64,000 nt of DNA from Microbacterium sp. ProA8 (lineage in GTDB: Bacteria > Actinomycetota > Actinomycetes > Actinomycetales > Microbacteriaceae), in assembly GCF_039905635.1 (NCBI RefSeq), contig NZ_CP157000.1:1860001-1924000 (forward strand). Direction: 5' to 3'. Below, piece by piece: positions 1 through 64,000 of the stretch. Numbering within the stretch: position 1 is the stretch's first letter; every line of letters starts with the position of its first letter. Below the pieces are notes generated by a model, which ran no database searches, was not told the DNA's origin, and worked only from the letters and a program-made list of their open reading frames with translations. The position numbers were made by a program, and so were the translations under genes.

Positions 1-327
1 GAGGCATCCGTCTCGCGCGGCGATCACACCAGCGACGGCGCGATCGAGGCGGCCGGCGACCGGGCGGATGCCTCGTCCGCTGTGCGTGCGCTGGCACCGC
101 GGATCGCGGCGCTGGCCGCGCGCGACCGCGAGACGCTGCTCCTGTACGCGTGGGGCGACCTCACCTACGAGGAGATCGGCATGGCGCTCGGGGTTCCCGT
201 CGGCACCGTGCGATCGCGCCTGAACCGGGTGCGGCGCAAGCTCGCGCCGCCGGGGTCGCACGCGTCCGTCCGACTCACGTGGATCGCGAAGGAGGAGACC
301 GATGGAGCTTATGGAACGAGTGCGTGA
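1..327 (+). CDS. ECF-type RNA polymerase sigma factor, C-terminal part (truncated by window start)
   Basis: The frame is open from base 1, so only about the last 108 residues are visible. They hold a sigma region 4 helix-turn-helix: a stretch rich in RDRETLLLYAW is followed by LTYEEIGMALGVPVGTVRSRLNRVRRKL, the usual pattern for recognising the -35 element. Region 2 must lie upstream of the window. The last codons overlap the next gene by 26 bp, which suggests translational coupling with the membrane protein that follows. In related genomes such sigma factors sit beside a CU044_5270-type protein, as here, so the pair probably forms a small signalling unit. The stimulus cannot be read from the sequence. 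Confidence 0.85.
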   Translation, partial: EASVSRGDHTSDGAIEAAGDRADASSAVRALAPRIAALAARDRETLLLYAWGDLTYEEIGMALGVPVGTVRSRLNRVRRKLAPPGSHASVRLTWIAKEETDGAYGTSA

Positions 328-1384
328 CCTGGGGCGGGACGCCCCGCCCCTGCCCGACGAGGGGATCGGCGCCGCACGGCGGGCGCTGCTCAGCGAGATC
401 GCCCGGCAGGAGCGAGCGGATGCCGCGGCCACCCGCCGCCGCACCGTCCGCTGGATCGGCGGCTCGGCGCTGGCCGGCGGGCTGGCGGCGACGGCACTGG
501 TGATCGGGTTCGTCGCGGTGCCGGCCACAGCGCCGACAGCGTCGGCTGCGGCACAGGTGCTGGAGAAGGCGGCGGCAGCGAGCATCCGGGCCGCAGAGGA
601 GGTCGTGCCGGCCGGCAGCTACACGCGGGTCGACACCGCATTCACGTCGCTCACGACCTACGACGAGCAGATGCCTGCCGGTGCGAGGTTCAACAACGCC
701 TTCCGCGCGGAGGCGGAAGCCGTGATCCTCATCGAGGATGAGTCGAGCGTCTACGTGCCCGCGGACCCCGAGGGTGAATGGGTGCGCGAGCGGAGTCCGT
801 ACCATGTGGCGGAATCGGTCGGCCCGCGTGCCGCGGAGGCCGCCGAGGCGTGGAGTCGTGAGCTGAACCCCGGGTTGGGATCGGCCGGCATCACCCGGTA
901 CCCCGCCGGCGTCGCCGAGGGCGGTCGCGATGGTGACGTGGTGACGTACTACCTGGACGGCCGCGAGACCTACGAGGACATGCCGACGGATCCCGACGGG
1001 GTGGTCGCATGGTTCGAGGAGCGGTACGGCGCGGAGGGCGAGCCCGACGGCATGGCGCACTTCTTCATCGAGACCATCGGCGACCTGATGTCGTTCAACC
1101 TGGCACCTGCGACAGCGCGCGCCGGGATGCTCAGAGCGTTCGCGTCCCTCCCGGGTGTGGAAGTCGTCGCGACCGACGGTGACCTGACCACACTCGCATA
1201 CGAGCGGGACTTCGAAGCGGGACCGGCTCGCGTGGAGTTCGTGCTCGACACCGCGCGCGGCTACGTCGTGCAGTCGACCAACTGGGGGATGGGGGAGTAC
1301 GACGAGCCCGTGGCCTTCGAGGGCGTCCCCGATTGGCAGAGCCGTACGGTGTCGACCGTCTCGATCGTCGATTCGGCGCCCTGA
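302..1384 (+). CDS. CU044_5270 family membrane-anchored protein, sigma-factor partner
   Basis: A 360-residue protein with a cytoplasmic N-terminus of about 50 residues, one membrane helix near residues 57-78 (GGLAATALVIGFVAVPA), and a long extracytoplasmic domain rich in acidic and aromatic residues. This layout and the position directly after an ECF sigma factor, with a 26-bp overlap, match the CU044_5270 family found beside sigma factors in actinobacteria. It may act as an anti-sigma or sensor protein, but no zinc-binding anti-sigma motif (HxxxCxxC) is visible, so that role is inference. The ATG is preceded by a GGAGGAGA ribosome binding site inside the sigma gene. Confidence 0.7.
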   Translation: MELMERVRDLGRDAPPLPDEGIGAARRALLSEIARQERADAAATRRRTVRWIGGSALAGGLAATALVIGFVAVPATAPTASAAAQVLEKAAAASIRAAEEVVPAGSYTRVDTAFTSLTTYDEQMPAGARFNNAFRAEAEAVILIEDESSVYVPADPEGEWVRERSPYHVAESVGPRAAEAAEAWSRELNPGLGSAGITRYPAGVAEGGRDGDVVTYYLDGRETYEDMPTDPDGVVAWFEERYGAEGEPDGMAHFFIETIGDLMSFNLAPATARAGMLRAFASLPGVEVVATDGDLTTLAYERDFEAGPARVEFVLDTARGYVVQSTNWGMGEYDEPVAFEGVPDWQSRTVSTVSIVDSAP

Positions 1385-1468
1385 CCCCGGATGAGAAGCC
1401 GGCTGTGAGGCGCCGGGCGGAGGCATCCGCTCGGCGCCTCGCGCATTGCAACGACCTTCAGCACAATG

Positions 1469-1485
1469 ACCTTCAACTGGAAGGT
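1469..1485. promoter_or_regulatory. Operator-like dyad ACCTTC-N5-GAAGGT
   Basis: A perfect 6-bp inverted repeat with a 5-bp spacer lies in the 180-bp gap upstream of dnaE. The left arm is part of a direct repeat (GACCTTCA at 1453 and 1468). The arms resemble MerR-family operators, but no well-placed -10 follows at the 19-bp spacing such regulators use, and no MerR gene is in the window. Function unknown. Confidence 0.3.
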
Positions 1486-1552
1486 GAGATCACCTCGCCA
1501 GGAGAGTCCGCGGACTCGCCACGGCCGTGGCGAGAGTGTCCGAGACCGTACC

Positions 1553-1558
1553 TAGACT
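1553..1558 (+). promoter_or_regulatory. Leaderless -10 element of dnaE (TAGACT)
   Basis: TAGACT ends exactly six bases before the GTG start of dnaE and no ribosome binding site is present, so the transcript probably begins at or next to the start codon. Confidence 0.6.
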
Positions 1559-1564
1559 CGATCC

Positions 1565-4500
1565 GTGGCATCCGACTCCTTCGTTCATCTGCACGTGCAC
1601 AGCGAGTACTCGATGCTCGACGGCGCCGCCAAAATCGGCGCCATGACCCAGGCGGCGGCGGACTACGGCATGCCGGCGATCGCCGTCACCGACCACGGGA
1701 ACACCTTCGCCGCGTTCGAGTTCTACAACGCCGCCAAGGCTGCGGGCGTGAAGCCGATCATCGGCCTCGAGGCCTACGTGACCCCGGGCACGCACCGCAG
1801 CGACAAGTCGCGCGTCCAATGGGGTTCACCCGAGCAGAAGAGCGATGACGTGTCGGGCTCGGGCGCCTACACCCACATGACGATGTGGAGTCAGAGCACG
1901 GAGGGCATGCACAACCTCTTCCGGCTGAGCTCGCTGTCGAGCATGGAGGGGTACTACTTCAAGCCGCGCATGGACCGGGAGCTGCTGGAGACCTACGGCA
2001 AGGGTCTCATCGCGACGACGGGCTGCCCGTCCGGGGAGGTGCAGACGCGCCTGCGGCTCGGCCAGTACGACGCCGCGCGCGCGGCGGCCGCGGAATTCCA
2101 GGACATCTTCGGCAAGGAGAACTACTTCGCCGAGATCATGGACCACGGGCTCTCGATCGAGCGCCGCGTCATGACCGACCTGATCCGCCTTTCGAAGGAT
2201 CTCGGCATCCCCCTCGTCGCCACCAACGACTCCCACTACACCCACCAGCACGAGGCCGACGCGCACGCTGCGCTCCTCTGCGTGCAGTCCGGCTCGACGC
2301 TGGACGACCCGAACCGATTCAAGTTCGACGGCGACGGCTACTACATCAAGACGGCGCAGGAGATGCGGCAGATCTTCCGGGAGCACCCGGAAGCGTGCGA
2401 CAACACCCTGCTCATCGCCGAGCGCTGCGAGGTCGAGTTCAACACGAGCGCGAACTACATGCCGCGCTTCCCGGTGCCCGACGGCGAGACCGAAGACAGC
2501 TGGCTCGTCAAGGAGGTCGAGACGGGACTGCACTACCGCTACCCCGACGGCATCCCCGACAAGGTCCGCAAGCAGGCCGAGTACGAGACCGGGATCATCC
2601 TCCAGATGGGCTTTCCCGGCTACTTCCTCGTCGTCGCCGACTTCATCAACTGGGCGAAGGACAACGGCATCCGAGTCGGCCCCGGCCGTGGCTCCGGTGC
2701 CGGCTCGATGGTGGCCTACGCCATGCGCATCACCGATCTCGACCCGCTCGAGCACGGCCTCATCTTCGAGCGGTTCCTCAACCCGGACCGCGTCTCGATG
2801 CCCGACTTCGACGTGGACTTCGACGACCGTCGCCGCGGCGAGGTGATCGACTACGTCACCGAGAAGTACGGCTCCGAGCGCGTCGCGCAGATCGTGACCT
2901 ACGGGACGATCAAGTCGAAGCAGGCCCTGAAGGACGCGGGGCGTGTGCTCGGCTTCCCGTTCAGCATGGGCGAGCGTCTCACGAAGGCGATGCCGCCTGC
3001 CGTGATGGGCAAGGACATGCCGTTGAACGGCATGTTCGACCCGCAGCATCCGCGGTTCAAGGAGGCGAGCGAGTTCCGCGCCCTCATCGACACCGATCCC
3101 GATGCGAAGACGGTCTTCGATCGCGCGCTGGGGCTCGAGGGGCTCAAACGTCAATGGGGCGTGCACGCCGCCGGCGTCATCATGTCCAGCGAACCGCTGC
3201 TCGGCATCATCCCGATCATGCGCCGCGAGCAGGACGGCCAGATCGTCACGCAGTTCGACTACCCGTCGTGCGAGACGCTCGGGCTCATCAAGATGGACTT
3301 CCTGGGGCTGCGCAACCTCACGATCATCTCCGACGCGCTCGACAACATCCGGATGAACCGGGGCGAGGAGCTCGACCTCGAGCATCTCGCGCTCGATGAT
3401 CGCGACGCCTACGACCTGCTCACCCGCGGCGACACCCTCGGCGTGTTCCAGCTCGACGGTGGCCCGATGCGGTCGCTCCTGCGCCTTCTGAAGCCCGACA
3501 ACTTCGAGGACATCTCGGCCGTCATCGCGCTGTACCGACCCGGCCCGATGGGTGCCAACTCGCACATCAACTACGCCCTGCGCAAGAACGGTCAGCAGGA
3601 GATCACGCCGATCCACCCCGAGCTCGAAGAGCCGCTGAGGGACATCCTCGACACCAGCTACGGCCTGATCATCTATCAGGAGCAGGTCATGGCGATCGCG
3701 CAGAAGGTCGCAGGCTTCTCGCTCGGCCAGGCAGACATCCTCCGCCGCGCGATGGGCAAGAAGAAGAAGTCCGAGCTCGACAAGCAGTACGAGGGCTTCT
3801 CCGGCGGCATGAAGGAGCGCGGCTTCGGCGATGACGCCATCAAGGCGCTGTGGGACATCCTGCTGCCCTTCTCGGACTACGCGTTCAACAAGGCGCACTC
3901 GGCCGCGTACGGCCTGGTCTCGTACTGGACCGCGTACCTCAAAGCGCACTATCCCGCCGAGTACATGGCGGCGCTGCTGACCAGCGTCGGCGACTCCAAA
4001 GACAAGATGGCGGTATACCTCAACGAATGCCGCCGCATGGGCATCAAGGTGCTGCCGCCTGACGTGGGCGAGTCGATCCGATACTTCGCGGCAGTGGGGG
4101 AGGACATCCGATTCGGACTCGGCGCCGTCCGCAACGTCGGTGCCAACGTGGTCGACGGCATCGTCACCGCACGCAAGGATGCGACGTTCGCGTCGTTCCA
4201 CGACTTCCTGGTCAAAGTCCCGATGCATGTGGCCAACAAGCGCACCATCGAGTCGCTCATCAAGGCCGGTGCGTTCGACTCCATGGGCGACACTCGCCGT
4301 GCTCTGCTCGAGGTGCATGAGGATGCGACCGAAGCGGCCGTCGACCGCAAGCGGAACGAGGCGCAGGGCGCCATCGGGTTCGATTTCGACAGCCTGTACG
4401 ACGCCGTCGAAGAGGTCGCGCCGCCGAAGGTGCCGCCGCGTCCGGAGTGGACCAAGAAGGACAAGCTCGCCTTCGAGCGCGAGATGCTGGGCCTCTACGT

Positions 4501-5083
4501 ATCGGATCACCCGCTCGCGGGTCTCGAGATCCCGCTCGCCAAGCACGCCTCGACGAGCATCCACGACCTGCTGGCGTCGGAAGACATCGGCGACGGCGAC
4601 CAGGTGACGATCGCGGGCCTCGTGACCAGCGTGCAGCACCGCGTGGCCAAGCAGAGCGGCAATCCCTACGGCATGATCACGGTCGAGGACTTCGACGGCG
4701 AGATCACCGTGATGTTCATGGGCAAGACGTACACCGAGTTCCAGCACATGCTCGTGGCCGACTCGATCCTCGTGGTGCGCGGGCGGGTGTCGCGACGCGA
4801 CGACGGCATGAACCTGCATGCGCAGTCGGCGTTCACCCCCGATCTCGGCACGGTCGACGACTCGAGCTCTTTGGTGCTCGTCATGCCCGAGCGTCGCGCG
4901 AGCGAAGCCCTCATCGGCGAGCTGCTGCTGACCCTGACCCGCCACGCGGGTGACACCGAGGTGTCGCTCAAGCTCCACAGCGGCACCGTGGCGAAGGTCT
5001 TCGAGGTGCCGCACACGGTGCGGATCACCCCTGATCTGTACGGCGAGCTGAAAGGTCTTCTCGGGCCGCAGTGCCTGGGATGA
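1565..5083 (+). CDS. dnaE: DNA polymerase III subunit alpha (replicative polymerase)
   Basis: The 1172-residue product is the catalytic subunit of the replicative polymerase. The N-terminal PHP domain begins at once (HLHVHSEYSMLDG, residues 8-20) and carries the histidines and aspartates of its metal site. The polymerase active site is visible around residues 405-425 as PDFDVDFDD, with the catalytic aspartates. Two helix-hairpin-helix/OB-fold regions follow, and the C-terminus carries the OB nucleic-acid-binding domain (VTIAGLVTSVQHR). The length is normal for DnaE1. The GTG start is chosen because MASDSFVHLHVHSEYSMLDG matches family N-termini and a TAGACT -10 lies six bases upstream. It is monocistronic. 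Confidence 0.98.
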   Translation: MASDSFVHLHVHSEYSMLDGAAKIGAMTQAAADYGMPAIAVTDHGNTFAAFEFYNAAKAAGVKPIIGLEAYVTPGTHRSDKSRVQWGSPEQKSDDVSGSGAYTHMTMWSQSTEGMHNLFRLSSLSSMEGYYFKPRMDRELLETYGKGLIATTGCPSGEVQTRLRLGQYDAARAAAAEFQDIFGKENYFAEIMDHGLSIERRVMTDLIRLSKDLGIPLVATNDSHYTHQHEADAHAALLCVQSGSTLDDPNRFKFDGDGYYIKTAQEMRQIFREHPEACDNTLLIAERCEVEFNTSANYMPRFPVPDGETEDSWLVKEVETGLHYRYPDGIPDKVRKQAEYETGIILQMGFPGYFLVVADFINWAKDNGIRVGPGRGSGAGSMVAYAMRITDLDPLEHGLIFERFLNPDRVSMPDFDVDFDDRRRGEVIDYVTEKYGSERVAQIVTYGTIKSKQALKDAGRVLGFPFSMGERLTKAMPPAVMGKDMPLNGMFDPQHPRFKEASEFRALIDTDPDAKTVFDRALGLEGLKRQWGVHAAGVIMSSEPLLGIIPIMRREQDGQIVTQFDYPSCETLGLIKMDFLGLRNLTIISDALDNIRMNRGEELDLEHLALDDRDAYDLLTRGDTLGVFQLDGGPMRSLLRLLKPDNFEDISAVIALYRPGPMGANSHINYALRKNGQQEITPIHPELEEPLRDILDTSYGLIIYQEQVMAIAQKVAGFSLGQADILRRAMGKKKKSELDKQYEGFSGGMKERGFGDDAIKALWDILLPFSDYAFNKAHSAAYGLVSYWTAYLKAHYPAEYMAALLTSVGDSKDKMAVYLNECRRMGIKVLPPDVGESIRYFAAVGEDIRFGLGAVRNVGANVVDGIVTARKDATFASFHDFLVKVPMHVANKRTIESLIKAGAFDSMGDTRRALLEVHEDATEAAVDRKRNEAQGAIGFDFDSLYDAVEEVAPPKVPPRPEWTKKDKLAFEREMLGLYVSDHPLAGLEIPLAKHASTSIHDLLASEDIGDGDQVTIAGLVTSVQHRVAKQSGNPYGMITVEDFDGEITVMFMGKTYTEFQHMLVADSILVVRGRVSRRDDGMNLHAQSAFTPDLGTVDDSSSLVLVMPERRASEALIGELLLTLTRHAGDTEVSLKLHSGTVAKVFEVPHTVRITPDLYGELKGLLGPQCLG

Positions 5084-5087
5084 CGCG

Positions 5088-5123
5088 GTGACGCGAAGGC
5101 GACGACGAATGTCGCCGTGTCAC
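5088..5123 (+). terminator. Possible terminator after dnaE
   Basis: A two-part stem follows the dnaE stop: GTGAC pairs with GTCAC outside, and GGCGAC pairs with GTCGCC inside around a 7-base loop. There is no T tract. Confidence 0.35.
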
Positions 5124-5156
5124 GCGTGGTCTCATCGCGGTCTCATGGGCCGTGGG

Positions 5157-5162
5157 TAATAT
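5157..5162 (+). promoter_or_regulatory. -10 element TAATAT
   Basis: An unusually AT-rich hexamer for this DNA, 39 bases upstream of the GTG at 5202. It fits a standard -10 with a short leader. Confidence 0.45.
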
Positions 5163-5201
5163 CGGGTCGACGCGGGCCTCAGTCCGCCGGAAGGGACGAT
5201 C

Positions 5202-6338
5202 GTGACGGACGAGAAGCAGGACGGGAACATCGACGAGGCGGTTGCGACCGAAGAGCCGCCGCAGTACGGAGTGGGGCCGTTCTCGATCCGCGAGGTCGCC
5301 CTCGCGGGCACGTGGCTCGTCGCATTCGTGGTGTCGTTCTTCCCGATCTACGGAGACCTGGGCGAAGGTCCGTCGGTCTGGAGCAGCGGGATCGACTGGG
5401 TTCTCACCGTGGGCGTGCCCACGGTGGCGGTGTTCCTCATCGTGTTGCGCCGGCTCTCGCCGCAGGGCATCCGCCGGGTCGGATCCCTCGGGATCGACCA
5501 GTTCGCGTCCGTCGCGTTCTCGGTCGCCACCGTGCTGTGGCTCACCATCATCTGGAACTCGTTCATCCGGCTCGCCAATCAACGCGAGTTCCTCGGCACC
5601 TGGGTCGTGTGGGTGGAGTTCTTCCTCATGCTCGCCGGCGTCTTCCTTACCGTGCTGGCGCCGTTCATCGCGCCCTTCGCCCAGGACTTCCGCGGTCGCC
5701 CCGAGGTTCCGGCCCATCGCAGCGCCCGTCCGGTGCTGCCGGTTTCGCCCCGCCCGGCGTTCGTGCGACAGGAGCCCGCCGCCGACGAGTACGCGCCCTA
5801 CGCCGACAGCGACAGCACCGACGACAACGCTTATGGAGCCGCCCCGGCGTACGCCGCTCAGGCACCCGCGACGCCGTACGCCGACTCTTCTACGAGCCGG
5901 GAGGCCGAGGCCGCGGGCGTCGACGAGACGCCCCGCGCCGCGGCCGATGACGCCGAGACCACGGTCCTCCCGCTCGACGAGCACGACGCCGACGCCGATG
6001 TGCGCGCGGACGCCGCCGCGCCGGCGACCGCGACCACCGTCGTCGCCGAGGAGCCCGCGGCGACCGAGCCGGTCCACGCGCGCGAGTCGTTCGAGCACGT
6101 CGAGAATCCGTCGTCGACGGTCGAGCCGGCTGCAGCGACCGCGCCTCAGCACCAGGCGTTCTGGGCCCTCGTTCCGGAGGAGCGCGACATCGTGGACGAG
6201 ATCGGCATCCCGGTGTTCCGCATCGGACCGACCGCCTGGGCGCTTGTCATCGAGGATCGCGGCGACGCCTTCGTGGTGCGCCACGAGGACGGTCGCATCG
6301 GTTACCTGCACGACGTCTCGGGCGTCACGCGCGGCTGA
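5202..6338 (+). CDS. Integral membrane protein with disordered linker and conserved C-terminal domain
   Basis: A 378-residue protein that I cannot assign to a function. Residues 28-165 contain four predicted membrane helices (LAGTWLVAFVVSFFPIY, WVLTVGVPTVAVFLIVL, FASVAFSVATVLWLTII, VEFFLMLAGVFLTVLAPF). Residues 170-310 are a low-complexity Pro/Ala/Asp/Glu segment, probably a disordered cytoplasmic linker. The last 55 residues (from VPEERDIVDEIGIPVFRIG) look compact and conserved-like. The GTG start has a GGAAGGGACG ribosome binding site. It sits alone between dnaE and hisD. Confidence 0.75.
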   Translation: MTDEKQDGNIDEAVATEEPPQYGVGPFSIREVALAGTWLVAFVVSFFPIYGDLGEGPSVWSSGIDWVLTVGVPTVAVFLIVLRRLSPQGIRRVGSLGIDQFASVAFSVATVLWLTIIWNSFIRLANQREFLGTWVVWVEFFLMLAGVFLTVLAPFIAPFAQDFRGRPEVPAHRSARPVLPVSPRPAFVRQEPAADEYAPYADSDSTDDNAYGAAPAYAAQAPATPYADSSTSREAEAAGVDETPRAAADDAETTVLPLDEHDADADVRADAAAPATATTVVAEEPAATEPVHARESFEHVENPSSTVEPAAATAPQHQAFWALVPEERDIVDEIGIPVFRIGPTAWALVIEDRGDAFVVRHEDGRIGYLHDVSGVTRG

Positions 6339-6356
6339 GCGCGTCCGCCCGCGCGG

Positions 6357-6362
6357 TACCGT
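6357..6362 (+). promoter_or_regulatory. Leaderless -10 element of hisD (TACCGT)
   Basis: TACCGT is followed by six bases and then the ATG of hisD, with no ribosome binding site. Confidence 0.55.
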
Positions 6363-6368
6363 AGACGG

Positions 6369-7670
6369 ATGCTCCGGACGATCGACCTGCGCGGGCGCAC
6401 GCTCTCGCCCGCTGAACTGCTCGCGACCGTTCCCCGTGCCGCCGCGGCGCGGGAGGAGGCCCTCGCGACGGCGGCGCACATCGTCGACGACGTCGCGGCT
6501 CGCGGCGAGACAGCTCTGCGCGAGCAGGCCGAGAGATTCGACGGCGCCACGGACCACGACATCCGGGTTCCCGCCGCGCACCTCGACGAGGCCCTTGCGG
6601 CGCTCGACCCGGGGGTGCGTTCGGCACTCGAAGAAGCCATCGCGCGCGTCCGGGTGGCGTCCGCAGCCCAGGTTCCGGCGCCGACGGTCACCGACCTCGG
6701 ACCCGGCGCGCGGGTGACGCAGCGGTGGCAGCCGGTGCGTCGCGTCGGCCTGTACGTCCCGGGCGGCAAGGCGGTCTACCCCTCGAGCGTCGTGATGAAC
6801 GTCGTGCCCGCCCAGGTGGCCGGCGTGAGTGAGATCGCGCTCGCCTCGCCGCCGCAGCGCCAGTTCGGCGGCCGGGTGCACCCGGTGATCCTCGGCGCCG
6901 CGCGCCTCCTCGGCGTCACCGAGGTGTACGCGATGGGCGGGGCGGGGGCGATCGGCGCGCTCGCGCACGGCGTCGCGTCGCTCGGCCTCGAGCCGGTGGA
7001 CGTCGTCACCGGCCCCGGCAACAACTTCGTGGCCGCCGCCAAGCGCGCGGTCGCGGGTCTGGTCGGGACGGATGCCGAAGCCGGCGCCACCGAGATCCTC
7101 GTGGTCGCCGACGACACGGCCGACGCGCGCCTGGTCGCCGTCGACCTCATCAGCCAGGCCGAGCACGACGAACAGGCCTCCGCCGTGCTGGTGACGACCT
7201 CCGAGCGCCTGGCGGACGAGGTGCGCGCGGCGATCGCCCCGCGGGCGGCGGTGACGCGGCACGCCGAGCGCGTCGCCACGGCACTCGCCGGCCCGCAGTC
7301 CGCGATCGTGCTCGTCGACGACCTCGCAGCGGCCACGGCGTTTTCGAACGCGTATGCGCCGGAGCACCTCGAGCTGCACCTGGCCGACCCCCGCCCAGGG
7401 GACTTCGTCCACGCGGGCGCGGTGTTCGTGGGGCCGGACTCGCCGGTCAGCCTCGGCGACTACCTCGCCGGCAGCAACCACGTGCTGCCCACCGGCGGCC
7501 AGGCGCGCTACGCGGCCGGACTGTCGGCCGCGACCTTCCTGCGCCCGCAGCAGGTCATCGAGTACGACCGCGACGCGCTCTCGGTCGTCCGCGACGCGAT
7601 CGTGACTCTGGCCGAGGCGGAGGCTCTCCCCGCCCACGGCGAGGCGATCACAGCCCGGTTCCAGGACTGA
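6369..7670 (+). CDS. hisD: Histidinol dehydrogenase
   Basis: The 433-residue enzyme performs the last two NAD-dependent oxidations of histidine synthesis, histidinol to histidine. The family signature is clear: RVGLYVPGGKAVYPSSVVMN near residues 122-142, GPGNNFVAAAKR near 217, the E/H pair of the active site in YAPEHLEL near 330, and zinc-binding residues in DLISQAEHDE. The length is normal. The rest of the histidine operon is not next to it here; nrdR and pyrD follow, each with its own leaderless promoter, so hisD is probably transcribed alone. Confidence 0.97.
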   Translation: MLRTIDLRGRTLSPAELLATVPRAAAAREEALATAAHIVDDVAARGETALREQAERFDGATDHDIRVPAAHLDEALAALDPGVRSALEEAIARVRVASAAQVPAPTVTDLGPGARVTQRWQPVRRVGLYVPGGKAVYPSSVVMNVVPAQVAGVSEIALASPPQRQFGGRVHPVILGAARLLGVTEVYAMGGAGAIGALAHGVASLGLEPVDVVTGPGNNFVAAAKRAVAGLVGTDAEAGATEILVVADDTADARLVAVDLISQAEHDEQASAVLVTTSERLADEVRAAIAPRAAVTRHAERVATALAGPQSAIVLVDDLAAATAFSNAYAPEHLELHLADPRPGDFVHAGAVFVGPDSPVSLGDYLAGSNHVLPTGGQARYAAGLSAATFLRPQQVIEYDRDALSVVRDAIVTLAEAEALPAHGEAITARFQD

Positions 7671-7686
7671 GACCGGATTCCCGGCG

Positions 7687-7692
7687 TAGGCT
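7687..7692 (+). promoter_or_regulatory. -10 element of nrdR (TAGGCT)
   Basis: TAGGCT lies nine bases before the ATG and no ribosome binding site is seen, so the transcript is leaderless or nearly so. Confidence 0.5.
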
Positions 7693-7701
7693 GTCTCTGC
7701 C

Positions 7702-8193
7702 ATGCACTGCCCGTTCTGCCGCCACGCCGATTCGCGCGTCATCGACTCGCGCACCAGCGACGACGGTCTCAGCATCCGTCGCCGTCGTCAGTGCCCCCAA
7801 TGCGGTGGCCGCTTCACGACGATCGAGACCGCCAGCCTCAACGTCATCAAGCGCTCCGGCGTGATCGAGCCGTTCAGCCGCGAGAAGGTCATGTCCGGCG
7901 TGCGGAAGGCCTGTCAGGGTCGTCCGGTGACGGAAGCGGATCTTGCGGTGCTCGCCCAGACGGTGGAGGAGAGCATCCGTCAGACCGGCGCCTCGCAGCT
8001 CGACGCCAACGAGATCGGGCTGGCCATCCTCGGACCACTGCGCGACCTGGACGAGGTGGCGTACCTGCGATTCGCGAGCGTCTACCAGGCGTTCGACTCG
8101 CTCGAGGACTTCGAGACGGCCATCGAGCAGCTGCGCGTGGACCACGGCCGCGCCCGCTCCGCGGACGAGGACGCAGCGGTCGCGGGGGAGTGA
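7702..8193 (+). CDS. nrdR: Transcriptional repressor NrdR
   Basis: A 163-residue regulator of ribonucleotide reductase genes. The N-terminal zinc ribbon is intact: Cys3, Cys6, Cys31 and Cys34 (MHCPFCRH ... [11 protein letters not shown]). An ATP-cone follows from about residue 46 to 136, where dATP/ATP levels are sensed ([19 protein letters not shown]). The length is typical. No nrd genes lie in this window, so its targets, recognised through NrdR boxes, must be elsewhere. Confidence 0.97.
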
Positions 8194-8198
8194 CCGGA

Positions 8199-8204
8199 TA
8201 GCCT
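8199..8204 (+). promoter_or_regulatory. -10 element of pyrD (TAGCCT)
   Basis: TAGCCT overlaps the region just after the nrdR stop and is followed by AGGAGGG and then ATG. The purine run sits too close to the start to be a good ribosome binding site, so leaderless initiation is plausible. Confidence 0.45.
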
Positions 8205-8211
8205 AGGAGGG

Positions 8212-9237
8212 ATGTATCCCCTCCTCTTCCGCACCGTGCTGTCGCGCATGGATCCCGAGTCCGCCCACCACAGTGCGATGGTCGTGATCCGGGTGCTGGG
8301 GGTCCGGCCCTTCTCGTGGGTCGCGCGCTCGATCACCCGGCCCGCCCCCCGACTTGCGACGACCGCGCTCGGTCTCGCGTTCGACTCGCCGTTCGGTGTC
8401 GCGGCAGGATTCGACAAGGACGTGAAGGGTGCGGCGGGGCTTCACGCCCTCGGTTTCGGTCACGTCGAGGTCGGCACCGTGACGGCGATCCCGCAGGAGG
8501 GAAACCCGCGCCCGCGGCTCTTCCGCCTGATCCCGGACCGCGCGGTCGTCAACCGCATGGGGTTCAACAATCACGGCGCCGAGGCTGCGGCCACCCGGCT
8601 GCGCCGGCTGCGCCGCCGCTCGCGGCGCACGGTGCTCGGTGTCAACATCGGCAAGAGTCGCGTCGTCGAGGTCGCCGACGCCACCGCCGACTACGTGCGC
8701 AGCGCGACGCTGCTCGCGCCGCTCGCCGACTACCTCGTCGTCAACGTGTCGTCGCCGAACACGCCGGGACTCCGCGGGCTGCAGGCCGCAGAGACGCTGC
8801 GGCCGCTGCTGGAGGCCGTGCGCCAGGCGGCGGGCACCACGCCGCTGCTGGTCAAGATCGCGCCCGACCTGCCCGACGACGAGGTCGTCGCGATCGCGCA
8901 CCTCGCCGTCGACGCAGGACTGGCGGGCATTATCGCCACGAACACGACGATCTCGCGCGACGGGCTGGTCACCGATCCCGCCGTCGTCGCCGCTGCCGGA
9001 GACGGCGGTCTGTCGGGAGCCCCGCTGAAGGCGCGCGCGCTCGAGGTGCTGCGGCTGCTGCGCGAGACGGTTCCCGCCGGCTTCTGCGTCATCTCCGTCG
9101 GCGGGGTGGAGACGGCCGACGACGTGCAGGAGCGGCTGGATGCCGGAGCCACCCTGGTGCAGGGGTACACGGCTTTCCTCTACCGCGGCCCGCTGTGGGC
9201 CCGGCAGATCAACCGAGGGCTGGCGAAGCAGCGCTGA
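8212..9237 (+). CDS. pyrD: Dihydroorotate dehydrogenase (quinone), class 2
   Basis: A 341-residue flavoenzyme that oxidises dihydroorotate to orotate and passes electrons to the quinone pool. The N-terminal amphipathic extension (MYPLLFRTVLSRMDPESAHH) is the membrane-associating segment typical of class 2. FMN-barrel motifs follow: GVAAGFDKDVKG, VVNRMGFNNHG, and the catalytic serine region NVSSPNTPGLRGLQ near residue 178. TNTTISRDGL and SVGGVETADD bind FMN phosphate. It is separated from the other pyrimidine genes and converges on a membrane protein gene. Confidence 0.96.
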   Translation: MYPLLFRTVLSRMDPESAHHSAMVVIRVLGVRPFSWVARSITRPAPRLATTALGLAFDSPFGVAAGFDKDVKGAAGLHALGFGHVEVGTVTAIPQEGNPRPRLFRLIPDRAVVNRMGFNNHGAEAAATRLRRLRRRSRRTVLGVNIGKSRVVEVADATADYVRSATLLAPLADYLVVNVSSPNTPGLRGLQAAETLRPLLEAVRQAAGTTPLLVKIAPDLPDDEVVAIAHLAVDAGLAGIIATNTTISRDGLVTDPAVVAAAGDGGLSGAPLKARALEVLRLLRETVPAGFCVISVGGVETADDVQERLDAGATLVQGYTAFLYRGPLWARQINRGLAKQR

Positions 9238-9282
9238 CCCAGCCGGTGCCGCCGGCGGGGTCGGGCTTCTCGCCGCCGGGGA

Positions 9283-9879
9283 TCAGGCCGGCTTCTGGCC
9301 GCGCTTGACCTGGGGCTTGGGCAGCCGCAGGAAGCGCATCTGGACGGTGCGCATCGCCGCGTACCAGCCCAGGCCCTTCTCGACCTTGCCCTCGCCGAAC
9401 TTCTTCTTCGCGGCGCGCTTGACGGTGATGGACGTGATGACCATGTCGCCGATCACGAAGAAGATGAAGATCCACAGACCCACGAAGGCGTAGTACTGCA
9501 CCGCCGGGAGGGGCAGGAACGTCGCGAGGATGACGAGCACCATCGCGGGCATGACGGCTTCACCGAGGTGCCAGCCGCCGTCGACCCAGTCGCGCACGAA
9601 CTTGCGCTGCGGGCCCTGGTCACGCGCCGGCAGATAGCGCTGCTCGCCGTTGGCCATGCCGATGCGGGCCTTCTCCCGCTGGGTGGCGAGGTCGGCCTTC
9701 GCGCGCGCCCTCGCTTCCTTGGTGTCGGCCACGAGGGGGCGCTTGCGGGCGGCCTCCTGCTCGGCGCGGGAAGGAGTGGGGCGTCCCTTGGGCGAGGGAC
9801 CGCTGAGGGGGACGCCGTTCAGCGTGGTGCCCTCCGACGGTGCGTCGTTGGACGAGGGTGCTGCAGGTGTCTTGGCCAC
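9283..9879 (-). CDS. DUF3043 domain membrane protein
   Basis: A 198-residue protein when started at GTG 9879, chosen because GAGGA lies at the right distance. An ATG at 9912 is in frame but has no such site. The first 75 residues are charged and Ala/Pro-rich, then come YLPARDQGPQRKFVRDWVDG and two membrane helices (AVMPAMVLVILATFLPLP and YYAFVGLWIFIFFVIGDMVI), ending in a basic tail. This is the DUF3043 layout, an actinobacterial family with no known function. It is divergent from the dipeptidase gene with only 47 bp between starts. Confidence 0.82.
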   Translation of the reverse strand: MAKTPAAPSSNDAPSEGTTLNGVPLSGPSPKGRPTPSRAEQEAARKRPLVADTKEARARAKADLATQREKARIGMANGEQRYLPARDQGPQRKFVRDWVDGGWHLGEAVMPAMVLVILATFLPLPAVQYYAFVGLWIFIFFVIGDMVITSITVKRAAKKKFGEGKVEKGLGWYAAMRTVQMRFLRLPKPQVKRGQKPA

Positions 9880-9913
9880 GGATGATCCTCGATGTGCGGA
9901 GTAGGGGTGCACT

Positions 9914-9919
9914 TAAGAT
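9914..9919 (+). promoter_or_regulatory. Leaderless -10 element of the dipeptidase gene (TAAGAT)
   Basis: TAAGAT, seven bases before the ATG at 9927, in the 47-bp divergent gap. No ribosome binding site precedes the ATG. Confidence 0.5.
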
Positions 9920-9926
9920 TACCCGC

Positions 9927-11327
9927 ATGACCCCTGAGCTCTCCCGACAGGATGCTGTGCGCGATGCCGCGGCATCCGGCATCCCGTCCGCCCTCGCCGA
10001 TCTCGGCACGCTGGTGCGCATTCCGTCCGTCGCCTTCCCCGGGTTCGACCCCGAGCAGGTGCAGCGCAGCGCAGAGGCGGTCGCCGCACTCGTGCGCGAG
10101 ACCGGGCTCTTCGAGACGGTCGAGATCCGCACGGCGTCGGTGCCGGAGACGGGGGAGCAGGGCAACCCGGCCGTGCTCGCCACGCGGCCGGCCCGCAACG
10201 GCCGGCCGACGATCCTGCTGTACGCCCACCACGACGTGCAGCCGGTGGGCGACGAGTCGCTCTGGGAGTCGTCGCCCTTCGAGCCGACCGTCCGCGGTGG
10301 TCGTCTGTACGGGCGCGGCGCGGCCGACGACAAGGCGGGCATCATGGCCCACCTCGCGGCACTGCGCGCGCTGAAAGAGGGCATCGGCGACGACTTCGAC
10401 CTCGGTGTCGCGCTGTTCTTCGAGGGCGAGGAGGAGGCGGGATCCCGCTCGTTCGCGCAGTTCCTCTCCGACAACGCCGACGCGCTCCGCGCCGATGTGA
10501 TCGTCGTGGCCGACTCGGGGAACTGGGATGCGAAGACTCCCGCGCTGACGGTGTCGCTGCGGGGAAACACCCGCTTCACGCTGCGCGTGCGCACGCTCGA
10601 GCACGCGTCGCACTCCGGGATGTTCGGCGGTGCCGTCCCCGACGCCATGATGGCCACCGTCAAGCTGCTCTCGACGCTCTGGGACGACGACGGCGCCGTC
10701 GCCGTGGCGGGGCTGACGGAACGGGATGCCGACACCCCGCCGTACAGCGAAGAGACGCTGCGCGACGAGGCGGGGCTGCCCGCCGGCGTCTCGCCGATCG
10801 GCCGCGGAACGATCCTCAGCCGCATCTGGAACAAGCCGTCGATCACGGTGACCGGAATCGACGCGCCGAGCGTCGTCAATGCCTCCAACACGCTCAGCCC
10901 CGAGATCTCGGTGGTGATCAGCGCCCGCATCGCCCCCGGGCAGCGTGCACGTGACGCGTACGCCGCGATCGAGGCGCACCTGCGCGAACACGCGCCTTTC
11001 GGCGCGCAGCTCTCGTTCAGCGACCAGGACTTCGGCGACGCGTTCCTCGTCGACACCTCGGGCTGGGCGGTGGCGGCCGCGCGCGAGGCGCTCCACGAGG
11101 GCTACGGCGTCGAGTCCGTCGACATCGGCGTGGGCGGATCCATCCCGTTCATCGCGGACCTCGTGCGGGAGTTCCCCGGCGCGCAGATCCTCGTCACGGG
11201 CGTCGAGGATCCGCATTCGAAGGCGCACAGCCCGAACGAGTCGCTGCACCTCGAGACGTTCCGCAACGCCGTGCTGGCCGAGGCGCTGCTGCTCGAGAAG
11301 CTCGACGCCCGCACCTCGCAGGCGTAG
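9927..11327 (+). CDS. M20 family metallopeptidase (dipeptidase)
   Basis: A 466-residue zinc hydrolase. The two metal-binding motifs are present: YAHHDVQPVG (His, Asp near residues 99-105) and GRGAADDKAGIMAH (Asp near 134), with the catalytic glutamate in FFEGEEEAGSRSFAQF near 170. The dimerisation domain insert follows (TRFTLRVRTLEHASHSGMFGG). It most likely cleaves dipeptides or N-acyl amino acids; the substrate cannot be read from the sequence. A longer reading frame upstream of ATG 9927 crosses the divergent gene and is rejected. Confidence 0.93.
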   Translation: MTPELSRQDAVRDAAASGIPSALADLGTLVRIPSVAFPGFDPEQVQRSAEAVAALVRETGLFETVEIRTASVPETGEQGNPAVLATRPARNGRPTILLYAHHDVQPVGDESLWESSPFEPTVRGGRLYGRGAADDKAGIMAHLAALRALKEGIGDDFDLGVALFFEGEEEAGSRSFAQFLSDNADALRADVIVVADSGNWDAKTPALTVSLRGNTRFTLRVRTLEHASHSGMFGGAVPDAMMATVKLLSTLWDDDGAVAVAGLTERDADTPPYSEETLRDEAGLPAGVSPIGRGTILSRIWNKPSITVTGIDAPSVVNASNTLSPEISVVISARIAPGQRARDAYAAIEAHLREHAPFGAQLSFSDQDFGDAFLVDTSGWAVAAAREALHEGYGVESVDIGVGGSIPFIADLVREFPGAQILVTGVEDPHSKAHSPNESLHLETFRNAVLAEALLLEKLDARTSQA

Positions 11328-11333
11328 GCGCCT

Positions 11334-11367
11334 CTCCGGGATCGGCGTGGACACGCCGATCTCGGAG
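11334..11367 (+). terminator. Terminator after the dipeptidase gene
   Basis: A 16-bp stem (CTCCGGGATCGGCGTG with CACGCCGATCTCGGAG, one G-T pair) around a two-base loop, seven bases after the stop. It lacks a T tract. Confidence 0.7.
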
Positions 11368-11388
11368 CCTCCTCTCGGCGGGCACGCG

Positions 11389-11394
11389 TAGAAT
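11389..11394 (+). promoter_or_regulatory. -10 element of erpA (TAGAAT)
   Basis: TAGAAT lies 60 bases upstream of the erpA ATG, which has a strong CGGAGGAG ribosome binding site. Confidence 0.45.
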
Positions 11395-11454
11395 CGAGGC
11401 ATCCCGCCGCCTGCAGTGGATGATCGATCCGGGCGGCCCTTCCGGAGGAGTGCC

Positions 11455-11820
11455 ATGACCGACACCGCACTGACGACAGAGCAGACCGCGAACGAACACG
11501 GTGTGCTGCTGACCGACGCCGCCGCCGTCAAGGTGAAGAACCTGCTGAACCAGGAGGGGCGCGACGACCTCCGTCTGCGCGTCGCCGTGCAGCCCGGCGG
11601 ATGCAGCGGCCTGATCTACCAGCTCTACTTCGACGAGCGGTACCTCGACGGTGACAAGACGGTCGACTTCGACGGCGTCGAGGTCATCGTCGACGACATG
11701 AGCGTCCCGTACCTCGACGGTGCCACGATCGACTTCAAGGACACGATCTCGGAGCAGGGGTTCACGATCGACAACCCCAACGCGGCGGGCTCCTGCGCCT
11801 GCGGCGACAGCTTCCACTGA
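11455..11820 (+). CDS. erpA: Iron-sulfur cluster insertion protein, HesB/IscA/ErpA family
   Basis: A 121-residue A-type carrier that delivers Fe-S clusters to apoproteins. The three conserved cysteines are Cys50 (QPGGCSGLIYQLYF), Cys114 and Cys116 (AGSCACGDSF). The ATG at 11455 follows a GGAGGAG site; an upstream in-frame ATG at 11416 has none. The gene lies just before the cytochrome oxidase genes and close to the Rieske protein gene (18.5-19.6 kb), a possible client, though a strong terminator separates it from ctaC. Confidence 0.94.
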   Translation: MTDTALTTEQTANEHGVLLTDAAAVKVKNLLNQEGRDDLRLRVAVQPGGCSGLIYQLYFDERYLDGDKTVDFDGVEVIVDDMSVPYLDGATIDFKDTISEQGFTIDNPNAAGSCACGDSFH

Positions 11821-11845
11821 CAGGTCGGCGCTCCGACACTTTTCC

Positions 11846-11890
11846 GGCGGGTCCGGCACGCTTTGAAATAGCGGCCGGGCCCGCCTTTTT
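11846..11890 (+). terminator. Rho-independent terminator after erpA
   Basis: GGCGGGTCCGG pairs with CCGGGCCCGCC (one wobble pair) around an 18-base loop, followed by five T residues. It is the most classical terminator in the window. Confidence 0.8.
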
Positions 11891-11949
11891 CGGTCTGTAC
11901 GGCGCGATTCAACCTGGGCGGATGGCCTGAATCCCCTGGGCGCTTGCCC

Positions 11950-11955
11950 TAGACT
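11950..11955 (+). promoter_or_regulatory. -10 element of the ctaC operon (TAGACT)
   Basis: TAGACT 35 bases upstream of the GTG of ctaC; the leader then holds a CGGAAAGG ribosome binding site. Confidence 0.5.
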
Positions 11956-11990
11956 GGCGAGAGTCCTGTTCGTGATCGGAAAGGTGCACA

Positions 11991-12893
11991 GTGCCTTCGA
12001 AACGCCGTATCCGCTGGGCCGTTCTCCCGCTCGGGATCGCAACGGCAGCAGTCCTCGCCGGATGCACCCCGACCGAGCTGCACGGCTTCCTCCCCGGGTT
12101 CACCGAAGACGGCCAGCCGGCCACCAACCGCACCGACATGGTCGCGGGTCTGTGGGTCAACTCCTGGATCGTCCTGCTCGCCGTGGGTGTCGTCACCTGG
12201 GGTCTCATGGGCTGGGCCGCGATCGCGTACCGCCGTCGCAAGGGTCAGATGGGCCTTCCGGTCCAGCTGCGCTACAACATGCCGATCGAGATCTTCTACA
12301 CGATCGTGCCCCTCATCCTGGTGATCGGCTTCTTCGCCTTCACCGCGCGCGACCAGACGATCCTCGAGACGCAGTACGACGAGCCCGACGTGTCGATCAC
12401 GGCGATCGGCAAGCAGTGGGCCTGGGACTTCCAGTACGACGGCGAGTCCGACGACGACACCGTCTGGACCATGGGCGTCCAGGCGCAGAGCGCTGCGAAC
12501 GGCGACCGCGACGAAGCGGCCCTGCCGACGCTCTACCTGCCGGTCGACCAGACGGTGAAGATCAAGCTGCAGTCGCGCGACGTCATCCACTCGTTCTGGA
12601 TCATCGACTTCCTGTACAAGAAGGACATGTACATCGGCAAGGACAACTACTGGTCCTTCACGCCGACCCGCGAGGGCACGTATGCCGGCAAGTGCGCCGA
12701 GCTCTGCGGCGAGTACCACTCGGCGATGCTGTTCAACGTGAAGGTCGTGAGCGAGAGCGAGTACGAGGATTACCTCGAGTCGCTCCGCGACGCCGGTCAG
12801 ACCGGTGACATCAACGACGCGTACGACCGCCTGCAGAACGCCCCGGGAACGGGTGCCACCGGCGAGGCGTCAGACGAAGAGGGAGACCAGTGA
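11991..12893 (+). CDS. ctaC: Cytochrome c oxidase subunit II
   Basis: A 300-residue subunit of the aa3 oxidase that carries the CuA centre and accepts electrons from the bc1 complex. It starts with a lipoprotein signal peptide ending in LAGC (Cys25). Two membrane helices follow near residues 50-76 and 98-118. The CuA ligands are visible: His200, Cys235, Cys239, His243 and Met246 in [15 protein letters not shown] charged insert near residues 150-178 is usual for actinobacteria. The GTG start has a ribosome binding site, and the stop overlaps a possible GTG of ctaD. Confidence 0.97.
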
Positions 12894-12895
12894 TC

Positions 12896-14659
12896 ATGGC
12901 GACGACGCTTCCGCTCCAGGAGACGACGCAGGGTCGCCCGACGACCCTGCCGCCCCGCCAGGCCGCACTGCTCAGCGCTTCGCGCGTCGAGCAGAAGGGC
13001 AACATCATCGTCAAGTGGATCACCTCCACCGACCACAAGACGATCGGCTACCTCTACCTCATCTCGTCCGTCATCTTCTTCCTCCTCGGTGGAGTGATGG
13101 CGCTGATCATCCGTGCGGAGCTCTTCGAGCCCGGCATGCAGATCATCCCGACGAAAGAGCAGTACAACCAGCTGTTCACGATGCACGGCACGATCATGCT
13201 GCTGATGTTCGCGACGCCGCTGTTCGCCGGCTTCGCGAACGCGATCCTGCCGCTGCAGATCGGCGCACCGGACGTCGCGTTCCCGCGTCTGAACGCGTTC
13301 GCCTTCTGGCTGTTCCTCTTCGGCTCGACGATCGCCGTCGCCGGCTTCCTCACCCCGCAGGGCGCGGCGTCGTTCGGCTGGTTCGCCTATCAGCCGCTCG
13401 CGAATGCCAGCTTCTCTCCCGGCGCGGGAGGAAACCTCTGGATGCTCGGCCTCGGCATGAGCGGTTTCGGCACGATTCTCGGCGCGGTGAACTTCATCAC
13501 CACGATCATCACGATGCGCGCGCCCGGCATGACGATGTGGCGCATGCCGATCTTCTCGTGGAACACGCTGATCACCAGCATCCTGGTCCTGATGGCCTTC
13601 CCGGTGCTGGCAGCCGCGATCCTCGCCGCTGCCGCGGATCGCGTGCTCGGCGCCCACATCTACGACCCCGCGAACGGCGGCGTCCTGCTGTGGCAGCACC
13701 TGTTCTGGTTCTTCGGCCACCCCGAGGTGTACATCATCGCGCTGCCGTTCTTCGGCATCGTCTCGGAGATCTTCCCGGTCTTCAGCCGCAAGCCGATCTT
13801 CGGCTACAAGACGCTCGTCTACGCGACGATCGCGATCGCTGCGCTGTCGGTCGCGGTGTGGGCTCACCACATGTACGTGACCGGCGCCGTGCTGCTGCCC
13901 TTCTTCGCCCTCATGACGATGCTCATCGCGGTGCCGACGGGCGTGAAGATCTTCAACTGGATCGGAACGCTCTGGCGAGGGTCTGTGACGTTCGAGACGC
14001 CCATGGTCTTCGCCCTCGGCTTCCTCGTGTCGTTCGTCTTCGGTGGTCTCACCGGCGTGATCCTCGCATCGCCGCCGCTCGACTTCGCCCTGTCGGACTC
14101 GTACTTCGTCGTGGCGCACTTCCACTACGTCGTCTTCGGCACGGTCGTCTTCGCGATGTTCGCCGGCTTCTACTTCTGGTGGCCGAAGTGGACCGGTCGG
14201 ATGCTCAACGAGCGCCTCGGCTACGTGCACTTCTGGATGCTCTTCATCGGCTTCCACATGACCTTCCTCATCCAGCACTGGCTGGGCGTGGACGGCATGG
14301 TCCGCCGCTACGCCGATTACTCGGAGGCGGACGGCTGGACCTGGCAGAACCAGGTGTCGACGATCGGTGCGATCCTTCTGGGCGCTTCGATGATCCCGTT
14401 CCTCTTCAACGTCTGGATCACGTCGCGCAGGGCGCCGAAGGTGACCGTCAACGACCCGTGGGGCTACGGCGCGTCGCTCGAATGGGCGACCTCTTGCCCG
14501 CCGCCGCGGCACAACTTCACCTCGATCCCGCGCATCCGCAGCGAGCGGCCCGCGTTCGACCTGAACCACCCCGAGGCGGGCATCCCCGTGGGCGTCGGCC
14601 CGGCGAAGGACGCCCCCGAAGCCCCGGTTGCCGACCTCGCCGAGGGAGAGGTGAAGTAA
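12896..14659 (+). CDS. ctaD: Cytochrome c oxidase subunit I
   Basis: A 587-residue catalytic subunit with twelve membrane helices that binds heme a, heme a3 and CuB. Key residues are visible: the heme a histidine in [12 protein letters not shown], the CuB His and cross-linked Tyr in [10 protein letters not shown], the two CuB histidines in WAHHMY, and heme ligands in HFHYV. The ATG at 12896 is preferred because AGGGAGA lies nine bases upstream; GTG 12890, overlapping the ctaC stop, is the alternative. The gene is second in ctaCDF. Confidence 0.98.
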
Positions 14660-15124
14660 GTGCGCACCAACACCGGACTCTGGTGGCTCCTCTCCGTATT
14701 CTTCCTGCTCGTCGGGGTGGTCTACACCGCGTGGAACCTGCTGTCGAACTGGGACACGAACGCCACAGGCGGACAGCAGCTGTGGGAGACGGTCACCCTC
14801 TCGATCGAGTGGGTCGGCAGCATCGCGCTGCTGTTCACGGCGATGATGGCCGCCCTCATCGCGTTCTACATCGGCCGCGTGCACAGCGCCCAGGGCGGTG
14901 AGCTGCCTGAGGACCGCCTCACGGCCGACATCGACGACGGCGACCCGGAACTCGGTGAGTTCAGCCCGTGGTCGTGGTGGCCCATCGTGCTCGCCTTCTC
15001 GGCAGCGCTCGGCATGATCGGCCTCGCGGTCGGCGCCTGGCTCATGCCCATCGGCATCGGGGTCTTCGTGGTCGCGATCGTCGGGTGGGTGTACGAGTAC
15101 TACCGCGGATACTTCGCCCGCTGA
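14660..15124 (+). CDS. ctaF: Cytochrome c oxidase subunit 4 (actinobacterial type)
   Basis: A 154-residue membrane protein with four helices in two pairs (TGLWWLLSVFFLLVGVVYTAW, IALLFTAMMAALIAFYIG, WPIVLAFSAALGMIGLAVG, LMPIGIGVFVVAIVGWVYE) joined by an acidic loop. This matches CtaF, the fourth subunit of actinobacterial aa3 oxidases. The GTG start abuts the ctaD stop and GGGAGAGG sits just upstream, so it is translated with ctaD. Confidence 0.94.
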   Translation: MRTNTGLWWLLSVFFLLVGVVYTAWNLLSNWDTNATGGQQLWETVTLSIEWVGSIALLFTAMMAALIAFYIGRVHSAQGGELPEDRLTADIDDGDPELGEFSPWSWWPIVLAFSAALGMIGLAVGAWLMPIGIGVFVVAIVGWVYEYYRGYFAR

Positions 15125-15132
15125 TCGTCGAT

Positions 15133-15183
15133 ATGACGCTTCGCGTGGCTCACCACGCACCGTGCCCGGGGGCCTGTCGATGA
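15133..15183 (+). other. Possible 16-codon leader ORF coupled to the phosphatase gene
   Basis: An ATG at 15133 opens a short frame (MTLRVAHHAPCPGACR) whose TGA overlaps the ATG of the PP2C gene as ATGA. It could couple translation. It has no good ribosome binding site and may be chance. Confidence 0.25.
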
Positions 15184-16016
15184 CGGGGACCCGGGCACGT
15201 CTTCGTGCGGCCGCGTTCTCCGACATCGGTCTGCATCGCGCGACCAACCAGGATGCCGCTTTCACGTCGACCTGGGGAGCCGCCGTGGCCGACGGCGTCG
15301 GCGGGGGACCTGCCGGCGACCTGGCCTCGGCGACCTTCATCCACCGCCTCGCGGCGGGCCGGCTGGACGGGCTCGAGCCTCTACAGCTCGCGGACAGCGT
15401 GCGGTCGGCGAACTGGGATCTGCGCGCCCACGTCGAGCGTGATCCGTCGCTCCTCGGCATGGCAACGACGTTCACCGGCATCTTCGTGGCGCGCGACGGC
15501 GGCGTCCTGCTCGCGCACACCGGCGACTCCCGCGCCTACCGCCTGCGCCGCGGGCAGCTGGTGCAGGTGAGCCGGGACGATTCGCTCGTCCAGGCGCTGG
15601 TGGACCAGGGCCTCGTGTCGATCGCAGAGGCAGCCTCACACCCTCGACGCAACCTCATCACCGCCTCCCTCAGCGGTGCTGAGCGTGACGGCGCTGCGGT
15701 GATCGCCTTCGATGCGCCGGTGGGGGACCGTTGGCTGCTCTGCAGCGACGGGCTCACCGACTACGTTCCGGATGCCGACATCCGTGCGCTTCTGGTGGGC
15801 ATCCCGGATGCCGCGGCAGCGGCTGAAGCGTGCGTCACCCTCGCCCTCGACGCCGGCAGCCGCGACAACGTCACCGTGGTGGTGTGCGACATCGTCGATC
15901 CTGAGCTGCTGCGGCGCACACGCGGCCTGGCGGCCCGCCGGGCGGAGCTGGCACCGACGTCGTTCTACGGCGCGGCAGCCACGCGCTTCATGGAAGGGCT
16001 CGAGTCGTCGGCCTGA
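15180..16016 (+). CDS. PP2C-family serine/threonine protein phosphatase
   Basis: A 278-residue cytoplasmic phosphatase. The metal-binding motifs of the PP2C fold appear in order: FSDIGLHRATNQD, VADGVGGGPAGDLAS, LAHTGDSRAYRLR, LLCSDGLTDYV and SRDNVTVVVCDI. There is no membrane segment or FHA domain. ATG 15180 is chosen over GTG 15162 because GGGGG precedes it. It lies 55 bp after ctaF and may be co-transcribed with the oxidase genes; no protein kinase gene is nearby, so its substrate is unknown. Confidence 0.93.
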   Translation: MTGTRARLRAAAFSDIGLHRATNQDAAFTSTWGAAVADGVGGGPAGDLASATFIHRLAAGRLDGLEPLQLADSVRSANWDLRAHVERDPSLLGMATTFTGIFVARDGGVLLAHTGDSRAYRLRRGQLVQVSRDDSLVQALVDQGLVSIAEAASHPRRNLITASLSGAERDGAAVIAFDAPVGDRWLLCSDGLTDYVPDADIRALLVGIPDAAAAAEACVTLALDAGSRDNVTVVVCDIVDPELLRRTRGLAARRAELAPTSFYGAAATRFMEGLESSA

Positions 16017-16025
16017 CCCGGCCGA

Positions 16026-16445
16026 TCAGCCGGCGACCTTCGCGCGCACGACCATCACCTGGGCGTCGAACACGCGGGGGAGCTCACCTTCGTCGTTCTC
16101 GGTCGGCTGGCCCTCGCGCACCCAGTATTCGTACCCGCCGATCATCTCCTTGACGGCGTAGCCGAGCTTCGCGAACTCGACGGCGCCCTTCGCGCCGGCG
16201 TTGCAGCCGGGGCTCCAGCAATAGACCACCACGCGGCTGGAGGGATCGATCTCGCGCGGTGCACGCTCGGCGATCTCACGGTAGGGCATGTGGATCGCGC
16301 CCTTGATGCGTCCCTGCGCCCACGCCTCGTCGCCGCGCACGTCCACCAGGACGAACGCCTCTCCGTCCTTCTGTGCGGCGTACACGTCGGAAGCGTCGGT
16401 CTCGACGGCGAGCTTGGCGGAGAAATACGCGAGTGCATCGGTCAT
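16026..16445 (-). CDS. Rhodanese-like domain protein
   Basis: A 139-residue single-domain rhodanese. The fold markers are LVDVRGDEAWAQGRIKGAIHMPY and the active-site loop VVYCWSPGCNAG, which contains two cysteines. The loop is not the canonical six-residue CRxGxx type of sulfurtransferases, so the activity could be sulfur transfer or another thiol reaction. It converges on the PP2C gene with 9 bp between the stops. Confidence 0.88.
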   Translation of the reverse strand: MTDALAYFSAKLAVETDASDVYAAQKDGEAFVLVDVRGDEAWAQGRIKGAIHMPYREIAERAPREIDPSSRVVVYCWSPGCNAGAKGAVEFAKLGYAVKEMIGGYEYWVREGQPTENDEGELPRVFDAQVMVVRAKVAG

Positions 16446-16595
16446 GTCTCCACGCTACGACGGCGACGAACTCCACGGCCCTGGAAGCGCGGTCAGATCC
16501 CGTTCGATTCCTGCCGATGCCGAGGAATGCTTCGCGGTTCTGACTGTCATCACGTCCCGGGGAGTGCCATCTATGCCCGGGCACGTGACGAGAAC

Positions 16596-16642
16596 GACGG
16601 ATGCCTCGGCGCGATCGTGAAGATCGCGCCGAGGCATCCGTC
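16596..16642 (-). terminator. 21-bp perfect hairpin terminating the qcr operon
   Basis: Two perfect 21-bp arms around a GTGAA loop lie 17 bp beyond the qcrB stop, between qcrB and the start of the rhodanese gene. Each arm holds a GGATGCC/GGCATCC word. The structure has no T tract, as is usual here, and would work on either strand. Confidence 0.7.
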
Positions 16643-16659
16643 TGCGAAGCGGTCTCGAC

Positions 16660-18513
16660 CTACTGGTCGGACTCCTTCTCGCGGTTCCTGGGTGACTTCG
16701 TCCCCGGCTCGGGGTCGGGCACGATCACGTTCGAGGGGCGGACCGCCGTCTCGGAGTTGTGACCGTCGTCGATCGGCTTGTGCGGGGCATCGGGAACACC
16801 GGCGCGCTCATGTGCGCCCTGCAGCTCCAGATCCTCCTCGGCCGCGATGTGGTCGAGGTCGTGGTGCTGGTGAGCCAGTGCCGCATCGAGCTCCGCCTGC
16901 GAGACCGGGGTGAGCCGATCCTCGAAGAACCAGCGCGAGATGGACGCGCGGACGTTCTCATGCCACGGGATGCGGCCCTGGGCGTTCGGGCGGACCACGA
17001 GCGGCTCGTAGGTGTCGAAGTCGGCAAGCTTGAAGCGCTCGTACTCGTCGACGGGCTGGTGCACCTCGATGTACTCGCCACCGGGGAGGCGCACGATTCG
17101 CCCCGACTCGTAGCCGTGGAGGGCGATCTCGCGGTCCTTCCGCTGCAGCGCGATGCACATGCGCTTCGTCACGAAGTACGCGACGATCGGGCCCAGGATC
17201 AGCAGCGCCTGGAGCGTGTGGATCACGCCTTCCATCGTCAGCCAGAAGTGCGTGGCGATGATGTCGGAGGCTGCCGCGGCCCAGAGCACCGCGTAGAACG
17301 TGACGCCGGCGGCGCCGATGGCGGTGCGGGTCGCTGCGTTGCGGGGGCGCTGGGCGATGTGGTGTTCGCGCTTGTCGCCCGTCACCCACGCCTCGATGAA
17401 CGGGTAGATCAGCACGAGGACGATGAACAGACCCAGCCCGACCAGCGGCACCAGGATGTTGAACGACCAGGTGCGGTCCAGGAAGACGAACTCCCAGCCC
17501 GGGGGCACCAGTCGCAGCGCGCCGTCGGCGAAGCCGATGTACCAGTCGGGCTGCGTGCCGGCCGACACGGGGGACGGGTCGTAGGGGCCGTAGTTCCAGA
17601 TCGGGTTGATCGTGAACAGCGATGCGATCAGCACGATCACGCCGAAGGTGATGAACAGGAAGCCGCCCATCTTCGACATGTAGACGGGCATCATCGGGTA
17701 GCCCACGACGACGCTGTTGGTGCGACCCGCACCGGCGAACTGCGTGTGCTTGTTGATCACCATCAGCATGAGGTGGACGACCAGCAGGCCGACGAGGATG
17801 GCGGGCAGCAGCAGGATGTGCAGCGAGTACAGGCGGCCGACGATCGCCGTGCCGGGGAACTCGCCGCCGAACAGCAGGAACGAGGTCCAGGTGCCGATCA
17901 GCGGGATTCCCTTGACCATGCCGTCGATGATGCGCAGACCGTTGCCGGAGAGCACGTCGTCGGGGAGCGAGTAGCCGGTGAAGCCTTCGCCCAGCGCGAG
18001 GATGAACAGGATGAAGCCGATGACCCAGTTGAGCTCGCGCGGCTTGCGGAATGCACCCGTGAAGAACACGCGGAGCATGTGCACGCCGATGCCGGCGACG
18101 AAGACGAGCGCCGCCCAGTGGTGCATCTGGCGGACCAGGAGGCCGCCGCGCACGTCGAACGAGATCTCGAGGGTCGACGCCATCGCCGCCGACATCTCGA
18201 TGCCGCGCATCGGGAGATAGGCCCCGTTGTAGTGGGTCTCGACCATCGACGCCTGGAAGAAGAACGTCAGGAACGTGCCCGACAGCAGCACGACGACGAA
18301 AGCCCACAGGGCGATCTCGCCGAGCATGAACGACCAGTGGTCGGGGAAGATCTTGCGGCCGAGCTCCTTGACGAAGCCCGAGAGGCTCGTGCGTTCGTCG
18401 ATGTAGTTCGCGGTGGCGCCGATGAAACGGCCGCCGAGGGGCTTGTCGCGACCGTTCGGCGAAACGGGCGTCCCGGGAGCCTCAGGCTGCTCGGTGACGG
18501 TTGAGGTGCTCAA
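16660..18513 (-). CDS. qcrB: Cytochrome bc1 complex cytochrome b subunit
   Basis: A 617-residue membrane subunit that binds the two b hemes and the quinone sites. Heme ligands are visible in QMHHWAALVFVAGIGVHMLR and YSLHILLLPAILVGLLVVHLM, and the quinol-oxidation PEWY-type loop appears as QPDWYIG, the actinobacterial PDW variant. The C-terminal extension of about 120 hydrophilic residues is also actinobacterial. The start is TTG 18513, overlapping the qcrA stop, with GGGAG upstream; no other start fits the N-terminus STSTVTEQPEAPG. It is the last gene of ctaE-qcrCAB. Confidence 0.96.
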   Translation of the reverse strand: MSTSTVTEQPEAPGTPVSPNGRDKPLGGRFIGATANYIDERTSLSGFVKELGRKIFPDHWSFMLGEIALWAFVVVLLSGTFLTFFFQASMVETHYNGAYLPMRGIEMSAAMASTLEISFDVRGGLLVRQMHHWAALVFVAGIGVHMLRVFFTGAFRKPRELNWVIGFILFILALGEGFTGYSLPDDVLSGNGLRIIDGMVKGIPLIGTWTSFLLFGGEFPGTAIVGRLYSLHILLLPAILVGLLVVHLMLMVINKHTQFAGAGRTNSVVVGYPMMPVYMSKMGGFLFITFGVIVLIASLFTINPIWNYGPYDPSPVSAGTQPDWYIGFADGALRLVPPGWEFVFLDRTWSFNILVPLVGLGLFIVLVLIYPFIEAWVTGDKREHHIAQRPRNAATRTAIGAAGVTFYAVLWAAAASDIIATHFWLTMEGVIHTLQALLILGPIVAYFVTKRMCIALQRKDREIALHGYESGRIVRLPGGEYIEVHQPVDEYERFKLADFDTYEPLVVRPNAQGRIPWHENVRASISRWFFEDRLTPVSQAELDAALAHQHHDLDHIAAEEDLELQGAHERAGVPDAPHKPIDDGHNSETAVRPSNVIVPDPEPGTKSPRNREKESDQ

Positions 18514-19589
18514 TGACGCTCCCAGAAGCTCGGGCCGACGGGCTCGTTGAAGTCGCTCCTCGCGATGAGGTAGCCCTCGTCGTCGACGGTGATGGGCAGC
18601 TGCGGCAGCGGACGCGCAGCCGGGCCGAAGATGACCTTGGCTTGGTCGGTGACGTCGAACTGCGACTGATGGCACGGGCACAGCAGGTGATGCGTCTGCT
18701 GCTCATACAGAGCAACCGGGCAGCCGACGTGGGTGCAGACCTTCGAGTACGCGACGATGCCGTTGTACGACCACTCCTTGCGATCCTCCGGCTCCACGAG
18801 GTCCTCGGGCAGCAGGCGGACGAGGAGCACCAGGGCTTTGGCCTTCTCCTCGAGATAGCCGTCGCTGTGCGACACCTCCGCCAGCGCCTCGGGAATGACG
18901 TGCACGGCGGAGCCGAGCGTGAGGTCGGCAGCGCGGATGGGCTCGCCCGAAGGGTCGTGCGCCAGGCGCATGCCCTCTTTCCACATGGTGTGCTGGAGGA
19001 GGTACACGGGGTCGCCCGCGTTCGGGTTCTCGGGCGAGCTGAACGGCGCGAGTCCGCGGAACAGCACGACGCCCGGCACGACGGATGCGACGAGCGCGGC
19101 GATCAGCGAGTTGCGGATCATGACGCGGCGGCCGAAACCGGACTCTGCATCGGCGTCGGCGAACGCCTTGATGGCGGCCTCACGCGTCGTGTCGCGGCCG
19201 CGCGTGGCATGGCGCGGCTCCACGAACTCGCGGTCGGACATGACCGCCTTGGACCAGTGGATCGCGCCGATGCCGATGGCCAGCAGGGCGAAGGCGATGC
19301 CGAGTCCGATGAAGAGGTTGTTGTTGCGGATGTCGACGATCCGCCCGCTCTCGATCGGGAACAGCATGTAGGCCGCGATGGCCCAGATGCTTCCGGCGAT
19401 CGAAAGGTAGAAGAGCGTGTAGACGCCGCGCACGGCGCGCTTCATCGAAGCGGGGTCCTGGTCGGTCATCCGCTCGCGGTGCGGGGGGAGGCCAGGGTTG
19501 CGCACCGGGTCGGGGACCGCGACGGCGAGCCCGGGGGAGGGCTTCCAGGAAGCCCTCTCGTGCTCGAGCGGGTCGTCCTCGTGGGCCAT
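18510..19589 (-). CDS. qcrA: Cytochrome bc1 complex Rieske iron-sulfur subunit
   Basis: A 359-residue Rieske protein. The 2Fe-2S ligands are in CTHVGC and CPCHQSQF near residues 290-312. Three membrane helices precede the Rieske domain (YTLFYLSIAGSIWAIAAYMLF, LFIGLGIAFALLAIGIGAIHW, SLIAALVASVVPGVVLF), the actinobacterial arrangement rather than the single helix of proteobacteria. A charged cytoplasmic segment lies between helices 2 and 3. It overlaps qcrB by four bases. Confidence 0.97.
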   Translation of the reverse strand: MAHEDDPLEHERASWKPSPGLAVAVPDPVRNPGLPPHRERMTDQDPASMKRAVRGVYTLFYLSIAGSIWAIAAYMLFPIESGRIVDIRNNNLFIGLGIAFALLAIGIGAIHWSKAVMSDREFVEPRHATRGRDTTREAAIKAFADADAESGFGRRVMIRNSLIAALVASVVPGVVLFRGLAPFSSPENPNAGDPVYLLQHTMWKEGMRLAHDPSGEPIRAADLTLGSAVHVIPEALAEVSHSDGYLEEKAKALVLLVRLLPEDLVEPEDRKEWSYNGIVAYSKVCTHVGCPVALYEQQTHHLLCPCHQSQFDVTDQAKVIFGPAARPLPQLPITVDDEGYLIARSDFNEPVGPSFWERH

Positions 19590-19626
19590 GCTGCTCCTCG
19601 TCAGTGTTGCGTGTGTCGTACGTAGA

Positions 19627-20430
19627 TCAGTTGGACTTCGCCGTGATCCACACGGTGATGGCGATCAGCGAGCCGATGCCGAAGATCCAGATGAAGAGGC
19701 CCTCCGAGACGGGGCCCAGCGAGCCAAGCGAGAATCCGCCTGCCGACTCGTTGTCCTGCAGATAGAGCAGGTAGGTGATGATGTCGCGCTTCTCTTCGGT
19801 GGTCAGCGTCATGTCGTTGAACACCGGCATGTTCTGCGGACCGGTGACCATCGCCGCGTACATGTTGAGCGGAGTGGTGGTGTGCAGGGCCGGGGCGTAC
19901 TTGCCCTCGGTGAGCGCGCCGCCGGCTCCGGCCACGTTGTGGCACATGGCGCAGTTGATGCGGAAGAGCTCGCCTCCCTCGGAGGCGTTCCCCTCGCCGT
20001 CGAGCACCTCGTCGTCGGGGTAGCTGGGACCAGGGGCGATCGACTGGATGTACTCGCCGATCGCGGCGATCTGCTCGTCGGTGAACTGCACCGGCTTCTG
20101 CGGTGCCTGCGGTCCCTGCATCTGCAACGGCATGCGACCGGTGCTCATCTGGAAGTGCACCGCGAGCTCGCCGACGCCGTACAGCGAGGGGCCGTCGTCC
20201 GTGCCCTGCACGTCCAGGCCGTGACAGGTGGCGCAGTTGGCCTGGAACAGCTTCTTGCCGTCTTCGACGGTGAGGGCGGAGTTCGTCACCGTCTCGGGCG
20301 TCGTCGCCGCCATTGCGGCGGATGCCCCGGCGTAGACGCCACCGGTGATGAGCAGGCCGATGCCGATCAGTGCGGCTGCGGCCCAGGGGCTGCGGCGGCC
20401 TTTTGAGCGGCGCGTGGTCTCTCGTGCCAT
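19627..20430 (-). CDS. qcrC: Cytochrome bc1 complex diheme cytochrome c subunit
   Basis: A 267-residue subunit with an N-terminal membrane anchor (WAAAALIGIGLLITGGVYAG), two heme-binding motifs, CATCH near residue 67 and CAMCH near 167, and a C-terminal helix (GLFIWIFGIGSLIAITVWITA). Two hemes on QcrC replace a soluble cytochrome c and pass electrons directly to CtaC, the known basis of the actinobacterial bc1-aa3 supercomplex. It lies 20 bp after ctaE and 37 bp before qcrA. Confidence 0.97.
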   Translation of the reverse strand: MARETTRRSKGRRSPWAAAALIGIGLLITGGVYAGASAAMAATTPETVTNSALTVEDGKKLFQANCATCHGLDVQGTDDGPSLYGVGELAVHFQMSTGRMPLQMQGPQAPQKPVQFTDEQIAAIGEYIQSIAPGPSYPDDEVLDGEGNASEGGELFRINCAMCHNVAGAGGALTEGKYAPALHTTTPLNMYAAMVTGPQNMPVFNDMTLTTEEKRDIITYLLYLQDNESAGGFSLGSLGPVSEGLFIWIFGIGSLIAITVWITAKSN

Positions 20431-20450
20431 GTCGGGTTACAGCTCCGCTC

Positions 20451-21092
20451 TCACTTGAGGAAGTAGATGACGAGGAAGAGGGCGATCCAGACCACGTCGA
20501 CGAAGTGCCAGTAGTACGACACGACGATCGAGGAGGTCATCTCTTTGCGCCCGAAGTTTTTGACGGCGTACGCGCGGCCGATCACGAGGAGGAATGCGAT
20601 GAGCCCGCCGGTGACGTGGAGGGCGTGGAAGCCGGTGGTGAGGTAGAACGCCGACGCGTACGAGTTCGCGCTGATCGGCAGGCCCTCGGCGACGAGCTGG
20701 GCGTACTCCCACACCTGGCCGGAGACGAAGATCGCGCCGAGTGCGAAGGTGAGCCAGAACCACTCGACCATGCCCCAGCCGAGCCAGCCGCGCTTCTTCA
20801 GCGAGTAGGGCTGGAACCGCTCAGCCGCGAAGACGCCCATCTGGCACGTGACCGACGACAGCACGAGGATGATCGTGTTCACGGTCGCGTAGGGAACGTT
20901 CAGCAGCTGCGTGCTCTCGGCCCACAGTTCGGGAGAGGTGCTGCGCAGGGTGAAGTAGATCGCGAACAGGCCGGCGAAGAACATCACCTCGCTGCCGAGC
21001 CACACGATGGTTCCGACAGCGACCGGATCCGGCCGCTTGACGGACCGCATGGCCTGGGAGTAGGTCGCTGTGGAGGTCGTCACGCTCCCCAT
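20451..21092 (-). CDS. ctaE: Cytochrome c oxidase subunit III
   Basis: A 213-residue subunit with five membrane helices and typical sequence ([65 protein letters not shown]). The five-helix form is usual for actinobacteria. ATG 21092 gives an N-terminus of normal length. It is the first gene of the operon ctaE-qcrC-qcrA-qcrB, so this oxidase subunit is made together with the bc1 complex. Confidence 0.97.
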
Positions 21093-21152
21093 TATGGCCG
21101 ATTCGGGGCCCCGATTTTCGCATCGGAGGCCATCTCTTTGCCCGTGCGGGAA

Positions 21153-21168
21153 CTTAGGGCAACCTAAG
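21153..21168. promoter_or_regulatory. CTTAGG-N4-CCTAAG inverted repeat, iron-box-like
   Basis: A perfect 6-bp inverted repeat in the 187-bp divergent gap between ctaE and trpD, 61 bp upstream of the ctaE start. The 14-base core TTAGGGCAACCTAA matches 12 of 14 bases of the right-hand part of the IdeR/DtxR consensus, but the left arm of the 19-bp box is missing. A metal- or redox-dependent regulator is plausible. Confidence 0.4.
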
Positions 21169-21265
21169 AGGACCCTGCGACTCCGCCGTGAACACGTGGT
21201 GAAGACGCAGAATCGCTCGGCGTGGGACGCCGTGTCACGAAAGGGTTCCGATTCGCGCGCCGGGC

Positions 21266-21271
21266 TAGGCT
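21266..21271 (+). promoter_or_regulatory. -10 element of trpD (TAGGCT)
   Basis: TAGGCT eight bases before the trpD ATG, with no ribosome binding site, so probably leaderless. Confidence 0.5.
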
Positions 21272-21279
21272 TCTCGGTT

Positions 21280-22341
21280 ATGGCGGAGCTGTACACCTGG
21301 CCGGGAATCCTCACCACGCTGCTCGAGCGGCGCGACCTCAGCGTCTCGGAATCTACGTGGGCGATGCGGCAGATCATGTCGGGCAGCGCCACGCCGTCCC
21401 AGCTCGCGGGCTTCCTGGTCGCGCTGCGCGCGAAGGGCGAGACCGTCGACGAGATCGTCGGCTTCCGCGACGCCATCCTGGAGGCGGCGCTGCCGCTTCC
21501 GGTGGACGCGGCGGTGCTCGACATCGTGGGCACCGGAGGGGACCGCTTCGGCACCGTCAACGTCTCCACGATGGCCGCGCTCGTGGCCGCGGCATCCGGG
21601 ATCCCGGTGGTGAAGCACGGCAACAAGGCCGCCAGCTCGTCGTCGGGGTCGTCCGACGTGCTGGGCGCGCTGGGCGTCGACCTCGCGCTGTCTCCGGACG
21701 CGGTCGCCGAGACGCTCTCGCGGGCGGGGATCACGTTCGCGTTCGCCGCGGCGTTCCATCCGGGCTTCAAGCACGCCGGCGCGACGCGCAGCGAGCTCGG
21801 GGTGCCGACCGTGTTCAACTTCCTCGGGCCGCTCTGCAACCCTGCGCGCGCCGAGGCGAACGCGGTCGGCGTGGCGCACCTCGACCGCGTGCCGCTGATC
21901 ACCGGCGTCTTCCGCACGCGCGGCGCGACGGCGCTGGTGTTCCGCGGCGACGACGGGCTCGACGAGCTCACCACCACCGGGCACAGCCGGCTCTGGGAGG
22001 TCAGCCGCGGCGACATCCACGAGCACGACCTCGATCCGCGCGACCTCGGCATCCCGGTGGCCGACATCGACGATCTTCTCGGGGGTGACCCCGCGCACAA
22101 CGCCGCGGTCGTGCACCGCGTGCTCGGCGGCGAGGAGGGCCCGGTGCGCGACATCGTCCTGCTCAATGCGGCCGCCGGCATCGTCGCCTATCGGCTGTTC
22201 CGCGACGCCGCAGAGGTGCAGCGGCCGATCCTGGAGCGGCTCGCCGAGGCGCGCGACGCCGCGGCGGCCGCGATCGATTCGGGAGCGGCCACGGCGACGC
22301 TCGAGCGCTGGGTCGAGACCACGAAGGCGCTTTCGCGCTGA
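21280..22341 (+). CDS. trpD: Anthranilate phosphoribosyltransferase
   Basis: A 353-residue enzyme that joins anthranilate to PRPP in tryptophan synthesis. The PRPP-binding [14 protein letters not shown] loop is near residues 86-99 and the second signature [20 protein letters not shown] near 113-132. The metal-binding acidic pair is in [16 protein letters not shown] 21280 is used because [11 protein letters not shown] fits the family N-terminus. The gene is separated from other trp genes, a common arrangement in this group. Confidence 0.96.
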
Positions 22342-22455
22342 CGGGCTCCGCCCCGCCTTCGTGCGGCTCCTGGTTTTGCACGGCGCGCGCTCTTCCGCGG
22401 CACCGGCGCCCGCCGATAGCGTGTGCCACAACGCACCCGTGATCGAGGAGGACGC

Positions 22456-22944
22456 ATGAGCCAGGAAGAGCCCCGCACCGCCGACGTGATCGAGCCGCCC
22501 GAGAAGAAAGTCGGCCTGGTCAAGGCGGTCGGCATCCTCGGCATCGTGGGCGGCATCCTGCTGATCATCGTCGGCGTGATCGCGTGGATCGGCGTGACCA
22601 ACCAGCTGTCGGCCGAGAACATCACGATTCCCGACGACGCCGCGGCGTTCCAGGGTCAGCAGGTGACGGGCCCCTTCACCGCCTTCGTGCAGGCCGACAT
22701 CATCAACCACCACGCGCTCGAGGCATCCGGTGGCAAGACCTACGCCGAGCTCGACCAGGACGACCCGGTGCGCGCGACGGTGATGCAGGCGTCGTTCCTG
22801 CGCGCCTCGCTGTTCACCTCGATCGTCGCGTACGGCGTCGCGCTGTTCGCCGCAGGCATGGGCGTGCTCGCGATCCTGTTCGGCTGGGCGATCCATCGGC
22901 TCGCGAGCGTGCCGGTGGTGATCAAGCGGACGAACGTCGTCTGA
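22456..22944 (+). CDS. Small two-helix membrane protein (family often misnamed LigA)
   Basis: A 162-residue protein with two membrane helices (VGILGIVGGILLIIVGVIAWIG near 28-48 and SLFTSIVAYGVALFAAGMGVLAIL near 115-138) and an extracytoplasmic loop containing ADIINHHALEASGGKTYAEL. Proteins like this are widespread in actinobacteria and are sometimes labelled aromatic ring-opening dioxygenase LigA, but nothing here resembles that enzyme. The ATG has a GAGGAGGA ribosome binding site. Function unknown. Confidence 0.78.
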   Translation: MSQEEPRTADVIEPPEKKVGLVKAVGILGIVGGILLIIVGVIAWIGVTNQLSAENITIPDDAAAFQGQQVTGPFTAFVQADIINHHALEASGGKTYAELDQDDPVRATVMQASFLRASLFTSIVAYGVALFAAGMGVLAILFGWAIHRLASVPVVIKRTNVV

Positions 22945-22963
22945 TCAGGCGGCCGCACACGAC

Positions 22964-23965
22964 GTGAACCCTCACGACGCCCTCAGCGAGATCGCGACGC
23001 TCCTCGAACGGGAGCGGTCGTCTCGGTACAAGTCGAAGGCGTTCCGGGCCGCCGCCGACGCCATCGAGGGACTGACCGACGCAGAGCTGCGGGATTCCGC
23101 AGCCCTTCGTCGGCGCAAGGGCATCGGCGAATCCACCTTCGCGGTGATCCAGCAGGCGCTGGGCGGAGAAGTCCCCGGGTACCTGGTCGATCTGCGCGAG
23201 CGCGCCGGCGTGCAGCGCGCCTCGACGCTGCGGCCGCTGCTGCGCGGCGATCTTCACGCGCACAGCGACTGGTCGGACGGTCTGACCTCCATCGACCTGA
23301 TGGTGGATGCCGCCCGCGCGCTCGGCCACGAGTACCTTGCTTTGACGGACCACTCGCCCCGGCTGCGGGTCGCCAACGGCCTCTCGTCCGAGCGGCTGCG
23401 CGCTCAGCTCGAGGTGGTGGCGGGGATGAGCGGCGACGGGTTCACGCTGCTGTCGGGCATCGAGGTCGACATCCTCGAGGACGGCACGCTGGACCAGGAG
23501 AGCGAGATGCTCGATCGGCTCGACGTCGTGGTCGCCTCGGCGCACTCGAAACTGAGGATGGAGCGCGGGCCGATGACCCGTCGGCTCGTGGCGGCGGTGT
23601 CGGATCCGCACACCGATGTGCTCGGCCACGTCACCGGCCGGCTCGTCGAGGGCTCCCGGGGAACGCGGCCGCCCTCGACGTTCGACGCGCGTGCGGTGTT
23701 CGAGGCGTGCGAGGCGCACGGCGTCGCGGTCGAGATCAACTCCCGTCCCGAGCGCCAGGATCCGCCCGACGAGCTGATGGCGCTCGCGCTGGAGATCGGA
23801 TGCCTCTTCTCGATCGATTCGGACGCGCACGCGCCCGGGCAGCTGTCGCTGCTCGACTACGGTGCCGAGCGCGCCGAGCGGCTGGGAGTGCCTCCCGACC
23901 GGATCGTCACGACCTGGCCGCTGTCGCGGCTGCGTGAGTGGACAGGACGCGAGCGCCGCGCCTGA
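22964..23965 (+). CDS. PHP-domain phosphoesterase, PolX-like without polymerase
   Basis: A 333-residue protein. Residues 1-80 resemble the helix-hairpin-helix region of family X DNA polymerases (YKSKAFRAAADAIEGL, LRRRKGIGESTFAVI). Residues 95-330 form a PHP domain with metal ligands in GDLHAHSDWSDG, LALTDHSP, SGIEVDI, SAHSKL, HVTGR and SIDSDAHAP. The nucleotidyltransferase palm is absent, so it should be a stand-alone phosphoesterase or 3'-phosphatase/exonuclease, possibly in DNA repair. The GTG start is 19 bp after the upstream stop. Confidence 0.85.
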   Translation: MNPHDALSEIATLLERERSSRYKSKAFRAAADAIEGLTDAELRDSAALRRRKGIGESTFAVIQQALGGEVPGYLVDLRERAGVQRASTLRPLLRGDLHAHSDWSDGLTSIDLMVDAARALGHEYLALTDHSPRLRVANGLSSERLRAQLEVVAGMSGDGFTLLSGIEVDILEDGTLDQESEMLDRLDVVVASAHSKLRMERGPMTRRLVAAVSDPHTDVLGHVTGRLVEGSRGTRPPSTFDARAVFEACEAHGVAVEINSRPERQDPPDELMALALEIGCLFSIDSDAHAPGQLSLLDYGAERAERLGVPPDRIVTTWPLSRLREWTGRERRA

Positions 23966-24013
23966 TCCGCTGCCGGTTCCGCCCCGCCGGGCGGGCGGCG
24001 CGTCACGGCTTCG

Positions 24014-24937
24014 TCAGACGGCGTCGAGCGCGTCGATGATGCGGGTCATCGCCGTGCCGAGCGCCCACCGCTCGGCGAGGGCTGCGGCATCCGCCTTCGC
24101 GTGCTCGTCGAGAGGGCGCAGGCGCGGGTCGGACACCTCCAGCGGGAGATCGCGGACGACGGCGACCACCTGCGGGGCGACGGCGAGATAGGGCAGTCCG
24201 GCGAGCACCTTCGCGCGCACGCCGGCGGCCATGCCCTCGCCCAGCTCTGCCGCCTCGACGATTCCTGCGAGGTCGCCGTAGGTCGCGAGCAGTCCGGCCG
24301 CGGTCTTGTCGCCGATCCCCGCCACGCCGGGGAGGCCATCCGACGAGTCGCCGCGCAGGGTGGCGAAGTCCGCGTACTGCGAGGGGAGGATGCCGTACTT
24401 CGCGACGACCGCGGCGTCGGTGAGGACCTCGAGGTTGCTCATGCCGCGCGCGGTGTAGACGACGCGGACGTCACGGGCGTCGTCGACCAGCTGGAAGAGA
24501 TCGCGGTCGCCGGTGACGATGTCGACCGGCATGGTCGCCGTCGTCGCCAGGGTGCCGATGACGTCGTCGGCCTCGTGCTCGGCGGCGCCGACGACGCGGA
24601 TGCCGAGGATGCCGAGCGCCTCTCGGATCACCGGGACCTGCACCTCGAGCGGGTCGGGCACCTCCTCGACGTCGGGGCCGCCGGCGACCACCTCGGCGAC
24701 GCGGTGCGTCTTGTAGGTGGGGATGAGGTCCACCCGCCACTGCGGCCGCCAGTCGTCGTCCCAGCACGCCACGAGATGGGTCGGGCGGTAGGTGGTCACG
24801 AGCCGCGTGATGATGTCGAGGAAGCCGCGGACGGCGTTGACGGGCGTGCCGTCCGGTGCGCGCACCGTGTCGGGCACCCCGTAGAACGCGCGGAAGTAGA
24901 GGGACGCGGAGTCGAGCAGCATCAGGCGGTCGGTCAC
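24014..24937 (-). CDS. 5'-3' exonuclease (FEN/PolI-type)
   Basis: A 307-residue protein related to the 5' nuclease domain of DNA polymerase I but free-standing. Metal-binding acidic residues appear in LMLLDSASLYFRAFYGV, ACWDDDWRPQWR, EADDVIGTLA and VTGDRDLFQLV, followed by the helix-hairpin-helix GVAGIGDKTAAGLLATYG. The GTG start at 24937 gives the normal N-terminus VTDRLMLLD; the frame continues 60 codons upstream without a good start. A likely role is removal of RNA primers or flap processing. Confidence 0.93.
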   Translation of the reverse strand: MTDRLMLLDSASLYFRAFYGVPDTVRAPDGTPVNAVRGFLDIITRLVTTYRPTHLVACWDDDWRPQWRVDLIPTYKTHRVAEVVAGGPDVEEVPDPLEVQVPVIREALGILGIRVVGAAEHEADDVIGTLATTATMPVDIVTGDRDLFQLVDDARDVRVVYTARGMSNLEVLTDAAVVAKYGILPSQYADFATLRGDSSDGLPGVAGIGDKTAAGLLATYGDLAGIVEAAELGEGMAAGVRAKVLAGLPYLAVAPQVVAVVRDLPLEVSDPRLRPLDEHAKADAAALAERWALGTAMTRIIDALDAV

Positions 24938-25115
24938 GCGTTCATCCTGGCATGCGGCTCCGACGCCCGCCGGGCGACCCGAGCGCCACCCGCCGTTCAC
25001 CTGCGCGACGGATGCCGGTCGCACGTCGGCACCCGTCTCGTTCACGTCTCGCGCCCACCGTGGGGAGACAGTCCTGGACTGACACACGGGCGGGATTTCC
25101 GCGAGAGGAGGCGCC

Positions 25116-26045
25116 ATGGGTCGCGAAGACGTGCTGGCGTGGGTCGAGTCGCCCCTGCAGCTGATCGGCGCCGCAGAGTGGGCGGCGTCGCACGGACGGA
25201 CGGTGCCGGTGGCCGGGCGGCTGACGCCTCAGATCTCGGCCACGGCCGACGAGCTGCTCGCCCGCGGCGCGCGCTTCGGCGAGTTGGCGCCCTACCTCGG
25301 CGTGCCGTGGAGTCTGCTCGCCCGTCACGGCCACTGGCTGGTCGGCGACGGGTTCTCGGGCCAGTTCCGCCTCGCCGCCGCGGCGCTGCGCCCGCACCGC
25401 GTCACGTTCCTGGACGACGGCGCGTACGCGATCGCATACGCCGACGCGCTGCTCGGCCGTCGTCCCTACGCGCGGCCGAATGTCGCCGAGCGCGGTCTCA
25501 CCACCGTCGTCGCGCCGTTCGCCGCCGAGCTCGTGCATCGGCGCGCCGCCTCGCGGCGCGCCGGCTTCTTCACCGCGTTCGACCTCGGCGCCGACCGCCT
25601 CGACGGGCTTGCCGACCGCGGTTTCGGCATCCGTCGCCACGACTTCTCGTGGACCCGCGCGACCGCGCCCGCGGCGCCCGCGCTCGGAAGGCGCATCGTG
25701 CTCGGCAGCGCGCTGCCCGTGGACGGCCGCATGATGCTGGTCGACTACGTGCGGTGGGTGCGGGATGCCGCAGCCGGCGGCGCCGTGTACCTCCCGCATC
25801 GCCGCGAGACCGCCGAGCAGCTGGACGCGGTGGCGACGGTTCCCGGTCTGCGGATCCACCGGACCGGCCTGCCGGTGGAACTCGTGCTGGCCGGGGCGCG
25901 GCATCCGCTCGACGTCCACACCCTCCCATCCAGCACCACCACGACGCTGCCGCTCGTGCTCGCGGGCACCGGCGCACGGGTGCTCACGGATGTCGTGGGC
26001 CGGAACGGCGGCGCCCGCCGCTCGGCACGGACGGCCGCCGCATGA
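25116..26045 (+). CDS. Polysialyltransferase/GT52-like sialyltransferase candidate
   Basis: A 309-residue protein without membrane segments. Residues 9-20 (WVESPLQLIGAA) fit the N-terminal SPLQL motif of bacterial GT52 and polysialyltransferase families. FLDDGAY near 98-104 supplies the D/E-D/E-G motif whose acid is the catalytic base. YLPHRRE near 224-230 and HTLPSSTTTTLPL near 267-279 correspond to the HP-like and S-S/T motifs that bind the CMP donor. It overlaps the CMP-sugar synthetase gene by four bases (ATGA), which supports the assignment. The ribosome binding site GAGAGGAGG is strong. Family assignment is from motifs only. Confidence 0.68.
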   Translation: MGREDVLAWVESPLQLIGAAEWAASHGRTVPVAGRLTPQISATADELLARGARFGELAPYLGVPWSLLARHGHWLVGDGFSGQFRLAAAALRPHRVTFLDDGAYAIAYADALLGRRPYARPNVAERGLTTVVAPFAAELVHRRAASRRAGFFTAFDLGADRLDGLADRGFGIRRHDFSWTRATAPAAPALGRRIVLGSALPVDGRMMLVDYVRWVRDAAAGGAVYLPHRRETAEQLDAVATVPGLRIHRTGLPVELVLAGARHPLDVHTLPSSTTTTLPLVLAGTGARVLTDVVGRNGGARRSARTAAA

Positions 26046-27298
26046 GCGAGGCGGTCGCCATCATCCCCGCGCGCGGCGGCTCGAAGGGCATCGCGCGCAA
26101 GAACCTGCAGCGGGTCGGGGGCGTGCCTCTCGTGGCGCGTGCCGTCGACGCGGCGCGCCGGTGCCCGGCCATCGACAGGGTCGTCGTGACGACCGACGAC
26201 GCCGACATCGCGGCGGTCGCCGCCGAGTGGGGTGCCGAGATCATCGAGCGGCCCGCTGAGCTGTCGGGCGACCAGGCGTCCAGCGAAGGGGCGCTGCTGC
26301 ATGCACTCGACACGCTGGAGGCGCGCAAGGTCGATGTGGGCGTGCTGGCGTTCCTGCAGGCCACGTCGCCCTTCATCGACGTCGATGCGCTCACCGCAGC
26401 CGTGCAGCTCGTGCGATCCCGCCGGCGTGACAGCGTCTTCTCGGCGGTGGAGACGTACGGCTTCCTGTGGGAGAAGGGTCTCGGCGACGCCGCCGAGCCC
26501 ATCAATCACGAGATCGACGTGCGCCCGCGCCGACAGGATCGCGAGCCGCACTACCTCGAGACCGGCGGCTTCTACGTCATGCGCGCCGCGGGGTTCCGCG
26601 CCGCCCGGCACCGGTTCTTCGGGAGCGTCGGCATCGCCGAGGTCGCACCGCGCACGGCGATCGAGATCGACACGCCGGACGAGATGGAGCTCGCACGGCG
26701 CCTCGCGCCGCTCGCCGACCGTGACAGCCGGGGCGATCGCGCGGTCGCCGTCGACGCCGTGGTGACCGACTTCGACGGGGTGCACACCGACGACACCGTG
26801 CGCGTCGACCAGAACGGCCTCGAGTCGGTGACCGTGAGCCGGTCGGACGGCATGGGGGTCTCACTGCTGCGGGCCGCCGGCATCCCGTTCCTCATCCTCT
26901 CGACCGAGGCGAACCCGGTGGTCGCGGCGCGCGCACGCAAGCTGGGCGTCGACGTGCGACAGGCAGCCGCCGACAAGGCCGCCGTGCTGCGGGAATGGGC
27001 CGAGGACCACGGCATCCCGCTGTCGCGGATCGCGTACCTCGGCAACGACGTCAACGACCTCGCCTGCCTCGAACTCGTCGGGTGGCCCGTCGCGGTGCCC
27101 GAGGCCCACCCGCTGGTCCTCTCGGCCGCGCGCGTCGTCCTCGACAGCCGCGGCGGAGACGGCGCGGTGCGGGATCTGGCTGAGCGCGTACTCGCCGCGC
27201 GGCCGTCCGCGGCCGCCCCCGCTCCGCACGAGGCCGAGCGACCCGGCGGGCGCAACCCTGCAACCGATCACCCCACAGCACCACTGGAGGCATCATGA
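26042..27298 (+). CDS. neuA: Bifunctional CMP-nonulosonate synthetase and KdsC-like HAD phosphatase (NeuA-HAD fusion)
   Basis: A 418-residue fusion. Residues 1-225 are a cytidylyltransferase (VAIIPARGGSKGIARKNL at 5-22 binds CTP; FLQATSPF, and the family metal-binding acids). Residues 237-385 are a HAD phosphatase like KdsC, with the nucleophile and acid Asp243 and Asp245 in DFDGVHTDD, Lys312, and GNDVND at 334-339. All catalytic HAD residues are present, so the protein could dephosphorylate a nonulosonate-9-phosphate and then activate the sugar with CMP. Animal CMAS proteins share this order, with a HAD domain that serves mainly structure. It overlaps both neighbours by four bases. Which nonulosonate is used is unknown. 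Confidence 0.88.
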   Translation: MSEAVAIIPARGGSKGIARKNLQRVGGVPLVARAVDAARRCPAIDRVVVTTDDADIAAVAAEWGAEIIERPAELSGDQASSEGALLHALDTLEARKVDVGVLAFLQATSPFIDVDALTAAVQLVRSRRRDSVFSAVETYGFLWEKGLGDAAEPINHEIDVRPRRQDREPHYLETGGFYVMRAAGFRAARHRFFGSVGIAEVAPRTAIEIDTPDEMELARRLAPLADRDSRGDRAVAVDAVVTDFDGVHTDDTVRVDQNGLESVTVSRSDGMGVSLLRAAGIPFLILSTEANPVVAARARKLGVDVRQAAADKAAVLREWAEDHGIPLSRIAYLGNDVNDLACLELVGWPVAVPEAHPLVLSAARVVLDSRGGDGAVRDLAERVLAARPSAAAPAPHEAERPGGRNPATDHPTAPLEAS

Positions 27299-28167
27299 CC
27301 GTCACCATCGGATCCCGCGTCGTCGGAGGCGGGCGCCCCGCCTACGTCATCGCCGAGATCGGGCTCAACCACAACGGCGACGTCGACCTCGCCAAGCGGC
27401 TCATCGACGTCGCCGCCGACGCCGGGGCGGACGCCGTGAAGTTCCAGAAGCGCACGCCCGAGATCGCCACGCCCGAGCACATGCGCGACATCCCGCGCGA
27501 CACGCCGTGGGGGCGCATGACGTACCTCGAGTACCGTCGCCGGGTCGAGTTCGACCGCGACCAGTACATCGAGATCTCGGAACACGCCCTGCTGCGGGGG
27601 CTCGAGTGGTTCGCTTCGCCCTGGGACGTGCCGAGCGTCGCCTTCCTCGAGGATCTCGGCGTGGTCGCGCACAAGGTCGCGTCGGCGTCGCTCACCGACA
27701 TCGAGCTGCTCGAGGCCCTGCGCGAGACCGGCAAGCCCGTCATCCTGTCGACCGGCATGTCGACGAGCGAGGAGATCGACGCGGCCATCCAGGTGCTCGG
27801 CACCGACCGCCTCGTGCTCATGCACGCGACCTCGACGTACCCGATGGAGCCGGAAGAGGCGAACATCCGCATGATCCCGGCGCTGCGCGATCGCTACCCC
27901 GGGGTGCCGGTGGGCTACTCGGGACACGAGCGCGGACTGCAGATCTCGCTGGCCGCCGTCGCGCTCGGCGCCGTCGCCGTCGAGCGCCACATCACCCTCG
28001 ACCGCACGATGTGGGGATCGGACCACGCGGCCTCGCTCGAACCGGCAGGTCTGCAGCACCTGGTGCGCGACATCCGCGTCATCGAGGCGGCGCTCGGCGA
28101 CGGCGTCAAGCGCGTGTACCCCGGCGAGCTCGCGCCCATGGCGAAGCTGCGCCGCGTTCCCGCGTGA
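27295..28167 (+). CDS. neuB: N-acylneuraminate synthase family protein lacking the SAF domain
   Basis: A 290-residue NeuB-type TIM barrel that should condense phosphoenolpyruvate with a hexosamine such as ManNAc or its 6-phosphate. Signatures are AEIGLNHNG at 20-28, AVKFQK near 47-52, WFASPWD, STGMSTSEEI, HATSTYP, GYSGHERG, and the metal region ERHITLDRTMWGSDHAAS. The protein stops at KLRRVPA, just where the C-terminal SAF (antifreeze-like) domain of standard 340-360-residue NeuB proteins begins. No SAF-like frame follows; the next gene starts at once. It starts in the ATGA shared with neuA. Confidence 0.9.
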   Translation: MTVTIGSRVVGGGRPAYVIAEIGLNHNGDVDLAKRLIDVAADAGADAVKFQKRTPEIATPEHMRDIPRDTPWGRMTYLEYRRRVEFDRDQYIEISEHALLRGLEWFASPWDVPSVAFLEDLGVVAHKVASASLTDIELLEALRETGKPVILSTGMSTSEEIDAAIQVLGTDRLVLMHATSTYPMEPEEANIRMIPALRDRYPGVPVGYSGHERGLQISLAAVALGAVAVERHITLDRTMWGSDHAASLEPAGLQHLVRDIRVIEAALGDGVKRVYPGELAPMAKLRRVPA

Positions 28168-29534
28168 GTCCGCACGCGCCCGCCGACGGCAGGCCCCGCG
28201 TCGTCGCGATCGCCGATACGGACTCGTATGTGAAGTGGGCGGCGGCGCTCCTCGGCGGGTTGACGGTCGGCGACGCGGCGGAGCGATGGGATGCCGCACT
28301 GCTGGTGCTCGACACACCCCTGGTGGTCAGCGACGGCCAGCTCGCCTCGGCGCTCGCCGGCAGTCGCCTTGCGCGAGACCGCGTGGAACGGATCGCGTAC
28401 GGCCGGCTGACCGCGCGACTCGCCGAGCTGCGAGCCGACGTCGTCGTGATCGGAGCGCGAGGCCCCCTGGTCCGCGTGCTCGCGCGCGACCTCGCCGCCC
28501 TCCCGCACCGGCCGGTCGTCGTGACGGGGCTGCCGGGCATCTCGATCCCGGCGACCCGCCGCGCCGTCGTCTACCGGCTGCAGTGCGACCTCTTCGTGGT
28601 GCATTCGCGGCGCGAGCTGCGGGAGTTCGCGGCGCTGTCGGCGCGCACCGGGTACGCGCATCGGTACGCGCTGGCGACCCTGCCGTTCGCCCGAGGCGCT
28701 CGGGTGGCTGCCGGTGGGGCGGGCGCGCCGACCCCGGCCGGAGGCGACCTCGTCTTCGCGGCGCAGGCCAAGGTTCCGGCCGAGCGAGCGGACCGCCTCG
28801 GGATCGCCCGGATGCTCGTCCGCGCCGCCGAGGCGGACCCGTCGCGGCGGGTCGTGGTGAAGCTGCGCGCAGAGACCGGCGAGCACCAGACGCACGTCGA
28901 GCAGGACGGCTATCCCGAGCTGCTCGCGTCGCTGGGTCCGCTGCCGCCGAACCTGGTCACCTCGACGGGGCCGATGCGCGATGCGCTGACCATGGCGGAG
29001 GGGCTGGTGACGGTGAGCTCGACCGCGGCGATCGAGGCGATCGCGCGCGGCATCCCGGTCATCGCCCTCGACACGTTCGGCGTCTCGCCGCAGCTCATCA
29101 ACGAGACCCTCGCCGACGCCGATCTGCTCGCGGGCGAGGAGGATGTCGTGGCACGCCGGTTCCGGCATCCGGATCCGGAGTGGCTCGACGACAACTACTT
29201 CCACCACCCCGAGGCCGACGACTGGACCGAGCACGTCGAAGCGCTGCTGGCTCAGCGATCAGCGGCTCGCCTGCCGCCTCGCGCGGGATTCGCACGGCGC
29301 GGCGGCGGGCTGCGCGACGCCTGGGAGCGCCGGGTCGCCCTGGGACGCGGCGACACCTCCGCCGCCGGTGCGGTCGCGTATGCGGTCGGCGTCCCGCTGC
29401 GAACGACCGTGCGGCTCGTGCATCGCGCGCGCCGGTTCGTCGCCGGCGAGTATCAGCAGCCGGGACCGGTGGGATCCTCGTCGCACGTGCGGTCTACGAG
29501 CGCCGTCCGCACCTCGACGACGCGCACGTCGTAG
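28164..29534 (+). CDS. DUF6716 putative glycosyltransferase
   Basis: A 456-residue protein started at the GTG that overlaps the neuB stop (GTGA). The N-terminal half begins with a Rossmann-like strand (VVAIADTDSYVKWAAALL), and the second half shows donor-site features of GT-B enzymes (VVVKLRAETGEH, GLVTVSSTAAIEAIARGIPVIAL). This matches DUF6716, a putative glycosyltransferase family. Its place after NeuA and NeuB suggests a role in building a nonulosonate-containing glycan. The last 27 codons run antisense into the convergent gene, so the C-terminus may have been extended by a local rearrangement. Confidence 0.8.
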   Translation: MSPHAPADGRPRVVAIADTDSYVKWAAALLGGLTVGDAAERWDAALLVLDTPLVVSDGQLASALAGSRLARDRVERIAYGRLTARLAELRADVVVIGARGPLVRVLARDLAALPHRPVVVTGLPGISIPATRRAVVYRLQCDLFVVHSRRELREFAALSARTGYAHRYALATLPFARGARVAAGGAGAPTPAGGDLVFAAQAKVPAERADRLGIARMLVRAAEADPSRRVVVKLRAETGEHQTHVEQDGYPELLASLGPLPPNLVTSTGPMRDALTMAEGLVTVSSTAAIEAIARGIPVIALDTFGVSPQLINETLADADLLAGEEDVVARRFRHPDPEWLDDNYFHHPEADDWTEHVEALLAQRSAARLPPRAGFARRGGGLRDAWERRVALGRGDTSAAGAVAYAVGVPLRTTVRLVHRARRFVAGEYQQPGPVGSSSHVRSTSAVRTSTTRTS

Positions 29535-30220
29535 CCCGCGGCCGCGGCGCGCACCACACCGGGCACGGGGCGCCAGATACCGCTGCCGAAGTCGACGGAT
29601 GCCGCGTACTCGACCGTCACCGACGCCCCGTACGTTCCCCGCTCGCCGTACACATGGCTGGTCGCGGTCGGGGTGAACTGCCCCTGCCCGAGGCTCGTCC
29701 ATGACGACCCGCCCGTGGCAGCGCGCGTCGTCGTACCGTCGCCGTTGTCGAACACGTATGCGACCGGCTCGAAGCGCACGGTCACATCCCAGCCGAGCAC
29801 GGTGCCCGGGATGCGCTCTTCGGATGCCGACGCGAGCAGGTTCGTCGGCATGCCCACGACACCGAAGCCCGCCGGCTCGCCGGCGAGGGTCGGCGTTGCG
29901 GGACGGAACGACGCCAGGTCGGCGAGGGTGACATCGGGGACGGCGTTCGTGACGACGGTCAAGCCGCCGCAGCGGTTGAGGGGGCCGCAGTCTCGGGGTG
30001 GGGGCGTGGGCGCCGGCGCGTAGCCATCCGGTTCTCGCGGGCCCGTCTGAGAGGCGCCTCCCCGTTGTGACTGGCTCGCACTGACGTCGACCTGGGATCC
30101 GTCGTTCGAAACATCTGGGCACCGCCCAAGCTCCTGCAGTTGGAACGAGCATTCGACGGAATTCACCTGCGGCGCGGCGGGAAGCAGCAGGGCCGTAGCC
30201 AAGGCGAGGACGGTTAGCAT
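29453..30220 (-). CDS. Secreted protein of unknown function, PKD-like tail
   Basis: A 255-residue protein with an N-terminal signal peptide (VLALATALLLPAAPQVNS). A Ser/Gln/Pro-rich segment to about residue 75 is followed by a beta-rich region; TATSHVYGERGTYGASVTVEY resembles the end of a PKD domain (HxYxxxGxYxxxVTV). Four N-terminal cysteines may form disulfides. The ATG overlaps the upstream stop by seven bases, so the pair is coupled. Its 3' end overlaps the DUF6716 gene by 82 bp on the other strand. I do not recognise a function. Confidence 0.75.
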   Translation of the reverse strand: MLTVLALATALLLPAAPQVNSVECSFQLQELGRCPDVSNDGSQVDVSASQSQRGGASQTGPREPDGYAPAPTPPPRDCGPLNRCGGLTVVTNAVPDVTLADLASFRPATPTLAGEPAGFGVVGMPTNLLASASEERIPGTVLGWDVTVRFEPVAYVFDNGDGTTTRAATGGSSWTSLGQGQFTPTATSHVYGERGTYGASVTVEYAASVDFGSGIWRPVPGVVRAAAAGYDVRVVEVRTALVDRTCDEDPTGPGC

Positions 30221-30738
30221 GTGGCGTTTGCGTCTTGCTGCGTCGAAGCGATCACCATGACTTTCGACATGACCTCGAACTGAACCCTCAGTGCATACGT
30301 CTCTGCGCGGTCCGCTGGGGTGACATCCGCGCCTGTTACATCGTGGACCGTCGTCCCGCTTGAGTCGACGCAGATGGTGAGCTCGACTTCACCACGCTGT
30401 GGCTCCCAGTTCACACCTTTGACTGCGGTGACCACCGTCCTACCACTAATGGATAGACCCTCCGCGGTCTTGATGTTCTCTGCGCTGATCTCGGCTTCGA
30501 GCGCATCGGCGATAAGAAAGTCGGTGGGCGGCGGCACGGCGGTGGGATCTTCTCTGCGCGCGTTCACGGCATCGACATATGCCCGGTACGTAGCCTCCGC
30601 GGCGGCGAAGGCTTCCTCCTCGCTGGCGAATGCGGACGTCGGCGTCGGTGTCGGGTCCGTAGGCCCCGGCGTGGTGCAGCCTGCGAGCGTCAGCAGCATA
30701 AGAGCGCCGAGCGCCGCAGCCGTGACTCGAGTCCTCAC
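30214..30738 (-). CDS. Lipoprotein of unknown function
   Basis: A 174-residue protein with a lipobox LTLAGC (Cys near residue 20), a Pro/Thr-rich linker (TTPGPTDPTPTPTS), and a small globular domain beginning EEEAFAAAEATYRAYVDAVNARRED. This start is common in actinobacterial lipoproteins encoded beside PKD-like secreted proteins. Base composition looks clearly less GC-rich than in neighbouring genes, and codons such as AAG/ATA-like and TTC/ACT mixtures are more varied. It is the first gene of a two-gene operon. Confidence 0.75.
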   Translation of the reverse strand: MRTRVTAAALGALMLLTLAGCTTPGPTDPTPTPTSAFASEEEAFAAAEATYRAYVDAVNARREDPTAVPPPTDFLIADALEAEISAENIKTAEGLSISGRTVVTAVKGVNWEPQRGEVELTICVDSSGTTVHDVTGADVTPADRAETYALRVQFEVMSKVMVIASTQQDANATC

Positions 30739-30777
30739 GCCCCCACGTTAACCGGTGCCACCCGCCCGCCGACCGAG

Positions 30778-30786
30778 TTATCCACA
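30778..30786. promoter_or_regulatory. Perfect DnaA box TTATCCACA
   Basis: An exact match to the consensus DnaA box, 39 bp upstream of the lipoprotein start. It is solitary, with no replication genes nearby, so it may titrate DnaA or regulate the lipoprotein gene. Confidence 0.5.
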
Positions 30787-31141
30787 GCAGGGGCGGGGGA
30801 AGCCGACGATCACGCCCGGGGGTGCGGATCGCCGGCTTCGGGGCGGGCCGATGGGACCGCCCCTCGTGCCCTTCGGGTAGGGCACGAGGAGTGGACCCGG
30901 CGACGCATCGCCGTGGGGTCTGCGCGAGCCGGAACGTGTTCCCGCTCCCCGCATGGCATTCAGCTTCCGTATCCCACCTGGGAGTTCCTTATCGCCCGCC
31001 CGCGTGAACGCCACACGCCTGCCGTGCAGGCGCTGTGCGCTCCTCATGACGCCCGGGGTCATCGCCCGGCCCCTGTGGCTCAGCGCGTGCGCCCTGTGGC
31101 GGCATCCGGCATGGCTGCGGCGTGGCCGTGACAACCGGGCG

Positions 31142-31147
31142 TATCCT
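31142..31147 (+). promoter_or_regulatory. Leaderless -10 element (TATCCT)
   Basis: TATCCT, six bases, then the ATG at 31154; no ribosome binding site. Confidence 0.55.
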
Positions 31148-31153
31148 CTTGCG

Positions 31154-31519
31154 ATGACCACCGCCGCGAGCCGGACCGAGCTGCGAGCGCTCCTGGATGA
31201 GCTGCATGATGCGGCGACGGCGCGCGTCGCGGCGATGGACGAGAACCTGGCAGAGCTGCGTGCCGACCGCCGTGGCGACGTCGCCGACGACGAACACGAT
31301 CCCGAGGGCGTGACCCTGTCGGGGGAGTGGGCCCGCGCTGTGGCGCTCGAAGAGGCTGCACGCCGCGAGATCGCCGAGATCGACGAGGCCGTCCGGCGCT
31401 GGGAGGGCGGCACCTACGGTGTCTGCGTGGACTGCGGTCGCGGCATCCCGATCGCGCGTCTGCGGGCGCGTCCCTTCGCGACCCGCTGCGTCTCGTGCGC
31501 CGAGAAGGCCGGCGTCTGA
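31154..31519 (+). CDS. TraR/DksA-type zinc-finger protein
   Basis: A 121-residue protein with an N-terminal coiled-coil region and a C-terminal C4 zinc finger (CVDCGRGIPIARLRARP then CVSCAEKAG), spaced C-x2-C-x17-C-x2-C as in DksA. It is shorter than enteric DksA. In that family the protein enters the RNA polymerase secondary channel; whether this short form does so is inference. The next gene starts one base after the stop. Confidence 0.88.
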   Translation: MTTAASRTELRALLDELHDAATARVAAMDENLAELRADRRGDVADDEHDPEGVTLSGEWARAVALEEAARREIAEIDEAVRRWEGGTYGVCVDCGRGIPIARLRARPFATRCVSCAEKAGV

Positions 31520-31520
31520 C

Positions 31521-31961
31521 GTGTCGTTCGGCGCCGCGGCATCCCGAGCCGCCGGCGGGGGCTTCCCGCGCGTGGCAGGCGCAGATCCGTGCCCCTGCGG
31601 CAGTGGCGATCGCTTCGACGGATGCTGCGCCCCCGCGCTGCAGGGAACCTCTCCGCCGACGGCCGAGGCGCTGATGCGCTCGCGCTACACGGCGTTCGTC
31701 GTGGGCGATGAGCGTCATCTCGTCGCGACGTGGCATCCCGGAACCCGGCCCGAGGAGCTGTCGCTGGATCCGGCCCAGCGGTGGACGGGCCTCGACATCG
31801 TGGAGGTGGAGGCCGGCGGAGAAGGCGATGCACGCGGGGTCGTCGAGTTCCGCGCGGCCTGGCGCCACGGACACGAGCAGGGCGTGCTGCACGAGCGCAG
31901 CCGGTTCCTCCGCCGCGGTGCGCGCTGGTGGTACGTGGACGGCGAGATCCTGCCGTCCTGA
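31521..31961 (+). CDS. YchJ-family metal-binding protein with SEC-C motif
   Basis: A 146-residue protein. Near residues 23-36 it has the SEC-C-type cluster PCPCGSGDRFDGCC, followed by the YchJ domain (LMRSRYTAFVVGDERHLVATWHP, then EFRAAWRHGHEQGVLHERSRF, RWWYVDGEI). The function of YchJ is unknown; the fold resembles NTF2. GTG 31521 is used because an earlier start would lie inside the upstream gene. It is probably translated with the DksA-like gene. Confidence 0.9.
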   Translation: MSFGAAASRAAGGGFPRVAGADPCPCGSGDRFDGCCAPALQGTSPPTAEALMRSRYTAFVVGDERHLVATWHPGTRPEELSLDPAQRWTGLDIVEVEAGGEGDARGVVEFRAAWRHGHEQGVLHERSRFLRRGARWWYVDGEILPS

Positions 31962-31987
31962 CGGTCTTCGAAGGGTCGTGGCGCCGA

Positions 31988-31993
31988 TAGCGT
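31988..31993 (+). promoter_or_regulatory. Leaderless -10 element (TAGCGT)
   Basis: TAGCGT, seven bases, then ATG 32001. Confidence 0.45.
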
Positions 31994-32000
31994 GACATGC

Positions 32001-32777
32001 ATGACCACTCAGGCTGAGAAAGCACAGACCCTCGCGCAGCTGCACGCCGCGCCCGAGATCCTGCGCGTCGTGAACGTGTGGGACGCCGTGTCGGCCCGCA
32101 CCATCGCCGCCCTTCCCGAGACGCGCGCCATCGCGACCGCGGGCCACGCGATCGCCGCGGCGTTCGGCTACCCCGACGGCGAGATCCCGCTCGACATCAC
32201 CCTCGACATGGTCGGCCGCATCGTCGAGGCCGTGGGTGATCTGCCCGTCACCACCGACCTCGACGACGGCTACGGCGACGCAGGCGAGACCGCGCGCCGC
32301 GCGATCGGCAAGGGCGTCGTGGGCGCCAACGTCGAGGACCGCCTGCGCCCGCTCGACGAAGCTGTGGCGAGCGTCGAGGCGATCGTCGCGGCGGGCGCCG
32401 CCGAGGGCGTGCCGTTCGTGCTGAACGCGCGCACCGACGCGTTCGTGCGGGCGGGCAAGCGTCCGCTCGACGAATCGATCGCCGACGCGATCGAGCGCGG
32501 CCGCGCCTACCTGGCGGCAGGAGCCGACCTCGTGTTCGTCCCCGGCATCCTGAACGCCGACATCACGCGGCGCCTCGTCGAGGGCATCGGCGAGCGCAAG
32601 GTCAGCGTCATCGGCCTGCCGGGCGCCCTGGCGGCGGGGGAGTACGAGGCGCTGGGCGTCGCTCGCATCTCGTACGGACCGATGCCGCAGCGCGTCGCGC
32701 TCACTGCGCTGCAGGATGTCGCCGCCGACCTGTACCGCGACGGCGTGATCCCCGCGTCCACGCGCGCCCTCAACTGA
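32001..32777 (+). CDS. Isocitrate lyase/PEP mutase superfamily protein
   Basis: A 258-residue TIM-barrel protein. Metal-binding and fold motifs are visible: VVNVWDAVSART, TDLDDGYGD, VGANVEDRLRPLDEAV and LNARTDAF. The catalytic-loop KKCGH of isocitrate and methylisocitrate lyases is missing, so a true lyase of those pathways is unlikely. It may be a carboxyphosphonoenolpyruvate mutase-like or oxaloacetate-processing enzyme; the substrate is unknown. A strong hairpin terminator follows. Confidence 0.88.
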   Translation: MTTQAEKAQTLAQLHAAPEILRVVNVWDAVSARTIAALPETRAIATAGHAIAAAFGYPDGEIPLDITLDMVGRIVEAVGDLPVTTDLDDGYGDAGETARRAIGKGVVGANVEDRLRPLDEAVASVEAIVAAGAAEGVPFVLNARTDAFVRAGKRPLDESIADAIERGRAYLAAGADLVFVPGILNADITRRLVEGIGERKVSVIGLPGALAAGEYEALGVARISYGPMPQRVALTALQDVAADLYRDGVIPASTRALN

Positions 32778-32796
32778 GGTCGCAATTCACCATCTG

Positions 32797-32830
32797 TCCA
32801 TCCGGCCCGCGGGAATCCCCGTGGGCCGGA
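32797..32830 (+). terminator. Terminator hairpin
   Basis: Two 15-base arms (one G-T pair) around a four-base loop, starting 19 bases after the PEP-mutase-like stop and ending 16 bases before the next ATG. Confidence 0.7.
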
Positions 32831-32846
32831 TGCTGTTGAGCCCGGC

Positions 32847-33941
32847 ATGGAGCCCGCAGCCGTCGACGTCGTCGTGATCGGCGCGGGGCAGGCGGGGCTC
32901 TCGGCCGCCTACCATCTGCAGCGCCGCGGCTTCGCAGCGGCGCAGCGCGCCAACGGCGCCGAGCCGACGTTCCTCGTCCTCGACTCCAATCCCGCGCCCG
33001 GAGGCGCGTGGCAGCACCGCTGGCCGTCGTTGCGGATGGCGACGGTCAACGGCATCCACGAGCTGCCGGGGTTCGAGGTGCCGCCGGCCGACCCCGTCGC
33101 CGCGAGCCGCGACATCCTCCCGGCGTACTTCGCCGACTACGAGAAGCGGTTCGCCCTCGACGTCCTGCGGCCGGTGAAGGTGAAGGGCGTGCGCCGCGCC
33201 GACGACGACCCGCGCGGGCGGCTCGTGGTCGAGACCGACGGCGGAACCTGGACGGCACGGTACGTGATCAATGCGACCGGCACGTGGACGCGACCGTTCC
33301 GGCCGCACTATCCCGGGCAGGAGCGCTTCCGCGGCCGCCAGCTGCACGTCGCCGACTACGTCTCGGCGGAGGAGTTCCGCGGGCAGCGAGTGATCGTGGT
33401 CGGTGCCGGCGTCTCGGGGGTGCAGCTGCTGGACGAGATCTCGCAGGTGGCCGACACGTTCTGGGTGACGCGCCGCGAGCCGGAATGGGTCGAGGCGGAT
33501 TTCGACATCCCGGCACGTGTCGCGGCGATCGCGGGCGTCGAGGACCGCGTGCGCCGGGGACTCCCGCCCGGGAGCGTGATCTCGGTCACCGGTATGCACT
33601 GGACCCCGTGGGCGCGGGCGGCCGAGGCACGCGGCGTGCTGGTGCGGCATCCGATGTTCGCCTCGATCGAGGAGGACGGCGTGCGGATGCCGGACGGGTC
33701 GTTCGAGCCCGCCGACGTGATCCTCTGGGCCACGGGCTTCCGCCCCGCGCTCGACCACCTGGCCCCGCTGCGGCTGCGCACGCCGGAGGGCGGCTTCCGC
33801 GTCGAGAACGGGCGCTCGATCGACGAGCCCCGGCTCTTCCTCATCGGGTACGGACCGTCGCAGTCGACCGTCGGAGCCAACCGCGCCGGCCGTGACGCCG
33901 TCCGCGCGATCATGGCCGACCGCGTCGCCCTCGCGGCCTGA
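32847..33941 (+). CDS. Flavin-containing monooxygenase-like NAD(P)/FAD oxidoreductase
   Basis: A 364-residue flavoprotein. The FAD-binding GAGQAG is at residues 12-17 and the NADPH-binding GAGVSG at 186-191. Between them lies the fingerprint FRGRQLHVADY at 161-171, which fits FxGxxxHxxxY of flavin monooxygenases. WATGFRP near 296 is the second conserved ATG motif. The substrate is unknown. The start is close to an upstream terminator, so the promoter must lie within or upstream of the hairpin. Confidence 0.88.
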   Translation: MEPAAVDVVVIGAGQAGLSAAYHLQRRGFAAAQRANGAEPTFLVLDSNPAPGGAWQHRWPSLRMATVNGIHELPGFEVPPADPVAASRDILPAYFADYEKRFALDVLRPVKVKGVRRADDDPRGRLVVETDGGTWTARYVINATGTWTRPFRPHYPGQERFRGRQLHVADYVSAEEFRGQRVIVVGAGVSGVQLLDEISQVADTFWVTRREPEWVEADFDIPARVAAIAGVEDRVRRGLPPGSVISVTGMHWTPWARAAEARGVLVRHPMFASIEEDGVRMPDGSFEPADVILWATGFRPALDHLAPLRLRTPEGGFRVENGRSIDEPRLFLIGYGPSQSTVGANRAGRDAVRAIMADRVALAA

Positions 33942-34030
33942 GCCTGCCCGCCTGTCGCCGACCGCCGGAGCCGCTAGTGGGTGGCGCCGCACCCCGAGGC
34001 GGGAGGACGCGCGCTCGCGCCGCGCGGTCC

Positions 34031-34036
34031 TAGACT
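34031..34036 (+). promoter_or_regulatory. -10 element TAGACT
   Basis: TAGACT 36 bases upstream of the permease ATG; a weak GGACGAA site precedes the ATG. Confidence 0.45.
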
Positions 34037-34072
34037 CGCGTGCAACCACGGTCGCCGACGAGAACGGACGAA

Positions 34073-35551
34073 ATGAGCCTGGCCCGAGAACTGTTCCGGC
34101 GGAAGCCCGTGGCGCCGCCCGCGCCCTCGCCCGGAGGGCTCACCCGTGGCATCGGCACGTTCCAGCTCGCGATGCTCGGCGTCGGTGCCACCGTCGGCAC
34201 CGGCGTCTTCTTCGTGATGCACGAGGCCGTGCCGCTCGCCGGCCCCGCCGTGATCGTGGCGTTCCTCGTGGCGGCGATCGCCGCCGGGCTGTCGGCCGTC
34301 TGCTACGCCGAGATGGCCTCCGCGGTGCCGGTGTCGGGCTCGACCTACTCCTACGCCTATGTGACGCTCGGCGAGATCGTGGCCATGGGCGTCGCCGCGT
34401 GCCTCATGCTCGAGTACGGCGTCTCGACCGCTGCGGTCGCATCGGGGTGGAGCGGCTACCTCGACCGCCTCGTCGGCGACCTCTTCGGGTGGGACATCCC
34501 CGCCGCGCTGTCGGCCGGCCCCCTCGAGGGCGGCATAGTGAACCTGCCGGCGGTGATCCTCGTCGGGCTGTGCGCGCTCCTCCTCATTCGCGGGACACGC
34601 GAGTCGGCAGCCGTGAACACCGTCATGGTGATCATCAAGCTCGGCGTGCTGCTCATGTTCGCCGCGATCGCCGTCACCGCATTCCAGACCGACAACTTCG
34701 CCGACTTCGCTCCGCACGGCGCTGCGGGGGTCACGGCGGCCGCGGGGACGATCTTCTTCACGTTCATCGGCCTCGACGCCGTCTCGACCGCGGGCGACGA
34801 GGTGCGCGACCCGCAGCGCTCGCTGCCCCGGGCGATCCTGATCGCGCTGGCGACGGTCGTCGCCGTCTACCTCTTCGTCGCGATCGCGGCGGTCGGCGCG
34901 CAGCCGTGGACGGACTTCGAAGACGCCGGCCAGCAGAGCGCCGGCCTCGCCGTCATCCTCGGCGACGTGCTGGGCGCCGCATGGCCCGCGACGGTGCTCG
35001 CTGCGGGCGCGGTGATCTCGATCTTCTCGGTCACTCTTGTGACGCTCTTCGGCCAGACCCGGATCCTGTACTCGATCGGCCGGGACGGGCTGATCCCGCA
35101 GGCGTTCGCCCGCGTCGACCCGCGCACCCACACGCCGGTGTTCTCGACGGTCGTCGTCGCGATCGCCGTGGCGCTTCTGGCCGGCTTCATCCCGCTCTCG
35201 AGCCTCTGGGACCTGGTCTCGATGGGAACACTGGTCGCGTTCATCGTCGTCTCGATCGGCGTCATGGTGCTGCGACGCACACGCCCCGATCTGCCGCGCG
35301 CGTTCCGGGTGCCGGGCTATCCGGTGACTCCGGTGCTGTCGATCCTCGCCTGCCTGTACCTGATCACCGGCCTCGGCTGGTCGACCTGCGCCTGGTTCGC
35401 GGTGTGGGTGGCGGTCGTGCTGGCCTTCTATCTGCTGTGGGGCCGGCGGCACAGCCTGCTCGCACGAACGGAGCGCGAGACGGATGCCGCCACCGCCGGT
35501 AATCCGGCATCCGCCGGCGTCGACCCGGGCACAGGCGGCTCCGCCACCTAG
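34073..35551 (+). CDS. APC-family amino acid permease, CAT type
   Basis: A 492-residue transporter with about twelve membrane helices. The first helix carries the substrate-binding glycine motif (MLGVGATVGTGVFFVMH), and VCYAEMASAVPVSGSTYSY is the signature loop of the cationic amino acid transporter group. FFTFIGLDAVSTAGDEVRDPQRSLPRAI marks helix 6 and the following cytoplasmic loop. It is likely a proton-coupled importer of amino acids. The C-terminal 35 residues are a flexible Ala/Gly tail. Confidence 0.93.
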   Translation: MSLARELFRRKPVAPPAPSPGGLTRGIGTFQLAMLGVGATVGTGVFFVMHEAVPLAGPAVIVAFLVAAIAAGLSAVCYAEMASAVPVSGSTYSYAYVTLGEIVAMGVAACLMLEYGVSTAAVASGWSGYLDRLVGDLFGWDIPAALSAGPLEGGIVNLPAVILVGLCALLLIRGTRESAAVNTVMVIIKLGVLLMFAAIAVTAFQTDNFADFAPHGAAGVTAAAGTIFFTFIGLDAVSTAGDEVRDPQRSLPRAILIALATVVAVYLFVAIAAVGAQPWTDFEDAGQQSAGLAVILGDVLGAAWPATVLAAGAVISIFSVTLVTLFGQTRILYSIGRDGLIPQAFARVDPRTHTPVFSTVVVAIAVALLAGFIPLSSLWDLVSMGTLVAFIVVSIGVMVLRRTRPDLPRAFRVPGYPVTPVLSILACLYLITGLGWSTCAWFAVWVAVVLAFYLLWGRRHSLLARTERETDAATAGNPASAGVDPGTGGSAT

Positions 35552-35599
35552 CACCGCAGCGGCTCGGGCGTATCGTGGCAGGCGACGGAGGGAGACCCG

Positions 35600-36244
35600 A
35601 TGGCACGCATCCTGATCTTCGGCGGACACGGCAAGGTCGCACTGCTGCTCGAGCCGATGCTCGTGGCGCAGGGGCACACCGTGACAGCCGTCATCCGTGA
35701 CTCCTCGCAGGAGGCCGAAGTGGCCGCGACCGGCGCGCAGCCGGTGGTCGCCGACGTCGAGATCCTCGACCTCGACCAGCTGACCAACCTCGTCGCCGGC
35801 AACGACGTCGTCGTGTGGTCGGCGGGCGCGGGCGGAGGCAGCCCCGCGCGCACCTACGCGGTGGACCGCGACGCCGCGGTGCGCTCGATGGACGCCGCGG
35901 CGGCGGCCGGCGTGCTCCGCTACGTCATGGTGTCGTGGATCGGGTCTCGCGCCGACCACGGCGTCGCCCGGGAGTCCTCGTTCTTCGCCTACGCCGACGC
36001 CAAGTGGGCGGCGGACGCCCACCTCGCCCAGAGCGGACTGGACTGGACGATCCTCGCGCCGGGCACGCTCACGCTCGATCCGCCCACGGGGCGCATCGCG
36101 CTCGACCCGGAGGGCGCAGGCGAGGTGCCTCGTGCAGACGTCGCCGCTGCGATCGCCGCGACGATCGCCGACGACCGCACCATCGGACGCACCATCCGGT
36201 TCGGCGCCGGCGACGAGCCCATCGGGCACGCGATCGCCGGCTGA
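35600..36244 (+). CDS. NAD(P)H-binding SDR-like protein
   Basis: A 214-residue atypical short-chain dehydrogenase. GGHGKVALLLEPMLVAQGH at 9-27 is the glycine-rich nucleotide loop, followed by WSAGAGG and the PWTILxPG-like strand DWTILAPGTLTL typical of NmrA/YwnB-like proteins. The catalytic YxxxK is replaced by YADAK at about 132. It could be a flavin reductase-like or sensor protein. The ribosome binding site GGAGGGAG is strong. It faces a small DUF503 gene with 2 bp between. Confidence 0.85.
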   Translation: MARILIFGGHGKVALLLEPMLVAQGHTVTAVIRDSSQEAEVAATGAQPVVADVEILDLDQLTNLVAGNDVVVWSAGAGGGSPARTYAVDRDAAVRSMDAAAAAGVLRYVMVSWIGSRADHGVARESSFFAYADAKWAADAHLAQSGLDWTILAPGTLTLDPPTGRIALDPEGAGEVPRADVAAAIAATIADDRTIGRTIRFGAGDEPIGHAIAG

Positions 36245-36246
36245 CC

Positions 36247-36540
36247 TCAGTCCTCGCTCGAGTGCAGCCCCCGCCGCACCGACAGCAGCGTGAGCTCGGG
36301 GCGGTCGGCGACCAGCCGTTCGGCGCGATCGAGCACGTCCCGCACGTGCGACGACTCCGCCGCGACGACCGACACGCCGATGCCCGCCCTCCGGTGAAGG
36401 TCGTGCTCGCCGACCTCGGCGGCGGCCGCCTCGGTACGGCGGCTGAGCTCGGCGATGAGGGGTCGCAGCACGCTGCGCTTCTCCTTCAGCGAGCGGATGT
36501 CGCCGAGGAGCGGGTCGAACTCGATCCACCCGATCCACAT
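36247..36540 (-). CDS. DUF503 (YlxP-like) small protein
   Basis: A 97-residue protein (MWIGWIEFDPLLGDIRSLKEKRSVLRPL) matching the DUF503/YlxP family: a short ferredoxin-like fold with the SLKEKRS helix, the conserved core HRRAGIGVSVVAAES, and the C-terminal basic segment. YlxP genes often lie beside rbfA and infB; here it is alone. A role in ribosome maturation is suspected for the family but not established. Confidence 0.9.
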   Translation of the reverse strand: MWIGWIEFDPLLGDIRSLKEKRSVLRPLIAELSRRTEAAAAEVGEHDLHRRAGIGVSVVAAESSHVRDVLDRAERLVADRPELTLLSVRRGLHSSED

Positions 36541-36582
36541 GCGTCCATGGTGCCAGCGGCGCCGCGCAGGCGCTGGCGGTTC

Positions 36583-36588
36583 TAGGCT
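36583..36588 (+). promoter_or_regulatory. Leaderless -10 element (TAGGCT)
   Basis: TAGGCT, six bases, then the ATG of the alcohol dehydrogenase gene. Confidence 0.55.
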
Positions 36589-36594
36589 CGATCC

Positions 36595-37644
36595 ATGCTC
36601 GCCACCGTCATCCATGCTGCCCGCGACATCCGCGTCGAGAACGTGCCCGACCCCGTGCTGTCCACCGGCGCCGACGCCATCGTGCGCGTCGTCGCGTCCT
36701 GCGTGTGCGGCTCCGACCTCTGGCCGTACCGCGGTGTCACGCCCACGAACGAACCGCATCGGATCGGGCACGAGTTCGTCGGCATCGTCGAGGAGGTCGG
36801 CGGGGACGTCCGTGTCGTCCGGCCCGGCGATTTCGTGATCGCCCCGTTCTACGTCTGCGACGGCACCTGCGCGAACTGCCGGAACGGGGTCAGCACGTCG
36901 TGCCTGCACGGCGGCTGGTGGGGGAGTGACGACCGTTTCGGCGGACTCGCCGACGGCGGCCAGGGCGAGCGGGTGCGCGTCCCGCTCGCCGACGGCACCC
37001 TCGCCGTCGTGCCGGGGCCGGTGGGCGATGACGAGATTCCCGGCCTGCTGACGCTCAGCGACGTCATGGGCACCGGCCACCACGCCGCGGTGTCGGCGGG
37101 TGTCGGCCCGGGCGATGCCGTGGCGGTCGTGGGCGACGGCGCGGTGGGCCTCTGCGCCGTCATCGCCGCCCGGCGGCTCGGCGCCACGACGATCATCGCG
37201 ATGTCGCGGCATCCGCAGCGCCAGGCGCTCGCCCGCGAGTTCGGCGCCACCCACATCGTCGAGGAGCGAGGGGATGCCGGCGTCGAGGCGGTGCGGGCGC
37301 TCACCGGCGGCATCGGCGCCGACCGCGTGCTCGAGTGCGTCGGCACGAAGGAGTCGATGGACCAGGCGCTGCGGTCCGCGCGCCCCGGCGGCATGGTCGG
37401 CTACGTCGGCGTGCCCAACGGCGGCCCCGAGCTGCCCGTGCGGCAGATGTTCAACCGCAACGTCGGCGTCAACGGCGGGGTCGCGCCCGTCCGCGGCTAC
37501 ATCGAGGAGCTGCTGCCCGACGTCCGGTCCGGCGCGATCCGGCCCGGCCTGGTGTTCGATCTCGAGCTGCCGCTCACGGAGGCCGCCGAGGCGTACGCCG
37601 CCATGGACGAGCGCCGCGCCACGAAGGTGCTGCTGCGGCCCTGA
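36595..37644 (+). CDS. Zinc-dependent alcohol dehydrogenase family protein (MDR)
   Basis: A 349-residue medium-chain dehydrogenase. The catalytic zinc ligands are Cys38 (CVCGSDLWPYRG) and the His/Glu pair in IGHEFVGIVEEVG. A structural zinc site appears as CDGTCANCRNGVSTSC with four cysteines. The Rossmann loop is VVGDGAVGLCAVIAA near 178-192. It oxidises or reduces an alcohol/aldehyde pair with NAD(P); the substrate is unknown. No partner gene is next to it. Confidence 0.93.
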   Translation: MLATVIHAARDIRVENVPDPVLSTGADAIVRVVASCVCGSDLWPYRGVTPTNEPHRIGHEFVGIVEEVGGDVRVVRPGDFVIAPFYVCDGTCANCRNGVSTSCLHGGWWGSDDRFGGLADGGQGERVRVPLADGTLAVVPGPVGDDEIPGLLTLSDVMGTGHHAAVSAGVGPGDAVAVVGDGAVGLCAVIAARRLGATTIIAMSRHPQRQALAREFGATHIVEERGDAGVEAVRALTGGIGADRVLECVGTKESMDQALRSARPGGMVGYVGVPNGGPELPVRQMFNRNVGVNGGVAPVRGYIEELLPDVRSGAIRPGLVFDLELPLTEAAEAYAAMDERRATKVLLRP

Positions 37645-37758
37645 CGCGCGGGCGCACGGGGTGAACGGTCCTCGCGTGATCGGCGACGCGCCCGCGCGCC
37701 TGCGCACACAACGCCCGCCGTGCGGTAGAACAGCAGAAGTCGAAGGGAACCCCGGACC

Positions 37759-37926
37759 GTGAAGCTCGTCAAGCGCATCGTCGTGGTGCTCGTCATCGCG
37801 TTCGCGGCGTTCTACCTCATCACCCGCCCGCAGGACGCGGCGAACGCCGTCCAGGGCGCGATCGGCGCCGTGTGGGGCGCCGGTGCCGCCGTGGTCGACT
37901 TCTTCATGGCTCTCGCCGCGGGCTGA
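37759..37926 (+). CDS. Small membrane protein, 55 residues
   Basis: A GTG-started frame encodes 55 residues: a basic start (MKLVKRIV), a membrane helix (VVVLVIAFAAFYLIT), RPQDAANAVQGAIGAVWG, and a second hydrophobic stretch to the end. AGGGAACC precedes it as a weak ribosome binding site. Its stop is two bases before the start of the PH-domain gene, so the two are probably made together. Similar small proteins precede PH-domain genes in related genomes; function unknown. Confidence 0.7.
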   Translation: MKLVKRIVVVLVIAFAAFYLITRPQDAANAVQGAIGAVWGAGAAVVDFFMALAAG

Positions 37927-37928
37927 CC

Positions 37929-38702
37929 GTGTTCGATCCGCGGATCGAGAAGCACCTGATCACCGATCAGGGCGAACGCATCGTCGACGAGGTCCGCAAG
38001 CACTGGGCGGCCACCGTCTCGGCGGTCCTCGAGCTGTTCGGCGGAATCGTCGTGCTCCTCCTGTCGTTCTTCGTGCCGGCTCAGGCCTGGTGGGTTCCGG
38101 CGCTCCTCGGCGCCGCGGTGACGGGTCACGCGATCTGGCGGTACTTCGAACAGCACACCGACCGGTTCGTCATCACGAACATGCGCGTCTTCCGCGTGCA
38201 CGGCATCCTGTCGCGGCGGATCGCCACGATGCCGCTCGCGCGCATCCTCGACATCTCGGTGTACAAGCCGATCGTCGGCAGGATCTTCGGCTACGGTCAC
38301 TTCGTCTTCGAGTCCGCGGCGCAGGAGCAGGGGCTCCGCGAGATCCGCTACGTCGGCGACCCCGACGAACGCGGACTGACGATCCAGCGTGTCATCCAGC
38401 AGGCGGGCCTCCGTGGTGCCGCCGGCCGCGGCGATCAGTTCGGCGGCGCGCACCTCGCGCCGCCGATGCCGCCCGAACCCGCGGCATCCGTCACGACGGC
38501 GGAGCCGCGCCGCGACGACAACCCCACCGCCCCGGTGCCCGAGGTGCGTCCCGCCGCGAACCCATCGGGATGGGACTGGCTCGCCGACGCGCAGCGGCGC
38601 GAGGACGAGCGGCTCGCCCAGCTGCGAGGGGAGCCCTCGTCGGCGCCGGAACCGTTCGACCCCGACCGCACGAACACCGCTCCGATCCAGCTCCCGCGCT
38701 GA
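37929..38702 (+). CDS. PH-domain (YdbS-like) membrane protein
   Basis: A 257-residue protein. Two membrane helices (VSAVLELFGGIVVLLLSFFVP and WVPALLGAAVTGHAIWRYF) precede a bacterial PH domain (RFVITNMRVFRVHGILSRRIATMPLARILDI, then FGYGHFVFESAAQEQGLREIRYV). The last 90 residues are Pro/Ala-rich and disordered, with one conserved-looking patch GWDWLADAQRREDERLAQL. The GTG start at 37929 matches the family N-terminus FDPRIEKHLI. Function unknown. Confidence 0.85.
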   Translation: MFDPRIEKHLITDQGERIVDEVRKHWAATVSAVLELFGGIVVLLLSFFVPAQAWWVPALLGAAVTGHAIWRYFEQHTDRFVITNMRVFRVHGILSRRIATMPLARILDISVYKPIVGRIFGYGHFVFESAAQEQGLREIRYVGDPDERGLTIQRVIQQAGLRGAAGRGDQFGGAHLAPPMPPEPAASVTTAEPRRDDNPTAPVPEVRPAANPSGWDWLADAQRREDERLAQLRGEPSSAPEPFDPDRTNTAPIQLPR

Positions 38703-39048
38703 TCGGGCGCCGCAGCCGACGGTCCCCGCGCCCCCTCGCCGCGCCGCCGACGGCTCGCGCGGAGCCTCCTCGCCAGGGGTTTCAGGCAGCTCGCCGCGGC
38801 CCCGATTTCGGTCCGCAAGGGAACATCGCGGTCGACCCGGCCGTTCTGTTACCCTGGAGTGTCACTCGTGTGGCTGTTTCGCCACGCTCGGGTACCGGTT
38901 TGCACCGGCTTTCCGCATCCCGCAAGGGTCCGGGTGACATCGCTGGAAAATCCGCTTCGCCTCGGCTCGAGGCATTCGTTCGCCCTCGCGCGACGATGTC
39001 GCTGAAAGCCGGAGCCCGACACCAAACCCAACAAGGACAACCCACTAC
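38703..39048 (+). promoter_or_regulatory. 346-bp upstream region and leader of rpsA
   Basis: No gene lies here. TACCCT at 38850-38855 is the best -10, which would give a leader of about 185 bases. The leader contains a small hairpin (GCCTCG-GCT-CGAGGC, 38959-38973) and ends in an AACAAGGACAA ribosome binding site. Long structured leaders are common for rpsA, where S1 can bind its own mRNA; autoregulation here is inference. Confidence 0.45.
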
Positions 39049-40497
39049 ATGACTACCGCAACGACCGCCCCGGCCACCAAGCAGGTCGCGATCAACGACA
39101 TCGGATCTGCCGAGGACTTCCTGGCCGCGGTCGAGAAGACCCTGAAGTTCTTCAACGACGGCGACCTCATCGAGGGCACCGTCGTGAAGATCGACCGCGA
39201 CGAGGTGCTCCTCGACGTCGGTTACAAGACCGAGGGCGTCATCCCCTCGCGCGAGCTCTCCATCAAGCACGACGTCGACCCCAACGAGGTCGTCAAGGTC
39301 GGCGACGAGGTCGAAGCCCTCGTTCTCCAGAAGGAGGACAAGGAAGGCCGCCTCATCCTGTCCAAGAAGCGCGCGCAGTACGAGCGTGCCTGGGGCGACG
39401 TCGAGAAGATCAAGGAGAACGACGGTGTGGTCACCGGCTCCGTGATCGAGGTCGTCAAGGGTGGTCTGATCGTCGACATCGGCCTGCGCGGCTTCCTGCC
39501 CGCTTCGCTGATCGAGCTCCGCCGCGTCCGCGACCTCACGCCGTACCTCGGCCAGGAGATCGAGGCGAAGATCCTCGAGCTCGACAAGAACCGCAACAAC
39601 GTCGTGCTGTCGCGCCGCGCCCTGCTCGAGCAGACGCAGTCCGAGTCGCGCACGACGTTCCTCAACAACCTGCACAAGGGCCAGGTCCGCAAGGGCACGG
39701 TCTCGTCGATCGTCAACTTCGGTGCGTTCGTCGACCTGGGCGGCGTGGACGGCCTCGTGCACGTCTCCGAGCTCTCGTGGAAGCACATCGAGCACGCGTC
39801 CGAGGTCGTCGAGGTGGGCCAGGAGGTCACCGTCGAGATCCTCGAGGTCGACCTGGACCGCGAGCGCGTGTCGCTCTCGCTCAAGGCGACGCAGGAGGAC
39901 CCGTGGCAGGTCTTCGCCCGCACGCACGCGATCGGTCAGGTCGCGCCGGGCAAGGTCACCAAGCTCGTTCCGTTCGGTGCATTCGTGCGCGTCGCGGACG
40001 GCATCGAGGGCCTCGTGCACATCTCGGAGCTGTCGGGCAAGCACGTCGAGCTCGCCGAGCAGGTCGTGTCGGTCGGCGAAGAGGTCTTCGTCAAGATCAT
40101 CGACATCGACCTCGAGCGTCGCCGCATCTCGCTCTCGCTGAAGCAGGCGAACGAGTCGGTCGACCCCAACGGCACCGAGTTCGACCCGGCCCTCTACGGC
40201 ATGGTCACGGAGTACGACGAGAACGGGGAGTACAAGTACCCCGAGGGCTTCGACCCCGAGACCAACGCGTGGCTCGAAGGCTTCGACGAGCAGCGCGAGA
40301 AGTGGGAGCAGGAGTACGCCGCTGCCCACGCTCGCTGGGAGGCTCACAAGGCCGCCGTCACGAAGGCGCTCGAGGCCGAGGCTGCCGCCCCGGCCGAGAC
40401 GGGCTCGTCCTCGTACTCGTCCGACACCGGCTCCGGTGGGACGCTCGCGGACGACGAGGCTCTCGCGGCTCTGCGCGAGAAGCTCTCGGGTCGCTGA
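39049..40497 (+). CDS. rpsA: 30S ribosomal protein S1
   Basis: A 482-residue RNA-binding protein with four S1 domains at roughly residues 36-105, 124-190, 210-278 and 295-364. The third and fourth show the full motif (GTVSSIVNFGAFVDLGGVDGLVHVSELSW and GKVTKLVPFGAFVRVADGIEGLVHISELSG). Actinobacterial S1 has four domains, unlike the six of E. coli. The C-terminal 110 residues are acidic and end in a Ser/Gly-rich tail. Base composition and codon use look like a highly expressed gene. Tandem terminators follow. Confidence 0.98.
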   Translation: MTTATTAPATKQVAINDIGSAEDFLAAVEKTLKFFNDGDLIEGTVVKIDRDEVLLDVGYKTEGVIPSRELSIKHDVDPNEVVKVGDEVEALVLQKEDKEGRLILSKKRAQYERAWGDVEKIKENDGVVTGSVIEVVKGGLIVDIGLRGFLPASLIELRRVRDLTPYLGQEIEAKILELDKNRNNVVLSRRALLEQTQSESRTTFLNNLHKGQVRKGTVSSIVNFGAFVDLGGVDGLVHVSELSWKHIEHASEVVEVGQEVTVEILEVDLDRERVSLSLKATQEDPWQVFARTHAIGQVAPGKVTKLVPFGAFVRVADGIEGLVHISELSGKHVELAEQVVSVGEEVFVKIIDIDLERRRISLSLKQANESVDPNGTEFDPALYGMVTEYDENGEYKYPEGFDPETNAWLEGFDEQREKWEQEYAAAHARWEAHKAAVTKALEAEAAAPAETGSSSYSSDTGSGGTLADDEALAALREKLSGR

Positions 40498-40513
40498 TCC
40501 TGAGTTGAGCCGC

Positions 40514-40581
40514 CCGGTTCGCTGAACCGGACTGCAGAAGGGCCGTCACCACCGACCGCGAGGTCGGGGTGGCGGCCCTTT
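40514..40581 (+). terminator. Tandem terminators of rpsA
   Basis: A 7-bp hairpin (CCGGTTC-GCT-GAACCGG) is followed by a larger stem, AAGGGCCGTCACC with GGTGGCGGCCCTT (one G-T pair), with an inner CGACC-GCGA-GGTCG stem, ending in TTT. Confidence 0.8.
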
Positions 40582-40619
40582 CGCGTCCCCCCGAGGGTCA
40601 CGGCGTCGGTGGTCGCGGG

Positions 40620-40625
40620 TACTGT
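40620..40625 (+). promoter_or_regulatory. Leaderless -10 element (TACTGT)
   Basis: TACTGT, six bases, then GTG 40632. Confidence 0.5.
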
Positions 40626-40631
40626 CGCCGT

Positions 40632-41201
40632 GTGTCCTCGAAGCTCGCGTCCGCCCGTTGCCTGATGGACGACGACGGATGCCGCGGCCCCGTGCCCGCC
40701 GACAGCCCTGTCGCCCTCTGCGAGCGGCACCTCGCCGCCGCGTCCGAGTGGTGCGACTCCCAGTACGGCGTCACGGACGCGCTGCCGTCACCCTGCGGCG
40801 TCTGCGGCTCGCGGCTGGGCGTGCGGTATCCCTCGGGGTGGCTGTGCGCGGTGTGCGAATGGCGCCACGGCGACGTTCCCGACGCCGAGTTCGCGCCGCC
40901 GCGCGTCGACGTCGTGTACTACCTGGGATACGCGGACCGCGTGAAGATCGGCACGAGCTCCAACCCGCGGCAGCGCCTCGCCGCACTCTGGCACGACGAC
41001 CTGCTGGCGTTCGAGCGCGGCGGTCGTGCCCTCGAGCAGCGGCGCCACCTGCAGTTCGCCGACGACCGCTATCCGCGGACCGAGTGGTTCCGCCGCTCCG
41101 AGGCCCTCATGGCGCACATCGACGAGCTGGCCGCGGGCGTCGACGATCCGTGGGCGCTGCACACCAGGTGGCTCAGCGAGGCGATCGCGGCCCGAGGATG
41201 A
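40632..41201 (+). CDS. GIY-YIG nuclease-like protein with two N-terminal zinc fingers
   Basis: A 189-residue protein. Residues 1-80 hold eight possible zinc ligands: Cys10, Cys17, Cys30, His33, then Cys55, Cys58, Cys72, Cys75. Residues 93-165 form a GIY-YIG-like domain: VVYYLGYADRVKIGTSSNPRQRLAAL supplies the YYLG/VKIG strands and the arginine, and LEQRRHLQFADDRYPRTEWF the glutamate. This is the T5orf172/MUG113-type branch. It stands alone, with its own promoter and terminator. It may be a DNA nuclease; the target is unknown. Confidence 0.72.
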   Translation: MSSKLASARCLMDDDGCRGPVPADSPVALCERHLAAASEWCDSQYGVTDALPSPCGVCGSRLGVRYPSGWLCAVCEWRHGDVPDAEFAPPRVDVVYYLGYADRVKIGTSSNPRQRLAALWHDDLLAFERGGRALEQRRHLQFADDRYPRTEWFRRSEALMAHIDELAAGVDDPWALHTRWLSEAIAARG

Positions 41202-41229
41202 CGGCCCTACGCTCTCGGAGAACGACCGC

Positions 41230-41254
41230 GATCCTCCAGCAGGCTTGGAGGATC
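41230..41254 (+). terminator. Terminator hairpin
   Basis: GATCCTCCA and TGGAGGATC pair perfectly (9 bp) around a 7-base loop, 28 bases after the GIY-YIG gene stop. Confidence 0.6.
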
Positions 41255-41260
41255 CGCCCC

Positions 41261-41266
41261 TAGCCT
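41261..41266 (+). promoter_or_regulatory. -10 element (TAGCCT)
   Basis: TAGCCT 37 bases upstream of the ATG at 41304; ACGGAGCAG lies just before the ATG. Confidence 0.4.
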
Positions 41267-41303
41267 CGGAGTCCACCGGCATCCACACACGACGGAGCAG
41301 ACC

Positions 41304-42014
41304 ATGGGAATCTTCGATCGACTCTTCGGAGGCGCGGACGACGGGCGCCAGGCGCCGCCCGTGCCGCAGAACACCTACGGCGCGCAGCCGGCGCCTCAAG
41401 CGTCGGGCACTCAGACCCCGGGGATGCAGCCGCCGCGCAGCGAGGACGAGATCGCCATCGAGCGCTACCGGTACCTGCTGCGCACCGCACCGCCTGAGAC
41501 GATCGAGCAGGTGCACGCCGAGGCGTTCGGCAGGCTCACCGAGCCCCAGCGTCAGCAGGTGCTCGCCGAGCTCTCTGCAGGACTGCCCTCCGCCGAGCAG
41601 CCCCGCTCCAGCGATCCCCAGACGATGGCCCGTGCAGCGACACGAGCCGAGTACCTGAACCCCGGCTTCATGGAGCGCACGCTCGGACCCCAGCGTCAGG
41701 GGCCGTCGTTCGGCTCGATGCTGGGTTCGTCGATCCTCGGCACCGTGGTCGGCTACGTCATCGGCTCGGCGCTGGTGAGCTCGTTCCTCGCCCCGACCTT
41801 CGCCGACGACCAGAGCAACCAGGACGGGTCTTCCGAAGAGGGAGCGGATGCCGGCGGCGCAGACGGCGAGACCGGCGGTGAGGCCGGTGCGACCGACGCC
41901 GGCTGGGGCGACAGCGGCTCCGGCTGGGGCGACAGCGGGTCCGGTTGGGGCGGCGACGCGGCGGCCTCGGACGCCGGCGGATTCGGGGACTTCGGCGGCG
42001 ACTTCGGGTTCTGA
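41304..42014 (+). CDS. Glycine-tailed membrane-associated protein, paralogue A
   Basis: A 236-residue protein of unknown function. After a short Pro/Gln-rich start comes a helical domain (residues about 50-115: ERYRYLLRTAPPETIEQVHAEAF), one hydrophobic segment (GSSILGTVVGYVIGSALVSSFL), and an acidic Gly/Ser/Trp tail with two copies of GWGDSGS. The helical domain aligns residue by residue with the protein at 46956-47621 (RY.YLL.T.P...IE..HA.AF..L....R), so the two are paralogues. No catalytic motif is visible. The tail may be extracytoplasmic. Confidence 0.75.
   Translation: MGIFDRLFGGADDGRQAPPVPQNTYGAQPAPQASGTQTPGMQPPRSEDEIAIERYRYLLRTAPPETIEQVHAEAFGRLTEPQRQQVLAELSAGLPSAEQPRSSDPQTMARAATRAEYLNPGFMERTLGPQRQGPSFGSMLGSSILGTVVGYVIGSALVSSFLAPTFADDQSNQDGSSEEGADAGGADGETGGEAGATDAGWGDSGSGWGDSGSGWGGDAAASDAGGFGDFGGDFGF
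41901..41957 (+). repeat. 21-bp coding tandem repeat, 2.7 copies
   Basis: GGCTGGGGCGACAGCGG-type units of 21 bp at 41901 and 41922 differ by one base; a third partial copy starts at 41943. They encode GWGDSGS, GWGDSGS, GWGGD in the tail of the glycine-rich protein. Confidence 0.85.
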
Positions 42015-42085
42015 CGCCCCGGCACGGCGGCCCCCGAACGGGGAAGCCGAGCGCGCCCTTGCCAGCGGCGGGGCGCGGCATCCGT

Positions 42086-42091
42086 TACCGT
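42086..42091 (+). promoter_or_regulatory. Leaderless -10 element (TACCGT)
   Basis: TACCGT, six bases, then ATG 42098. Confidence 0.5.
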
Positions 42092-42097
42092 CGCGGT

Positions 42098-43771
42098 ATG
42101 ACCGCCGCGATGCCGGGCGACGCGGGCGCGCCCGCGGTGCGCTCCCGCCCCGGTGTGACCGCACCCGAGGCGGCTGACCGCACCCGGGGCCGCACCGCGA
42201 TGCTCAACCAGCTGCTCCTCGCGGCCGTGGTGTTCGTGCTGGGCGTCCTGGTCGCCGTCGGACCGTTCACCGGAGAGCCGGTGCTGTTCTTCAGCGGCGT
42301 AGTCGTGGTGGTCGTCGTCACCGCGGCGACACTGGTGGTGCCGTGGAGTCGCCTGCCGTACGGGTGGCTCGCGGTCGTGCCCGCGCTCGACATCCTGGCC
42401 ATCACACTCATGCAGGTCGCGGCGCCCGACACCGTGCTCGGCCTGTTGTGGATCTTCCCCACGATGTGGCTCGCCGGCGGGTTCGGATTGCTGGGGCTGT
42501 TCGGCGTGATCGTGGCGATCGCGGGCATCGTCAGCGTGCTGACCGCCCTCAGCGCCACCGCGGTGACGTACCGCACGCTGCTGCTGCCCCTCGTGCTCTT
42601 CGCCGTCGCCGCCACGAGCCACCTCAATGCCCGTCGCTCCGATGCCCAGCGCATGCTCCTGGCGAAGCAGTCGCAGCTCCTGCAGAGCATCCTCGCGCGC
42701 ACCCGACGTCAGGAGCAGGTCGTGACCGAGGTACTCGACGCGGTCGATTTCGGTGTCGTCCGCATCAGCCCCGCCGGACGCGTCGCCGTCACCAACGAGG
42801 CGCACGGCAGGCTTCAGCAGGGCTTCGAGCCGGACGACGACCGCGCCGAGGTTCCGGCGTTCCGCGACGACGGCAGCTCACCGCTGCCGCCCGACGAGCT
42901 TCCGCTCGAGCGTGCGCGCCGCGGCGAGGCGTTCGACGACCAGGTGGTGTGGTTCGGGGTGGAGCCGGGTCCGCGCCGTGCGCTCACCATCACCGCGCGG
43001 CGGCTCACCGATCCCGACGGCGCCGACGCCGGCGCGGTGGTCGTCTCGAGGGACGTGACGGCAGAGCTCACCGCGCTCCGCGCGCGCGACGACCTGGTCG
43101 CGTCCGTGTCGCACGAGCTGCGCACACCGCTCACCGCGATCCTCGGCTACCTCGACCTCGCGATGGAAGACCCCGACACCCCCGCTGCGGTGCGCGCCAA
43201 CCTCGACGTCGCCGAGCGCAACGCCGAACGGCTGCTGCGCATCGTGGCCGACATCCTCGCCGCGTCGAGCTCATCAGCATCCTCGGTGGAGGCATCCCTC
43301 GCTCCGCAGACCATCGACGCGCGCGAACTCGTGGCCGCCGCTGCCGCCGATGCGCTGCCGCGCGCCGCGGGGCGCGCCATCACGATCGACGTGACCGGCC
43401 TGGAACCCGCCACCGCGTGGGCGGACCCGCTTCGGCTGCGCCAGGTCGTCGACAACCTCGTCTCGAACGCCATCGCCTACAACAAGGACGGCGGCACCGT
43501 CTTCGTCGGCACCACGACCGACGGCACCTCGAGCTGGATCCTGGTGCGCGACACCGGCGTGGGCATCTCCGACGCGGATCGCTCCCGGCTCTTCCAGCGC
43601 TACTACAAGGCGGGCGCGGATCGGCGCACCGGCACCGGTCTCGGTCTTGCCATCACCCGCGACATCGTGCGCGCGCACGGCGGCGAACTCGCCCTGCACA
43701 GTGCGCCGGGAGTGGGGTCGACCTTCATCGTGAAGCTGCCCGCGATCGCCCCGGAAGGAGACGCACCATGA
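42098..43771 (+). CDS. Membrane sensor histidine kinase
   Basis: A 557-residue kinase. Five or six membrane helices fill residues 35-185 (LLLAAVVFVLGVLVAVGPF onward). A PAS-like region spans about 210-325 (EVLDAVDFGVVRISPAGRVAVTNEA). The HisKA domain carries the phospho-accepting His in VASVSHELRTPLTAIL near residue 343. The ATPase domain has the N box DNLVSNAIAYNKDG, G1 DTGVGIS, F box RLFQRYYKA and G2 GTGLGLAIT. The signal is unknown. It shares ATGA with the next gene and converges on a response regulator, its probable partner. Confidence 0.93.
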   Translation: MTAAMPGDAGAPAVRSRPGVTAPEAADRTRGRTAMLNQLLLAAVVFVLGVLVAVGPFTGEPVLFFSGVVVVVVVTAATLVVPWSRLPYGWLAVVPALDILAITLMQVAAPDTVLGLLWIFPTMWLAGGFGLLGLFGVIVAIAGIVSVLTALSATAVTYRTLLLPLVLFAVAATSHLNARRSDAQRMLLAKQSQLLQSILARTRRQEQVVTEVLDAVDFGVVRISPAGRVAVTNEAHGRLQQGFEPDDDRAEVPAFRDDGSSPLPPDELPLERARRGEAFDDQVVWFGVEPGPRRALTITARRLTDPDGADAGAVVVSRDVTAELTALRARDDLVASVSHELRTPLTAILGYLDLAMEDPDTPAAVRANLDVAERNAERLLRIVADILAASSSSASSVEASLAPQTIDARELVAAAAADALPRAAGRAITIDVTGLEPATAWADPLRLRQVVDNLVSNAIAYNKDGGTVFVGTTTDGTSSWILVRDTGVGISDADRSRLFQRYYKAGADRRTGTGLGLAITRDIVRAHGGELALHSAPGVGSTFIVKLPAIAPEGDAP

Positions 43772-44934
43772 TTCTGGATCTGGCGAGCGTCCACATCATG
43801 ACCGCGCTGGTCGTCAACGTCAGCGGCGTGCTGTTCATCCTCGAGACGCTGCTGCGTCGCGACGAGGGAGCGGGACGCATCTGGTCGATCGGGTTCCTCT
43901 CGGCGATGCTCACGACACTCGCGTACACCGTGTGGGTGCAGTCCGACGGCGCCTGGTGGGCCATCGCTGTCGGCAACGCCGCCTTCGTGGCCGGTACCGG
44001 ATGCATGTGGCTGGGATGCCGCCGATTCAACGGGCGCCGCATGCGCTGGTCGGCGCTCCTCGTGGCGGGCGCCGTCGTCGCGGCCGCGCTCGGCGTGGCG
44101 TTCGCGGGTCCGGACGGCGGCGACTGGGCAGGCGCGCTGTGGATGTTCGTGCCGCTCCTCGGCTTCGCCGGCGCCGGCGCGGTCGAGTGCCTCCGCGGCG
44201 AGATGCGCGAATCGCGCACGGCCTGGGTACTCGGAGCGGTGCTGGGGTTCCAGTCGCTGTACTACGTGTCGCGCACCACCGCCTTCGTCACCTCCGGACC
44301 CGACAGCGCCCTGTTCCAGACGGCGTTCGGCACGGTGAGCACGAGCTTCCTCACGGTGACGCTGACCATCGTGGCCGTGGTCGTGACGTCCGTGCTGCGT
44401 GCGAGCCGGGCGCCGATGCGCGGCTACCTGCGCGACGCGCGGGCGGTCGACCAGGAGCAGGGCATCGTGAGCGAGGAGTCGTTCGCCGTCCTCCTCGAGG
44501 GCATCTGCCGGCGCGCGGCACGTCGACATGAAGCGGTCGCGGTGACGGCCCTGCGCCTCGACGACCTGGATCCCATCTCGACCGCTTTCGGCAGCGACGT
44601 GGCCGGGTCGGTCGCGGCGACCTGGCGGTCCGGCGTGCGCCGCCACGCCCCGACCAACGCTGTGGTGGGGCAGGACGGTCCGACCGGACTCGTCGTCGGG
44701 ATCGCCGTCGCGTCCCCGCAGGAGGCGCGACGTCAGGCCGGCGCCATCTACCGCGGCCTGTTCGACGACCTCGGCAAGGTCGGCGGGGGAGTGATCCCCG
44801 TCGTCGGCGTCGGCGTCGCGCTGAGCGAGACGGCCGGCTACGACCCGGCCGAGCTCATCCGGGCGGCGCGAGAGGCCGCGAGCCGTGCGGCCGTGGACGT
44901 CGAGACCTCCGTGCTGATCGACGACGGCGAGTAG
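43768..44934 (+). CDS. Membrane protein with degenerate GGDEF-like domain
   Basis: A 388-residue protein. Residues 5-215 contain about six membrane helices. The C-terminal 160 residues follow the outline of a GGDEF domain: GIVSEESFAVLLEGICRRAARR, then ALRLDDLDPISTAFGSDVAGSVAATW, but the GGDEF loop is replaced by GQDGPTGLVV. The active-site acids needed for diguanylate cyclase are therefore missing, and it may bind a ligand or interact with the kinase. It overlaps the kinase gene by four bases, so they are made together. Confidence 0.75.
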   Translation: MILDLASVHIMTALVVNVSGVLFILETLLRRDEGAGRIWSIGFLSAMLTTLAYTVWVQSDGAWWAIAVGNAAFVAGTGCMWLGCRRFNGRRMRWSALLVAGAVVAAALGVAFAGPDGGDWAGALWMFVPLLGFAGAGAVECLRGEMRESRTAWVLGAVLGFQSLYYVSRTTAFVTSGPDSALFQTAFGTVSTSFLTVTLTIVAVVVTSVLRASRAPMRGYLRDARAVDQEQGIVSEESFAVLLEGICRRAARRHEAVAVTALRLDDLDPISTAFGSDVAGSVAATWRSGVRRHAPTNAVVGQDGPTGLVVGIAVASPQEARRQAGAIYRGLFDDLGKVGGGVIPVVGVGVALSETAGYDPAELIRAAREAASRAAVDVETSVLIDDGE

Positions 44935-44956
44935 CGGCTCGGCGAGGCGCCTTCGG

Positions 44957-44981
44957 CCCCGCCGCGGTGTGACCGGCGGGG
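44957..44981. terminator. Bidirectional terminator between convergent signalling genes
   Basis: CCCCGCCG and CGGCGGGG form an 8-bp stem with a 9-base loop, between the GGDEF-like gene and the response regulator stop. Confidence 0.55.
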
Positions 44982-44996
44982 ATCCGCCATCCCGGT

Positions 44997-45791
44997 TCAG
45001 GCGGTCAGTCGGTAGCCGACACCGCGGACCGTCTCGATCCAGCGCGGCTGTGCCGGCGACTCGCCGAGCTTCCGGCGCAGGTTCGCCATGTGCACCTCGA
45101 TGGCGCGCGCGTCGCTGTCGGACACGAAGTCGCTGACCGCGTACTGGTCGCCGCGCAGCATGAGGGCGAGGTCCGACTTCGCCCGCACGCGCCGCCCTGC
45201 CACCAGCAGGTCGGCGAGGATGTCGAACTCGCTGCGCGTCAGCTCGACGTCCTGGCCGTCGACGGTCACCACGTGGATGGCGGCGTTCAGACGCAGCCCG
45301 TGGTGCTCGAGCCAGAAGTCCTCGGATGCCGCCGGCGCCACCGCGGTGTCGCCGTCGGGCGGTGCGACGTGGCGCGGGCGTCGCAGCATGGCGTCGATGC
45401 GCGCCCGCAGCTCTCGCGGGCGGAACGGCTTCGCGACGTAGTCGTCGGCGCCGGCTTCGAGCCCCTGCAGGGCGTCGATCTCCTCGCTGCGGGCGCTCAG
45501 CATCACGATGTAGGTCGAGCTGATGGCGCGGATGCGCTTGGCGGTCTCGAAGCCGTCGATGCCGGGCATGTTCACGTCGAGTGTCGTGACCAGCGGCTTA
45601 TGGGTGCGGACCAGCTCGACGCCCGCTGCGCCGTCGGCTGCGCCGTGCACTTCGAATCCAGCCTGGGCCAGAACCGTCGACAGGAGCGAACGGATGTCCT
45701 CTTCGTCTTCGATGACGACGGCGACGCGCGCTTCTTCCACCGCTCCACCCTCCGGATCCGGGTGTGCCGACGGATCCTGGACGTCGGTCAT
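44997..45791 (-). CDS. OmpR/PhoB-type response regulator
   Basis: A 264-residue regulator. The receiver domain (about 22-145) has the acidic pair in VVIEDEEDIRSLL, the phosphorylated Asp in TLDVNMPGIDGFE, the Ser switch in MLSARSEE and the Lys in VAKPFRPRELRARI. A winged-helix DNA-binding domain follows (LTRSEFDILADLLVAGRRVRAKSDL, then IEVHMANLRRKLGESP, RGVGYRLTA). The linker between them is rich in Ala/Pro. ATG 45791 is used because the next upstream starts extend into the gap without similarity. It probably serves the kinase at 42098. Confidence 0.92.
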   Translation of the reverse strand: MTDVQDPSAHPDPEGGAVEEARVAVVIEDEEDIRSLLSTVLAQAGFEVHGAADGAAGVELVRTHKPLVTTLDVNMPGIDGFETAKRIRAISSTYIVMLSARSEEIDALQGLEAGADDYVAKPFRPRELRARIDAMLRRPRHVAPPDGDTAVAPAASEDFWLEHHGLRLNAAIHVVTVDGQDVELTRSEFDILADLLVAGRRVRAKSDLALMLRGDQYAVSDFVSDSDARAIEVHMANLRRKLGESPAQPRWIETVRGVGYRLTA

Positions 45792-46262
45792 GATATCCCA
45801 GAACGCACGGCGGAACGGGTGCGACGGTGCGGCGGTCACGCAGCGTGTCCGCACCGGTACGGCGTGAGGCGCATGCCCGGCGACCGGCTGCACGTGGCCG
45901 CCGCGGAGATGCGGGCCGCGCGTAGGGCGGGAGATCTCCCCACATCCCGCCCTGCGCGCGTCCTCGGTGCACGGACCCCGGTCGCCATCGTCCCCACGCG
46001 GGCGACCGGTCCGCACCTCAGGACGATCCACCTGCCACCGTCGTCGCGAAGACGGCGGGTGCGGTGCGCGCAGCAGGACGCTGAGCTGTCGCGCGCCACA
46101 CTGTCGTGATCAACAGTGTCGCGTCCGACGTTCACTTGCGCCCTTCCCCAGCTGCACGGGTGGACTGTCCCTCGGGTGTCCCGAGGCTATCGCCACCTCC
46201 TCAGGGCACGCTCAGCCCCGCCTCAGGAACCGGTCAAGGACTCCGCGTGGCATGCTCGATGC
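45792..46262. other. 471-bp divergent intergenic region
   Basis: Between the response regulator and coaE I see no gene, strong repeat or palindrome. CATGCT at 46251-46256 is a weak -10 six bases before coaE. Confidence 0.5.
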
Positions 46263-46886
46263 ATGCCCCTCGTCGCGCTCACCGGAGGCATCGCCTCGGG
46301 GAAGTCCACCATCGCCCGCCGCCTGACGGAACACGGCGCCGTGGTCGTGGACGCGGATCAGCTGGTGCGCGAAGTCCAGGCGCCGGGCACTCCGGTGCTC
46401 GCCGCGATCGCAGAGACCTTCGGCGAGCGGATGCTGCGCCCCGACGGCTCCCTCGATCGCGCAGCCCTCGGCACCCGCGTGTTCGGAGACCCGGCGGCGA
46501 TCGCCCAGCTCAACGCGATCGTGCATCCTGCGGTGCGCGCCGAATCCGCTCGCCGCTTCGCGGCGGCGTTCGCGGCCGACCCCGATGCCGTCGTCGTCTA
46601 CGACGTGCCGCTGCTCGTCGAGGCGCGCGTGGACGACCCGTGGGAGCTCGTCGTGGTGGCGCACGCCCCGGCCGAGGTGCGCGTCGAACGGCTGATCCGA
46701 CTGCGCGGGCTGAGCCCGGCCGATGCTGAGGCACGCATCGCGTCGCAGGTGCCGGACGAGGCGCGACTGCGGATCGCCGACGTCGTCATCGACACCGCGG
46801 GCACTCTCGACGACACGATCCGCCAGGTGGACGAGCTGTGGGAGCGCCTCGACGAGCACGTGGCGCGACGCGCGGAACGCCCGTAG
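46263..46886 (+). CDS. coaE: Dephospho-CoA kinase
   Basis: A 207-residue kinase for the last step of coenzyme A synthesis. The Walker A motif is GGIASGKST at residues 8-16, followed by VVDADQLVREV, the conserved NAIVHPAVR, and VVVYDVPLLVEAR. ATG 46263 gives the typical N-terminus MPLVALTGGIASGKS; longer readings add unrelated sequence. The next gene encodes a glycine-tailed protein 69 bp downstream. Confidence 0.97.
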   Translation: MPLVALTGGIASGKSTIARRLTEHGAVVVDADQLVREVQAPGTPVLAAIAETFGERMLRPDGSLDRAALGTRVFGDPAAIAQLNAIVHPAVRAESARRFAAAFAADPDAVVVYDVPLLVEARVDDPWELVVVAHAPAEVRVERLIRLRGLSPADAEARIASQVPDEARLRIADVVIDTAGTLDDTIRQVDELWERLDEHVARRAERP

Positions 46887-46955
46887 CGGCCTTCTCCACC
46901 ATTCCGCCTCCGGGCTGCGCGGACTACCCTGGAGTGAGACCGAAGGAGGTGTCGC

Positions 46956-47621
46956 ATGGGTGTTCTCTCGAGGTTCCGGCGGCGTCGCGGCCCTTATCGC
47001 GCGGCCTCGGAGGAAGAACGCATCTCGCGCTACGTCTACCTGCTCGGCACCCTCCCGGCGTCCGTGATCGAGAGCGCTCACGCCTCGGCGTTCAAGGACC
47101 TGCCGCCGGAGCGCCGCCGCGAGATGTTCGAGCAGCTGCGGCCGTTCCTCGCGGAGTCGGAGCGCGACGTCGCTGCCGAAGATCCGTCCGTGATCGCGAA
47201 ACTCGTCCGTCGTGCCGAAGAGCACCGTGCGGCGCGCGCGGCGAACGCCGGGACGGATGCCGCGGCCCGAGCCGCCGCAGATCCCGCGCGCACCGCGGTC
47301 GCGGTCGACGACGGCGATCCCCGCGACGGCGTGGATCTGCAGCGGCTGCTCCTGAACGTCGGCGTCATGACGATCGTGGCGCAGCAGTTCCTCCTGTCGA
47401 GCTCAGTCGCGGCGTACTACACGGTCGGCGCCGGGTCGATCGGCATCGGCTCCGAGCCGGCGTGGATCGGCGAGACCTATGACCCGGGCGCCGTCGGCTT
47501 CGACGGCGGCGGCGCGGGCGGCTACGACGCCGGTGGCGGCGGATACGACGGCGGGGCGTTCGGCGGCCTCGACGCGGGCGGCCTCGGCGGCGGATTCGAC
47601 GGCGGCGGCTTCGGAGGCTGA
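46956..47621 (+). CDS. Glycine-tailed membrane-associated protein, paralogue B
   Basis: A 221-residue protein related to the one at 41304-42014. It starts with a basic patch (VLSRFRRRRGPYR) and has the shared helical domain (SRYVYLLGTLPASVIESAHASAF, then DLPPERRREMFEQLRPFL), an Ala/Arg-rich linker, a hydrophobic stretch (NVGVMTIVAQQFLLSSSVAAYY), and a long glycine tail with repeated GGG-FDGGG/YDAGGGGYDGG. No catalytic residues are recognisable. The ribosome binding site GAAGGAGG is very strong. It lies between coaE and uvrB. Confidence 0.75.
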   Translation: MGVLSRFRRRRGPYRAASEEERISRYVYLLGTLPASVIESAHASAFKDLPPERRREMFEQLRPFLAESERDVAAEDPSVIAKLVRRAEEHRAARAANAGTDAAARAAADPARTAVAVDDGDPRDGVDLQRLLLNVGVMTIVAQQFLLSSSVAAYYTVGAGSIGIGSEPAWIGETYDPGAVGFDGGGAGGYDAGGGGYDGGAFGGLDAGGLGGGFDGGGFGG

Positions 47622-47690
47622 ACCCCGCGCGTCGGCCGGGTCGCGGCATCCGCTCGTCGCGAACGCCGCCCCGATGTCGGGGGCGCCGCC

Positions 47691-47696
47691 TACGCT
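47691..47696 (+). promoter_or_regulatory. Leaderless -10 element of uvrB (TACGCT)
   Basis: TACGCT, six bases, then GTG 47703; no ribosome binding site and no LexA-type palindrome seen nearby. Confidence 0.5.
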
Positions 47697-47702
47697 GGAA
47701 CG

Positions 47703-49784
<2,082 letters not shown>

Positions 49785-49869
49785 GGCATCCGGCGGAGGC
49801 CGCATCCATTCTGGTGCGGGGCTTCGACGACTACGACGCGAGTGCCGCGGTCATCAGCCGATCCGCCAT

Positions 49870-49889
49870 GCGCGGCACGTGTGCCGCGC
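49870..49889. terminator. Bidirectional hairpin between uvrB and a small - strand gene
   Basis: GCGCGGCAC-GT-GTGCCGCGC is a 9-bp perfect stem with a two-base loop, ending 9 bases from the stop of the convergent gene. Confidence 0.5.
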
Positions 49890-49898
49890 GCCCGAGGG

Positions 49899-50153
49899 TC
49901 AGGGGCAGTGCATGAGGGGCTTCGGGCCCGAACGGTCGAAGGTGTGCCGGGTGAGGGGCGCGCCGCATAGCGGGCAGGCGCGTTCGGCCCGTTCGGCGGC
50001 GCTGGGCGGAGGAGCCGTCTCGTACGGCCCCACCGCCGCGGGACCTGCCACGCGGATCAGGTTCGCGTTGAGGAAGGCGTACCAGCCGCCGGCCTCGCGC
50101 ACCCGTTCGCGGAGGGGGCGGCGGGCGTCGGGGGAGGCATCCTGATCGGGCAT
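49899..50153 (-). CDS. Small zinc-finger-like protein of unknown function
   Basis: An 84-residue protein (MPDQDASPDARRPLRERVREAGGWYAF). The C-terminal half has CPLCGAPLTRH and a final HCP, which could bind zinc with Cys/His. NANLIRVAGPAAVGPYE in the middle looks conserved-like. Its ATG lies seven bases after a TACACT -10 on the - strand that overlaps the MarR operator, so it is probably regulated with, or by, the divergent marR gene. I do not recognise the family. Confidence 0.7.
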   Translation of the reverse strand: MPDQDASPDARRPLRERVREAGGWYAFLNANLIRVAGPAAVGPYETAPPPSAAERAERACPLCGAPLTRHTFDRSGPKPLMHCP

Positions 50154-50158
50154 GTTAC

Positions 50159-50178
50159 TTAGTGTACTAACGATTAGT
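50159..50178. promoter_or_regulatory. Three-half-site operator TTAGT/ACTAA/TTAGT
   Basis: TTAGT at 50159, ACTAA at 50166 and TTAGT at 50174 form two overlapping palindromes (TTAGT-GT-ACTAA and ACTAA-CGA-TTAGT). On the - strand they cover the TACACT -10 of the 84-residue protein gene, and on the + strand they lie just upstream of the marR -10. This is a good candidate for MarR self-regulation of both genes. Confidence 0.65.
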
Positions 50179-50184
50179 GCGATA

Positions 50185-50190
50185 TAGGAT
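50185..50190 (+). promoter_or_regulatory. Leaderless -10 element of the marR-type gene (TAGGAT)
   Basis: TAGGAT, six bases, then GTG 50197, directly next to the palindromic operator. Confidence 0.55.
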
Positions 50191-50196
50191 GACTCC

Positions 50197-50700
50197 GTGA
50201 CATCGCCCACCTCCTCTCCGCCGCCCGCCCCAGCGTCGAGCGGAGTCTCCGGAGACGGGACGGTGGCTGCTCTCAGCCCTGACGACCTGCTCGCGCTCGA
50301 CAACCAGGTGTGCTTCGCGCTCGTGACGGCCGCCCGCAACGTGGTGGGTCTGTACCGGCCGATCCTCGAGCCGCTCGGCCTCACGCATCCGCAGTACCTG
50401 GTCATGCTCGCCCTCTGGGAGAGGTCACCTCGATCGCTGCGCGAGCTCGCCGCCGAACTGGCGCTCGAGCCGGCCACGCTCTCACCGCTCGTCAAGCGGC
50501 TCCAGTCGCAGGGCCTCGTGACGCGTGCCCGCCGCGGCGGCGACGAGCGCGTTCTCGACGTGGGCCTGACCGATGCGGGGCGGGCGCTGCGCGAGCGGGC
50601 GCTCGACGTTCCCGGTCAGGTGATGGCGCGCGCGGGCACGGACGCCGATGCGCTCTTCGCCCTGCGTGATGCGCTGCGGCCCTTCTCGGGCGCGCGCTGA
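50197..50700 (+). CDS. MarR-family transcriptional regulator, OhrR-like
   Basis: A 167-residue winged-helix regulator. After a Pro/Ser-rich leader of about 30 residues comes LLALDNQVCFALVTAARNVVGLYRPILEPLGLT, whose cysteine near residue 39 matches the peroxide-sensing Cys of OhrR proteins. The recognition helix is in LRELAAELALEPATLSPLVKRLQSQGLV, and the wing in RRGGDERVLDVGLTDAG. It may sense organic peroxide or related oxidants, but no ohr gene is adjacent. Divergent from a small zinc-finger-like gene. Confidence 0.88.
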   Translation: MTSPTSSPPPAPASSGVSGDGTVAALSPDDLLALDNQVCFALVTAARNVVGLYRPILEPLGLTHPQYLVMLALWERSPRSLRELAAELALEPATLSPLVKRLQSQGLVTRARRGGDERVLDVGLTDAGRALRERALDVPGQVMARAGTDADALFALRDALRPFSGAR

Positions 50701-50832
50701 TCTCGCGACAGCGCGGCGGAAGGGCCTGCGAGGCGATCCCTGCGAGGGCACCGCGGCGCGTGACCGGGGGAGCGGGATGGTGGTCTTCGCCCACGGCGAA
50801 CGGCTCCCAGGCCTCATGTCGGAGGCCCCGCC

Positions 50833-50838
50833 TACACT
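50833..50838 (+). promoter_or_regulatory. Leaderless -10 element of uvrA (TACACT)
   Basis: TACACT, six bases, then GTG 50845. Confidence 0.55.
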
Positions 50839-50844
50839 TGACTG

Positions 50845-53784
<2,940 letters not shown>

Positions 53785-53789
53785 GCGGC

Positions 53790-55718
53790 ATGGCGCGTCC
53801 CGCTCCCACGGTCCCGTACAAGCCGAATCCGGGCGAGATCCCCACGAATCCGGGGGTCTACCGGTTCCGCGATCGCGACGGGCGCGTGCTGTACGTCGGC
53901 AAGGCGAAGAACCTCCGCGCGCGCCTGTCGAATTACTTCGCTCCGCTGCACACGCTCCACGAGCGCACCCGCCGCATGGTGACGACAGCGGCCTCCGTGG
54001 AGTGGACCGTCGTCGCGACCGACGTCGACTCGCTGCAGCTCGAGTACCAGTGGATCAAGGAGTTCGATCCGCCGTTCAACGTCCGCTACAAGGACGACAA
54101 GTCCTACCCGTTCATGGCGATCACGCTCGCAGATGAGGCGCCGCGGGTGATCGTGACGCGCAACCGCCGCATCCCCGGCGCGAAGTACTTCGGTCCGTAC
54201 CCGAAGGTGTGGGCGGTGCACGACACGATCGACCTGATGATCAAGGTCTTCCCGATCCGCACCTGCAGCGACGCGTCGTACAAGAAGGCGATGTCCACCG
54301 GCCGCCCGTGCTTTCCGGGCCAGATCGGACGCTGCGGCGGGCCGTGCTCGATGAAGGTGACGATCGAGGAGCACCGCGCGATCGTCGACGACTTCATCGC
54401 GTTCATGTCGGGCGGCGATCAGCGCTTCACCAAGGAGCTGATGGCCCGCATGCGCGAGGCCTCGGCGGCGATGGACTACGAGGCAGCCGCCGTGTACCGC
54501 GACCGCCTGCACTCGATCGACGCGGTGCTGAACAAGAGTGCGCTGGTGCTCGCAGCCGACACCGACGCCGACCTGTTCGGGATCGCCGAGGACGAGCTCG
54601 CCGCCACGGTGCAGCACTTCGTGATCCGCGGCGGCCGCGTGCGCGGTGTGCGCGCCACGACGATCGAGAAGGAGATCGACATCTCCGACGGCGATCTCGT
54701 CGACCAGGTGATCCAGCGCACATACGGCAACGCGACGGGCGCCGACATCCCGAAGCAGGTGCTGGTGCCGTCGATGCCCGACGACGCGGCCGATCTCGAG
54801 GAGTGGCTGCGGGCACGGCGAGGCAAGAGCGTGACGATCCAGGTCGCGCAGCGGGGTCGCAAGGCCGACCTCATGCGCACCGCCACGCTCAACGCCCAGC
54901 AGGCGCTGATGCTCCACAAGACGCGGCGCACCAGCGACTACGTCGCCCGCAGCCAGGCGCTCACCGACCTCCAGGAGGCGCTCGACCTCGTCGAGGCGCC
55001 CCTGCGCATCGAGTGCTTCGACGTCTCGCACCTGAGCGGCACCAATGTCGTGGCGTCGATGGTCGTCTTCGAGGACGGCCTGCCGCGCAAGGATCAGTAC
55101 CGCTCGTTCGGCGTCCCCGAGACCACCGACGACACCGACTCGCTCTACCAGGTGCTGACGCGACGTCTCGCGTACCTCGACCGCCCGGAGGAGAACGAGA
55201 CGTCGGCCGTGCCCGACGTGACCTCCGACGAGACCGTCGTCACCGAGCGGCGTCGTCCGCGGTTCGCCTACCGCCCGCAGTTGCTCGTCGTCGACGGCGG
55301 CAAGCCGCAGGTCGAAGCGGCGGCTCGCGCGCTGCGCGACGCCGGCCACGAGGAGATCGCCCTGTGCGGCATCGCGAAGCGGCTGGAGGAGGTGTGGCTG
55401 CCGGGCGAGGAGTACCCGGTCATCCTGCCCCGCACTTCGGAAGCCCTGTATCTGCTGCAACGCCTGCGCGACGAGGCGCATCGCTTCGCGATCACCCACC
55501 AGCGCAAGCGCCGGCGCCGCGACATCCAGAGCGTGCTGGCCGAGGTTCCCGGTCTCGGCGAAGCCCGCATCAAGGCGCTGCTGCGGCATTTCGGCTCGGT
55601 CGCGGCGCTGCGCAAGGCGACTCCCGAAGAGATCGCGGAGCTGCCGGGCGTCGGGCCGAAGCTCGCGGCGGCGATCCACTCCCACCTGGCGGAGCCTGCC
55701 CCCGTCGCCAGTGGGTAG
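53790..55718 (+). CDS. uvrC: Excinuclease ABC subunit C
   Basis: A 642-residue nuclease that makes both incisions in excision repair. The N-terminal GIY-YIG domain ([27 protein letters not shown], residues 19-45) cuts 3' of damage. A UVR domain follows near residue 215 ([28 protein letters not shown]), then the RNase H-like nuclease domain ([22 protein letters not shown]) for the 5' cut, and tandem helix-hairpin-helix motifs ([30 protein letters not shown]). The ATG lies five bases after uvrA. Confidence 0.98.
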
Positions 55719-55740
55719 GCTGGGCTCGACGGGGGTGGTC

Positions 55741-56622
55741 ATGGGCGAGGGGACGCGGCACGACGTCGGAGAAGTGCTGATCGTCACGGGGATGTCGGGG
55801 GCGGGGCGATCGACCGCGGCGAACTCGCTCGAGGACCTCGACTGGTACGTGGTCGACAATCTGCCGCCGCAGATGCTCAAGCCGCTGCTCGACCTGACGG
55901 AGCTGGCCGGGGGAGTGCTGCCCCGGGTCGCCGTCGTCGTCGACGTGCGCGGACGCGACCTGTTCTCCGACCTCCCCGCGGCGATGCGCGCGCTCCGCGA
56001 GCGCCGGCAGATCCGGGTCATGTTCCTGGATGCCTCGGACGAGGCGCTCGTCCGCCGTTTCGAGGCGGTGCGGCGCCCGCACCCCCTGCAAGGCGGCGGG
56101 ACGATCCTCGACGGCATCCGTCGCGAGCGTGCGCGCCTCGCGGCTGTCCGCGAGAGCGCCGACATCATCATCGACACCTCGTCGTACAACATCCACCAGC
56201 TGGCGACGAAGGTCGCCGACCTGTTCACCGAAGAGGGGTCGGCGCGCCATACGCTCACGCTGCAGAGCTTCGGCTTCAAGTACGGGCTGCCCCCGGATGC
56301 CGATCTCGTGGCGGACATGCGGTTCCTGCCGAACCCGTTCTGGGACGAGAACCTCCGGCCGTTCACCGGCGAGGACGCGGAGGTGCGGGACTACGTGCTC
56401 GCGCAGGAAGGGGCCGCCGACTTCCTCGACGCGTACAGCGCGGCACTGCGACCCGTACTCGAGGGATACCAGCGCGAGAACAAGAGCCACTCGGTGGTCG
56501 CCGTCGGTTGCACCGGCGGCAAGCACCGGTCGGTCGTGATGGTGCGCGAACTCGCGGAGCGCCTCGCGGCGGTGCCCGGCGTGGCCGTGCGCATCACGCA
56601 TCGCGATCTCGGTCGGGAGTGA
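55741..56622 (+). CDS. rapZ: RNase adapter / nucleotide-binding protein RapZ
   Basis: A 293-residue P-loop protein of the YvcJ/RapZ family. The Walker A is [10 protein letters not shown] at 16-25, with Arg23 in place of the usual Lys. DNLPPQ near 46 and the C-terminal [12 protein letters not shown] binding pocket are conserved. ATG 55741 is used because GGGGGTGG precedes it; a GTG at 55711 would overlap uvrC. TAGGCT at 55716-55721 may be its own -10. In related groups YvcK lies between this gene and whiA; here it does not. Confidence 0.95.
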
Positions 56623-56689
56623 TGACGCCACCGGCCGGACCGGCCGGTAGGGTGGAGGGTCGTTCCCGAAAGACCCGCGAAGGAGTCCC

Positions 56690-57667
56690 GTGTCGCTGAC
56701 CGCTGACGTGAAGGCCGAGCTGATCACCGTGCGAGACCCGCGCCCCACCGCGCGGGTCGCCGAGCTCACGTCGCTGCTGCGATTCTCGGGAGGCCTGCAC
56801 TCGATCGCGAACCGCGTCGCGGTCGAGGCCGAGCTGGACTCCGACATCCTCGCCCGGCGCACCGCCCGCGACCTCGTCGAGCTGTACGGCGTGCGGCCCG
56901 AGCTCGTGCACGTCCAGGGCTCGGGTGCCCGCACCGGCAGCCACTACGCCGTGCGCGTCATCGAAGGCGGCGAGACGCTCGCCCGCCAGACCGGCCTGCT
57001 CGACCAGCGGCGGCGACCCGTCCGCGGGCTTCCCAACAAGCTCACCACGGGCTCGCGCGGGGATCTCGCCGCCATCTGGCGGGGCGCGTTCCTCGCCGCC
57101 GGCTCGCTCACCGACCCCGGCCGCTCCGCCGCCCTCGAAATCACCTGCCCGTCGTCCGAGGCCGCGATGGCGCTCGTGGGCGCGGCCCACCGCCTCGGCA
57201 TCGCAGGCAAGGCCCGCGAGGTTCGCGGCATCCCGCGGGTCGTCGTGCGCGAGGGAGAGGCGATCCGCGCCGCCCTCGCCGCCATGGGCGCCATGCGCGC
57301 CGCGGCCGAGTGGGACCAGATGCGTCAGCGCCGCGAGGTGCGCGCGGGCGTCAACCGGCTCGTCAACTTCGACGACGCCAACCTCCGCCGCTCGGCGCAG
57401 GCCGCCGTGGCCGCCTGCGCGCGCGTGGAACGGGCCCTCGCCATCCTCGGCGACGAGGTGCCCGAGCACCTGCGTCAGGCGGGCGATCTGCGACTCGCGC
57501 ACCGGGATGCGAGCCTGGACGAGCTGGGACACCACGCGGACCCGCCGCTGACGAAGGATGCCGTGGCCGGCCGCATCCGCCGGCTCCTCGCGATGGCCGA
57601 CAAGAAGGCCGAGATCGAGGGTCTGCCCGGCACCGAGTCCGCCGTGCCCGCGGGCATCGAGGACTGA
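56690..57667 (+). CDS. whiA: DNA-binding protein WhiA
   Basis: A 325-residue regulator linked to cell division and, in Streptomyces, sporulation. The N-terminal two-thirds is the homing-endonuclease-like (LAGLIDADG-derived) domain ([23 protein letters not shown]) and the C-terminus a helix-turn-helix ([40 protein letters not shown]). GTG 56690 follows a GCGAAGGAG site; TAGGGT at 56648-56653 is a possible -10. Its gene follows rapZ with a 67-bp gap. Confidence 0.97.
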
Positions 57668-57866
57668 TCCCGCGCGATCCGCGGCCGGGCCATCGCACCC
57701 GAGGCTCCGCGCAGCGCGAGGCGATGCGTGGACGGGCGTGGGGACTATGTTCCACACGTCACAGTGGGAAGCAACCCCGTCGCCCGGACGTTGCCGCTCA
57801 GTAGGATGATTCCGTCACCCTCGCAGCGCCGGGGAATTCGGCGCGCGCCGACAGGAAGAAGAGAAC

Positions 57867-59607
<1,741 letters not shown>

Positions 59608-59617
59608 GCGATCTCCC

Positions 59618-60832
59618 ATGGCTCTGCGCACCCTCGATTCGCTGGGTTCGCTCGCAGGCAAGCGCGTCATCGTCCGCTGTGACCTCAACGTTCCTCTCAA
59701 GGGCGCGGTCATTGCGGACGATGGCCGTGTGCGGGCATCCCTTCCCACGCTCAACGCCCTGATCAACCAGGGTGCACGGCTCGTCGTCTGCTCGCACCTC
59801 GGCCGCCCCGAGGGCGCGCCGGACGCGAAGTACAGTCTCGCCCCGGTCGCACAGCGGCTGGCGGAGCTGCTCGGCAAGCCCGTCGCCTTCGCCCGCGACA
59901 CCGTCGGCGAGTCGGCCCACGAGGCCGTCGCGGCCCTCGAGGACGGCGACGTCGCGGTCATCGAGAACCTCCGGTTCAACCCGGGCGAGACCTCGAAGGA
60001 CGAGGGGGAGCGCCGCGCCTTCGCCGAACAGCTCGCCGGACTCGGCGACGCCCTCGTCTCGGACGGCTTCGGTGTCGTACACCGCAAGCAGGCCTCGGTG
60101 TACGACCTCGCAGAGATCCTGCCGTCCGCGGCCGGCCTGCTGATCGCCACCGAGCTGGACGTCCTCGATCGCCTCACCGAGAACCCCGAGCGGCCGTACA
60201 CCGTCGTCCTCGGCGGCTCGAAGGTCAGCGACAAGCTGGGCGTCATCTCGCATCTGCTCCCGCGCGTCGACCGGCTGCTGATCGGCGGCGGAATGCTCTT
60301 CACGTTCCTCGCCGCGCAGGGGCACAAGGTCGGCTCGAGCCTGCTCGAGGCAGACCAGCTCGACACCGTCCGCGAGTACATGCGCCGCGCCGAGGAGTCG
60401 GGCGTGGAGCTCGTGCTGCCGACCGACGTCGTGGTGGCCTCGAAGTTCGGCGCCGACGCGGAGCACGTGGTGACGCGCGCCGATCAGATCGAAGAGACGC
60501 CGTTCGGCGCATCCGGTCTGGGGCTCGACATCGGTCCCGACACGGCGGCTCGCTTCGCGGACCTCGTCCGCGGGTCGAAGACGGTCTTCTGGAACGGCCC
60601 GATGGGCGTGTTCGAGCTCGCGCCCTTCGCGGCAGGCACCAAGGCCGTCGCGCAGGCGCTCACCGAGGTCGACGGCCTGTCGGTCGTCGGCGGTGGAGAT
60701 TCCGCCGCGGCCGTCCGCCAGCTCGGGTTCGCCGACGACGCCTTCGGTCACATCTCGACCGGCGGCGGCGCCAGCCTCGAGTTCCTCGAGGGCAAGAAGC
60801 TTCCCGGACTGGAGGTCCTCGGATGGCAGTAG
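59618..60832 (+). CDS. pgk: Phosphoglycerate kinase
   Basis: A 404-residue kinase that makes ATP from 1,3-bisphosphoglycerate. The N-terminal [23 protein letters not shown] and [16 protein letters not shown] loops bind the substrate. The ATP site shows [33 protein letters not shown] and [13 protein letters not shown]. The length is normal. Its end overlaps the tpiA start by ten bases, so the two are translated together. Confidence 0.98.
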
Positions 60833-61644
60833 ACAGCGCTGGTTCAACGGCTGCTGCGCAGACCAGGCGCACCCCGCTCATCGCCGGCAACTGGAAGATG
60901 AACCTCGACCACCTGCAGGCGGTCGCGTTCGTTCAGAAGCTGCACTGGACGCTTAAGGACGCGAAGCACGAGGACGGCTCGGTCGAGGTGGCGGTCTTCC
61001 CGCCGTTCACCGACATCCGCACGGTGCAGACGCTCCTCGACGCCGACAAGATCCCGTTCGCCCTCGGCGCGCAGGACATCTCGTCGCACGACTCCGGCGC
61101 CTACACCGGCGAGATCTCGGGCGCCTTCCTCGCGAAGCTCGACAACCGCTACGTGATCATCGGCCACTCCGAGCGCCGCGAGTACCACCACGAGGGCGAC
61201 GACCTCGTCGCCGCGAAGGTGCAGGCAGCGCTGAAGCACGGGCTGGTCCCGGTGATCTGCGTGGGCGAGACGGCTGAGGACCTCGAGAAGCACGGCGCCA
61301 GCGCCGTGCCGGTGGGCCAGCTCCGGATCGCGCTCGAAGGCGTGAAGCCGGATGCCGACATCGTCGTGGCCTACGAGCCGGTCTGGGCCATCGGGTCCGG
61401 TCAGGCGGCGACGCCCGAGCAGGCGCAGGAGGTCTGCGCGAAGCTTCGCGAGGTCATCGCCGAGAAGCTCGGACCGGATGCCGCGGCCCGTACCCGCGTG
61501 CTCTACGGCGGGTCGGTGAAGGCCGCGAACATCGCGAGCTTCATGCGCGAGCCGGACGTGGACGGTGCGCTGGTCGGCGGGGCGAGCCTCGTCGTCGACG
61601 AGTTCGCGGCCATCATCCGGTACCAGAAGCACGTCGGCGTCTGA
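60823..61644 (+). CDS. tpiA: Triosephosphate isomerase
   Basis: A 273-residue enzyme that interconverts the triose phosphates. GNWKMN near 22-27 holds the catalytic Lys, [14 protein letters not shown] the catalytic His, and [18 protein letters not shown] the catalytic Glu and flexible loop 6. [11 protein letters not shown] and GGASL bind phosphate. The first 17 residues ([17 protein letters not shown]) are a short family-variable extension; the ATG lies inside the pgk end, and no later start fits as well. Confidence 0.97.
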
Positions 61645-61696
61645 CGCCGTTGCCGGTGGGCGGCGGGGGATTCCTCGCCGCCCGCCGGCGTACACG

Positions 61697-61702
61697 TATA
61701 CT
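61697..61702 (+). promoter_or_regulatory. -10 element of secG (TATACT)
   Basis: TATACT is close to consensus and lies 49 bases upstream of the GTG of secG, with GCGAAAGG in the leader as a ribosome binding site. Confidence 0.55.
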
Positions 61703-61751
61703 TGACCCTTGTGCGACCGGCGACCGATCGCAGCGAAAGGCTTCAACGACT

Positions 61752-62000
61752 GTGCAGATCCTCGAGTTCGTCCTGCAGGTGCTTCTCGGCATCACGAGTC
61801 TCCTGCTGACCCTTCTCATCCTGCTCCACAAGGGCCGCGGTGGCGGCCTCTCCGACATGTTCGGCGGCGGCATGACGTCCGCTCTCGGCTCGTCGGGCCT
61901 GGCAGAGCGCAACCTCAATCGCTTCACCGTGGTGCTCTCGCTGGTGTGGTTCGCGTCCATCGTGGCGCTCGGCCTGATCACGAAGTTCCAGGCCATCTGA
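61752..62000 (+). CDS. secG: Preprotein translocase subunit SecG
   Basis: An 82-residue membrane subunit of the Sec channel with two helices (ILEFVLQVLLGITSLLLTLLILLHKG and FTVVLSLVWFASIVALGLI) and the cytoplasmic loop KGRGGGLSDMFGGG, the SecG signature. GTG 61752 gives the normal N-terminus. The stop shares one base with the rbpA ATG (TGATG). Confidence 0.94.
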   Translation: MQILEFVLQVLLGITSLLLTLLILLHKGRGGGLSDMFGGGMTSALGSSGLAERNLNRFTVVLSLVWFASIVALGLITKFQAI

Positions 62001-62356
62001 TGGCTACCGGAGGCAACGCGATCCGCGGCACCCGTGTCGGTGCCGGTCCGATGGGCGAGCAGGATCACGGCTACCACGCCGAGCGCGTGGCCATCTCGTA
62101 CTGGGACGCCCTGGGCAACGAGACGGTCCGCTACTTCGCGGCGGGCATCCCCGAAGAGGAGATCCCCGAGACGATCGACTCGCCGCACTCCGGTCTGCCG
62201 GCCGGCCGCGACAAGGAGAACCCTCCCGCTGTCGCCAAGAGCGAGCCGTACAAGACCCACCTCGCGTACGTGAAGGAGCGCCGCACCGAAGAGGAAGCCG
62301 AGACGCTCCTTGACGACGCGCTGCAGCAGCTGCGCGAGCGGCGCGGTCAGGGCTGA
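62000..62356 (+). CDS. rbpA: RNA polymerase-binding protein RbpA
   Basis: A 118-residue actinobacterial factor that binds the primary sigma factor and stabilises open complexes. The N-terminal part (GNAIRGTRVGAGPMGEQDHGYHAERVAI) and the sigma-interacting C-terminus (EPYKTHLAYVKERRTEEEAETLLDDALQQLRERR) are recognisable. In the core domain the cysteines that bind zinc in Streptomyces RbpA are replaced (YWDALGNE and IDSPHSGLPAGRD), so this is a zinc-free form. It follows secG without a gap. Confidence 0.94.
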   Translation: MATGGNAIRGTRVGAGPMGEQDHGYHAERVAISYWDALGNETVRYFAAGIPEEEIPETIDSPHSGLPAGRDKENPPAVAKSEPYKTHLAYVKERRTEEEAETLLDDALQQLRERRGQG

Positions 62357-62384
62357 CCGGCCACGCAGACAGACAGAGAGACGA

Positions 62385-62416
62385 AGAAGAGCGGATGCCG
62401 AGGCATCCGCTCTTCT
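62385..62416 (+). terminator. Terminator of secG-rbpA
   Basis: AGAAGAGCGGATGCC and GGCATCCGCTCTTCT form a perfect 15-bp stem with a two-base gap at the top, 28 bases after the rbpA stop. It also contains a GGATGCC word in each arm. Confidence 0.8.
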
Positions 62417-62518
62417 CCATTCACGAGGGTTGCTCGTGGGTTTCGACTCGCTCCGCTCGCTCGACCTTGACCCGCCTCGCATCAACGCTCGCTGGCGCTC
62501 GCATTGATCCGAGTCGCG

Positions 62519-63298
62519 TCAATACTCGCGGTCGATGAGCTCCGGCGGCACCTGGGAGGCGGCGGCCTGGTCGACGAAGAACGTCGTGCGCTTGCGACCC
62601 TTCGCACCGGCGGCGGGGACGCTCGCATAGCTGGCACCGGCCAGAGCGAGACCCAGCGCGGCCGCCTTGTCGGTGCCCGACAGCACGAGCCACACGCGCT
62701 TGGAGCTGTTGATGACCGGACGGGTCATCGAGATCCGCTCCGGCGGAGGCTTGGGGGAGTCGCGCACCGCGACCACCGAGCGATCCGTGATCTGGATCTC
62801 GCCGCGGTCGGGGAACAGTGACGCGATGTGGCCGTCCGGACCGACGCCGAGGAAGCAGACGTCGAACGAGGGCCACGCGCCTTCGCCGCCGGGGAAGCGG
62901 GCGAGCTCGTCGGCATACGCGGCGGCGGCGGCATCCAGATCCACGCCGTCATCGCTGCTGAGCATGGTGTGGATGTTCTCCGCCGGGATGTCCAGACCGT
63001 TCAGGAACGCCTCACGCGCCTGGTGGTCGTTGCGATCGGCGTCGGCGCGGGGGAGGAACCGCTCGTCGCTCCACCAGAAGTGGACGCGCGACCAATCGAT
63101 GCGGGCCGCGCGCGGACTGCGTCCTGCGGCGCCGAGCACGGCGGCGCCCATCGCCCCGCCCGTCAGGGAGATGTGGGCGAGCTTGCCCTCGTCGACGCGC
63201 TTGGCGACCCGGTTCAAGAAGCGCGGAGCGACGGAATCGACGAGCGCAGCGGGATCGGAACTGATGATGACGCGTTTCTCGGCCCAGCCCTCAGGCAT
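62519..63298 (-). CDS. pgl: 6-phosphogluconolactonase
   Basis: A 259-residue lactonase of the oxidative pentose phosphate pathway, DevB type. Typical motifs are AHISLTGGAMGAAVLG, HFWWSDERFLPRADADRND, and the catalytic FLGVGPDGHIASLFP near residues 150-164. It lies after opcA on the same strand, 36 bp apart, matching the usual order zwf-opcA-pgl in actinobacteria. Confidence 0.95.
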   Translation of the reverse strand: MPEGWAEKRVIISSDPAALVDSVAPRFLNRVAKRVDEGKLAHISLTGGAMGAAVLGAAGRSPRAARIDWSRVHFWWSDERFLPRADADRNDHQAREAFLNGLDIPAENIHTMLSSDDGVDLDAAAAAYADELARFPGGEGAWPSFDVCFLGVGPDGHIASLFPDRGEIQITDRSVVAVRDSPKPPPERISMTRPVINSSKRVWLVLSGTDKAAALGLALAGASYASVPAAGAKGRKRTTFFVDQAAASQVPPELIDREY

Positions 63299-63334
63299 TC
63301 GTCTTCGTCCTGTCCGTCACCCGCGCACCGTCCA

Positions 63335-64000
63335 TCAGGCCTGCGTCCCCTTCGTCGCCGGAGGGTTGAGCAGCTGCCAGCCCTCGGTGATGACTCGACC
63401 ATACAGGACGTCCGGGTCGAGCCGACGGAGCTCCTCGGCCAGGCACTCACGCAGTGTCCGGCGCGGGAACGCCAGGTCGTGCGTAGGCTGTCCGGGCTGC
63501 GTGAGGATCGCCACGCCGGGCGTCGGGCGCTCCAGGAGCACCTCGCCGCTCGGGCGCACGAGCGCGACGGACTTGATGCCGTGGGGCCACTCCTCGGCAT
63601 CGAGATACGCCCAGTCGACGGGCACGTCGAGGGTGAGGCGCAGCCAGGCCGCGAGGAGCGCGGTCGAGGGCGAGTCGGCCGCGCCACGCACCCGGACGCC
63701 GACGACGGGCTCGTAGGGCGGCTGGTCGAGGATCGCGGCCAGCTGCTCGCGCCAGCGCGTCAACCGCGTCCACGCGAGGTCGGTGTCGCCGGGCGCGTAC
63801 TGCTCGCCGAGGTCCGCGACCCAGGCTGACGGGTCGGACTTCGTGGCGGCATCCGTGATCCGGCGCTGCGCGATCCGACCGATGGAGGTCTTCGAGATGT
63901 GCTCGGGCGTGCGATTCGGCCACCACACCACGACGGGCGCGTCGGGCAGCAGAAGCCCCGTCACCAGGCTCTCGAGGTTCGAGTGGCCCGCATCTCCATA
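63335..64000 (-). CDS. opcA: Glucose-6-phosphate dehydrogenase assembly protein OpcA (5' end beyond window)
   Basis: 221 residues are visible and the frame is open to the window edge, so the N-terminus is missing. DAGHSNLESLVTGLLLPDAPVVVWWP and the following IGRIAQRRITDAATKSDPSAWV are characteristic of OpcA, which is needed for activity of glucose-6-phosphate dehydrogenase. The gene is upstream of pgl on the - strand; zwf is expected just outside the window. Confidence 0.94.
   Translation of the reverse strand, partial: YGDAGHSNLESLVTGLLLPDAPVVVWWPNRTPEHISKTSIGRIAQRRITDAATKSDPSAWVADLGEQYAPGDTDLAWTRLTRWREQLAAILDQPPYEPVVGVRVRGAADSPSTALLAAWLRLTLDVPVDWAYLDAEEWPHGIKSVALVRPSGEVLLERPTPGVAILTQPGQPTHDLAFPRRTLRECLAEELRRLDPDVLYGRVITEGWQLLNPPATKGTQA

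Follow-up and report, generated by a model that had tools for sequence, protein, structure and literature searches.

Several nonulosonic acid systems are known that combine a NeuB-type synthase with a CMP-sugar synthetase. In classical Neu5Ac clusters (neuA-neuB-neuC), these two enzymes are encoded together with NeuC. In the meningococcal NeuB, the SAF domain is reported to supply Arg314, which contacts ManNAc and is said to position its N-acetyl group (PMC6795526). A phosphorylated route from mannose-6-phosphate through KDN-9-phosphate and KDN to CMP-KDN is reported as demonstrated in Prymnesium with a Bacteroides thetaiotaomicron phosphatase (PMC6200933). In addition, the teichulosonic acid of Streptomyces is reported to contain Kdn (PMC11481543), and SCO4873-4882 has been named in print as the teichulosonic acid cluster (PMC13011467).

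Here, we describe a four-gene cluster of Microbacterium sp. ProA8, located within a stretch of 64,000 nucleotides (the window). The cluster probably makes CMP-KDN from mannose-6-phosphate for a surface or cell-wall glycan. It would be a reduced form of the teichulosonic-acid module of Streptomyces, and its expression may rise when phosphate is limiting. In the literature searched, we found no paper on nonulosonic acid in Microbacterium and no report of a KDN-containing wall polymer in this genus.

Gene content, order and relation to the Streptomyces module

The cluster consists of four plus-strand open reading frames in series, whose neighbors are joined by three 4-base overlaps (ATGA, ATGA and GTGA), as the original prediction had described. 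Gene 1 (25116..26045, 309 aa) codes for a predicted nonulosonate transferase with a sialyltransferase-like GT-B fold and no Pfam family. Gene 2 (26042..27298, 418 aa) codes for a CMP-nonulosonate synthetase fused to a HAD domain of the KdsC/KDN-9-phosphatase type, gene 3 (27295..28167, 290 aa) for a NeuB-family protein lacking a SAF domain and predicted to be a KDN-9-phosphate synthase, and gene 4 (28164..29534, 456 aa, GTG start) for a DUF6716 putative glycosyltransferase with a GT-B fold. A comparison of gene order, which had been proposed along with the original prediction, found a transferase slot followed by genes 2, 3 and 4 in 39 of the 40 Microbacterium loci fetched, the remaining locus being a lone DUF6716 gene; thus, the arrangement is not due to chance.

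All four families were also found side by side in six regions of a large-genome genus. Of 80 named Streptomyces-type loci, 78 had the complete set, and the remaining two showed genes 2, 3 and 1 only. By order and annotation the Streptomyces loci fit the end of SCO4873-4882, S. coelicolor itself being outside the loci compared. A putative identity with SCO4879-4882 was likewise drawn from order and annotation, and one published label does not fit it: the SCO4880 orthologue is labelled sialic acid synthase in one table (PMC8269224), whereas from the gene order SCO4880 would be expected to encode the CMP-synthetase.

Both systems carry DUF6716, the CMP-synthetase/HAD fusion, the SAF-less NeuB and gene 1 side by side, and GTTCAC motifs are frequent upstream of both. 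However, the order is gene 1, 2, 3, 4 in Microbacterium sp. ProA8 and DUF6716, 2, 3, gene 1 in Streptomyces, and gene 1 shares only about 30% identity with its Streptomyces counterparts. The GT2 and PF07388 genes of the Streptomyces cluster were not found beside the ProA8 cluster, and a search of the ProA8 genome with a PF07388-type query returned nothing within an E-value limit of 1e-10. The cluster looks like a scaled-down form of a module for a cell-wall sugar already described in Streptomyces, and not like a new kind of system. The view that such a minimal system is uncharacterised is therefore not supported, as the same four families stand together in Streptomyces and DUF6716 was detected in 117 of 198 Microbacterium genomes sampled. 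The Microbacterium cluster offers a compact setting for studying this Streptomyces wall-polymer pathway, as well as transferase exchange and possible phosphate control.

Predicted enzymes and the choice of sugar

The original prediction of a CMP-sugar synthetase-HAD fusion, a NeuB-type synthase and a DUF6716 protein was borne out by Pfam. Gene 2 matched CTP_transf_3 (PF02348, 77.6 bits, cut-off 22.6) and Hydrolase_3 (37.3 bits), gene 3 matched NeuB (PF03102, 268.3 bits), and gene 4 matched DUF6716 (PF20471, 420 bits). Among NCBIfam phosphatase models, that for KDN-9-phosphate phosphatase (NF058599) scored highest on gene 2 (residues 239-385, 94 bits, below its cut-off of 180). The phosphatase also matched PDB entries of the 3e81 type (80 bits) and 3mmz (164 bits), and DFDG and GND motifs were present in the protein. 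Gene 3 ends at residue 290 and had no Pfam match to SAF, a domain present in the other NeuB of this genome. In 44 loci its relatives end at query positions 290-296, and in 86 loci they end at 306-310.

Domains and folds fit the proposal that the set can synthesise a nonulosonate, remove its phosphate, activate it and transfer it, each activity being predicted. Gene 3 would form KDN-9-phosphate by condensing mannose-6-phosphate with PEP. The HAD half of gene 2 would take off the phosphate, and its cytidylyltransferase half would join KDN to CMP. Gene 1 may then transfer KDN onto an acceptor, and gene 4 may add another sugar to the KDN glycan. We infer KDN because three epimerase families are absent from the genome, mannose-6-phosphate isomerase is present, SAF is missing and a phosphatase is fused to the CMP-synthetase. 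With an E-value limit of 0.001, a search of the whole genome, which is rated 100% complete, gave no match to Epimerase_2 (the NeuC/WecB family), NanE or GlcNAc_2-epim; this extends to the genome the earlier remark that the cluster has no NeuC-type epimerase. A type I mannose-6-phosphate isomerase was detected (PF20511, 75.3 bits). An outside source of the precursor had been argued to be necessary. This was not supported: the KDN route starts at mannose-6-phosphate and needs neither NeuC nor an amino-sugar enzyme. The puzzle of a nonulosonate cluster without NeuC thus largely dissolves into a route from central metabolism.

The cluster resembles the phosphorylated KDN route known from Bacteroides thetaiotaomicron and Prymnesium parvum in having a NeuB-type synthase, a phosphatase of the HAD type and a CMP synthetase and, presumably, in starting from mannose-6-phosphate. 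It differs in that the phosphatase is fused to the CMP synthetase and dedicated putative transferases lie within the operon. Unlike classical neuA-neuB-neuC clusters, with which it shares the synthase and the CMP synthetase, it has a phosphatase and no SAF domain, in a genome without NeuC.

All equivalog models for the phosphatase and synthase scored below their cut-offs on these genes, and the closest of them do not all point to KDN. The top model for gene 3 was the N-acetylneuraminate synthase NeuB_NnaB (260 bits, cut-off 399.65), and its best PDB match, 6ncs, is likewise 290 aa long and labelled N-acetylneuraminic acid synthetase. Both would suit synthesis of Neu5Ac. In that case ManNAc or ManNAc-6-phosphate would be taken up or supplied by an enzyme not yet recognised, and Neu5Ac-9-phosphate would be the substrate of the HAD domain, as in animals. 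We consider this unlikely, given that all three ManNAc-type epimerase families are absent, that gene 3 without SAF lacks the Arg314-type contact, and that Kdn is the sugar reported in the Streptomyces polymer. Synthesis of Neu5Ac via NeuC, NanE or AGE was rejected, as none of these families was found in the genome. A self-sufficient supply of a ManNAc-derived sugar would follow if DUF6716 were a divergent UDP-GlcNAc 2-epimerase feeding the synthase. Structure comparison did place gene 4 in a fold shared with UDP-GlcNAc 2-epimerases, but no sequence similarity to Epimerase_2 was found in it; we rejected this candidate, and the reading appears very improbable.

A diamino nonulosonate of the pseudaminic or legionaminic type, made with intermediates from separate pseudaminic genes, is about equally hard to credit. 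A PseB/PseC/PseG-H/PseI set is indeed present elsewhere in the genome, apart from the cluster, and the cytidylyltransferase half of gene 2 scored highest on PseF, which is not a KDN enzyme (128.8 bits, below the cut-off of 205.7). However, the separate set has its own PseI, above cut-off (418.5 versus 340.25), and its own cytidylyltransferase domain, and gene 3 scored lower on PseI (208 bits, also below cut-off) than on NeuB. No PseB, PseC, PseG or PseH domain was detected in the four cluster genes with Pfam or NCBIfam, and a second pseudaminic route in the cluster was rejected, as that pathway is located elsewhere. In addition, the cluster encodes a predicted phosphatase, and the pseudaminic route is not known to require a 9-phosphatase.

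Predicted transferases and their exchange

The fold predicted for gene 1 (pLDDT 94.8) was placed by structure comparison among sialyltransferase-like GT-B folds, and not outside them, with the bacterial polysialyltransferase 5wc6/5wcn as best match. The original description of gene 1 as polysialyltransferase/GT52-like is thus supported as to a sialyltransferase-like fold; as a sequence assignment it is not, because no Pfam or NCBIfam family, PF07388 and PF07922 included, matched at E up to 1. Sialyltransferase character is therefore suggested by predicted structure. GT52 structures held Foldseek ranks 2 and 3 and did not occur among the 50 VIA-align matches listed. By hhalign, gene 1 showed no similarity to PF07388-type proteins (probability 0.1%) or to DUF6716, and a gene-1 profile found no match among PDB sequences. 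With a Streptomyces query of the gene-1 type and an E-value limit of 0.001, 2,128 relatives were recovered; among the matches listed, nearly all are named 'hypothetical protein'. Structural neighbors of the gene 4 model (pLDDT 84.0) were GT-B folds, and no papers on DUF6716 were found in the open literature searched. The analysis provides predicted roles for DUF6716 and for the gene-1 family, which has no Pfam entry.

In sister species, the slot of gene 1 is occupied by a PF07388 protein, from the alpha-2,8-polysialyltransferase family that contains its best structural match and yet shows no sequence-profile similarity to it. Among the 117 DUF6716 genomes, 45 had gene 1, 68 had PF07388 instead, 4 had neither and none had both; the pair was not found together in any of the 198 genomes. 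In the gene-3 tree, all 20 sampled gene-1-type sequences formed one clade (support 98/92), which shows one switch and not many, so the Fisher p value within the 117 (3.9e-28) overstates exclusivity.

Upstream GTTCAC motifs

Two direct GTTCAC copies on the plus strand (24995-25000 and 25040-25045), separated by 45 bp, lie upstream of gene 1 and form a possible PhoP-type element. The PHO box consensus is described as GTTCACC direct repeats of 11 nt (PMC4415409). A strict 11-bp box was not found before gene 1, where the core motif occurs twice at the wider spacing. The 45-bp spacing recurred in 12 of 20 gene-1-type upstream regions, with 44 bp in one more; these regions held 36 GTTCAC occurrences versus 1.45 in shuffles. 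Similarly, 127 occurrences (12.9 in shuffles) were found upstream of DUF6716 in the 78 Streptomyces-type loci. There were none upstream of 18 sampled PF07388-type clusters (1.4 in shuffles), and the element is therefore not common to all versions of the module. Before pstS of the same genome, GTTCAC-type copies are 11 bp apart. The pair before gene 1, together with the 11-bp form at pstS, makes phosphate (Pho) control of the cluster plausible on sequence grounds, and expression may be raised under phosphate limitation.

A broader scenario, which we offer only tentatively and regard as doubtful, is that gene 1 represents a new CMP-KDN transferase family common to Streptomyces and Microbacterium that replaced the PF07388 polysialyltransferase once in Microbacterium. 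The four-gene core would then produce a teichulosonic-type polymer, a phosphate-free acidic glycan switched on at phosphate starvation via a Streptomyces-like PhoP element.

Genome-wide, GTTCA-N6-GTTCA occurred at four sites, only one of them before pstS. The 45-bp-spaced GTTCAC pair occurred at 3 sites (control, 0); besides that before gene 1, one spans a hairpin that separates two convergent frames, and the other falls within a long reading frame.

Cluster architecture and a probable route to KDN

The four-gene cluster is real and conserved. As originally predicted, its genes are linked by 4-base overlaps, all on the + strand: gene 1, for a predicted nonulosonate transferase with a sialyltransferase-like GT-B fold (25116-26045), overlaps gene 2, for a CMP-nonulosonate synthetase/HAD fusion (26042-27298), by ATGA; gene 2 overlaps gene 3, for a NeuB-family synthase (27295-28167), by ATGA; and gene 3 overlaps gene 4, for a DUF6716 putative glycosyltransferase (28164-29534), by GTGA. 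A divergent 5'-3' exonuclease gene lies upstream. The favoured reading is a reduced, four-gene form of the KDN module known from the teichulosonic type of Streptomyces; new here are a family of predicted transferases, one replacement in the transferase slot and possible Pho control.

Predicted family assignments held for PF02348 in gene 2, PF03102 in gene 3 and DUF6716 in gene 4, but not for gene 1, which matched no family in Pfam or NCBIfam searches and whose named close homologues were Microbacterium proteins almost throughout. In the Pfam search, PF02348 of gene 2 was followed by a HAD domain, with the HAD motifs DFDG and GND. The top phosphatase models for gene 2 were KDN-9-phosphate phosphatase (94 bits, under the cut-off of 180) and KdsC (86 bits, cut-off 208); its top cytidylyltransferase model, PseF, was also under cut-off (128.8 bits, cut-off 205.7). 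Gene 3 had no SAF domain in the Pfam search, whereas the other NeuB of the same genome (353 aa) carried SAF (PF08666) and passed the PseI model (418.5 vs cut-off 340.25). Relatives of gene 3 (n=130) ended between query positions 290 and 296 (44 loci) or between 306 and 310 (86 loci), which leaves none of them space for a SAF domain such as the 353-aa protein has. In a 537-aa protein, P0113, a gene-1-like part (97% identity, 64% of query) was joined to a PF02348 domain; this may be a true fusion of the two genes, or else reflect a frameshift or an assembly effect.

The genome is a single contig of 4.37 Mb with completeness rated 100%. The lack of a NeuC-type epimerase, noted earlier for the cluster, held for the whole genome: Epimerase_2 had no match genome-wide at E up to 0.001, nor had NanE or GlcNAc_2-epim, and these models matched 11, 8 and 2 of 14 control genomes, respectively. 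The idea that the precursor must come from elsewhere was not upheld, as the KDN route starts from mannose-6-phosphate and a type I mannose-6-phosphate isomerase (75.3 bits) was found in the genome. The phosphorylated route is described as condensation of mannose-6-phosphate with PEP to KDN-9-phosphate, dephosphorylation to KDN and CTP-dependent formation of CMP-KDN (PMC6200933, PMC7845648). In meningococcal NeuB, Arg314 comes from the antifreeze-like (SAF) domain and is reported to interact with ManNAc and to place its N-acetyl group (PMC6795526). A SAF-less synthase beside a fused phosphatase would fit a phosphorylated, non-N-acetylated substrate.

The genome has a second nonulosonate cluster (L035, G000:C1:868000-884000, positions 2733-8272 of that locus), encoding PseB, PseC, a cytidylyltransferase, a PseG-PseH-like fusion and PseI. 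PseB and the SAF-containing PseI were over cut-off, PseC (415.7) was just under 423.5 and the fusion gave weak matches; together these genes suggest a pathway for pseudaminic acid.

Exchange of the first gene within Microbacterium

DUF6716 was present in 117 of 198 genomes sampled from the genus, gene 1 in 46, and a PF07388-type protein (that of locus L034, PF07388 70 bits) in 68. Among the 117, 45 carried gene 1, 68 the PF07388 protein, 4 neither and none both; the one genome with gene 1 and no DUF6716 match was fragmented. We picked 40 loci from 39 of these genomes, mainly few-contig assemblies: 19 were gene-1-type, 18 PF07388-type, 2 had neither and 1 was a lone DUF6716. The gene-order comparison proposed earlier, run within the genus, showed the first slot followed by genes 2, 3 and 4 in all 39 clusters. 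A tree built from gene 3 with 46 rows (43 ingroup, 3 outgroup) placed all 20 gene-1-type rows, that of the window among them, in one clade (98/92) arising among PF07388-type rows, with surrounding branches moderately supported; one switch of the first slot suffices.

In addition, DUF6716 genes occurred without genes 1-3 nearby at L029 (G182) and L081 (G390), in genomes that carry the module elsewhere, which points to a wider glycosyltransferase role. Among the 14 named control genomes, DUF6716 was over cut-off in Escherichia coli alone, far from actinobacteria.

The Streptomyces counterpart

In a phylum sample of 296 genomes, DUF6716 was over cut-off in 12 and matched at E up to 0.001 in 16. 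Twelve regions were fetched from the 11 over-cut-off genomes other than the window's own. Six, all of one large-genome genus (g7, taken as Streptomyces), contained the complete set, with DUF6716 leading and genes 2, 3 and 1 following; a region from another family (L033) had all four and a second DUF6716, and gene 1 was not found in L023, L024 and L025. A search with a gene-1 protein from S. tendae gave 566 relatives, of which the best 80 were retained; these are titled Streptomyces almost throughout and contain gene 1 by construction. In 75 of these 80 loci a divergent PF07388-type gene was followed by DUF6716, gene 2, gene 3 and gene 1; it was in line in 2 and not shown in 1, and only genes 2, 3 and 1 were seen in 2, where contig-end cuts are possible. 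Streptomyces has DUF6716 ahead of gene 2 and gene 1 behind gene 3; in the window, gene 1 opens the cluster and DUF6716 closes it.

SCO4873-4882 has been named the teichulosonic acid cluster and is reported to be upregulated along with the PhoP regulon (PMC13011467); the polymer made by Streptomyces is described as consisting of galactose and Kdn (PMC11481543). SCO4878 is annotated as a glycosyltransferase, SCO4879 and SCO4882 as hypothetical, SCO4880 as a putative transferase and SCO4881 as a polysaccharide biosynthesis protein (PMC2267785, PMC8269224, PMC4991794). By gene order, SCO4879-4882 would correspond to DUF6716, gene 2, gene 3 and gene 1. However, the Planobispora orthologue of SCO4880 is labelled sialic acid synthase (PMC8269224), which would suit gene 3 and counts against SCO4880 being gene 2.

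The GTTCAC element and possible phosphate control

A GTTCAC pair lies upstream of gene 1 (24995-25000 and 25040-25045, + strand). In 20 gene-1-type upstream regions of 270 bases (window and 19 loci), which are related so that counts are not independent, GTTCAC or its complement occurred 36 times, vs 1.45 in mononucleotide shuffles and about 3 expected at the window's density (34 in 64 kb). The coding strand carried 34 of the 36 copies, with at least one in 18 regions (by eye) and none in L065 and L074; 12 regions had a pair with 45-bp spacing and one more had a pair with 44-bp spacing. Of the 19 fetched loci, 12 showed the exonuclease gene, and the pair was kept in L066, L071, L072 and L076, where that gene is 0.8-1.5 kb away, tying the element to gene 1 rather than to this neighbour.

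GTTCA-N6-GTTCA had 4 sites in the whole genome vs 0 in a reversed control. One, GTTCACCTTCCGTTCACC, lies about 130 bp upstream of pstS (G000:C1:3021469, L190); its GTTCACC repeats 11 bp apart make a textbook-like PHO box when compared with that described for S. coelicolor (PMC4415409), and point to use of a Streptomyces-like PhoP site by this genus. Two points speak against a Pho role at the cluster: the GTTCAC copies upstream of gene 1 do not have the 11-bp spacing, and the motif was absent from the 18 PF07388-type upstream regions. Phosphate control of the gene-1-type cluster is plausible on these motifs. Just 3' of the second GTTCAC lies CCCACCGTGGGGAGAC (25054-25069), and the same or a similar stretch occurs near the gene 1 start in several relatives.
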